Part shown: positions 1-38,568 of the stretch, piece by piece
How the letters are laid out: each line of letters begins with the position of its first letter
Numbering within the stretch: position 1 is the stretch's first letter
The notes under the pieces: generated by a model
Databases searched by the model: none
What the model saw: the letters and a program-made list of their open reading frames with translations, nothing else
What the model was told of the DNA's origin: nothing
Source: Dyella sp. ASV24
GTDB taxonomy: Bacteria; Pseudomonadota; Gammaproteobacteria; Xanthomonadales; Rhodanobacteraceae
DNA length: 38,568 nt
Assembly (NCBI RefSeq): GCF_016428905.1
Contig: NZ_JAELTQ010000032.1
Span: 1 to 38,568 of the forward strand
Reading direction: 5' to 3'
Translations under genes and position numbers: made by a program

Positions 1-238
1 CGGTGAGCGCCGCCAGCAGCGGCGCGCCCGCCGCCACGCCCAGCGCGTAGCCAGAGACCAGCAAGCCGGCGGAGGGGATGCTGACATGCAGGTCCGAGGC
101 CACCTCGGGCAGCAGGCCCATGATGACGAACTCGGTGGTGCCGATGGCAAAAGCCGCCACGGATAGGGCCAGCAAGGCCAGCCGGGAGGGGTCAGGCGCG
201 GAAGCGCCGGACCTTGGACGGGAATCTTGAGCGTTCAT
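1..238 (-). CDS. MFS transporter, AraJ/YdhP-like, N-terminal part only
   Basis: Only the first 79 codons lie in the window; the gene runs off the left edge. The visible part has a short polar N-terminus, then a first membrane helix and the segment GTTEFVIMGLLPEVASDL at about residues 33-50, followed by SAGLLVSGYALG. These are hallmarks of the drug/sugar-efflux MFS group that includes AraJ and YdhP (DHA1-type, 12 helices, proton-driven export at the inner membrane). The substrate cannot be told. It is transcribed away from a LysR regulator with about 125 bp between the two starts, the usual layout for a LysR gene controlling its divergent neighbour. Family call is firm; function is not. Confidence 0.85.
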   Translation of the reverse strand, partial: MNAQDSRPRSGASAPDPSRLALLALSVAAFAIGTTEFVIMGLLPEVASDLHVSIPSAGLLVSGYALGVAAGAPLLAALT

Positions 239-314
239 GGGAGGGAGCCCTGACGGAAAGGCCGCCACTCTGCGCCTTGTCCTCCCCTGTGAGAATTGAG
301 CAAACTAGAGAGGC

Positions 315-337
315 ATCTTTTCCCGTAAGTTAAAGAT
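315..337. promoter_or_regulatory. Candidate LysR-type operator (T-N11-A)
   Basis: A perfect inverted repeat, ATCTTT then 11 bases then AAAGAT, lies in the intergenic region between the divergent MFS and LysR genes. It fits the LysR-family T-N11-A rule with dyad arms. It ends 25 bp before the preferred LysR start at 363, so it could serve both autorepression and control of the exporter. Binding is inferred from layout and symmetry. Confidence 0.55.
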
Positions 338-362
338 CTCCTTCGTGAGGGTCCGGGGTTCC

Positions 363-1292
363 ATGGTCGATTTCGACGACATGCGCCTGTTCGTCCGCGC
401 CGTCACCGAGGGCAGCTTGTCCGCGGCCGGCCGAGAACTTGGTCTGTCGCCAGCGGCCGCCAGCAAGCGGCTGACCCGGCTGGAAACCGCGCTGGGCGTG
501 CGCCTGCTGCAGCGCAGTTCCCGCCGGCTGGTGCTTACCGAGGAGGGCACCATCTATTTCGAGCGCTGCCAGTCCATCATCGCCGACGTGGACGACGCCA
601 ATTCGGCAGTCGGCTTGCGTCAGCTGGAGGTGCGGGGGCAACTGCACATCTCCGCGTCGGTGGATATGGGGCGGCAGTACGTCGGCCCCATCGCGGCGGA
701 TTTCGCGGGGCAGCACCCGCAGCTTCATCTGCGCCTGACCAATTCCGACACCATGCTCGACTTGTTCGAGTATGGGGTGGATGTCGCCGTGCGTGGTGGC
801 AGCATGGCCGATTCGCGGCTGGTATCGCACTTGCTGACCAGTAACTTCCGCGTGCTCTGCGCCTCGCCCGACTATCTGGAACGCCACGGACGCCCCGACA
901 CCGTGGAAGCATTGCGGCACCACCGCTGCCTGATGCTGCACCGCCCTGGGCACAGTGTGTTGCCCTGGATCATGCAGACGCCCGAAGGGCCGCGCCCCTT
1001 GCGCGTGGACGCCGCGATCACCTGCGACAACGGCGATCTGATGCGCACGTTGGCACTCGCTGGCCATGGCATCGCCTTCAAGTCCGCCTGGGATATTGCC
1101 GAGGACGTGCGCGCGGGCCGGCTGGTTCCGCTCAAGAGCGAGGTCATCTTGCCGGACGCGCACATCTACGCCATCTACCCCAGCCGCGCCTACCTGCCTG
1201 CACGCATCCGCCTGTTCGTGGATCATCTGCAGCAGGAACTGAAAGCGCGCGAGCAGGATGTGCTCGATACCGTGCGCGCCGCGATGCGTTAA
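363..1292 (+). CDS. LysR family transcriptional regulator
   Basis: A 309-residue protein. The N-terminal winged helix-turn-helix spans about residues 1-65 (DMRLFVRAV, then AAASKRLTRLETALGVRLLQR). The periplasmic-binding-protein-like effector domain follows from about residue 90 to the end. This is the LysR subgroup with RGGSMADSRLVSHLL in the effector domain. An upstream in-frame GTG at 345 would add six residues; the ATG at 363 gives the usual short N-terminus and is preferred. It is divergent from an MFS exporter with a T-N11-A palindrome between them, so it most likely regulates that exporter. The cardiolipin synthase gene begins 11 bp downstream on the same strand and may be co-transcribed. 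Confidence 0.92.
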   Translation: MVDFDDMRLFVRAVTEGSLSAAGRELGLSPAAASKRLTRLETALGVRLLQRSSRRLVLTEEGTIYFERCQSIIADVDDANSAVGLRQLEVRGQLHISASVDMGRQYVGPIAADFAGQHPQLHLRLTNSDTMLDLFEYGVDVAVRGGSMADSRLVSHLLTSNFRVLCASPDYLERHGRPDTVEALRHHRCLMLHRPGHSVLPWIMQTPEGPRPLRVDAAITCDNGDLMRTLALAGHGIAFKSAWDIAEDVRAGRLVPLKSEVILPDAHIYAIYPSRAYLPARIRLFVDHLQQELKAREQDVLDTVRAAMR

Positions 1293-1303
1293 GGACACGA
1301 ACC

Positions 1304-2707
1304 ATGCTGACCACGATCGTCGGTACTTTGCTGCTTACCTTGCACGTTGCCGGCGTGCTGGCCGCGATGCACGCGGTGATGAATACGCGCACGCCGCAGG
1401 GTGCGTTCGCCTGGGCGCTGGGTCTGGTGTTCCTGCCCTACGTGACGTTGGTGCCGTACCTGTATCTCGGGCGCAGCCGCTTCCACGGCTATGTGGATTT
1501 GCACCGTGCGCGGCGTGGCCAGATCCAGGCCCTCGCCGACGAACAGCTCGCCAACGAGCACAGCCCACCGGTAGTCACCGAGCGTTACGGCGAGATCGCT
1601 CGCATGTTGGGCGCACGCTTTCACGAGGGACAACAGCTTCGCCTGCTGGTGAATGGCGACGCCACGTTTGAAGCGATCCTGAGCGCTATCGGTGCTGCGC
1701 AGCGATGCGTGCTGGTGCAATTTTTCATCATCCACGACGACATGCTCGGCAAGCGCATGCAGCAGGTGTTGATCGACCGCGTGCGTGCAGGCGTGGACAT
1801 TTGCGTGCTGTACGACGGCATTGGCAGCCATGCACTTCCGCATGCCTACGTGGAAACATTGCGCGAAGCGGGGGTGAGTATTCATCCGTTCGCGACGCAG
1901 CGGCGCAGCAACCGTTTTCAGTTGAATTTCCGTAACCACCGCAAGATTGTCGTGGTCGACGGCATGCGCGGTTATGTCGGCGGACTCAACGTGGGCGACG
2001 AGTATCTCGGCCTCAAGCCGCCGCTTGCGCCCTGGCGCGATACACACCTGGAAATCGAAGGCCCCGCAGTGGCGGATCTGCAGCGGAGTTTTGCGGAAGA
2101 CTGGCACTGGGTAACGGGTGCCCTGCCCCCACTGCTCAAACCGCTGTCAGGCAATGGCACGGCGCATACGTTGATTGCGGCCACAGGGCCAGCCGATCGA
2201 CAGGAAACCTGCTCGCTGTTTTTCGTCGCGCTGATTCACGCGGCACGCCGCCGCCTGTGGATCACCACGCCGTATTTCGTGCCGGATCAGGCGGTGATGT
2301 CGGCACTGCGGCTGGCGGTGTTTCGCGGCGTGGATGTGCGCGTGCTTATTCCGTCGCGGCCGGACCATCACACGGTGTTCCTCGCCTCGACGCTGTACGC
2401 GCATGACGCCATCCGTGCGGGCATCCGTGTGTTCCGCTACCAGCCCGGCTTCATCCACGAAAAGGTGTTGCTGGTGGACGACGATACGGCGTCGGTTGGC
2501 AGCATGAACCTGGACAACCGTTCGTTCCGTCTGAATTTCGAGATCAGCGCGCTTAACGTGGACCGCGATTTCGCCACGCAGGTCGAAGCCATGCTGGACA
2601 ACGACTTCGCCCATGCGCACGAAGTCACCGAAGCGGAGTACGAGAAGGCACCGTATCTGCGGCGGCTGGCGATGCATGTCGCCCGCCTGTTCGATCCGGT
2701 GCTTTGA
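1304..2707 (+). CDS. cls: Cardiolipin synthase (phospholipase D superfamily)
   Basis: A 467-residue inner-membrane enzyme that joins two phosphatidylglycerol molecules into cardiolipin and glycerol. Two N-terminal membrane helices occupy about residues 1-55. Two HKD catalytic motifs follow: HRKIVVVDG at about 212-220 and HEKVLLVDD at about 384-392. Each has the usual downstream glycine-rich or GSMN partner (GGLNVGDEY; GSMNLDNRSFRLNFE). Length and architecture match ClsA-type enzymes. It starts 11 bp after the LysR gene, which suggests shared transcription but not necessarily shared function. Confidence 0.95.
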   Translation: MLTTIVGTLLLTLHVAGVLAAMHAVMNTRTPQGAFAWALGLVFLPYVTLVPYLYLGRSRFHGYVDLHRARRGQIQALADEQLANEHSPPVVTERYGEIARMLGARFHEGQQLRLLVNGDATFEAILSAIGAAQRCVLVQFFIIHDDMLGKRMQQVLIDRVRAGVDICVLYDGIGSHALPHAYVETLREAGVSIHPFATQRRSNRFQLNFRNHRKIVVVDGMRGYVGGLNVGDEYLGLKPPLAPWRDTHLEIEGPAVADLQRSFAEDWHWVTGALPPLLKPLSGNGTAHTLIAATGPADRQETCSLFFVALIHAARRRLWITTPYFVPDQAVMSALRLAVFRGVDVRVLIPSRPDHHTVFLASTLYAHDAIRAGIRVFRYQPGFIHEKVLLVDDDTASVGSMNLDNRSFRLNFEISALNVDRDFATQVEAMLDNDFAHAHEVTEAEYEKAPYLRRLAMHVARLFDPVL

Positions 2708-2721
2708 TCCCGGTTCTCTGA

Positions 2722-3921
2722 CTAGCCCTCGGCCTTGGTTCCGTAGACCACGAACAAGCCGGCCGTCAGCAACGCCGCAGCTAGCGACATGGCTGCCGCC
2801 ACGACGAACATGGGTGCGTAGCGGCCACCGGAAGCGATCCAGCCACCCAGCGGCCCGGTGACGCCTAGCGCCACATCGATAAACACTGAGTACGCAGCCA
2901 GCGCCGCGCCGCGATTGCTCGCACTTACGCGCTCCACCGCCACGACGCCGAGCGCGGGAAATATCAGCGAGAAGCCGATACCACTCAACGCCGCACCGAG
3001 CATGGCCACCCCGGCATGGTTGGCGGTGGCCAGCACGATCAGGCCGGCACACTCCACCAGCAGGGATACCAACGCCGTGCGATAACCGCCGAAGTGCGCG
3101 ATGGTCCACCCCAGCACCAGACGCACACCGACAAAGCACACGCCGAAAATGCTTAGCGTGGGCGCAGCGCCGGACCAACCCTGGCTCGCGTAATACAAGG
3201 TGATGAAAGTGGCGATGACGCCGAAACCGACCGAACCTAACGCAAGTCCCATACCGTAAGGGGCCACGCGACCGAACACGTGATGCATCGGCATACGCTC
3301 ACCGGCTTCGCTTCGCACGGCGGGACGACGCCATGCCAGCAACAGGCCAATCGCCATGAGCAGCAGACTCGCCACGCCAATGCTGGCAAAACCCAGCGCA
3401 CCGGTCAGCACCACGCCCAGGGGCGCGCCCACCGCCAGCGCACCATAGGTAGCAATGCCATTCCAGGAGATCACCTTGGCCGTGTGCTGGGTGCCGACGC
3501 TCCGGATGCCCCACATGATGCAACCCGTGGCCACGCAACTTTCGCCCATGCCGAGTGCAAGACGCGCCACCAGCATCACGGCGACGGACGCCACCGGCCA
3601 GCCGCGCAACAGGGCCGCGACGATCATCAGCAAGCCACTGGCTGCGCATGCTGTCAGGCCGATCAGGGCGGCGCGCTTGGGACCGGCCGTATCCGAGGTG
3701 CGTCCCGCAAAGCCGCGGCTGAGCAACGTGGCGACATACTGGGTGCTGATGACCAGCCCTGCCAGCACCGCGCCGAAGCCAAGATCGTTATGCACGAACG
3801 GTGGCAGCACCGCCAATTGCATGCCGATCACCAGATACGCCAGGAAGGTGAAAAGGACGATCTGGACAATGCGCAGGGTCAGCGGCGATCCGCTGGCGCC
3901 CGGTTCAACATGAGCATTCAT
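2722..3921 (-). CDS. MFS transporter, YhhS/YfcJ-like
   Basis: A 399-residue integral membrane protein with about 12 hydrophobic helices and the MFS loop 2-3 region GRTSDTAGPKRAAL at about residues 73-86. The pattern LARLALGMGESCVATG and the overall length fit the YhhS/YfcJ group of putative exporters, whose substrates are poorly known. The gene ends 14 bp from the 3' end of cls, so the two converge. It shares orientation with the small membrane protein upstream (ending at 3973, 51 bp away). No regulator is adjacent. Confidence 0.88.
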   Translation of the reverse strand: MNAHVEPGASGSPLTLRIVQIVLFTFLAYLVIGMQLAVLPPFVHNDLGFGAVLAGLVISTQYVATLLSRGFAGRTSDTAGPKRAALIGLTACAASGLLMIVAALLRGWPVASVAVMLVARLALGMGESCVATGCIMWGIRSVGTQHTAKVISWNGIATYGALAVGAPLGVVLTGALGFASIGVASLLLMAIGLLLAWRRPAVRSEAGERMPMHHVFGRVAPYGMGLALGSVGFGVIATFITLYYASQGWSGAAPTLSIFGVCFVGVRLVLGWTIAHFGGYRTALVSLLVECAGLIVLATANHAGVAMLGAALSGIGFSLIFPALGVVAVERVSASNRGAALAAYSVFIDVALGVTGPLGGWIASGGRYAPMFVVAAAMSLAAALLTAGLFVVYGTKAEG

Positions 3922-3972
3922 GGGTACTACTTCAGGACAAGAAAAGAATGGCCGCGATGGGCGTCAGCCGCG

Positions 3973-4365
3973 TCACTCGGACTGGCGCCGCCGCCGGCGG
4001 CTGGCCACCAGCCAGCCCAGGTAGACACCGATGCATACGCCGATGAACTCGGCCATCACGCGCCCACCGAGGTTGTCGGGATCGTGCACTTCGGCCAGGC
4101 GCACGCGCAGCAACTGCAGCGATTGCACGCGCCCGTAATTGAAATAGACGAGGTTCCACAAGTCGTTGCCGCCGGCCAGCACCATGGCGATCAGAGTCGC
4201 CCAGCCGATCTCCAGGGCCTGACTCCACCCCTGGGTACGTCCAAACAGGTGCAGCACGGTGTAGACCAGCAGAGCGATGACCAGCGCGATGGCGCCAGCC
4301 TCCAGCGAGCCGATGTATCCGTACCCCATCCAGGATTGATCAAAGAACATGCCCCTGTTTCCCAT
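3973..4365 (-). CDS. Small integral membrane protein of unknown function
   Basis: A 130-residue protein I do not recognise. Three hydrophobic stretches are visible: about residues 18-42 (EAGAIALVIALLVYTVLHLF), 50-68 (ALEIGWATLIAMVLAGG) and 103-122 (VMAEFIGVCIGVYLGWLVAS). A very basic tail, RRRRRQSE, suggests a cytoplasmic C-terminus. Between helices 2 and 3 lies an acidic/basic loop. A second in-frame ATG at 4350 is preceded by a better purine run and could be the real start. It lies just upstream of the YhhS-like transporter on the same strand and may form a transcription unit with it. Confidence 0.7.
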   Translation of the reverse strand: MGNRGMFFDQSWMGYGYIGSLEAGAIALVIALLVYTVLHLFGRTQGWSQALEIGWATLIAMVLAGGNDLWNLVYFNYGRVQSLQLLRVRLAEVHDPDNLGGRVMAEFIGVCIGVYLGWLVASRRRRRQSE

Positions 4366-4552
4366 CGGCTGCTGTGGGTCAATTATGCCTGCGCGGACTG
4401 CCTGACCGCGCAGCTCGCGTAGCCGGCGCGAAAAGTTTTCGACCCTGAACGTTTTGCATCGCCGCCGGATTGCGCGTCGAGCGCATCACACCTCGCTGGC
4501 CCCATGCTCGCTAGACTTTCGGCCGCAACCTTTTGCGAGACCCGACGCGACC

Positions 4553-5200
4553 ATGAACCCGTCCATCAGCAGCCGCGCCGCCCTTATCCTGGTCGACGTG
4601 CAACCGGATTTCATGCCCGGTGGCGCGCTTGCCTGCCACGAGGGCGACACCATCGTGCCGGGCATCGACCAGTTGTTGAAGCGCGACATCTTCAAGCATG
4701 TCGTCGCCACCCAGGACTGGCACCCACCCGGCCATGTGTCGTTTGCCACGTCGCACCCCGGCCGCGAGCCCTTCGACCGCATTCCGCTCTACGGCCACGC
4801 CCAGACGCTGTGGCCACCGCACTGCGTGCAACACACGCCGGGCGCGGAGCTGCACCCGTCCATCGACTGGTCCCATGTGGATACCGTGATTCGCAAGGGC
4901 GATGACCCCCGCGTGGATTCGTACAGTGGTTTCCGCGAGAACCACGGGCCGCATGGCAAGCGCCCATCGACGGCGCTGCATGGCTGGTTGCGCGAACAGG
5001 GCGTGGACGAGGTTTATCTGTGTGGACTGGCGCGCGATGTCTGCGTGCTGTGGACGGCACAGGACGCGGTGGAATTGGGCTACCGCACCCATGTGCTGTG
5101 GGATCTTACGCGCCCCGTATCACCGGACACCGATCTCTCCACGCGGGTGCGCTTCGACACTATGGGCGTGGACGTGGTCGATTCGACCCAGCTCGCGTAA
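4553..5200 (+). CDS. pncA: Nicotinamidase/pyrazinamidase
   Basis: A 215-residue cytosolic isochorismatase-fold hydrolase that deamidates nicotinamide to nicotinate for NAD salvage. The catalytic Asp is D15 in LVDVQPDF, the Lys is K115 in VIRKGDD, and the nucleophilic Cys is about C163 in ARDVCVLWTAQDA. The metal site D-x-H...H is seen in DWHPPGHVSF at about 56-65. The ATG at 4553 gives the usual start just before the first strand; in-frame sequence further upstream is not needed. It converges with the CPxCG gene, with only 5 bp between stops. Confidence 0.95.
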   Translation: MNPSISSRAALILVDVQPDFMPGGALACHEGDTIVPGIDQLLKRDIFKHVVATQDWHPPGHVSFATSHPGREPFDRIPLYGHAQTLWPPHCVQHTPGAELHPSIDWSHVDTVIRKGDDPRVDSYSGFRENHGPHGKRPSTALHGWLREQGVDEVYLCGLARDVCVLWTAQDAVELGYRTHVLWDLTRPVSPDTDLSTRVRFDTMGVDVVDSTQLA

Positions 5201-5205
5201 GCCCC

Positions 5206-5394
5206 TCAGGCGTCGTCCTCGGAGCCCACACTGACCTGCAGGTCGCCGTCTTCGTCGATGCTTACGCTGACGTCGATGGGTCGGCAGCAGACCTGGCAAT
5301 CCTCGAAGTAACGCTGATTGCCAGCGGAGCCATCGACCAGAATCTCGATGGCTTCGCCGCAATACGGACAATGGATGAGGACAGCTTCGAGCAT
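5206..5394 (-). CDS. CPxCG-motif cysteine-rich protein (small zinc ribbon)
   Basis: A 62-residue protein. CPYCGE near residue 9 and CQVCC about 25 residues later give a four-cysteine zinc-ribbon-like arrangement typical of the CPXCG-motif family (Cys_rich_CPXCG), whose role is not established. The C-terminus is acidic ([18 protein letters not shown]). The start at 5394 is chosen because the sequence just upstream reads GAGGAGG on the minus strand. A longer in-frame start at 5463 would run into the lipoprotein gene. It lies 35 bp after that lipoprotein on the same strand, so the two are probably an operon. Confidence 0.85.
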
Positions 5395-5429
5395 GTCACC
5401 CTCCTCACCTGTCCAGGCCGGCATGTCGC

Positions 5430-5852
5430 TCAGCGCTTGGCGAGCGACAGCGACGAACCCCACTTGTTGACTTCGATGGTCGCGCTTTCACCCGCCGCCA
5501 GCGTGGTATCCACGTGCGCATCGCTGCTCACCTTGTGGCATGCGCCGGAGTTACGCAGCGACACGGTGTGCGCGCCACTGGGCAGGTAAAGCGTCGCCTG
5601 CTCGCCGGTTTCCAGCTGCGCGGCGAACTTGTCGTCGATCAGCACCTGACTGGAGCAGCCACCGCCGAAATAACCATTGGCACGCACGACCTGCAGCGTG
5701 GCGTTGCCGTCACCCGGCGCCTGATAGAGGAATTGGCGATTGGACACCACATCCTTGATGACCTTGTCGTGGTCGTTGGTCACGCCGCAACCGGTCAGCG
5801 CCACCATGGCCACCAGCACTGCCGCACCTGCCACGCTCTGCATGATCTTCAT
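5430..5852 (-). CDS. Putative lipoprotein of unknown function
   Basis: A 140-residue protein starting at the ATG at 5852, eight bases after an AGGTGGA ribosome site; a GTG two codons earlier is also in frame. A lipoprotein signal peptide is clear: a hydrophobic core, then LTGC as the lipobox at about residue 20. The mature part has a beta-rich look with [17 protein letters not shown] and a final [15 protein letters not shown], resembling periplasmic beta-sandwich lipoproteins (DUF2846/PEGA-like), but I cannot assign a family. Two further cysteines (GGGCSSQ and SGACHK) may form a disulfide. The gene leads into the CPxCG gene. Confidence 0.8.
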
Positions 5853-5929
5853 CACCACACTCCACCTGATTCGAAAGTTAGCTGTCCGAGCATCGCGAAG
5901 ATGCGATCAATCAGTTGTGAATCGTACGC

Positions 5930-6388
5930 TTACGACCGGGGTGCTTCCCATGCCGAAGGGCACAGGATGCGGAACCAGCCCTCGCGCGCCGTCCGGCGAG
6001 CCAGTTGCAGCAAGGCTTTGTCCTTGCTGAGCAGGTATTGCGCACCCGCCGCCAGCGCCAGTTCGAGGAATTTCTGGTCGTCCGGATCGGCGCAGCGCGG
6101 CAATTTCACCGCTGGGGGTGACACCAGGGCCGGTTCGGGCAACAAGGCGACCCAACGGTCAAATGCCGCTGCGGCGTCGCCGCGCGCGGCGTCCGTGAGC
6201 CCGAAGGCGGGATATTCCAGCACCACCAGCCACTCCGCACGGCACGGTTCGTCCACCACGGCGGCCACGGTGCCGTCCCGCAACGCGTCCATCAGATGGG
6301 CGCAATCGGGGTCTCGGAACACGAACAGGTCGAGGGCAACATTGGTATCGAGGACAAGCCGGGGAACGGAAACAGACATGGCGCGCAT
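5930..6388 (-). CDS. PIN-domain protein, putative toxin-antitoxin toxin family
   Basis: A 152-residue PIN-fold protein. The first acidic residue is in LVLDTNVALDLF (about residue 14). The Glu is in DEPCRAEWLVVLEYP (about 53) and the later pair is in CADPDDQKFLELALAAGA (about 100). These are the expected magnesium ligands of a PIN ribonuclease, and the pattern is that of the COG1569 group annotated as a TA toxin of the PIN family. A second start at 6379 is possible. No recognisable antitoxin is adjacent on the same strand: upstream is a divergent hypothetical gene, downstream a lipoprotein gene. Toxin activity is therefore unsupported by context. Confidence 0.85.
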   Translation of the reverse strand: MRAMSVSVPRLVLDTNVALDLFVFRDPDCAHLMDALRDGTVAAVVDEPCRAEWLVVLEYPAFGLTDAARGDAAAAFDRWVALLPEPALVSPPAVKLPRCADPDDQKFLELALAAGAQYLLSKDKALLQLARRTAREGWFRILCPSAWEAPRS

Positions 6389-6442
6389 GGTGGCACAGCC
6401 TGCCGGTTAAAATGGCTGCCCTACCCCCTGCAGATCGCCGAC

Positions 6443-6715
6443 ATGACCGAACGCATTTTTGACTACTACGCGGTCCGCGCCACGGCGATCGCCGAAGGCT
6501 CGCGCTACACCGCTTGCGTGGTGGTGTCGCCGCTCGGGCGGGCCGGTTTCCCGGTGTACTTCGCGATCTGCGAGAACCGCAGCTTCCGCGACAAGGAGCT
6601 GGCCGAAGCTGCGGCGGCGAAGGCATTGGCCGCCATTGAATCACTGGAAGACGACGGCACCCCGGTATTTCCCGAGGGCTACACCGGCTTTGATGACGAG
6701 CCGCTGACCCCGTGA
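6443..6715 (+). CDS. Conserved hypothetical protein, 90 aa
   Basis: A 90-residue soluble protein beginning MTERIFDYYAVRATAIAEGS and ending in an acidic, proline-rich tail. The body (YTACVVVSPLGRAGFPVYFAICENRSFRDKELAEAAA read in parts) looks like a small alpha/beta unit with a helix rich in alanine. I do not recognise a named family. It overlaps the YgjP-type gene by four bases (GTGA), so the two are translationally coupled. In-frame extension upstream to 6296 would run into the divergent PIN gene and is rejected. Confidence 0.75.
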   Translation: MTERIFDYYAVRATAIAEGSRYTACVVVSPLGRAGFPVYFAICENRSFRDKELAEAAAAKALAAIESLEDDGTPVFPEGYTGFDDEPLTP

Positions 6716-7218
6716 GCACCTTGAAGTACCTGGGTGGCTACCCGCCGCCCTTGCTCGATAAGGTCCGCCAGCTGCTCGACCGCGGCGAACTGGGCGAGTA
6801 CCTGCAGAAACGCCACTCCGGCCGCCACGAAGTCCAGAGTGACAAAGCGCTCTATGCCTATACCAACGCGTTGCGCCAGGAACACCTGCGCAACGCACCC
6901 GGCATCGACCGCGTGTGGTACGACAGCAAGCTCGACGTGATCAACAAGGCGCTGGGCATGCACACGGCGATCTCCCATGTGCATGGCAGCCGTATGAAGG
7001 CGCGCAAGGAAATCCGCATTGCCGCCCTGTTCCGGGATACGCCGCCGGAGTTCCTGAAAATGATCGTGGTGCACGAATTGGCGCATCTGAAGGAAGCCGA
7101 GCACAACAAGGCGTTCTATCAGCTGTGCGAGTACATGCAGCCGGATTATCACCAGCAGGAGTTCGACCTTCGTCTGTACCTCACCTGGCGTGATGTACAG
7201 GCAGCCCACCCCGCTTGA
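6712..7218 (+). CDS. YgjP-like (M48/SprT-type) metallopeptidase domain protein
   Basis: A 168-residue protein with a GTG start in a GTGA overlap with the gene before it. The zinc-peptidase motif VVHELAHLKEAEHNKAFY is at about residues 118-135. HELAH supplies two His ligands and the Glu base, and EHNKAF carries the downstream His seen in YgjP-like (DUF45) proteins. The N-terminal half, with YLGGYPPPLLDKVRQLLDRG and repeated Lys/Arg, is typical of the longer YgjP variants. Substrate unknown. It is the second gene of a two-gene unit and is followed 51 bp later by the K+ channel gene. Confidence 0.88.
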   Translation: MSTLKYLGGYPPPLLDKVRQLLDRGELGEYLQKRHSGRHEVQSDKALYAYTNALRQEHLRNAPGIDRVWYDSKLDVINKALGMHTAISHVHGSRMKARKEIRIAALFRDTPPEFLKMIVVHELAHLKEAEHNKAFYQLCEYMQPDYHQQEFDLRLYLTWRDVQAAHPA

Positions 7219-7269
7219 AGCCAGGGCGCCGCGATAGAATGGTGCAGCCCTTCCCGATCGGTATCGCCT

Positions 7270-8181
7270 ATGCCCGCTTGGTTGCACCAGTGGCTCAATC
7301 GCCCCCGCACCATCCAGATCGGCGGACGGCCGTTTGTCAGCGAAGGGCTGACGCAACGCATCTGGGACGACATCTACCACTTTGCGCTCACCATCCGCTG
7401 GCCGACCTTCTTTGGGCTGGCTGCTGCGATATTCCTGGTGCTGAACGCGTTGTTCGCGCTGCTTTACCAGTTGGGCGACCATGCCATCGCCAATCAGTTT
7501 CCCGCCAACTTCGCGGGCGCGTTCTTCTTCAGTGTGGAAACGCTGGCGACCGTTGGCTATGGCGACATGCACCCGCAAACGGTGTACGGCCATCTGGTGG
7601 CGACGGTGGAGATCTTCTTCGGCATGCTGAGCATCGCCTTGGTGACCGGCCTGGTGTTTGCCCGCTTCTCGCGCCCGCGAGCCAAGATGATGTTTGCCGA
7701 TCATCCGGTGATCCGCCTTGTGCACGGCAAGCGCACGCTGATGATCCGCGCGGCGAACGCGCGCCAGAACGTGATCGCCGCAGCCTCCGCCAAGTTGCAC
7801 TTGCTACTGCGCGAAACCTCGCCGGAGGGCTTTCGCCTGCGCCGCATCCATGACCTCACGCTGCTGCGCGACCGCCATCCGGTGTTCACGCTGAGCTGGA
7901 GCCTGATGCACGTGATCGACGAAGGCAGCCCGCTGTATGGCATGAGTGCGGAAGACCTGGCTGCCGTTGAAGCCACGTTGATGCTGAGCATTGAAGGTAT
8001 CGACGAAACCACCTCGCAACCGATGCTCGCCCGCCGCCAGTGGAATCATCGTGAGTGGCGCTGGAACCATCGCTATATCGATTTGGTGCACGACGATGAA
8101 CTCGGGGTCAGCCACATCGACTACGGCGTCTTCCACCAGGTGTTGCCGGTGGAAGAGAACGAGGACAGCGATCGCTTCTGA
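7270..8181 (+). CDS. Inward-rectifier potassium channel (KirBac type)
   Basis: A 303-residue membrane protein. Two transmembrane helices flank a pore loop with the K+ filter TVGYGD at about residues 95-100: M1 is in ADFFGLAAAIFLVLNALFAL-like sequence near 42-66, and M2 follows the filter in VEIFFGMLSIALVTGLVFAR. The rest, from about residue 135, is the cytoplasmic immunoglobulin-like Kir domain (LMIRAANARQNVIAAASAKL; FTLSWSLMHVIDEGSPLYG). This is the bacterial homologue of eukaryotic Kir channels. It ends five bases from the convergent quinone oxidoreductase gene. Family call is firm; physiological role in bacteria is generally unclear. Confidence 0.93.
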   Translation: MPAWLHQWLNRPRTIQIGGRPFVSEGLTQRIWDDIYHFALTIRWPTFFGLAAAIFLVLNALFALLYQLGDHAIANQFPANFAGAFFFSVETLATVGYGDMHPQTVYGHLVATVEIFFGMLSIALVTGLVFARFSRPRAKMMFADHPVIRLVHGKRTLMIRAANARQNVIAAASAKLHLLLRETSPEGFRLRRIHDLTLLRDRHPVFTLSWSLMHVIDEGSPLYGMSAEDLAAVEATLMLSIEGIDETTSQPMLARRQWNHREWRWNHRYIDLVHDDELGVSHIDYGVFHQVLPVEENEDSDRF

Positions 8182-8186
8182 AGGCG

Positions 8187-9149
8187 TTACAGCGTGAGCA
8201 GTACCTTGCCGATGGCGGCACGGCTCTCCAGATACTCGTGCGCACTGGCTCCATCGCGCAGCGGAAAACGCGCGGCAATGTGCGGCTTCACCGCGCCCTG
8301 CCGGATCTGTTCGAACAGCATGGCCGTCCGTTCTCGGCGCACCTCCGCCCCGGTCAGCACATTCCACAGGTCGCCGCCCGTGAGGGTGAGCGAGCGGTCC
8401 ATCAGCAGGCGTGGGTCGACCGGATCGGGATCGCCAGCGGCCATGCCATAGAACACCACGGTGCCGCCGATGCGCGCCGCCGCCAGGCTATCTGCAAGCG
8501 TGCGCCCCACCGAGTCGTAAACGACGTTGGCGCCGTGACCGCCGGTCAACGAGCGCGCAGCCTGCACCCACTCCCCATACCCCACCGCTGCATCGGCGCC
8601 CGCCGTGATCACTGCGTCGCGCTTGGCTTCGCTTGAGGCGATGCCCAGCACCACCGCACCCAACGACTTGAGCATCTGCACTAGCAGCAGGCCCACGCCG
8701 CCCGCGGCGGCATGCACCACGGCGACATCGCCGGCTCGCGCAGCAAAGCTGTCGGTGACGAGGTACTGCGCGGTCAGCCCCTGCAGCAGAACGGCCGCGG
8801 CGGTGTCGTCGTCGATGTCATCAGGCAGGGGAATCAGGCGGTCGCGATCCACCGCGACCAGCTCGGCATTGGCGTGAGGCATGTCGGCAAAGCCGACGCG
8901 GGTACCCACGGGGAAGCGCGTGTCCCCGTCCACGGCCTTCTCCACCACCCCGGCCCCCTCATAGCCCAGCACCCAAGGTGCCGCCCCACTGAGGTGGTAG
9001 TTGCCATTACGCCGGTAAACATCTGCGAAATTGAGGCCAACGCTCTTCATCCGCACGAGAACTTGACCCGGGCCGGGCACCGGGTCCGGGCGCTCGGTCC
9101 AGCGCAGCACCGCGGCGGGGCCAAAGTGGTCAAACGTCAGTGCGTGCAT
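8187..9149 (-). CDS. Zinc-independent quinone oxidoreductase (MDR superfamily)
   Basis: A 320-residue medium-chain dehydrogenase/reductase. The N-terminal GroES-like half has GPGQVLVRMKSVGLNFADVYRR-type sequence at about 25-45 and GYEGAGVVE near 68. The Rossmann NADPH site VVHAAAGGVGLLLVQ is at about 140-155. Length and motifs fit Qor-type NADPH:quinone reductases, which act in the cytosol on quinones or enones. The structural-zinc cysteine cluster of alcohol dehydrogenases is absent. It converges with the KirBac gene and diverges from the sulfotransferase at 9342. Confidence 0.9.
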   Translation of the reverse strand: MHALTFDHFGPAAVLRWTERPDPVPGPGQVLVRMKSVGLNFADVYRRNGNYHLSGAAPWVLGYEGAGVVEKAVDGDTRFPVGTRVGFADMPHANAELVAVDRDRLIPLPDDIDDDTAAAVLLQGLTAQYLVTDSFAARAGDVAVVHAAAGGVGLLLVQMLKSLGAVVLGIASSEAKRDAVITAGADAAVGYGEWVQAARSLTGGHGANVVYDSVGRTLADSLAAARIGGTVVFYGMAAGDPDPVDPRLLMDRSLTLTGGDLWNVLTGAEVRRERTAMLFEQIRQGAVKPHIAARFPLRDGASAHEYLESRAAIGKVLLTL

Positions 9150-9270
9150 GGGGTCATCCGAACGGGGGAACTAAGGATGACAGGTTAATCAGGGAGTTCG
9201 CGGACGCCAACGGATCAAAAGTGACAACGGCGTCTTTTTTTCCTTACGTGAACCTGTATTCTTCGTCAAC

Positions 9271-9322
9271 GTAACGCAAAATCGCGCGTTACTGAGGTCC
9301 ATTGACCGCACGGCTGCGGTCA
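9271..9322 (+). promoter_or_regulatory. Two inverted repeats in the leader of the sulfotransferase gene
   Basis: GTAACGC at 9271-9277 pairs with GCGTTAC at 9286-9292. TGACCGCA at 9303-9310 pairs with TGCGGTCA at 9315-9322 around a CGGC loop. The second hairpin ends 19 bp before the ATG at 9342, next to a weak ribosome site (AGGAGA). The first could be an operator, the second a leader RNA hairpin. No function is proven. Confidence 0.4.
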
Positions 9323-9341
9323 TCGTTCAGGAGACAGCGCC

Positions 9342-10265
9342 ATGCGGCGTACCTTTGTCGTGGGTTGCCCGCGTTCCGGGACCACTATTGTCCAGGCGCT
9401 GCTGGCGCGGCACCCCGCGGTCTATACGCTGCCGGAAACTGCGTTCTTCGAACAATTGCACGGAGACCTGGCCATACGCTGGGGCGATGCGCGTGTACAC
9501 ATCCGTCGCCTGCGTCGCTGGCGCCAGACGCTCGGACTTACCCGTCGCCATGCGCGCGAAACCTACGCCGCCCTGCATGTGCAGTTGACCGGCAAGCGGC
9601 CGGCCATGCTGCCGACCTATCATCACCACAGTCTTTCCCAGCGTTTCCTCGCCGTGCTGGACCGCTCCGCCGCTTCAGCCGAACGCTCCATGTGGCTGGA
9701 GAAGACGCCGAACCACCTGCTCTACATCCCGGAGATCGAAGCCGCCGCACCTGATGCCCGGTTTGTCCACGTGGTGCGACGGGGCATGGACGTGCTGGCC
9801 TCGCTGGCCGACGTCTATCTGCGCTTTGAGAACGACGACGCATTCGGCGGGGGCACCGTGCACTGGGCGCGGCGCTGGAATCGCGCCATGGAGATCCATG
9901 GCCAGCACGTAGGGCGGGCCCAGCATCACTTCGTTTTCCTGGAGGATCTGGTGCGCGAGCCGGACAGCGAATGGGCGCGTCTTTGCGCCTTCCTTGAGCT
10001 GTCACCGGATGCACCGCTGGAAAATGCCAACCACCAGCCGATCGCCAACCTGAAGGACGAACCCTGGAAGCTCTCGGCCATTGGGGGCCAGGTGCGAGAA
10101 GCTGACCGCAAGGTCGACAGCCTGTTCGGTCCCAAGCTGCAGCGCTGGCTGCACAGCCGCCTTGCCTCCTACGAGGACCTGCGCGCGCAATGTCAGGTCA
10201 TCCGCGCGCTGCCCACATCCCATACGACCTTGACCACCGTGATACCGGCGGCCAAGGTCGGCTGA
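9342..10265 (+). CDS. Sulfotransferase family protein (no TPR)
   Basis: A 307-residue PAPS-dependent sulfotransferase-like protein (Sulfotransfer_3 type). The 5'-phosphosulfate loop VVGCPRSGTTIVQALLARHP lies at about residues 5-24. The 3'-phosphate-binding segment ARFVHVVRRGMDVLASLADV is at about 137-156. A Lys-Thr-Pro motif, WLEKTPNHLLYIPEIE, lies between them. It would move sulfate from PAPS to a hydroxyl or tyrosine in the cytoplasm; the acceptor is unknown. Unlike the three other sulfotransferases nearby it carries no TPR repeats. Its gene is monocistronic by position: a divergent reductase lies upstream, and the TPR/hydroxylase gene converges 15 bp downstream. Confidence 0.88.
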   Translation: MRRTFVVGCPRSGTTIVQALLARHPAVYTLPETAFFEQLHGDLAIRWGDARVHIRRLRRWRQTLGLTRRHARETYAALHVQLTGKRPAMLPTYHHHSLSQRFLAVLDRSAASAERSMWLEKTPNHLLYIPEIEAAAPDARFVHVVRRGMDVLASLADVYLRFENDDAFGGGTVHWARRWNRAMEIHGQHVGRAQHHFVFLEDLVREPDSEWARLCAFLELSPDAPLENANHQPIANLKDEPWKLSAIGGQVREADRKVDSLFGPKLQRWLHSRLASYEDLRAQCQVIRALPTSHTTLTTVIPAAKVG

Positions 10266-10280
10266 ACCAGGGCACCCCGG

Positions 10281-11603
10281 TCAGCCGCCAGGAACCGGGA
10301 CTTCGCTGGCACGGTTGAAGTCACCGATGGTTTCGACCAGGTCGGTGACCGCCAGGCGTTCGACCTCGGTAAGGTCTGGGTTCCAGCTGTCCAGAATCAC
10401 CACCACGCGGGTACGGTCGCTACGATTCCACGCCTCGTGCTCGAAGGTATCGTCGAAGCTCACGCAACGACCTTCCTTCCACTCGTGCAGCTCACCCCCG
10501 ACGCTGATCGCGCAATCGGGCGGCACGATCAAGGGCAGATGCGTCACCAGACGCGTGTTAGTCACGCCCCGATGCGGCAGGATGTGCGCCCCTGGACTTA
10601 GCACCGAGAACAGGGTTTCCGGCGCATGGTCGCGGATGCGCACCAGTGGAATCTGATCCAACACGGCCGAGGTGCGTGGACACCGCACATGGTGTTCGTC
10701 GAACCGATCACCATGACGGTAGAAGAAGTAGGCGTCCCACTGCGCCGGCTGCGCCCCCGAGGAGCGCAGGTGCCCTTTGAGCTCATCCGCGCTCTGGTTA
10801 CCCAGGAACGGTAGCAGCGGCTGCTGCTCGGCCAGCACGGCGAGCAGTTCGTCGCGAATAACTTCGGTGGCAGCTTCCAAGTCGGCCTGCCAGGGAAAAC
10901 GCTCGCGGCCGTAATAAGGCTGGCTGGGGATATCTGGAAAATAGAGAAACTTGGGCTTTTGACGGCCATCAGGGATGTTGGCCGGCTTTTCGCCCAGGTA
11001 GATGGCCAGGCAATGCTCCACGCGCGCCAGTTCACCCTGGCCATAACGCTGCCGCAGGGGCTCGAGTACGGCATCGAACGTACTGCGCCGCCAGGCGTCG
11101 ATCACGCGCATGGCATGACGGACGGAATCGCGGAGCCCCGGCGCCGTCGTGGCATCGCTCATCCAGCGGCCGTGCGCCTGCGCACTGTTGACGGCGCCGA
11201 AGTAGGCGAGCACCGCGCCGCGCTGATCACCCTGCTGCTCAAGCGCCATCCCCAGGCGCAGGCGGGCCACGAACAGACCCGGCGCCGCATCGAGGCATCG
11301 CCGCAGGCTGTCGATCGCGCCGCTGACATAGCCGGCAGCCATTTCCGCTGCGCCCAACTGATGAAGAATGTCCGGATTCTGCGGCTGCACCTTCACTGCA
11401 CGCTGGAGCAAGGCGACGGCGCCCAGCGCATCCCCCTTCATCAGGCGGCTGGCGGCCAGGAACTGCAGCGCCTCCACATCATCCGGAACCCGCTCCAGCA
11501 ACCGTGCAAACGACTGTTCGGCCGCTGCCACGTCCCCCGTGCGCAGGCCGTGCAACGCCGACTCGCGCAGCGCCGCCACTCCCCCTTCAACACCGTTGCT
11601 CAT
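10281..11603 (-). CDS. TPR protein fused to aspartyl/asparaginyl beta-hydroxylase domain
   Basis: A 440-residue protein. TPR-like helices fill about residues 15-150 (AAEQSFARLLERVPDDVEAL, GAVALLQRAVKVQPQNPDIL). The C-terminal domain is aspartyl/asparaginyl beta-hydroxylase (Asp_Arg_Hydrox). PHRGVTNTRLVTHLPL at about 341 holds the first iron His and FDDTFEHEAWNRSD at about 385 holds the second. RTRVVVILDSWNPDL then gives the 2-oxoglutarate-binding Arg. This matches animal AspH closely in motif order, including its two-His iron site. The reaction would be 2-oxoglutarate-dependent hydroxylation of a protein or lipid acyl chain. The ATG at 11603 is preferred over a GTG at 11609. It is divergent from the TPR-sulfotransferase pair. 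Confidence 0.88.
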   Translation of the reverse strand: MSNGVEGGVAALRESALHGLRTGDVAAAEQSFARLLERVPDDVEALQFLAASRLMKGDALGAVALLQRAVKVQPQNPDILHQLGAAEMAAGYVSGAIDSLRRCLDAAPGLFVARLRLGMALEQQGDQRGAVLAYFGAVNSAQAHGRWMSDATTAPGLRDSVRHAMRVIDAWRRSTFDAVLEPLRQRYGQGELARVEHCLAIYLGEKPANIPDGRQKPKFLYFPDIPSQPYYGRERFPWQADLEAATEVIRDELLAVLAEQQPLLPFLGNQSADELKGHLRSSGAQPAQWDAYFFYRHGDRFDEHHVRCPRTSAVLDQIPLVRIRDHAPETLFSVLSPGAHILPHRGVTNTRLVTHLPLIVPPDCAISVGGELHEWKEGRCVSFDDTFEHEAWNRSDRTRVVVILDSWNPDLTEVERLAVTDLVETIGDFNRASEVPVPGG

Positions 11604-11765
11604 TGTCACCCCGCGCTTAAAGGCATTGCTGCCATCTATCCCCGAAACGCTGCAGTCTTTGCTGCCGTGCGTGTATGCATAATAAGCATGTTTTGACGAG
11701 CCGCATGCACCTTTGGCGTCGCAGGAAGATGCGCGGCGCAGACATCATTCTCAACCGGGCTATTG

Positions 11766-13343
11766 ATGAATCCGCGACTGCAGGGGCTGGGGCCCAACGC
11801 CACCCAACAAGTGATGATCGCCGCCCAGGCGCTGGACGCCGGCCGCGTGGACGATGCGGAGAGGCAATTGGCTCGCGTGATCGCGGCCTACCCCGATCAC
11901 CCCGAGGTTCTGCGCATGCAGGCCGGCATCCACAGCATGCGCGGAAAGCATGAACTGGCTGTCGCTACGATGCGGCGCGCCATTGCGCTGCGCCCACAGG
12001 ACGCGATGTACCACAACACCCTGGGCTCTCTGCTGGGCAACGCAGGGGAGTACGAGGCCGCCATCACCGCGTTGCGCCGCACGTGCCAGCTTCAGCCTGA
12101 TCTCGCCATGGCGTGGTTCAACCTTGGTGTGATGCTGACCAAGAGTGTGCGCAACGAAGAGGCCGCCGAGGCCCTGCAGCGTGCGATCTCACTCGCGCCG
12201 GGTCACCTTTCCGCCCGGGCCCTGTTGGCGGATATCCTGCGCACTCGCGGACGCGTGGACGAAGCTGCCGCGGAGTACCGCCGGATCATCGCCGTGCAGC
12301 CCACCGCCGGCCTGGCCTGGTGGGGCTTGGCCGACTTGCGCACGCAACGCTTCAGCGACGATGACATCGCGCAGATGCGCGCGGCACAGGCCAGACCCGA
12401 GGCGAGCGAACAGGATCGCGTCACCATCGGTTTTGCCCTGGCTAAGGCACTGGATGAGCGTGGCCGTTACGCCGAATCACTCGATGCCCTGGCTGCCGCG
12501 AATGCCGTAGCACAGCGCAGCCATCCCTGGAGCGCCACAGCGTTCTCCAGCAGCGTGGCATCGATCACCGACGCATTCGACCCGCCGCGCCCTGCCTCGT
12601 CGGAACCCTTGGGGCGGGAAGTCATCTTCATCGCGAGTTTGCCGCGCTCAGGCTCCACCCTGGTGGAACAGATCCTGGCCACGCATTCGTCGGTGGAAGG
12701 CGCCGGTGAATTGCCGGACCTGCCCTATGTGCTGGGCGAGGAATCGCGCCGTCGTGGCAAGCCCTTCCCGCTTTGGGTCAGCGACATGCAACCGGAAGAC
12801 TGGCAGCGTCTTGGCCGCCACTACCTGGAACGCACCGCCCATTGGCGTCGTGAGCGCCCGGTATTTACCGACAAGCTACCCAACAACTGGATCTACATCG
12901 GCGCCATCCGCGCGATGCTTCCGGAAGCGCGCGTGGTGGTGTGTCGCCGCGACCCGCTGGAAACCTGCTTCTCCTGTTACCGCCAGCCGCTGGATGCCAA
13001 CAACGGTTACACGCGCACCTTCGACGATCTGGCGACCTTCTGGCGCGACTTTGATCGCAGCGTCACGCGCAGCGCAAGCCTGCATCCCGACGCGGTGCGC
13101 GAACACCGTTACGAAGCAATGATCGATGACCCGGAAACGCAGATTCGCGAGCTGCTCGCCTTCTGCCAGCTGCCCTTTGAGGAAGCCTGCCTGCGATTTC
13201 ACGAAAATCGTCGTGACGTCCGCTCGCCCAGTGCCACACAAGTGCGCCAGCCGTTGCGACGCGACACGGCGCGTAGCGCGCAGTACGGCGCCCTGCTCAA
13301 TCCGCTACGCAAGGCGCTCGGCCTGCCGACTCTCAGCGCATGA
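11766..13343 (+). CDS. TPR-repeat sulfotransferase (first of a coupled pair)
   Basis: A 525-residue protein. About five TPR units span residues 12-190 (for example AVATMRRAIALRPQDAMYH and AAEALQRAISLAPGHLSA). A Sulfotransfer_3 domain follows. Its PAPS loop IASLPRSGSTLVEQILATHS lies at about 290-309. TDKLPNNWIYIGAIR is the mid-domain signature, and the 3'-phosphate segment is ARVVVCRRDPLETCFSCYRQ at about 386. The ATG at 11766 is preferred to a TTG one codon earlier. The stop overlaps the start of the next gene by four bases (ATGA), so the two enzymes are made together. The acceptor is unknown; TPRs are commonly protein-binding. Confidence 0.9.
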   Translation: MNPRLQGLGPNATQQVMIAAQALDAGRVDDAERQLARVIAAYPDHPEVLRMQAGIHSMRGKHELAVATMRRAIALRPQDAMYHNTLGSLLGNAGEYEAAITALRRTCQLQPDLAMAWFNLGVMLTKSVRNEEAAEALQRAISLAPGHLSARALLADILRTRGRVDEAAAEYRRIIAVQPTAGLAWWGLADLRTQRFSDDDIAQMRAAQARPEASEQDRVTIGFALAKALDERGRYAESLDALAAANAVAQRSHPWSATAFSSSVASITDAFDPPRPASSEPLGREVIFIASLPRSGSTLVEQILATHSSVEGAGELPDLPYVLGEESRRRGKPFPLWVSDMQPEDWQRLGRHYLERTAHWRRERPVFTDKLPNNWIYIGAIRAMLPEARVVVCRRDPLETCFSCYRQPLDANNGYTRTFDDLATFWRDFDRSVTRSASLHPDAVREHRYEAMIDDPETQIRELLAFCQLPFEEACLRFHENRRDVRSPSATQVRQPLRRDTARSAQYGALLNPLRKALGLPTLSA

Positions 13344-14884
13344 ACGCGTCCGTGCCTCCAGCAGGCGCGCCGGAAGCGGAGTGGCTAGCGCGAGGACGCG
13401 CCCTGGCCTTGCAGGGCCAAGTGCAAACCGCGCTTGCGCTCTATGAACAAGCGAGCGAACACTTCCCCGCGTCGTCCAATGTTCGCATCGGGCTTGCTGG
13501 GTTGTGCTGGCAGGCGGGCCAGCATGAACGCGCGGAATCACTCCTGCGTGAATGGCTGACTGACCATGGCAACGACGCCGCGTCGACCTTTCTGCTTGTT
13601 GATCTTCTACGCCAGCAGGGGCGTCTCGACGATGCCGCCGAGGCGATGCATGCCCTGTTCGCCCATGGGCAACAGAGCGCGGATACCGTCATCCGCGCTG
13701 TCGAGGCGCTGGACGACTACGGCCGCCAACAAGACGCAGCGGCGATTTGCGAGGCAGCCATTGCCAACGGTGCAGAGGATCCACGCCTGCACGCCTACGC
13801 GGGCATGCTTGCGATCCAGCTAGGACAATTTGAGCGCACCCGCAGGCATTACGACATCGCCATGGCGATGAGCCCAGATGCGGTCGAGTGGAACATCCCT
13901 CTAGGGCTCGCCGGCCTGCAGCGTTACCGCGACACGCAGCACCCCGATTTCGCTTTCTTCCGTGAACTGCTGCAACGCTCCGCCCTCAGCGATGCGGCGC
14001 GCAGCGGCACCTTGTTTGCTCTCGGCAAGGCCTACGACGACGTGGAAGAGGTCGAGCAAGCGGTACAGGTGCTACGGCAAGCCAATGCGCTAATGCAACA
14101 GAACCACCCGTGGTCGCGCAAGCTGTGGAAACGCAGCATCGAGGCACGCCTGGGCGCACCATCGTATGGGCCGCCGCTAGAGCCTGCCGACGACTGGACG
14201 CCGGTCTTCATCGTCGGCGTGCCGCGTTCCGGCACCACCTTGCTCGCCGAGCGATTGGCTCGACACCCACAGGTGCGTGCGCGTGGCGAGCTGGGTTGGC
14301 TGCAGGTCGCAGCCCAACGCGTGACGCAGGCGGCGACCATCCAGCGCACGGTACTGGAAGATGCCGCCGCGCTTTATGCGACGCACGCGCGGCAGGGCGA
14401 GCAGGACGCACACTGGATCATCGACAAGCAGCCACTCAACTTGCTGCACGTCGATCTCATCCTCACACTGTGGCCGCACGCGCGCATCATCCATTGCGAA
14501 CGCAACGCACGCGATACCGCGCTATCGCTATGGATGCAGTCATTCCACGATCGCGCACACGACTATGCCTACGATTTCGATGACATCGCGGCGGTGATCC
14601 ACGGCTGCCGGCGATTGATGGCGCTTTGGACGAAACGCTACAGCGGCTCCATCCGCACGGTGCGCTACGAAACGTTCGTGGCTGCACCGGACGAAGAACT
14701 CGCCGCACTCGAAGCATGGCTACGGCTGCCTCCAGCCCCGCCAGCAGCGACGGCACCGACACCCTCGCCTATCAGCACGGCCAGCGTATGGCAGGCACGC
14801 CAACCGGTATACACACGTTCGGCAGGCCGCTGGCAACGCTACGCGGCCTACCTGCCCGAGTTGCTGGCGTTGCCGGAGTACTGA
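13340..14884 (+). CDS. TPR-repeat sulfotransferase (second of a coupled pair)
   Basis: A 514-residue protein with the same build as its upstream neighbour: TPR-like helices over about residues 1-250 (ALALQGQVQTALALYEQAS, LDDAAEAMHALFAHGQQSAD) and a Sulfotransfer_3 domain. The PAPS loop FIVGVPRSGTTLLAERLARH is at about 290-309. IIDKQPLNLLHVDLIL is the mid-domain motif, and ARIIHCERNARDTALSLWMQ is the 3'-phosphate segment at about 380. The two proteins have clearly diverged, so they probably act on different acceptors or form a heteromer. The start lies in an ATGA overlap. The gene ends 20 bp from the convergent third TPR-sulfotransferase. Confidence 0.9.
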   Translation: MNASVPPAGAPEAEWLARGRALALQGQVQTALALYEQASEHFPASSNVRIGLAGLCWQAGQHERAESLLREWLTDHGNDAASTFLLVDLLRQQGRLDDAAEAMHALFAHGQQSADTVIRAVEALDDYGRQQDAAAICEAAIANGAEDPRLHAYAGMLAIQLGQFERTRRHYDIAMAMSPDAVEWNIPLGLAGLQRYRDTQHPDFAFFRELLQRSALSDAARSGTLFALGKAYDDVEEVEQAVQVLRQANALMQQNHPWSRKLWKRSIEARLGAPSYGPPLEPADDWTPVFIVGVPRSGTTLLAERLARHPQVRARGELGWLQVAAQRVTQAATIQRTVLEDAAALYATHARQGEQDAHWIIDKQPLNLLHVDLILTLWPHARIIHCERNARDTALSLWMQSFHDRAHDYAYDFDDIAAVIHGCRRLMALWTKRYSGSIRTVRYETFVAAPDEELAALEAWLRLPPAPPAATAPTPSPISTASVWQARQPVYTRSAGRWQRYAAYLPELLALPEY

Positions 14885-14904
14885 CGCCGGCAACGTCAAC
14901 GCGG

Positions 14905-16731
14905 TCACTCGTCGACCGAGTAACCCCAATGGCGCAGCATGGGTTCGAGCGTAGGCAGCACCGGCTCCAGGTACTGACGATACTTCTGCCAACGCCCCAT
15001 GCCCTTGCGGTTCACCGGCTCGATCACCTGCGAATAGCTAGGCGTACCGATGAAGCTCTTGTTGCGCGCGTGTTGGTCGAAGGCCAGCATCGGCGACGCG
15101 TCCTCGAGCCCGATGAAGGAGGCGAGACGCTCGACCTGTCGCGGGAAATCCGTCACCAGATCTTCATAGCGAGAGACCATCACGTTGGGCCGGAGAATAT
15201 CCACCTGCTCCAGCCATGTCGTCATGGTTTCCACGTAAGCGTGGGCGAGGCGATCCAGCGTGCTGCATGCCGCCGCGAGGACGCTGGCGCGGAAGTTCTG
15301 CATGTAGCAACTGAGCACGACATCGCAGGGGTGGCGCACCGCCAGGATGAGTTTGGCCTCCGGGAACAGACGGTGGATCATCGGCAGCCACTGCATGTTC
15401 AACGGGTTCTTGTCGACCAGCTGAGCATCCCAACGACGGTTGATGCGCTCCGCCACCATGATGTTATATCGCTTGCGCAACTCATCACAGTCGTACTGTC
15501 GAAGCACACTCAGGTCGTCAAGGATGCGCTGATCGTGCTGTCGAAGTATCAGCGACAAGCGACTGAAGAACGGGTTTTCGTCCATCGACTGCAAGGCCGT
15601 ATGGGCGTCCAGCATCTGCTCCAGCAGCGTGGTTCCCGAACGCGGAAAGCCCACGACGAACAGCGGCGAGTCGTGCGCATCGGGGGCGATATGTTGTGGC
15701 CATCGCGCATACTGTTCGGTCGTCACGCTCGGCGCATCACTGGGCAGTGCCTTCGCCCCTGGCGCGTAATGCTCGGGTGACTCGTATTGCCTGAGGCGGA
15801 TGTTCACGCGGTGCGCTTCGTTGAGCGCACGCATCGCCGCATCGACATCACCGAGCTTGTCGCACGATGCAGCCAGCTGAAAATAGTGCTGGTCATCCTC
15901 GGGGCCATTCGGGCCGCACTGCTCCAATAATTGCCGCGCGCCGGCATGGTTACCACGACGCTGGGCGAGTGTAGCCAACAGGTATTCAGCCTCAAGGCGG
16001 AGTTCGCCCCCTGCCCGGCTGGCAATATCAAGCACCGGACGTACCATCGCTTCGGCTTCATCCAGCCGATTGAGCCGTTCGTACAGGCTCGCCAGCAGCA
16101 GACGCACTTCGGGCGCCATTGACTGACGCGTCAACAGGTCTTCGAGCAGCGCCGCCGCGTCCACCAGGTCATTACGCAGCGTCAGCACCTGCGCAAGATC
16201 CATCTGGAGCGCGTCGTCTTGCAACGGAATCCAGCTACGCCAGGGCCTGAGCAGGTCGGCCGCACCATCGAAATCCTGGCATCCGCAGCAGGCGCGCGCT
16301 GCGCGTATGCGAATCCATGGCGACTCTCGATCTAGTTCAAATGCGTCGAGCAGTATCTCGCGCGCGGCCGGATATTGGTGGCGCTCCACCAGCATCAAGC
16401 CGAGTTGAGCCTTGGGAACTGCGTTGTTGGGATCCAGCCCCACCGCTTTCTGATACGCCGCGAAAGCCTCGTCGCGGCGTCCTACTTCCATCAACTGGGT
16501 GGCGAAGTTGTTCCAGTGCAGGCTGGACAACGGGTAGTGCTGGACCAGATCCCCGTAGACGGCCAATGCCTCACCGGGGCGCCCCTGATATTGCAGGCTC
16601 AGCGCCAGAAGCGTCAGGACGTTCTCTTCTCGCGGATTCAACTGCAGGGCATCGCGGCCAAGCTTTTCTGCCAGCGCGAACTGACCTGCCTGCAGCGCAC
16701 CCATGATGGAAGGAATGGTTTTGGAGTTCAT
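14905..16731 (-). CDS. TPR-repeat sulfotransferase downstream of the TonB-dependent receptor
   Basis: A 608-residue protein. TPR units cover about residues 15-330 (FALAEKLGRDALQLNPREEN, EAFAAYQKAVGLDPNNAVPK, with later degenerate repeats). The Sulfotransfer_3 domain has its PAPS loop VVGFPRSGTTLLEQMLDAHT near 358-377 and the 3'-phosphate segment AKLILAVRHPCDVVLSCYMQ near 462-481. LVDKNPLNMQWLPMIHRLFP is the mid-domain motif. It is the longest of the three and has more TPRs. It follows the receptor on the same strand with a strong terminator between them, and no Shine-Dalgarno is seen before the ATG at 16731. GTG (16740) and TTG (16737) are alternative starts. Confidence 0.9.
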   Translation of the reverse strand: MNSKTIPSIMGALQAGQFALAEKLGRDALQLNPREENVLTLLALSLQYQGRPGEALAVYGDLVQHYPLSSLHWNNFATQLMEVGRRDEAFAAYQKAVGLDPNNAVPKAQLGLMLVERHQYPAAREILLDAFELDRESPWIRIRAARACCGCQDFDGAADLLRPWRSWIPLQDDALQMDLAQVLTLRNDLVDAAALLEDLLTRQSMAPEVRLLLASLYERLNRLDEAEAMVRPVLDIASRAGGELRLEAEYLLATLAQRRGNHAGARQLLEQCGPNGPEDDQHYFQLAASCDKLGDVDAAMRALNEAHRVNIRLRQYESPEHYAPGAKALPSDAPSVTTEQYARWPQHIAPDAHDSPLFVVGFPRSGTTLLEQMLDAHTALQSMDENPFFSRLSLILRQHDQRILDDLSVLRQYDCDELRKRYNIMVAERINRRWDAQLVDKNPLNMQWLPMIHRLFPEAKLILAVRHPCDVVLSCYMQNFRASVLAAACSTLDRLAHAYVETMTTWLEQVDILRPNVMVSRYEDLVTDFPRQVERLASFIGLEDASPMLAFDQHARNKSFIGTPSYSQVIEPVNRKGMGRWQKYRQYLEPVLPTLEPMLRHWGYSVDE

Positions 16732-16740
16732 GGCCAACAC

Positions 16741-16776
16741 AAAAAAAGAGGGCCGCGTGATTTATTCACGCGGCCC
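16741..16776 (-). terminator. Strong intrinsic terminator of the TonB-dependent receptor gene
   Basis: On the minus strand, an 11-bp perfect stem (GGGCCGCGTGA with TCACGCGGCCC, positions 16750-16760 and 16766-16776) with a 5-nt loop is followed by TC and seven T. It begins 28 bp after the receptor stop. The T run ends only 9 bp before the ATG of the sulfotransferase that follows. Confidence 0.9.
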
Positions 16777-16803
16777 ATCAAGGTTAACGCTTAAATCGAG
16801 CGC

Positions 16804-19722
16804 TTAGAACTTGACCGTGACGCGAGCCCAGTAGTAGCGGCCCATCAGGTCGAAGTCGCTCGGGTCGGTGTTGGCGTTGAGCACGTTGTTCGCATACAGC
16901 ATGGGCGGCTGCTTGTCGAACAGGTTGTTCACGCCGAAGTCCAGACGGGTGTTGATCGGAGCGATGTTGTAGCCGATCGACACGTCGTTGTAGACCGTTG
17001 CACCGTACTTGAGCACCAGGCCCGAGGTGAGCGGACCGCCCGGCGAGGTGTCTTCCGGCGAACCGGCTGCACCGCCGTTCTGGAAGCGACCGATGTAGCG
17101 CATGCGCCACTCGGCACTCCAGCCACCGGCCATCCAATCCACGTAGCCCTGTGCGCGCCAGCGCGGGAACAAGCACACACCCGAACCGCCCGGGCATGCC
17201 GATTCGGCTGCGGAGCCGTACGGCAGGAAGTGACCGGCGTTGTGGTAGGTGATGTTGCCCGGCAGGCCCGGGGCCGTCTCGAGGTCGTAGTACTTCAGGT
17301 ACGTGGCATTCAGGCCGACGTTGAACTGGCCGATGGTGTCGAACTTGGGCAGCTTGTAGTTAGCCGACCAGTCGATACCGCTGGTGTTCAACGAACCCAG
17401 GTTGCCGATCGGTTCGATCGAGCTCGGCAGCAGCTGGCCCGCATTCGTGCTACCCGCCGGTGCACGCTGGATGTACTGGCAGAAGTTCGTCACACCCGAC
17501 GCGCAGAGGTCCATCACACCCTGCAGGCTCACCGCCGTGATGGTGTCATTGAGGTTCACGCGCCAGAAGTCGACCGTGGTGGACAGGCCCGGCACGTAGG
17601 ACGGGCTGTACACGAAGCCGAAGTCATACGACTTGCCATGTTCCGGCTTCACCGAGAGGCCAGCCACGCGAGAACCCTGGATGACCGCGTTGGTCTGGGT
17701 CTGCGAAGCAGCCGCGGCGTTGACGAAGGTGCCATTGGTCGGCACGTTCTGGCAGGCCAGGGCCAGCGGCGAACCCGCCGGAGCGCCGGTGTAACCGTTA
17801 CACGGGTCGGTCTTGACGTACGGAGCGTCGGTGGCGCCGGTGTAGAGCTCGGCCAAGTCCGGCGTACGGAACACGTCTTCCATGGTGCCGCGGAGCAGCA
17901 GGTCATCGAAGGGCTTGTATTCCAGCGCGAACTTGAAGTTGTTCGTGCTGCCGAAGCTGGAGATGCGCGAGTAGCGGTCACCAATGGTCAGATTCAGCGA
18001 CTGCACGCCCGGCAGGCCAGCCAGGACCGGGATAAACGCTTCCGCGTAGAGGTCCTTGGTGGTGTAACCACCCTGCGCCTGCACCAAGCACTGGCTGCCC
18101 AGGTTACAGGTACCGGTTGCCGGGTTGATGATGAGCTGCGTTGCCGGGACCTGATGCTCGTAGTCCTTGCGATCTTCGTAGCCCACGGCCAGCTGCACGG
18201 CGCCAGCCGGCAGGCTGAACAGCTCGCCGCTGATGCCTGCGTGCCAGGTCTTCTGGATTTCATAGAAGTTGCTCGGCACAGTCACTTCCGCCGCCTTGAT
18301 GGCAGCGGTGGAACCCGGCGAGTTGATATCGAACGGGTTGAACTGGCAGGCGGCAACGCTCGGGCAGCCAGAAGCCGCACCGGTGTACAGCTGGGTCTGG
18401 TCGACCAGGCCGGAGGTCGTGGTCACGATGCTCTCGTGGCCGTAGTTGTAGCCGACGTCCCAGTTCCAGTTCTTATCAAAGACGGTGAAGTCGCCCTTGA
18501 AGCCTGTGTTGATCTGGGCGTCTTCGCGACCGCTGAACGCCTCACGCACGCCAACCGAGGTAAGGCGCGAACGGAAGGAGTTACCGGTGGAGGCGTTGTA
18601 GGTCACGCCGAACGGGTTGTTCGGGTTGGTGGCCGACACGGTGACGCCGGTGTCAGTGCCGTACACGCCCGGAGCCAGCTGGAAGTTCGACGAGGTCTTC
18701 TGGTAGATCGCGTCGACGTAGGCGGTGACATGGTCGGTGAGGTGATATTCACCGTTCAAGAACGCGCCCGTGTGCTCCTGGGGCGTCATGTCCAGGTTGA
18801 TCGCCGCGTAGTTGTACTTGTCCTTGGCGGTATAGCAGTGATAGTTCGACGGATTCACCGCCTGGCTGTTACCGCCGGGGTTCAGCGAAATGTACTCACA
18901 GCCACCGAAAGCACCCTGCATGCCGGTCGGCAGCTGGATGCGACCCACCGGGGTGTACGACGAACCACCAATGATGACCTTGCCATTGGTGAGCGTCAGC
19001 GCGTTCTTGGAGAAGTCACGGTTGGCGGCCAGCACACCATCCTGCTGGCTGTAGTTGATGCCGGCCATGATGCTGCCCTTATCGGACGTCTGGCCGAACG
19101 TGAACGTATAGCCGCTCGAGTCACCGTCATTGCGGTCGGACTGGCCGACGTTCGCAGTGAAGGTGGCACCCTGGTAGTTCTTACGCAGGATGAAGTTCAC
19201 GACGCCGCCGATGGCGTCCGAACCATAGGTCGCGGATGCACCGCTCGGCAGCACTTCGATGCGCTCGATGGCATCTGCCGGGATGGCGTTCGGATCCTTG
19301 CTGAGCAGGCGCTGGCCGTCGACCAGGATCAGGGTACGCTGCGAGCCAAGGCCGCGCAGGTTGATCGACGAGGTACCGGTACCGCCACCGTTGTTGGTCT
19401 GCGGGTTGACGTTACCGCCGGTCATGGCCGGCAGCTGCTGCACCAGGTCGCCCAGGGTCAGCTTACCGGTCGCCTGGATGGCGGCGCGGTCAATGGTCAC
19501 GACGGGACTGGCCGTCTCGACGTCGACACGACGGATCAGCGAGCCGGTCACGGTGACCGTTTCGAGCGTCTTGCTCTTGGACTGATCAGCCGGCGGCGGC
19601 GTGTTGGACTGCGACTGCGCGTCCTGCGCGAAAGCGGCAGTGCCGTAGGCGCTCGCTGCGAGCATACCCAGCGACAGAGCCAGGCGAACCGACGTGCACA
19701 GTTTATTTTCCCCGAACTTCAT
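16804..19722 (-). CDS. TonB-dependent receptor
   Basis: A 972-residue outer-membrane receptor that imports a ligand using TonB/proton-motive energy. A signal peptide ends near AAFAQ (about residue 32). A TonB-box-like LETVTVTGSLIRR follows at about 52-64. The plug domain runs to about 190 (ATGKLTLGDLVQQLPAMTGG, LRGLGSQRTLILVDGQRLL, ATYGSDAIGGVVNFILRKNY). The barrel follows and ends in ARVTVKF with the terminal Phe needed for assembly. Several close Cys pairs in predicted surface loops (GCPSVAAC, CNLGSQC, CASGVTNFC, CPGGSGVC) suggest disulfide-braced loops. The ligand is not predictable. It has its own strong promoter, a leader hairpin and a terminator, and is followed by a TPR-sulfotransferase. 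Confidence 0.95.
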   Translation of the reverse strand: MKFGENKLCTSVRLALSLGMLAASAYGTAAFAQDAQSQSNTPPPADQSKSKTLETVTVTGSLIRRVDVETASPVVTIDRAAIQATGKLTLGDLVQQLPAMTGGNVNPQTNNGGGTGTSSINLRGLGSQRTLILVDGQRLLSKDPNAIPADAIERIEVLPSGASATYGSDAIGGVVNFILRKNYQGATFTANVGQSDRNDGDSSGYTFTFGQTSDKGSIMAGINYSQQDGVLAANRDFSKNALTLTNGKVIIGGSSYTPVGRIQLPTGMQGAFGGCEYISLNPGGNSQAVNPSNYHCYTAKDKYNYAAINLDMTPQEHTGAFLNGEYHLTDHVTAYVDAIYQKTSSNFQLAPGVYGTDTGVTVSATNPNNPFGVTYNASTGNSFRSRLTSVGVREAFSGREDAQINTGFKGDFTVFDKNWNWDVGYNYGHESIVTTTSGLVDQTQLYTGAASGCPSVAACQFNPFDINSPGSTAAIKAAEVTVPSNFYEIQKTWHAGISGELFSLPAGAVQLAVGYEDRKDYEHQVPATQLIINPATGTCNLGSQCLVQAQGGYTTKDLYAEAFIPVLAGLPGVQSLNLTIGDRYSRISSFGSTNNFKFALEYKPFDDLLLRGTMEDVFRTPDLAELYTGATDAPYVKTDPCNGYTGAPAGSPLALACQNVPTNGTFVNAAAASQTQTNAVIQGSRVAGLSVKPEHGKSYDFGFVYSPSYVPGLSTTVDFWRVNLNDTITAVSLQGVMDLCASGVTNFCQYIQRAPAGSTNAGQLLPSSIEPIGNLGSLNTSGIDWSANYKLPKFDTIGQFNVGLNATYLKYYDLETAPGLPGNITYHNAGHFLPYGSAAESACPGGSGVCLFPRWRAQGYVDWMAGGWSAEWRMRYIGRFQNGGAAGSPEDTSPGGPLTSGLVLKYGATVYNDVSIGYNIAPINTRLDFGVNNLFDKQPPMLYANNVLNANTDPSDFDLMGRYYWARVTVKF

Positions 19723-19752
19723 GAGAACACCCTCCCGTTATTTATATTGACT

Positions 19753-19782
19753 GGGTTTGAAAGATTTCCCCGCCTCAAACCC
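19753..19782 (-). promoter_or_regulatory. Leader hairpin of the TonB-dependent receptor mRNA
   Basis: GGGTTTGA (19753-19760) and TCAAACCC (19775-19782) form a perfect 8-bp stem around 14 nt. It lies in the predicted 5' leader, about 30 nt before the ATG at 19722, which has its own GGGAGGG ribosome site seven bases upstream. It might modulate translation or message stability; this is inference. Confidence 0.4.
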
Positions 19783-19846
19783 GCGCCCGATTCACCCAAA
19801 CAATTCAGGTGTGGACCGACCGAATGGCAGCCCACAGCGCTTGGCA

Positions 19847-19875
19847 TTTATCACGCTTTACTTACAGATAGTCAA
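19847..19875 (-). promoter_or_regulatory. Sigma70-type promoter of the TonB-dependent receptor
   Basis: On the minus strand TTGACT (19875-19870) is followed after 17 bp by GATAAA (19852-19847). Both match the sigma70 consensus well and sit in the AT-richest part of this intergenic region. The start of transcription would be near 19840, giving a leader of about 118 nt. The rest of the 355-bp gap up to 20077 shows no gene. Confidence 0.6.
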
Positions 19876-20030
19876 TAAAATCTATACAGCAAGAAGTTAC
19901 TATCGTCGCGACAGATATCGCATTAACTTGCGAATTATCTAGTTCGGAATAAGAACCCCTTTGAAGTACCCGCGTCCGCTGCGGTGCAGCGACCTTCGTT
20001 GGAACGGGGTGAAGCCACAGTGAAAGCGGC

Positions 20031-20057
20031 CTGACGCGACATTCCGTATCGCGCCAG
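20031..20057 (-). terminator. Possible weak terminator after the AMP nucleosidase gene
   Basis: The minus strand forms a 9-bp stem (arms 20049-20057 and 20031-20039, one G-U pair) with a 9-nt loop, starting 20 bp after the stop at 20078. The following bases contain only a short CTTTC rather than a real T run, so termination may be inefficient. Confidence 0.4.
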
Positions 20058-20077
20058 ACCACTGATTTCCGTGAAGT

Positions 20078-20869
20078 TCAGTCGGTGACGCCGTCGTCCT
20101 CAAAACGCAGGTGTTTTACGCTGCGCCCGCGACGACGAACCAGCTTCAAGGCTTCAATACCAATGCGTATGTGGCGTTCAACAAATTGCGTTGTCACGCT
20201 CCGGTCGCTTAATTCCGTCTTAACGCCCTCGGGGATCATGGGCTGATCAGAGACCAATAACAGCGCCCCACACGGAATCTTGTTGGCAAAGCCCGCCGCA
20301 AAGATGGTGGCGGTCTCCATGTCGATGGCCATGCAGCGGGTGCGCCGCAGGTATTCCTTAAAGGTGTCGTCGTGTTCCCAGACCCGGCGGTTGGTGGTGT
20401 ACACCGTGCCGGTCCAGTAGTCGTAGCCCAGGTCGCGGATCATGGTGGATACGCCACGCTGCAACTGGAAGGCCGGCAGCGCCGGAACCTCCGGCGGCAG
20501 ATAGTCGTTGGAGGTGCCTTCGCCACGGATGGCGGCGATCGGCAACACCAGGTCGCCGATGGCGTTCTTCTTCTTGAGCCCCCCGCATTTGCCCAAAAAG
20601 ACGGCGGCCTTGGGATGGATGGCGCTGAGCAGATCCATCACGGTCGCGGCATTGGGGCTGCCCATGCCGAAGTTGATGAGGGTGATGCCGTCAGCGGTGG
20701 CGTTGGGCATGGGACGGTCCCGCCCCTGCACCTCTACCCCGTGCCACTCGGCAAAGAGGTCTACGTAGTGCCCGAAATTCGTCAGCAGAATGTGCTGCCC
20801 GAACTGCTCCACAGGCGTGCCGGTATAGCGCGGCAGCCAGTTGGAGACGATCTCCTGCTTGTCCTTCAT
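20078..20869 (-). CDS. AMP nucleosidase, short form
   Basis: A 263-residue phosphorylase-fold protein. GKCGGLKKKNAIGDLVLP at about residues 93-110 and the late CMAIDMETATIFAAGFANK (about 185) are the nucleoside-phosphorylase/AMP-nucleosidase signatures; the latter carries the Met-Glu that binds ribose. LVSDQPMIPEGVKT follows as in AMP nucleosidases. It matches the short AMP nucleosidase family (about 260 aa), which lacks the N-terminal regulatory domain of E. coli Amn. The reaction is AMP + H2O to adenine + ribose 5-phosphate in the cytosol. Its leader carries a perfect hairpin (20888-20909) 19 bp upstream of the ATG. Confidence 0.9.
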   Translation of the reverse strand: MKDKQEIVSNWLPRYTGTPVEQFGQHILLTNFGHYVDLFAEWHGVEVQGRDRPMPNATADGITLINFGMGSPNAATVMDLLSAIHPKAAVFLGKCGGLKKKNAIGDLVLPIAAIRGEGTSNDYLPPEVPALPAFQLQRGVSTMIRDLGYDYWTGTVYTTNRRVWEHDDTFKEYLRRTRCMAIDMETATIFAAGFANKIPCGALLLVSDQPMIPEGVKTELSDRSVTTQFVERHIRIGIEALKLVRRRGRSVKHLRFEDDGVTD

Positions 20870-21365
20870 TGAGACCCCATGAGGTCAGCGCAACAAAACC
20901 TTGTTGCGCGTTACCGGCGACGCCACGCCGGCACGATGCCAGATATGTGTCGCCATAGTAGCCGGTGGACAGCCCATCCTGAACAGGTTGGACCCAACCA
21001 GGCGGAGAAGACGGGACCTGCTGTCGTCCACCACGGCAGACATGCCTGCAACAAGGGCTGCGGCGATGTCATCCGAGTGAGCGAATGACTCCTTCTTATA
21101 TGTCTATAGGGATTGCCGTTTGGGAGGCCATTGGTTGCATCGGTAACGGCCTGGAAGCATCCCTCATCAAGAGAAGGACAGCCCATCGACACCATACCCC
21201 CGATGAAACCACTGAAACGCATCGCTCGCGGCGCTTCCTCAACCAGATCGCCATGTCCATGGCATCACGATACCCATGGCATCATGAGCCAGGAGTCGGG
21301 GTCGGCACATGCAGGGGTGCGTGTTATGTTGCCCTCGCTCGTTACGGGACTGGGGAGTCTTCACT
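20870..21365. other. 496-bp gene-free region with leader hairpins and an 11-bp direct repeat
   Basis: No convincing gene lies here. Next to the AMP nucleosidase start are tandem hairpins: GCGCAACAA (20888-20896) with TTGTTGCGC (20901-20909), a 9-bp stem with a 4-nt loop, then CCGGCG (20914-20919) with CGCCGG (20926-20931). Upstream of the DegV gene, CCATGGCATCA occurs twice in direct orientation (21257-21267 and 21274-21284), 17 bp apart start to start, each with a CCATGG palindrome; these could be operator half-sites. A TATATG-like AT-rich patch lies near 21096. Confidence 0.5.
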
Positions 21366-22310
21366 ATGCGGATGGGACTGGCCATCGATGCGGCCTGCGA
21401 TTTGCCGCAGGCGTTCCTGCAAGAACACAACATCGCGGTGATGCCCATCACCATCCATATTGACGACGAAGTCTTTATGGACAACCGCAACCAGATTGAG
21501 CTGCACCGCTTCCTGGATCGCAACCTCGGTAGCCGGAGCCATTCGGCCGAGACTATCCCCTGCTCCGTTGAAGACGTGCAGAAACTGTTTCTCGAGAAAC
21601 TGGTGCTTGAGCAGGACTGCGTGTTCTGCCTCACCATCACCGCCACACGCAGCGCCATCAACGAGCATGTGATCAAGGCGAGCTTCGCCGTGCTCAAGCA
21701 CTATCGCGAAGTGCGCGAGAAGAACAACATGTCAGGCCCGTTCCTGATGCGCGTCATCGATACCCGCACACTGTTTGCAGGTTCAGGGCCGGCTATCGTC
21801 GAAGCCACTCGCCTGATTCAGGCGGGCGAACAACCCGCAGCTATCCGCGAACGCCTTACCTATGTAGCCAACAACTCTTACGGCTACATGTTGCCGCGGG
21901 ACCTGTACTACCTGCGTGCCCGCGCCAAGAAGAAAGGCGATCGCAGCGTGGGTCTGCTCAGCGCCATGCTTGGCTCCGCACTGGACATCAAGCCGCTGTT
22001 GCGCGGCTATCGCGGTGAGACAGGCCCCGTCGGCAAAGTGCGCGGGTTCGAGCACGGCGCGGAAACACTCTTCAACTACGCGGCGCAACGCGTCCACGCT
22101 GGCCTGCTGGTGCCCGCGGTATGCGTGAGCTACGGCGGTGATCTGGCCGAACTGGACAAACTGCCCGGCTATGCAGGGCTGCGCACAGCATGCGAAGAGT
22201 GTGGCGTTGAGTTGATGGAAGCACCGATGAGCATCACCGGCATGGTCAATGTGGGCGAAGGTGCGGTGACGCTCGGGTTCGCCGCCGAAGAACACGTCGC
22301 CGAGTTCTAA
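21366..22310 (+). CDS. DegV family (fatty-acid-binding) protein
   Basis: A 314-residue two-domain protein. The N-terminus LAIDAACDLPQAFLQEHNIAV corresponds to the DegV opening (usually TDSxADLP). DIKPLLRGYRGETGPVGKVR at about 215-235 matches the KP-containing second-domain motif. DegV-fold proteins bind a fatty acid and are FakB-like in Firmicutes, where they partner a kinase; no FakA-type kinase is adjacent here. The canonical TSxPS-type lipid loop is replaced by HSAETIPCS near residue 60. The start is the ATG at 21366 after a GGGGAG ribosome site; longer forms lack one. The DUF4124 gene follows after 25 bp. Confidence 0.88.
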   Translation: MRMGLAIDAACDLPQAFLQEHNIAVMPITIHIDDEVFMDNRNQIELHRFLDRNLGSRSHSAETIPCSVEDVQKLFLEKLVLEQDCVFCLTITATRSAINEHVIKASFAVLKHYREVREKNNMSGPFLMRVIDTRTLFAGSGPAIVEATRLIQAGEQPAAIRERLTYVANNSYGYMLPRDLYYLRARAKKKGDRSVGLLSAMLGSALDIKPLLRGYRGETGPVGKVRGFEHGAETLFNYAAQRVHAGLLVPAVCVSYGGDLAELDKLPGYAGLRTACEECGVELMEAPMSITGMVNVGEGAVTLGFAAEEHVAEF

Positions 22311-22335
22311 GAGTCAAACCGCTGGGAGGATAGGC

Positions 22336-22971
22336 ATGATCCGCCTGTGCTTTCTCGCCTTGCTCCTGCTGCTGAGCCTCCCGGCTGCTGCAGGCACGGC
22401 TTACCAATGCATCGATGCCAGCGGCAAGGTGTCGTTCCAGGACAAACCGTGCCAGGGCCAGCAACGCCAACAGGTACTTCAACTGGACGATACCCCCGCC
22501 TACACGCCGGCCCAGCCCGAATCCGCTCCCTCACCCCAGGCCGTCACTGCCCCGCCTCCGCCATTACCGCCGCCCCCTATGGAATCGTCGTTGCCCGCCC
22601 TCTATGCGTGCATCCGTGCAACTGATGGCAAGACATACACCAGCGAGAACGGCGATCCCCAGCCCTATCAGGTGCCCTACGGGATTCTCGGCGACGCGCA
22701 GTTGCCTCTCTCGAAGGCGTACGGTGGACCGGGGGCTGCCGGTGCATCTGCGCCGGAGCTCAACCGCGGGCGCGTTACACCCGGGCTCATCGCCAACTAC
22801 TACGTGTGGGTACAGGACCAGTGCCGCCCACTGACGCGCGCCGAAACCTGCCGTGCTCTTCGCGATGCGTACGACGATATCGAGAGCAAGCTCAGGCGCG
22901 CGTTCAAGAGTGACCAGCCTCCGCTGGAACAACGCGAGCAAGAGCTGCACGGACAACTTCGCAGCTGTTGA
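22336..22971 (+). CDS. DUF4124 domain-containing secreted protein
   Basis: A 211-residue protein with a clear Sec signal peptide (residues 1-19, ending LPAAAG). A DUF4124 domain follows at about 20-60: TAYQCIDASGKVSFQDKPC, with the two cysteines typical of the family. Next comes a proline-rich linker (PPPPLPPPPMESS) and a second region with four or five further cysteines (YACIRATDGKTY, DQCRPLTRAETCRALRDAYD) that ends in a basic/acidic helix and LRSC. The function of DUF4124 proteins is not known; they are common in Xanthomonadales. The start has a GGGAGGA ribosome site. It may be co-transcribed with the DegV gene. Confidence 0.85.
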   Translation: MIRLCFLALLLLLSLPAAAGTAYQCIDASGKVSFQDKPCQGQQRQQVLQLDDTPAYTPAQPESAPSPQAVTAPPPPLPPPPMESSLPALYACIRATDGKTYTSENGDPQPYQVPYGILGDAQLPLSKAYGGPGAAGASAPELNRGRVTPGLIANYYVWVQDQCRPLTRAETCRALRDAYDDIESKLRRAFKSDQPPLEQREQELHGQLRSC

Positions 22972-23023
22972 ATGACGACTGAGTATTTTTTGCGCAATGT
23001 CATGCAAGTCTATGCTGCGCAAG

Positions 23024-23664
23024 GCCAATGACGGCTTGTCCACAGGCTTGCTACCAGGGTTTCCCCAAACACTGTGGAAAAAATGGCTCCGCGAGCTGAC
23101 GCAAATCTGGGCAGGATGATGAAAGCGTCGCTACAACATGGACTTGCATCGCCTATCCACAGGCTTACCCATGCCCCATCCACATTTGCTGTGGAAAAAC
23201 GCTGCACCAAGCCTGATGCAAAAGTACGCATGATGATGAAAAGCTCACGCTGGCAAGCACTTGCGTCGGCTATCCACAGGCTTGCCCAAAGGCCATCCAC
23301 ATTCGCTGTGGAAATCCATGCCTCGACGTTGCTGCAAAAGTACGCACGATGATGAAAATCCCCGGCTGGCGCGCACTTGCGTCAGCTATCCACAGGCTTG
23401 CCCATAGGCCATCCACACAGGCTGTGGAAATCCGAGCGTCAGCGCTGCTGCAAAAGTACGCACGATGATAAAAATCTCACGCTGACGCGCACTTGCGTCG
23501 TCTATCCACAGGCTTGCCAAGAGGCCATCCACATTCGTTGTGGAAAACCATCGGCCGCTGTCGATGTTTTGCGCATGACGATGAAACTTCTACGCTGGCA
23601 CGCACTTGCGTGGCCTATCCACAGGCTTGCCATGGCCCCATCCACATCTGCTGTGGAAAACGCG
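23024..23664. repeat. Tandem array of six ~116-bp repeats with DnaA-box-like words
   Basis: Six units start (at TATCCACAGG or its variant) at 23037 (degenerate, TGTCCACAGG), 23154, 23271, 23387, 23503 and 23616, giving steps of 117, 117, 116, 116 and 113 bp. In copies 1-5 the word CTATCCACAGG is invariant; CTATCCACA is one base off the DnaA box TTATCCACA. Exactly 25 bp later each copy has TCCACA-N5-TGTGGA, a 6-bp hairpin whose arms are identical in all five while the 5-nt loop varies. A less conserved part carries GCAAAAGTACGCACGATGATGAAAA-type sequence and GCACTTGCGTC. Period changes of 1-3 bp and stops argue against coding. It fills most of the 751-bp gap between the DUF4124 and SDR genes. 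Confidence 0.9.
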
Positions 23665-23722
23665 CGATCAGCGCCAGATAGCCACGCCTTTCAGCCGTGG
23701 CAAAGCCCGTGCGAGCGGCAAG

Positions 23723-24505
23723 TCAGAACCCATAATTGAGAAAGCCACCATCCACCGCCAGCACCTGGCCGGTGACATAGCTCGCCGCAGGCAAACACAG
23801 GAAAGCGATGGCCGCAGCGACTTCCTCGGGCTCGCCAATACGGCGCAACGGCGTGCGGTCGAGTACCTCATCGAGGTACTCATCGTCAGCAAGCGCCGGC
23901 TCGGAACGCTGGGTGCGGATGTACCAGGGCGCCACCGCATTGACGCGAATACCATCTGCCGCCCACTCCACCGCCAGATTGCGAGTGAGCTGATGGAGCG
24001 CGGCCTTGGTCATGCCGTAAGGCGATCCCGTGCGCACATGCGTCACACCCGAGACGGAACCTACATTCACGATGGCTGCGTTGGCGTGCTGCACAAGCTG
24101 CGGGTGCGCCAGCCGACACATTTCGAAGGCCGAGAACAGGTTCTGCTCGAAGATCGCCCGGTATTCGTCCTCGTGGTAGGCCAGCGTCGGTGCCGGGCGA
24201 TTACCACCCGCGTTATTCACCAGCAGCGAGAGCGGTGCGCCAAGATCAGCCACCCAGTCGAACACAGCGAGACGGTCTTCCTGTTCTCCCAGATCCGCGC
24301 CGAACGCCAAGACCTCGATGCCCGGGAAATCGTCCAGCAACTCGACGCGCACCTGTTCCAGATAATCTGCGTCGCGCGCCACCAACAGCAGATTGGCGCC
24401 GAGGCCGGCCAGCTCGCGGGCAGTGGCATAACCGATGCCCTTGCTGGCGCCGGTGATCAGGGCCGTGTGTCCTTGCAGTTGCCAAGCGTCGATGCGTGCG
24501 TTCAT
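23723..24505 (-). CDS. SDR family oxidoreductase (tropinone-reductase-like)
   Basis: A 260-residue classical short-chain dehydrogenase. The cofactor site TGASKGIGYATA is at about residues 18-29, NNAGG at about 96, the catalytic Ser region NVGSVSGVTHV at about 146, and YGMTK with catalytic Tyr and Lys at about 163-167. A C-terminal VTGQVLAVDGGFLNYGF closes the fold. NADP preference is suggested by the Arg in VARDADYL after strand 2. The substrate is unknown. It points towards the repeat array, which ends about 60 bp beyond its stop, and is divergent from the small lipoprotein gene (85 bp apart). Confidence 0.93.
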   Translation of the reverse strand: MNARIDAWQLQGHTALITGASKGIGYATARELAGLGANLLLVARDADYLEQVRVELLDDFPGIEVLAFGADLGEQEDRLAVFDWVADLGAPLSLLVNNAGGNRPAPTLAYHEDEYRAIFEQNLFSAFEMCRLAHPQLVQHANAAIVNVGSVSGVTHVRTGSPYGMTKAALHQLTRNLAVEWAADGIRVNAVAPWYIRTQRSEPALADDEYLDEVLDRTPLRRIGEPEEVAAAIAFLCLPAASYVTGQVLAVDGGFLNYGF

Positions 24506-24590
24506 GCGCCGAGCTTAGAGCCTGTACACGTTCTGCGCCAAGCGTTGGCGCGTACCATGTTGGCGTGACCTTCCACCAGAGAGTCCTTTC

Positions 24591-24809
24591 ATGAAACGAC
24601 TTGTTCCCCTGCTCTGCCTGCTCTCATTGGCCGCATGCTCTGGCAAGGCGCCTGCACCGCAGTCCACGCCTGCTGCCGCAAGCACCGCACGCGTCGCCAC
24701 ACCGTGGGACGATATGAAGAAGGACGAGCAACGCGCCGCGGATGTGCAAAAGACGGTTGATGAACAGGCCAAGAAGCAGCAGCAACAGATCGAGGCCGCG
24801 CAGCAGTAA
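24591..24809 (+). CDS. Small lipoprotein with charged coiled-coil tail
   Basis: A 72-residue protein. The signal peptide MKRLVPLLCLLSLAAC ends in a LAAC lipobox with the lipidated Cys at residue 16. A short Ala/Pro/Ser linker follows, then a Lys/Glu/Gln-rich helix (DMKKDEQRAADVQKTVDEQA, ending QIEAAQQ) likely to form a coiled coil. I do not recognise a family. It is 47 bp before the ABC ATPase gene on the same strand and may share its transcript. Confidence 0.8.
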   Translation: MKRLVPLLCLLSLAACSGKAPAPQSTPAAASTARVATPWDDMKKDEQRAADVQKTVDEQAKKQQQQIEAAQQ

Positions 24810-24856
24810 ACATCGGCACTTGGCAAATGGACGTCTGGACGTGCATCGTGTCTAAC

Positions 24857-25678
24857 ATGAATGCCCATCACGATGAACTTGCCGATGCGCCGCTGCTGGA
24901 TATCGATGACGCCAGCGTCATGCGCGGCGACCGATTGATCCTCGATCGCTTCAGCCTGCGCATTGGCGCTGGCCAGCACACCGCCATCCTCGGCGCCAAT
25001 GGCGCAGGCAAATCGACGCTGGTGCGCCTGATCACACGTGAGCTATATCCGCTCGCGCGGGAAGACGGCCGCGCCTCGGTACACGTGTTCGGCCGCGATC
25101 GTTGGCACGTCTCTGATCTGCGCGGATTACTCGGCATCGTATCGCCGTCACTGCAACACGACTGCACCACCGACGCGACGCTCGAGGTCTCCGAAGCCGT
25201 ACTGTCCAGCTTCTTCGCCGCACAACGGCTGGGGCTCGACCATCAGGTCACGCGGGCCATGCGCGAGCGAGCGGACGAGGCCCTGCATCAAGCTGGCGCC
25301 ACCCACTTGCTTGGCCGCGCGATGGCCAGCCTGTCCACCGGCGAGGCAAGACGCGTGCTTATTGCCCGTGCCCTGGTGCATCGCCCTCGGGCCTTGCTGC
25401 TCGACGAGCCCTGCGCGGGCCTCGATATGGCGAGTCGCCGGCGTTTCCTGGAAAACCTGCGCGGCCTCGCGCGTCATGGCACCACACTGCTGCTGGTAAC
25501 GCATCACGTGGAAGAAATTCTCCCCGAGATCCAGCAGGTCGCCTTGCTCCGCGATGGATGCCTGCACAAACAAGGCGCCAAGCACGATGTGCTCACCGGC
25601 GCACTGCTCTCCGAAACCTTCGGTATGCCCGTGTGTGTCGAACGCCACGGCGACTATTACAGCGCCGCCATCGCATAG
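24857..25678 (+). CDS. ABC transporter ATP-binding protein without an adjacent permease
   Basis: A 273-residue ATPase. Walker A GANGAGKST is at about 46-54, the signature LSTGEARRVLIARAL at about 158-172, Walker B ALLLDEPCAGLD at about 179-190, and the switch His in LLVTHHVEEIL near 215. The style resembles ModF/PhrA-type single ATPases (COG1119), for which the transport role is uncertain. No membrane component or binding protein is nearby. The ATG at 24857 is preferred over 24827 because the alignment of the first strand (LLDIDDASVMRGDRLIL) needs no longer N-terminus. It is followed by the cobalamin riboswitch of metE. Confidence 0.88.
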   Translation: MNAHHDELADAPLLDIDDASVMRGDRLILDRFSLRIGAGQHTAILGANGAGKSTLVRLITRELYPLAREDGRASVHVFGRDRWHVSDLRGLLGIVSPSLQHDCTTDATLEVSEAVLSSFFAAQRLGLDHQVTRAMRERADEALHQAGATHLLGRAMASLSTGEARRVLIARALVHRPRALLLDEPCAGLDMASRRRFLENLRGLARHGTTLLLVTHHVEEILPEIQQVALLRDGCLHKQGAKHDVLTGALLSETFGMPVCVERHGDYYSAAIA

Positions 25679-25713
25679 GGCCGTCTGGCCGTCTAAGCCC
25701 CTGAGGAAATCGC

Positions 25714-25743
25714 TTGACGCGCCCTGCGGCGCGGGCGTACTTT
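25714..25743 (+). promoter_or_regulatory. Possible promoter of the metE riboswitch transcript
   Basis: TTGACG at 25714-25719 is a good -35 element. TACTTT at 25738-25743, 18 bp later, is a partial -10 match. It lies just upstream of the first riboswitch stem, where a promoter must be. The GC-rich spacer could alternatively form a small hairpin ending the ABC gene transcript. Confidence 0.4.
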
Positions 25744-25752
25744 TGCGCCGCT

Positions 25753-25956
25753 GGTGGTTTTCATCCTTTCATCGCGATGAAAGGATGAAATGAAAAGGGA
25801 AGCCGGTGCGGCCCATACGGGCCAATTCCGGCGCTGCCCCGCAGCGGTGTGTGGAAACGACCTTCGCCATAAGCACTGGCCCTGACGGCCGGGAAGCGGC
25901 GGACAGTAGGCGAAGCATTGACGTGCTTCATGTCCACGAGCCCGAAGACCTGCCCC
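25753..25956 (+). ncRNA. Cobalamin (B12) riboswitch upstream of metE
   Basis: The conserved core elements of the cobalamin riboswitch are seen in order: GGTT before stem P2 (25756-25759), GGGAA (25797-25801) and GGTG (25805-25808), GCGCTGCCCCGCAGCGG near 25831-25846, AAGCACTGGCC near 25871, GGGAAGC near 25891, and the B12 box GAGCCCGAAGACCTGCC at 25938-25954. P2 is unusual: TTTCATCCTTTCATCG followed directly by its perfect complement (25759-25790). Adenosyl- or methylcobalamin binding would shut off the B12-independent methionine synthase downstream. About 225 bp of leader to 26178 follows; no textbook terminator with a T run is visible there, so control may act at translation. Confidence 0.93.
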
Positions 25957-26178
25957 GGCCAGAAGGCTCGTCCTTCTGTCAGACCTGGAGCTTCCGAGGG
26001 GAAGCGGCCGGATGTCGCGTCGTGGCCCCCGCTCGCGGCGTGCGCTTCCGTGTCCGCCCGCGGCTGTTCCGGTTCGCCCGAGGGGGCGAAGGTCGCTGGC
26101 GTGAAGGTCGATGCGATTTGCATCGCTTTGGCGCAGTTCCTTCGTTCCTCATTCATCACGAATCGAGGACACGCAAAC

Positions 26179-28470
26179 ATGACTACCGTTACCAACCTGG
26201 GCTTTCCCCGCATTGGCCCACGGCGCGAGCTCAAGCACGCACTGGAATCCTATTGGCGCGGCGAAACTACGTCGCAACAGCTGGAACAGGCCGCGTCGGC
26301 GCTCAGGCAAAAGCACTGGGCCTTGCAGCAAGAGGCTGGCGCCGATGTGGTTCCATGCAACGACTTCTCGCTGTATGACCACGTACTCGACACAGCCTTC
26401 CTGTTCGATGCCATTCCCGAGCGTTATCGATCCCTGGTCGAGCGCGATGCGCATGCCGGCTACTTCGCGCTCGCGCGCGGATGGCAGCGTGACGGCATCG
26501 ATCTGCATGCGCTGGAGATGACCAAGTGGTTCGACACCAATTATCACTACCTGGTGCCAGAGCTCCACGCCGAACAGAACTTCCGCCTTCGCGGCGACAA
26601 GCCAGTCGCGGAATATCTCGAAGCTCGCGCACAAGGCCTGGAAGCCCGCCCCGTTCTGCTGGGACCGGTGAGCTTCCTGCTGCTCTCCAAAGCCGTGGAT
26701 GGTAGCGATCGCCTGGCACTGCTGGAGCGCTTGCTGCCTGTCTACGCGGAACTGTTGACGAAGCTCAAACAGGCCGGCGCCGAATGGGTACAGATCGACG
26801 AACCCTGCCTGGTGCTGGATCAGGATGGCGATGATCACGCGGCCTACCGTTCCGCGTATCACGCACTGGCCACCGCGGAACGCCCGAAATTACTGCTGAC
26901 GACGTACTTCGGTCCGCTTGCCGAGAACCTTCCACTGGCCGCGGAGCTACCTGTCGATGGCCTGCATATCGATCTCGTGCGCGCACCTGAGCAGCTTGAT
27001 GCCGTGCTCGACGCACTGGGCGAGGAGAAGATCATCTCGCTCGGTCTCGTTGACGGACGCAACGTATGGCGCGCCGATCTGGATCGCGCGCTCCGAACGC
27101 TCCGCCGCGCTCACGATCGCTACGGCGGCAAACGCGTGCAGATCGCACCATCGTGTTCACTGCTGCATGTGCCGGTGGACGCCTCGGTGGAAACCGCGCT
27201 ACCTGCCGACCTCAAGTCATGGCTTGCCTTTGCGACGCAGAAGATCGGTGAGCTTCGAGTGCTGGCTGATGCCGTGAAAGGCTTGGTGCGCGCTTACACC
27301 ACGATGGACACTGCCCGTGAGCACCAACTGGCCCGCCAGCAGTCCGAGCGTGTGCATCGCGCTGCCGTGGCGGAGCGCGTGGCCGCCATCGACGCGGCTG
27401 ACCTGTCGCGTCGTTCACCGCATGCGGCGCGCAAAGCCGCGCAACAGAAGCACCTGCATCTCCCCCTGTTTCCCACCACCACGATCGGCTCGTTCCCGCA
27501 GACACACGAGGTGCGCGAAGCGCGCGCACAATTCAAGTCCCGCAAGCTTTCCGTCGAGGACTACGAAGCGTTCCTCGAAGCCGAAACAGAACGTTGCGTG
27601 CGCTTCCAGGAAGACATCGGCCTGGACGTGCTTGTGCATGGCGAGTTCGAACGCAATGACATGGTGGAGTACTTCGGCGAACAGTTGGACGGCTTCGCCT
27701 TCACCAAACTGGGCTGGGTGCAGAGCTACGGCTCGCGCTGCGTGAAGCCGCCGATCATCTACGGCGACGTGCAGCGACCCGCCCCAATGACGGTGCGCTG
27801 GTCTCGCTATGCGCAGTCGCTCACCAAGTGCGCGATGAAGGGCATGCTCACCGGTCCAGTGACCGTGCTGCAATGGTCGTTCGTACGCGACGACCAGCCG
27901 CGTTCCACCACGTGCCGGCAGATTGCCCTGGCTCTGCGCGACGAAGTACTCGACCTTGAGGCCGCGGACATCCGCGTCATCCAGATCGACGAGCCCGCAC
28001 TGCGTGAAGGCCTGCCCCTGCGCCGCAAGGACTGGAGCGACTACCTTGCCTGGGCAGTGGAGAGCTTCCGCCTCTCCGCGTCGGGCGTGGAGGATGCCAC
28101 GCAGATCCATACCCACATGTGCTACTCCGAGTTCAACGACATCATCGAAGCTGTGGCTGCGATGGACGCCGATGTGATCTCCATCGAGACATCGCGCTCA
28201 CGCATGGAGCTGCTCGATGCCTTCGTGCGGTTCCGCTATCCCAACGACATTGGCCCGGGTGTCTACGATATCCATTCGCCGCGCGTGCCGAATGTCGAAG
28301 AGATGACGGAGCTACTGCAGAAGGCCGCCGACGTGCTCAAACCGGAACAGCTGTGGGTCAATCCCGACTGTGGCCTGAAGACGCGCGGCTGGACCGAGGT
28401 GCGTGCTGCTCTCGTCGCCATGGTGGCGGCAGCACGACGCATGCGTGAATCCGCGACCGTCGAGGCATAA
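26179..28470 (+). CDS. metE: 5-methyltetrahydropteroyltriglutamate-homocysteine methyltransferase
   Basis: A 763-residue cobalamin-independent methionine synthase: it moves the methyl group of 5-methyl-tetrahydropteroyl-polyglutamate to homocysteine in the cytosol. The N-terminal barrel begins TTVTNLGFPRIGPRRELKHA. The C-terminal catalytic barrel begins near LPLFPTTTIGSFPQTHEVRE (about 430). Zinc ligands are in IHTHMCYSEFND (His and Cys at about 643 and 645) and WVNPDCGLKTR (Cys at about 729). Length is typical. The open frame extends upstream to 25918 through the riboswitch, but ATG 26179 gives the family N-terminus and is preceded by GAGGA. Repression by B12 through the riboswitch is expected. 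Confidence 0.97.
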   Translation: MTTVTNLGFPRIGPRRELKHALESYWRGETTSQQLEQAASALRQKHWALQQEAGADVVPCNDFSLYDHVLDTAFLFDAIPERYRSLVERDAHAGYFALARGWQRDGIDLHALEMTKWFDTNYHYLVPELHAEQNFRLRGDKPVAEYLEARAQGLEARPVLLGPVSFLLLSKAVDGSDRLALLERLLPVYAELLTKLKQAGAEWVQIDEPCLVLDQDGDDHAAYRSAYHALATAERPKLLLTTYFGPLAENLPLAAELPVDGLHIDLVRAPEQLDAVLDALGEEKIISLGLVDGRNVWRADLDRALRTLRRAHDRYGGKRVQIAPSCSLLHVPVDASVETALPADLKSWLAFATQKIGELRVLADAVKGLVRAYTTMDTAREHQLARQQSERVHRAAVAERVAAIDAADLSRRSPHAARKAAQQKHLHLPLFPTTTIGSFPQTHEVREARAQFKSRKLSVEDYEAFLEAETERCVRFQEDIGLDVLVHGEFERNDMVEYFGEQLDGFAFTKLGWVQSYGSRCVKPPIIYGDVQRPAPMTVRWSRYAQSLTKCAMKGMLTGPVTVLQWSFVRDDQPRSTTCRQIALALRDEVLDLEAADIRVIQIDEPALREGLPLRRKDWSDYLAWAVESFRLSASGVEDATQIHTHMCYSEFNDIIEAVAAMDADVISIETSRSRMELLDAFVRFRYPNDIGPGVYDIHSPRVPNVEEMTELLQKAADVLKPEQLWVNPDCGLKTRGWTEVRAALVAMVAAARRMRESATVEA

Positions 28471-28500
28471 AAAAAGCCGCCGCCGGAAACCGGCGACGGC
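28469..28500 (-). terminator. Intrinsic terminator of sppA
   Basis: On the minus strand an 11-bp stem with one G-U pair (arms 28490-28500 and 28476-28486, TTT loop) is followed by seven T (28475-28469). It lies 50 bp after the sppA stop. The T run overlaps the metE stop codon on the other strand. Confidence 0.85.
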
Positions 28501-28510
28501 TCGATGCATC

Positions 28511-28559
28511 GGAATCCCGTCGCGCTATCGCGCGACGGGATTCCACGTTTTCAACGTGG
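28511..28559. repeat. Two further palindromes between metE and sppA
   Basis: GGAATCCCGTCGCGC (28511-28525) and its exact complement (28530-28544) make a 15-bp perfect stem with a TATC loop. It is followed on the plus strand by ACGTTTTC, so it may serve as a metE terminator. CCACGTT (28543-28549) and AACGTGG (28553-28559) form a second small stem that enters the 3' end of sppA. Confidence 0.6.
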
Positions 28560-30413
28560 CGAACAGAAGCAGTAGGCGTAAACGTTGGGACGCCCCGCCT
28601 GTGCGGTACGCAACAGTTTCAGTTCCGGCGCCATCGTGTTGATGTGGGCAACCCACGACGGCAACTGCACGCCATACGACTGCGCCATCTGTACCATCGC
28701 GTCGTTGTTGAGGCTGATCAGGAACTGTGCAAAGCCGCCCATCGGCTCTTCCACGTAACGCACCGGCGCGTCCTTACCAAGCTTGGCGCGCTGGGAGGCG
28801 TCGGCAATGGCTTCACCGATACCGCCAAGCTGATCGACGAGGCCGCGATCCAACGCCTGCTGGCCGGTCCACACGCGCCCTTGCGCAATGGCATCGATAG
28901 CGTCGTACGGCTTGCCGCGTGCCTTGGCCACGTTACCGACGAAATCACGGTAGCCCTTCTCGATGGTGGCCTGGATCACCGTGCCCACCTTGGGATCGAG
29001 CGGACGAGTGATATCGAACGCACCCGCCAACGGGCTGGTGCCCACGCCATCACTCTTCACGCCCAGCTTGTCCAGCGTGCCCGGCACGGTCATGATCATG
29101 CCGAAGATGCCGATGGAGCCCGTGATGGTGTTGGGCTCGGCGTAGATGCGATCGGCGTTCATCGAGATCCAGTAGCCGCCGCTGGCCGCGACGTTACCCA
29201 TCGACACCACCACTGGAATGCCGGCCTCACGCGTCAGCGCCACTTCGCGGCGGATCTGCTCGGCGGCATACACCTCGCCACCCGGCGAGTTCACGCGCAA
29301 CACCAGCGCCTTGGTGCGCTTATCTTCGCGCGCGGCGCGGATCAGCTCAGCGGTGGAATCGCCGCCCACCGTACCCTGCGGCTGCTTGCCGCCGGTAATT
29401 TCACCTTCAGCGACCACCACAGAAACGCCCGGCGTCTGCGTAGCGTCCTCGGAAATCGTGCCGGCGTATTGCGGCAACGATACCTGGCGGAAGCCCTCGC
29501 CCTTCTTGCCGGCGGGCACGCCTTCCTTGCGCATCATCGCGTTCACTTCAGCCGGCGTCGCGACACCATCGACCAGGTGCTGCTCCAGCGAGAGCTGGCC
29601 AAGATCACCCTTGGCGTTGGCGATGGCCTCCGGCAGCGTGTCGATATCCGAACGCAGCGTGGCCGGATCCATCTTGCGCAGCTTGGCCACTTCGTTGATG
29701 TAGCTGTCCCACAAGCCGCCCATCCAGAAGCTGTCCGCTTCCTTCGCTTCAGGCGAGGCATGATCGAGGATGTACGGCTCGGCAGCGCTCTTGAACTGGC
29801 CGACGCGGAACAAGTGCACGTCCACGCCGAGCTTGTCGAGCAGATCCTTGTAGAACAAGCGGTAGTTGGCCAAGCCCGTGATCATCACCCCACCCTGTGG
29901 GTCGACCAGCACGCGGTCAGCATGCGCAGCGAGGTAGTACTGGCCTTGATCCAGGCTCGGCGCCCACACGACCACCGGCTTGCCGGCGGCGCGGAAACGG
30001 TCGAGCGCGGCGCCCACTTCGCGCAATGCAGCGAAGCCGCCACCCTGCAGTTCGCCGGGCTCCAGCAGGATGCGGGTAATACGCGCGTCCTTCGCAGCCG
30101 CGTCGATGGCGCCGACCAGGTCGCGCAACTGGATCTGCTTGGGCGGATTGCCCGACAGGCTGGCCAGCGCGCGCTGCATCGGATCGATGCTGTACTGCTC
30201 CACCAGATCGCCCTTGGGCTTGATGACCAGCACGCTGTCGCTCTGAATGCTGTGCTCGGCGCGAGTGCCGGCAAAACCGACAATCAGCACCAGCAGGAAC
30301 AGAAACAGGAAGGCGAAGAAGATCAGGTTAAGAAGGGTCAACCTGACGATGTTGATGCCGCGTCCAAGAACGCAGAGAAAGGCCCAAAAGCCGGTAGTAC
30401 GGGGCTCCGCCAT
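28551..30413 (-). CDS. sppA: Signal peptide peptidase SppA, 67K type
   Basis: A 620-residue inner-membrane serine protease of the S49 family, with two tandem SppA domains, that degrades released signal peptides. An N-terminal membrane helix spans about residues 22-50 (LLNLIFFAFLFLFLLVLIVG). The general-base Lys is in RVGQFKSAAEPYILDHASPE at about 205, and the nucleophile Ser is in MGNVAASGGYWISMNADRIY at about 407. This is the Lys/Ser dyad split across both domains as in E. coli SppA. The start is preceded by GAGGAA. It converges with metE and has a strong terminator in the 80-bp gap. Confidence 0.95.
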   Translation of the reverse strand: MAEPRTTGFWAFLCVLGRGINIVRLTLLNLIFFAFLFLFLLVLIVGFAGTRAEHSIQSDSVLVIKPKGDLVEQYSIDPMQRALASLSGNPPKQIQLRDLVGAIDAAAKDARITRILLEPGELQGGGFAALREVGAALDRFRAAGKPVVVWAPSLDQGQYYLAAHADRVLVDPQGGVMITGLANYRLFYKDLLDKLGVDVHLFRVGQFKSAAEPYILDHASPEAKEADSFWMGGLWDSYINEVAKLRKMDPATLRSDIDTLPEAIANAKGDLGQLSLEQHLVDGVATPAEVNAMMRKEGVPAGKKGEGFRQVSLPQYAGTISEDATQTPGVSVVVAEGEITGGKQPQGTVGGDSTAELIRAAREDKRTKALVLRVNSPGGEVYAAEQIRREVALTREAGIPVVVSMGNVAASGGYWISMNADRIYAEPNTITGSIGIFGMIMTVPGTLDKLGVKSDGVGTSPLAGAFDITRPLDPKVGTVIQATIEKGYRDFVGNVAKARGKPYDAIDAIAQGRVWTGQQALDRGLVDQLGGIGEAIADASQRAKLGKDAPVRYVEEPMGGFAQFLISLNNDAMVQMAQSYGVQLPSWVAHINTMAPELKLLRTAQAGRPNVYAYCFCSPR

Positions 30414-30541
30414 GCGAGGTTCCTCAAGATGTCCGCAACAGCGTAGCTGTTCGCGCGGTGAAGGTCATGTGGTGCAAGCCGCACACGCCTGTCATCTTTG
30501 CCCGCTCCGGCGCAGGGAGGGGACACAGGCCCCGATGAACC

Positions 30542-31909
30542 TCAGACAGAACCTCGCCAGCGTTCGCGGGACGTGCTGCGGTACAAACGGGTAAACAACA
30601 GGATGGCCGCCATGGTCAGGCCGGCGATCAGCCCAATCCACATGCCCCGCGCCCCCATGTCGTGGCGAAACGCCAGCCACCAGCCCACCGGCATCCCGAC
30701 GCCCCAGTAGGCAAACAGGGTGATCACCATCGGCACCCGCGTGTCCTTGAGGCCGCGCAGCGCACCGTTCGAGGTGACCTGGATGCCGTCGGAGAACTGG
30801 AACAGTCCTGCCAGCACCATCAGCTGTGCCGCCAGCGCGATCACTCCCGCATCATGTGTATACGCACGCGCCAGCACGTGCGGCAGGGTCAGCATCACCG
30901 TCGAGGAGACGGTCTGCACGCACAGCGCCAGCCCGACACCGCACAAGCCGGCATAGCGCACGCCCTGCGCATCGCCACGACCGACCGCATTACCCACGCG
31001 CACGGTAATCGCCATCGAGAGCCCCAACGGCACCATGAAGGCAATGGTCGCCACGCTCAGCGCCACCTGATGGCTGGCCACCACCGTCTCGCCTAGCGTC
31101 GCGATGGCCAACGCCACCGCCACGAACAGACCGCCCTCGGCCAACAGGGTCACGGCCATCGGGCCGCCGATTTTCACCAGCTCAAAGATCATCTTCGGCT
31201 TGGGCCACGCCATACCGCCGCGCAGGTTGGCGTCGCGATAGGCCGGGTGTTTGATGACGAACCACAGGAACGCCAGCATCTCCAGCCACAACACCGTCGC
31301 GGTGGCGATACCGCTACCCAGCGAGCCCAGCGCAGGCAGGCCAAACTTGCCGTACATCAGCACGTAGCCCAGCGGCGCCAGCACCAGCAGACCACCAAAG
31401 CCGAAGTACATCGACGGGCGCGTCATCGACAGGCCTTCCGACAAACCACGGATAGCGAAGTAACTCGTCATCGCCGGCGCCGCCCAACTGATGGCGTGCA
31501 GGAAGTGCATGACGTCGGTGCGCAACGTCGGCACCACGCCGATCCAGTCGAGCAACGGCGTGGCATGGCGCACCAGGAACCACAGGACGATGCCCATGCC
31601 CCAGGCCAGCCACAACGCCTGCACAAACACCGCGCCCACTTCGTGACGACGCCCCGCGCCATCCAACTGGGCGACCGATGGCGGCACCGCCATCATCATG
31701 CCCAGGCCACTGACCAGCGCCAGCGCCCAGATGCTGACCGCCGTGGTCACGGCCGCCTGCACATGCGCACTCAGGTGCCCGGCGAGCACGGCATCGACGA
31801 AGTTCGGACCCACCGCGGCGAGTTGCGCGGCGATCAAGGGAAGGGCAAGGCGCACCGTGGCGCCGACCTCGTGCGCCACCTTGGCGCGATCGGGGCGGAA
31901 AGACAGCAT
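30542..31909 (-). CDS. MATE family multidrug efflux transporter (NorM type)
   Basis: A 455-residue protein with twelve hydrophobic helices in two similar halves. VRLALPLIAAQLAAVGPNFVD at about 20-40 is the MATE opening. PLIAAQ, VLAGHLSAH and the second-half SHQVALSVATIAFMVPLGLS are the paired signature regions, and VRVGNAVGRGDAQG follows. It exports cationic drugs in exchange for Na+ or H+ at the inner membrane. The ATG at 31909 has an AGGAG ribosome site; the open frame back to 32002 is not needed. It is divergent from the DUF3667 gene (139 bp apart) and 128 bp upstream of sppA. Confidence 0.92.
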   Translation of the reverse strand: MLSFRPDRAKVAHEVGATVRLALPLIAAQLAAVGPNFVDAVLAGHLSAHVQAAVTTAVSIWALALVSGLGMMMAVPPSVAQLDGAGRRHEVGAVFVQALWLAWGMGIVLWFLVRHATPLLDWIGVVPTLRTDVMHFLHAISWAAPAMTSYFAIRGLSEGLSMTRPSMYFGFGGLLVLAPLGYVLMYGKFGLPALGSLGSGIATATVLWLEMLAFLWFVIKHPAYRDANLRGGMAWPKPKMIFELVKIGGPMAVTLLAEGGLFVAVALAIATLGETVVASHQVALSVATIAFMVPLGLSMAITVRVGNAVGRGDAQGVRYAGLCGVGLALCVQTVSSTVMLTLPHVLARAYTHDAGVIALAAQLMVLAGLFQFSDGIQVTSNGALRGLKDTRVPMVITLFAYWGVGMPVGWWLAFRHDMGARGMWIGLIAGLTMAAILLFTRLYRSTSRERWRGSV

Positions 31910-32048
31910 AGAAGGACTCCTGAGCTGACAGTCTAACCCACTCCTGTCGTCATCCTTACCGACAGCTCTTTCGGAAACGCCCCACGCCTGCTGTCTACGC
32001 AAGCCGCTTGTGCCAAGATCCGCGGCTGATCATCTCGGGGGAGAGCGC

Positions 32049-33167
32049 GTGAAGAAGGAAATCATCTCGTTCGAAGGCGTGCACTGCGCCAACTGCAGCG
32101 CGCCGATGCAGGGGGAGTTCTGCCACGAGTGCGGCCAGTCCATCCACACCGTGCTGCGCCCCATGCATCACATGGTGGAAGACACCCTCGACATGGTGCT
32201 GCACGTGGACGGCCGCGTTATCCACACGTTGCCGCCGTTATTCCTCAAGCCCGGCTTCCTCACGCTGGAATACTTTGCGGGCCGCCGCCAGCGTTATGTG
32301 GCGCCGTTCCGCTTGATGTTTGTACTGGCCCTGCTGGCCTTCTTCGTATCCCACCTGGTGATGGGCAGCTCCGGCCTGCTGGAGTTCGGCCCCAAAGCCA
32401 GTGTCGGCACCGGCGAATTCGCCAAGGACACGACGCCGGACGCCGTGCGGGCGCATTTCGAGCAGATGCGCCAAGACATCGAGAAGTCCAAGGGGCAAAG
32501 CGACCAGAAGGCAAAGCACTTCAACCGGCTGGTGAACGTGGAACGCGACCACGCCAACCACCGGTTGGCTGAGCTTCACGCCCCACCGATGCCCAATGTC
32601 ATCGTCGACGACATGGATTACAGCTCGTCAACGATCGACATCCCCTGGCTGCCCTCAGCCATCAACCACAGCCTGGACCGCTCCAGGGCGCGCGCCGTGT
32701 CCAACATCCGCGACATGCAGAATGGCGGCGAACAAGCGGCCGAAGCCGAAGAGCGCGTCGTGTCCTCGGTGTTCCACGCACTGCCTCAGACCATGTTCGT
32801 GCTGATGCCCCTGTTTGCCTTGCTGCTGAAGATCACCTACTTCTTCAAACGCCGGCTCTATATGGAGCACCTGATCGTGGCGCTGCACAGCCACGCCTTC
32901 CTGTTCCTGAGCCTGTTGCTGGGCATGATGCTGTTCGCCCTGCAGATGTGGCTGACACCCCATGCCGCCTGGGTCGGCATACCGCTGCGCCTGCTGCTAT
33001 GGGCACTGTGGATCTGGTCGCTGATCTATTTGCTGCTTATGCAGAAGAGGGTCTACCGGCAAGGTTGGTTCATGACGATCGTGAAGTACCTGTTCGTCGG
33101 CTGGTGCTACACGATCCTGGCTTCGGTGGCGCTCGCTTTCGCGACGGTCCTGGGCATGACGAACTGA
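32049..33167 (+). CDS. DUF3667 membrane protein with zinc-ribbon N-terminus
   Basis: A 372-residue protein. The N-terminus has CANCSAPMQGEFCHECGQ (two CxxC pairs), the treble-clef/zinc-ribbon start of DUF3667 proteins. VLHVDGRVIHTLPPLFLKPG and YFAGRRQRYVAPFRLMFVLA (about 58-100) form the family core and lead into the first membrane helix. A polar insert of about 150 residues follows, with many charged residues (FEQMRQDIEKSKGQSDQKAK). Four more hydrophobic helices fill the C-terminal 120 residues. Function unknown. The GTG start at 32049 has a GGGGGAGAG ribosome site. A weak terminator-like hairpin lies at 33247-33264. Confidence 0.85.
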   Translation: MKKEIISFEGVHCANCSAPMQGEFCHECGQSIHTVLRPMHHMVEDTLDMVLHVDGRVIHTLPPLFLKPGFLTLEYFAGRRQRYVAPFRLMFVLALLAFFVSHLVMGSSGLLEFGPKASVGTGEFAKDTTPDAVRAHFEQMRQDIEKSKGQSDQKAKHFNRLVNVERDHANHRLAELHAPPMPNVIVDDMDYSSSTIDIPWLPSAINHSLDRSRARAVSNIRDMQNGGEQAAEAEERVVSSVFHALPQTMFVLMPLFALLLKITYFFKRRLYMEHLIVALHSHAFLFLSLLLGMMLFALQMWLTPHAAWVGIPLRLLLWALWIWSLIYLLLMQKRVYRQGWFMTIVKYLFVGWCYTILASVALAFATVLGMTN

Positions 33168-33188
33168 CGCCGGCCGCCGACCACTTTC

Positions 33189-33204
33189 TGTGACACAAAT
33201 CACA
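33189..33204. promoter_or_regulatory. Perfect CRP/Clp-type binding site
   Basis: TGTGACACAAATCACA is an exact TGTGA-N6-TCACA dyad, the consensus of CRP and of the xanthomonad homologue Clp. It sits 22 bp after the DUF3667 stop and about 440 bp before priA. No promoter or gene that it would obviously control is visible at the normal distance; an unannotated transcript starting near 33240-33260 is possible. Confidence 0.6.
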
Positions 33205-33246
33205 CATAAACCAGGCAACTGCGCAATTTCGGCAAGCCCTGAAAGC

Positions 33247-33264
33247 ACCTCCAGCGGGGGTTTT
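33247..33264 (+). terminator. Weak terminator-like hairpin after the DUF3667 gene
   Basis: ACCTCC and GGGGGT (33247-33252 and 33256-33261, one U-G pair) form a 6-bp stem with an AGC loop, and the sequence reads on as TTTT in total. It is short, so termination is uncertain. Confidence 0.4.
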
Positions 33265-33324
33265 GCACAGCGTCACATGGCTGTCAAGGCAAGTCCCGTG
33301 CCTATGGCAATTGTATGAACCCCA

Positions 33325-33385
33325 GCCAAGCAAAAAATTCAACACACTGAATTTGTTGATTTTTTTTGGGTGGCTAAAACTTGAA
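33325..33385. repeat. AT-rich inverted repeat in the gene-free region before priA
   Basis: AAATTCA (33335-33341) and TGAATTT (33348-33354) form a perfect 7-bp inverted repeat. They lie inside a larger imperfect dyad in which an A6 run pairs with a T8 run and outer AGCCA pairs with TGGCT. This is much the most AT-rich stretch of the window. No protein-coding signal is evident in the whole region 33168-33641. Confidence 0.55.
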
Positions 33386-33448
33386 CAGCGCGTACGGAAG
33401 GCCGTTTTCATGCGCCCCAGAGGCCTCCCTCAACGGCCCATCCACAGA

Positions 33449-33473
33449 GTTATCCACAGAGGCTGTGGATAAC
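33449..33473. promoter_or_regulatory. Inverted pair of consensus DnaA boxes
   Basis: TTATCCACAG (33450-33459) and CTGTGGATAA (33463-33472) are head-to-head copies separated by AGG; with the flanking G and C the arms are 11 bp and perfect. Each contains the full DnaA box TTATCCACA. A further TCCACAG lies at 33441-33447. The pair is 170 bp upstream of priA and 60 bp after the AT-rich dyad. Confidence 0.7.
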
Positions 33474-33641
33474 GTGAAAAGCCCCCTGCCGTTAGTCACT
33501 TAGCTGCCCTTTCTAGATGACAGGGCAGCAAGCACCCGCAAGCCATCGCCAAGTGGCCAAACGGCCTGGCGACGCGTTTCACCCGGCTGGAATTCCGTCT
33601 GGTGCAACGGGCCGGTTACACTGGTTCGCCAAGAGGTCTTC

Positions 33642-35810
<2,169 letters not shown>

Positions 35811-35868
35811 GCACGGGACGACGCGACGGAACCTTCAATGATTCTCTTCACTTCAAAAGAGGCATCAC

Positions 35869-37173
35869 ATGGAAGGCAATGCATCGTCCAACGCACGTCC
35901 TCATGTCGTCATCATCGGCGGCGGCTTTGGCGGTCTCGCCGTGGCGCGCGAACTGGCAGACACCGACGCCCGCATCACGCTGATCGACCGACGCAATCAC
36001 CACCTTTTCCAGCCGCTGCTTTATCAAGTGGCGACCGCGGGACTGTCCGCGCCGTCCATTGCCGCACCGCTGCGGCAGATCCTTAGAAAACAAGCCAACG
36101 TCACCGTGCTGATGGACGACGCACGGGACGTCGATCTTGATCGCAAAGTGGTGAAACTTGCTCGCGGTGACGAGCCATACGACGCACTGATCGTCGCCAC
36201 TGGCGCCACGCACGCCTACTTCGGTCACGACGAATGGGAGCGTCACGCTCCAGGACTGAAAACACTCGAGGACGCGTTCGCCATCCGCCGGCGCGTGCTG
36301 GTCGCTTTTGAGCGCGCCGAGCGCGAGGAAGACCCGACGCTGCGGCAGGCATGGCTCAACTTCGTCATCGTCGGCGGCGGCGCGACCGGCGTGGAGCTGG
36401 CCGGAACCGTCGCGGAAATTGCTCGCCACACCCTGCCACGCGAATTCCGCCGTGCCGACCCACGCCGCGCCAACGTGCTGCTGGTGGAAGCCGGCCCCCG
36501 ACTGCTGCCCGCATTCGATGAAGATCTGTCGGACAAGGCACGGCGGCAGCTGGAAAAGCTCGGTGTCCAAGTGCGCCTTGGCACCTCCGTCACGGCGATT
36601 GATGGGGAAGGCGTGATGCTGGATGGAACGCCCTACGCCGCGCGCACCGTGCTGTGGGCTGCCGGTGTGGCCGCCTCGCCCTTGGGTCGCAAGCTGGGCG
36701 CCCCGCTGGATCGCGCCGGCCGCGTATTGGTGGAGCCTGATCTCAGCCTGCCGGGCCATCCCGATGTCTTCGTCATCGGCGATCTTGCCGCCGTCACCCA
36801 GGCCAACGGCAAGCCGGTTCCCGGCGTCGCGCCCGCGGCCAAACAGATGGGACATTACGTCGCCACCCTGCTCAAGGCACGCTGGCGTGGTGAAAAGACC
36901 GCGAAACCCTTTACTTACCGCGACGACGGCGCACTCGCCACCATCGGCCGCATGGCCGCGGTGGCGCAGTTTGGACGTCTGAAGCTGTCGGGAATACTCG
37001 CCTGGTGGGTCTGGCTGATCGCCCACATCGCCTTTCTCATCGGCTTCCGCAACCGTCTCGTGGTGATGCTGGACTGGGCCTGGGCGTACTGGACCTACCA
37101 ACGCCACGCCCGCATCGTCACCGGTATCGATGAACGGGCCGACGCACAAACGTCTTTGCCCAAAGACGCTTAG
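35869..37173 (+). CDS. ndh: Type II NADH dehydrogenase
   Basis: A 434-residue membrane-associated flavoprotein that passes electrons from NADH to quinone without pumping protons. The FAD site VVIIGGGFGGLAVARELA is at about 11-28 and the NADH site FVIVGGGATGVELAGTVAEI at about 164-183. A third conserved stretch, DVFVIGDLAAV, is near 302 (FAD ribityl contact). The C-terminal part has a hydrophobic hairpin (LAWWVWLIAHIAFLIGFRNR) that anchors it to the inner membrane. An AAAGAGG ribosome site precedes the ATG. It lies between priA and tal on the same strand. Confidence 0.95.
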   Translation: MEGNASSNARPHVVIIGGGFGGLAVARELADTDARITLIDRRNHHLFQPLLYQVATAGLSAPSIAAPLRQILRKQANVTVLMDDARDVDLDRKVVKLARGDEPYDALIVATGATHAYFGHDEWERHAPGLKTLEDAFAIRRRVLVAFERAEREEDPTLRQAWLNFVIVGGGATGVELAGTVAEIARHTLPREFRRADPRRANVLLVEAGPRLLPAFDEDLSDKARRQLEKLGVQVRLGTSVTAIDGEGVMLDGTPYAARTVLWAAGVAASPLGRKLGAPLDRAGRVLVEPDLSLPGHPDVFVIGDLAAVTQANGKPVPGVAPAAKQMGHYVATLLKARWRGEKTAKPFTYRDDGALATIGRMAAVAQFGRLKLSGILAWWVWLIAHIAFLIGFRNRLVVMLDWAWAYWTYQRHARIVTGIDERADAQTSLPKDA

Positions 37174-37194
37174 GGTGGAGAATCATGGTTTTCT

Positions 37195-38163
37195 ATGCCG
37201 GATAACGCCGTGTCTTCCCAACTCGAACAGCTGCGCCAGTACACCACCGTCGTCGCCGATACCGGCGACATCGAAGCCATTGCCCGCTGGCGCCCGGTGG
37301 ACGCCACCACCAACCCGTCGCTGCTGCTCAAGGCCATCGAGAACCCCAAGTTCGCGCCGGTCATCGAGGAGTCCGTGGCGTGGGCCAAGGGCAAGAGCAA
37401 CTCGCGCGAGCAACAGTTGGTGCACGCCAGCGATCACCTCGCTGTAGCTGTGGGCCGCAAGATCGTCGAACTGGTGCCGGGTCGCGTGTCCACCGAAGTG
37501 GACGCGCGCCTTTCGTTCGACGTGGATGCCTCCATCGCCAAGGCTGAGCGACTGGTGCAGTTGTATGCCGACGCGGGTGTAACGCGTGACCGCATCCTGA
37601 TCAAGCTGGCCTCCACATGGGAAGGCATCCGCGCTGCGGAACAGCTCGAGAAGCGCGGCATCAACTGCAACCTCACCCTGCTGTTCTCGTTCGAACAGGC
37701 CGTGGCCTGCGCCGAAGCTGGCGTGTTTCTGATCTCGCCGTTCGTCGGCCGCATCATGGATTGGTACGTCGCCAACACCGACACCAAGAGCTATGCGCCG
37801 GAGGAAGACCCGGGCGTGAAATCGGTACGCCGCATCTACAGCTGGTACAAGGAGCACGGCTTCCAGACTGTGGTGATGGGCGCCAGCTTCCGCAACATCG
37901 GCCAGATCCAGGCCCTTGCCGGTTGCGACCGCCTCACGATCAGCCCTGACTTGCTGGAAAAGCTGGACCAGGACACCTCACCACTGCCGCGCGCGTTGAA
38001 TGACACCGGCGCCACCCAGGCCAAGCCCAAGGCCATCACGGAAGCAGAATTCCGTTGGGGCCATAACGAGGACGCCATGGCGACGGATAAGTTGGCGGAT
38101 GGCATCCGCAAGTTTGCGGTGGATCAGCGGAAGCTGGAAAAGCTGCTGACGGCAAAGTTGTAA
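37195..38163 (+). CDS. tal: Transaldolase
   Basis: A 322-residue TalB-type enzyme of the non-oxidative pentose phosphate pathway: it moves a dihydroxyacetone unit from sedoheptulose 7-phosphate to glyceraldehyde 3-phosphate. [20 protein letters not shown] at about 12-31 and [15 protein letters not shown] are the N-terminal signatures. The Schiff-base Lys is K137 in [23 protein letters not shown] follows at about 182. The best ribosome site (GGTGGAG) is 14 bp from the ATG at 37195 but 4 bp from an out-of-frame ATG at 37185 that opens a six-codon frame. A GTG at 37213 is another possible start. It is followed by a clear terminator. Confidence 0.95.
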
Positions 38164-38172
38164 GTGGAAATG

Positions 38173-38197
38173 GGGCCGCTTGTGAAAGCGGCCCTTT
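38173..38197 (+). terminator. Intrinsic terminator after transaldolase
   Basis: GGGCCGCTT (38173-38181) and AAGCGGCCC (38186-38194) form a perfect 9-bp stem with a GTGA loop, followed by TTT. It lies 10 bp after the stop codon. Confidence 0.8.
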
Positions 38198-38316
38198 GGC
38201 GTGGTGTGAAGCTACGGACTCACGCGGTCCCGCGGGTTTAATCGTTCACCCTGTTGGCTTGTGGCGGGTTTGGTCTTTCGATTAATTGGCTGCGCATATT
38301 GCGCCTCAGTTCTGCT

Positions 38317-38351
38317 CCCTCTCTCTTGCGGGGAGAGGATTGGGGTGAGGG
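38317..38351. repeat. Dispersed repeat, CCTCTC/GAGAGG type
   Basis: CCTCTC (38318-38323) and GAGAGG (38333-38338) flank a short GC-rich loop and run on as ATTGGGGTGAGGG. This is a commonly seen intergenic repeat of proteobacterial genomes; its minus-strand translation gives the familiar LTPILSPQERG. Dispersed status is recalled, not shown by this window. Confidence 0.6.
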
Positions 38352-38380
38352 GCGGGTGCTCGCCGCAGTGTTTCTTCTTT

Positions 38381-38413
38381 GCCGTCATCCCGGCGTAGGC
38401 CGGGATCCAGGAG
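38381..38413. repeat. Dispersed palindrome, GTCATCCCGGC type
   Basis: ATCCCGGC (38387-38394) and GCCGGGAT (38399-38406) form an 8-bp stem with a GTAG loop, flanked by GCCGTC and CCAGGAGTC. This is a widespread REP-like element in Gamma- and Betaproteobacteria (the translation DSWIPAYAGMT is its usual trace). Confidence 0.7.
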
Positions 38414-38478
38414 TCGTGAGCGCGATTGTCGCCTCGTGCGTTATCGCGATCTGGCCGCTTACGCAGCGGGCGTTTCGA

Positions 38479-38548
38479 CCTCCTGCCGGAGGCCGAGTCA
38501 CTTTTCTTTTGCTGGCCCAAAAGAAAAGTAACCCAAAGAAAATGGCCG
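38479..38548. repeat. Dispersed palindrome, ACTTTTCTTTTG type
   Basis: ACTTTTCTTTTG (38500-38511) and its exact complement (38518-38529) form a 12-bp stem with a CTGGCC loop, then read on as TAACCCAAAGAAAATGGC. A small CCTCC/GGAGG hairpin sits just before it at 38480-38492. Similar sequences recur in xanthomonad genomes (recalled). The rest of the gene-free end region 38198-38568 shows no coding signal. Confidence 0.6.
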
Positions 38549-38568
38549 TAAAGCCAACGCCCGCAGCA

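Follow-up and report, generated by a model that had tools for sequence, protein, structure and literature searches.

A tandem array of DnaA-box cassettes with a DARS-related geometry in Dyella sp. ASV24

In the genome of Dyella sp. ASV24 we identified an array of six tandem non-coding cassettes, each built of DnaA-box-like sites whose geometry is related to that of the Escherichia coli DARS loci. The array is probably a lineage-specific, DARS-like DnaA-binding array that adjusts the amount of free DnaA or its nucleotide state, a reading with which simple titration of DnaA overlaps. The window analysed is a stretch of 38,568 nucleotides, which is one contig of the 5.6-Mb draft genome. The six units have a length of 113-117 bp and span positions 23036-23660, with the first box (box A) starting at 23036, 23153, 23270, 23386, 23502 and 23615, which corresponds to periods of 117, 117, 116, 116 and 113 bp. 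Tandem Repeats Finder reports the interval 23142-23661 with a period of 116 and 79% matches, and the six-unit array of about 116 bp described in an earlier note on this DNA is borne out by these values. The array takes up the whole gap between two convergent genes, both directed into it, which code for a DUF4124 protein on the left (22336..22971, plus strand) and an SDR oxidoreductase on the right (23723..24505, minus strand). Elsewhere in the window, three TPR-sulfotransferase genes lie side by side at 11763-16740, and a cobalamin riboswitch (25738-25971, 103 bits) is found ahead of a cobalamin-independent methionine synthase gene, which is an ordinary arrangement.

Each cassette is composed of DnaA-box-like 9-mers: box A on the plus strand, box B on the same strand at 23 bp, and box C on the minus strand, 14 bp past B, perhaps with a degenerate box D between A and B. 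TATCCACAGG is found exactly at 23154, 23271, 23387, 23503 and 23616, and TCCACA-N5-TGTGGA follows 25 bp further on in each case, so that both words are indeed exact in five copies at a 25-bp spacing, as had been claimed, with unit 1 being the divergent one. Unit 1 (23036..23081, plus strand) has TTGTCCACA, GTTTCCCCA and TGTGGAAAA at offsets equal to those of the other units, with box A (TTGTCCACA) at 23036-23044, the B position (GTTTCCCCA) at 23059-23067 and box C (reverse, TTTTCCACA) at 23073-23081. In unit 2 (23153..23198), A (CTATCCACA) starts at 23153, the degenerate candidate D at 23165 and B (CCATCCACA) at 23176, while C (reverse, TTTTCCACA) occupies 23190-23198. The other units, also on the plus strand, follow the same plan, with A, candidate D and B starting at 23270, 23282 and 23293 in unit 3 (23270..23315; C, reverse ATTTCCACA, 23307-23315), at 23386, 23398 and 23409 in unit 4 (23386..23431; C, reverse ATTTCCACA, 23423-23431), at 23502, 23514 and 23525 in unit 5 (23502..23547; C, reverse TTTTCCACA, 23539-23547), and at 23615, 23627 and 23638 in unit 6 (23615..23660; C, reverse TTTTCCACA, 23652-23660). 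In the window, the pattern TCCACA-N{4,20}-TCCACA-N5-TGTGGA matches at six places, of which five belong to the array and the sixth is at 33441 (see below), whereas it has no match in 200 sequences made from the window by single-base shuffling.

The conservation of the boxes was determined from unit contexts taken from loci L020-L117, L123-L133 and L167, which contain TCCACA (with at most one mismatch) and an exact TGTGG. There are 442 distinct contexts, reverse readings included, of which 414 have a 28-base gap, and in 205 of those the B hexamer differs from TCCACA at one base at most. Invariance within the seed words is partly imposed, because the contexts were selected by those words. Before the box A word of these 205 units, position −3 is C in 142 and T in 63, position −2 is T in 202, and position −1 is A in 124, G in 50 and T in 31; after TGTGGA, position 40 is A in 174 (C in 21, T in 6 and G in 4), position 41 is A in all 205 and position 42 is A in 199. 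Flanks and words together give the DnaA box TTNTCCACA on either side, its third base being variable.

The 176 full units, which are those with an exact TCCACA at B, were scored against TTWTNCACA. Box C is exact in 154/176. Box A is exact in 22 units and has at most one mismatch in 154. The variation in both is mainly at the third box base and, in A, also at the first base, where C replaces T. Box B is weaker than A and C, with 27/176 units within one mismatch. Together with the fixed register, the counts for A and C lend good support to the proposal that the units offer DnaA-like sites in both orientations, which are under selection. For the candidate box D, starting at column 9, the mean score is 4.28 of 8, against 2.03 expected; when the columns were permuted 20,000 times at this one chosen start, a fraction of 0.0014 attained that score. 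Two of the 176 units are within one mismatch of TTWTNCACA at this position, and in the 22 units with TCCCCA at B a start at column 8 outscores column 9 (4.50 vs 4.14). It is doubtful that D is a real box; if it is, the spacings would be 12 bp for A-D, 11 bp for D-B and 14 bp for B-C. The corresponding gaps of 3 bp (A-D) and 2 bp (D-B) would match the preferred gap of 2-3 bp given for double DnaA boxes in a passage of PMC11317965, from which the array differs in the degeneracy of D.

The bare word TATCCACAGG is found 20 times in the genome, 5 of them within the array, and the reversed word used as control 6 times, which is an enrichment of only about threefold. The three-site core, defined as TCCACAG-N{14,18}-TCCACA-N{4,6}-TGTGG, has ten matches on two contigs, five in the array and five at a trp locus on contig C629, with none for the control. 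The genome-wide search for the unit, which had been set as a test of the idea, hence returned ten copies at two places, rather than hundreds of scattered ones. At the trp locus, where gene positions were obtained by tblastn, cassettes are present in two further convergent gaps, one between a GT4 glycosyltransferase gene and accD, and the other between a lysR-type gene and trpF. A small group of TATCCACAGG words at 4494, 5867 and 5886 of contig C628 of the same genome is other than the cassette type, and the loose core has no match in L042, the locus taken for this group.

The three-site core is present in all 20 same-genus genomes, in 1 to 14 copies per genome, with no control matches. BLAST recovered the window locus in 19 of these 20 genomes, the own genome included; in G011, whose first-look candidates were scored in part, BLAST matches were found only elsewhere. 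The number of units at the window locus ranges from 1 to 7 across the 19 loci, as counted with a loose pattern. The unit with TCCCCA at B, which is the type of unit 1, is present in 18 of these 19 loci (L021-L039) and absent from L036. This type multiplies too, since five copies are found in tandem in L048 of G017 (5311-6032), spaced about 173-184 bp. Cassettes are also present at additional addresses in G001, G007, G008 and G013. The extra cassettes of G008 (L128 and L129) and G007 (L130) lie inside longer homologous stretches, and L128 and L130 share 86-88% identity over two stretches of about 2.2-2.4 kb. The pair TCCACA-N{0,30}-TGTGGA, counted per strand in three genomes, occurs 34, 27 and 37 times, against 8, 7 and 7 for the control, the count for G006 being among the matches listed. 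All 12 gap-5 pairs of G002, and 16 of the 17 of G019, are at the window locus, the trp locus or the priA site described below; the remaining one in G019 is a lone box pair at C1:3216359-3216375, outside the known loci.

For comparison, we read E. coli DARS1 and DARS2 from NC_000913, DARS1 in the bioD-uvrB gap, where we take it to lie, and DARS2 in the rppH-mutH gap. The latter location fits the deletion-primer passage of PMC4585315. Both loci have a forward box, a reverse box at 14 bp and a second reverse box 12 bp beyond, with mismatches in several boxes. Passages of PMC5742627 describe three equally spaced boxes at both loci, of which box I points the other way from II and III, and there and in passages of PMC8682772 the head-to-head boxes I and II are the prominent DARS feature, on which head-to-head DnaA promotes ADP release. 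In the array, boxes B and C are head to head in the same 14-bp start-to-start register as boxes I and II of DARS1 and DARS2, the third box runs in the direction of the second, and C is reversed relative to A and B. A three-box core is present in five of the six units, with a weak B, while unit 1 has GTTTCCCCA at the B position. Like DARS, the array is non-coding, and its fractional distances from the origin are roughly similar. In contrast, its outer box is 23 bp from the middle one instead of 12 bp, with a possible degenerate box 11 bp from B; it consists of up to seven tandem units, whereas DARS has one core; and there is no IHF consensus (at most one mismatch) in 22960-23720, the same scan being also blank at E. 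coli DARS1. Since the array lacks the 12-bp spacing of DARS boxes II and III, it is not classed here as a DARS. Clusters of DnaA boxes outside oriC are also described for Bacillus subtilis, from which DARS1, DARS2 and datA are absent according to passages of PMC13220808, and the array resembles those clusters in being distant from oriC.

In addition, a core with the DARS geometry itself is present in the same window (33438..33472, minus strand), upstream of priA, which codes for the replication restart helicase (33642..35810, plus strand). It is formed by box III (CCATCCACA, 33438, plus strand), box II (TTATCCACA, 33450, plus strand) and box I (TTATCCACA, 33464-33472, minus strand), with box I opposite to II and III, and its minus-strand offsets of 0/14/26 are equal to those of E. 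coli DARS1 and DARS2. The strict pattern of this geometry was found in 130/147 genomes of the family and in 25/26 genera, with no control match. It occurs once per genome, except in G108 and G156, which have two copies, and 17 genomes are without a match. In 28 of 30 loci the core adjoins priA, as determined by tblastn, and L158 and L165 gave no PriA match. An IHF-consensus-like site, with one mismatch to WATCARNNNNTTR, is located at 33340..33352 on the minus strand, at an offset of −101 from the first TCCACA of the core. Judged from sequence only, 21 of 31 loci (30 plus the window) have such a site (at most one mismatch) on the same strand at an offset of −101 to −103, where about 0.02 would be expected from the window-wide rate of 14 such sites, the genomes being related and so non-independent. 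At E. coli DARS2 the IHF scan gave three sites, one of them at −90 on the same strand, and at DARS1 it gave none. Of the 12 same-genus genomes with strict-core data, 11 have the priA core and a window-locus cassette on a single contig, separated by about 7 to 10 kb; in the remaining one, G011, no cassette is found near the priA core.

The spacing between the first two TCCACA words takes few values. When 17 gap lengths were allowed, 27/50 genomes of the neighbouring family matched (control 1), and all 69 matches are at gaps of 6 (16), 17 (44) and 18 (9). Across the order, 125/250 genomes match the gap-variable core (control 0), and among the 150 matches listed, which were counted by hand, gap 6 accounts for 41 and gap 17 for 107, with one each at gaps 16 and 19. 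No formal probabilities are given for these spacings, because shared ancestry makes them too small. Gap 17 corresponds to a register of 23, which is one helical turn, or about one box, beyond the register of 12. In the neighbouring family, the ten genomes with gap 17 have no gap-6 match and the 16 with gap 6 have no gap 17; the gap-18 form is present in six genomes, five of which carry gap 6, and the gap-17 copies are often single and dispersed.

The array-type core, with a G after the first TCCACA, is present in 81/147 genomes of the family and 19/26 genera (control 0), forms lacking that G being missed by this pattern. In a class-wide sample of 274 genomes, the gap-17 core was found in three, the only members of this order sampled. 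The gap-6 core was present in 119/274 genomes and 100/222 genera, mostly with one or two copies per matching genome (control 0 for both cores). From the comparison of these two frequencies, the gap-6 core looks old and the gap-17 cassette looks like a product of this order.

The position relative to dnaA was calculated for the four single-contig same-genus genomes (G002, G006, G008 and G019), in all of which the distance from dnaA, as a fraction of the genome, is 0.140-0.188 for the window locus and 0.344-0.409 for the trp arrays. For the priA core, the distance is 0.042-0.240, with a median of 0.103, in 17 further single-contig genomes of the family, most of their lengths being rounded (17 of 26 genomes, the nine multi-contig ones left out). 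With the E. coli origin at what we take to be its position, DARS2 is at 0.206 and DARS1 at 0.329 of the genome from the origin. The distance of the arrays from dnaA may simply follow gene order. All five dnaA loci (L118-L122) carry a pair of oppositely directed TTATCCACA boxes at a distance of 34 bp; in L118 (6124 and 6158) the pair is directly downstream of the dnaA frame, and it is possibly part of oriC.

DnaA binding is the simplest account of the words, the variation at the third base, the fixed register and the addresses, and we consider it very probable that DnaA binds the cassettes. Aligned over 462 columns, the DnaA of this genome and the E. coli protein share 56% identity, and GRDHTTVLHACR in the DNA-binding domain is the same in both, so a similar recognition of boxes is expected. 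On the proposed mechanism, DnaA molecules on boxes C and B would be head to head, in the 14-bp register of DARS boxes I and II, while further protomers would occupy A and the degenerate D, which lie 12 bp apart, D being 11 bp from B. A cassette would thereby have roughly one tandem box in addition to the three of the DARS core. DnaA held in the cassettes would change the amount of free DnaA and the nucleotide that it carries, and by this the timing of initiation. Most likely, the array would add reactivating capacity, from ADP-DnaA through apo-DnaA to ATP-DnaA, to the single priA core 10 kb away. We are evenly divided on the weaker part of this proposal, in which box D is a fourth site and the cassettes release ADP rather than merely titrate DnaA. 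Between recharging, titration or both, the DARS-like role is favoured, because the head-to-head register is so strictly kept.

A DnaA-titrating locus, where the boxes would sequester DnaA with no change of nucleotide, overlaps with the first part of this explanation, and is a possibility that we hold to be somewhat unlikely by itself. It would be served by 17 cassette positions of the array that are within two mismatches of TTATCCACA, and titration of DnaA is argued for E. coli in a passage of PMC12371093. The range of 1 to 7 units among the 19 same-genus loci suits titration as well as it does the DARS-like reading, and, with the near-identical duplicated units of G019, agrees with a dosage role. 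However, titration needs sites and not an exact head-to-head register, which is kept in 69/69 matches of the neighbouring family and in 148/150 among the matches listed for the order, and the weak box B would contribute little to it.

The comparison with datA, which had also been drawn in the earlier note, fits less well, and a datA-like site that promotes hydrolysis of ATP-DnaA is improbable. The array shares with datA the character of a chromosomal DnaA-box cluster outside oriC and, if D is real, boxes A, D and B would be same-direction boxes with gaps of 2-3 bp, like tandem low-affinity boxes. Passages of PMC5742627 state that the essential boxes of datA share one direction and that an IHF site is required, whereas in the array box C is reversed in six of six units and no IHF consensus (at most one mismatch) is found in 22960-23720. 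Identity with datA was rejected on these two points, and the geometry instead matches that of DARS boxes I and II.

A transcribed multi-hairpin RNA, another suggestion of that note, or a block of terminators serving the convergent gene pair, would agree with the location in a convergent gap, with the six stem pairs that form in most units, and with four terminator-like sites, all on the minus strand, where 1.5 are expected (sd 1.2). This suggestion is not supported, and we consider it very unlikely. A stem pair is broken in 26 of the 205 units, in 22 of them at pair 26-36, and no two-sided (compensatory) change is found among the 205, whereas A41 and A42 are conserved outside the stem, even though the bases that would face them can pair in just 49 and 9 units, respectively. 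The TCCCCA units keep the mean DnaA-box score at the B position (6.00 vs 5.96) despite the broken stem. These observations point to a conserved feature that is other than the hairpin. A sigma-70-like promoter was not found in 22900-23800, and at Rfam gathering scores the cobalamin riboswitch is the only match in the window.

Finally, an ordinary, functionless REP-like intergenic repeat, with which the tandem duplication of units and the location of the three array positions examined in convergent gaps, common for REP elements, would agree, is argued against by copy numbers of 1 to 14 in each of the 20 same-genus genomes, by the absence of control matches there and in the 147 family genomes, and by the coincidence of the DnaA boxes with the conserved columns, which leave it hardly credible.

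The DARS loci were worked out in E. coli, and their conservation is covered for seven species close to it in a passage of PMC8682772. We found no description of DARS in Xanthomonas, Stenotrophomonas or relatives in a literature search that was mostly at the level of titles and abstracts, with thin coverage of subscription papers and preprints. In the relevant passage of a Xanthomonas paper (PMC3826837), 'DARS' is only a cited author of similar name, and the passages of PMC8453159 that concern DnaA boxes mention them at oriC only.

Returning to the DARS-like reading, we put forward, tentatively, that in this order a second DARS form may have evolved, with four boxes per cassette, placed in tandem at set addresses, and with a copy number that would act as an adjustable dial for DnaA recharging. 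If this is true, the four-box form would have arisen by insertion of 11 bp, roughly the span of one DnaA protomer, after the second box and before the third, the set addresses would be near one third and three quarters of the replication arm, and the older single core next to priA would work alongside the four-box arrays. The strict core, found in 130/147 genomes of the family and 119/274 of the class, together with a second, tandem register, would mean that DnaA recharging is a more widespread control and one more open to evolution, and the natural variants in spacing and copy number allow tests of how DARS works.
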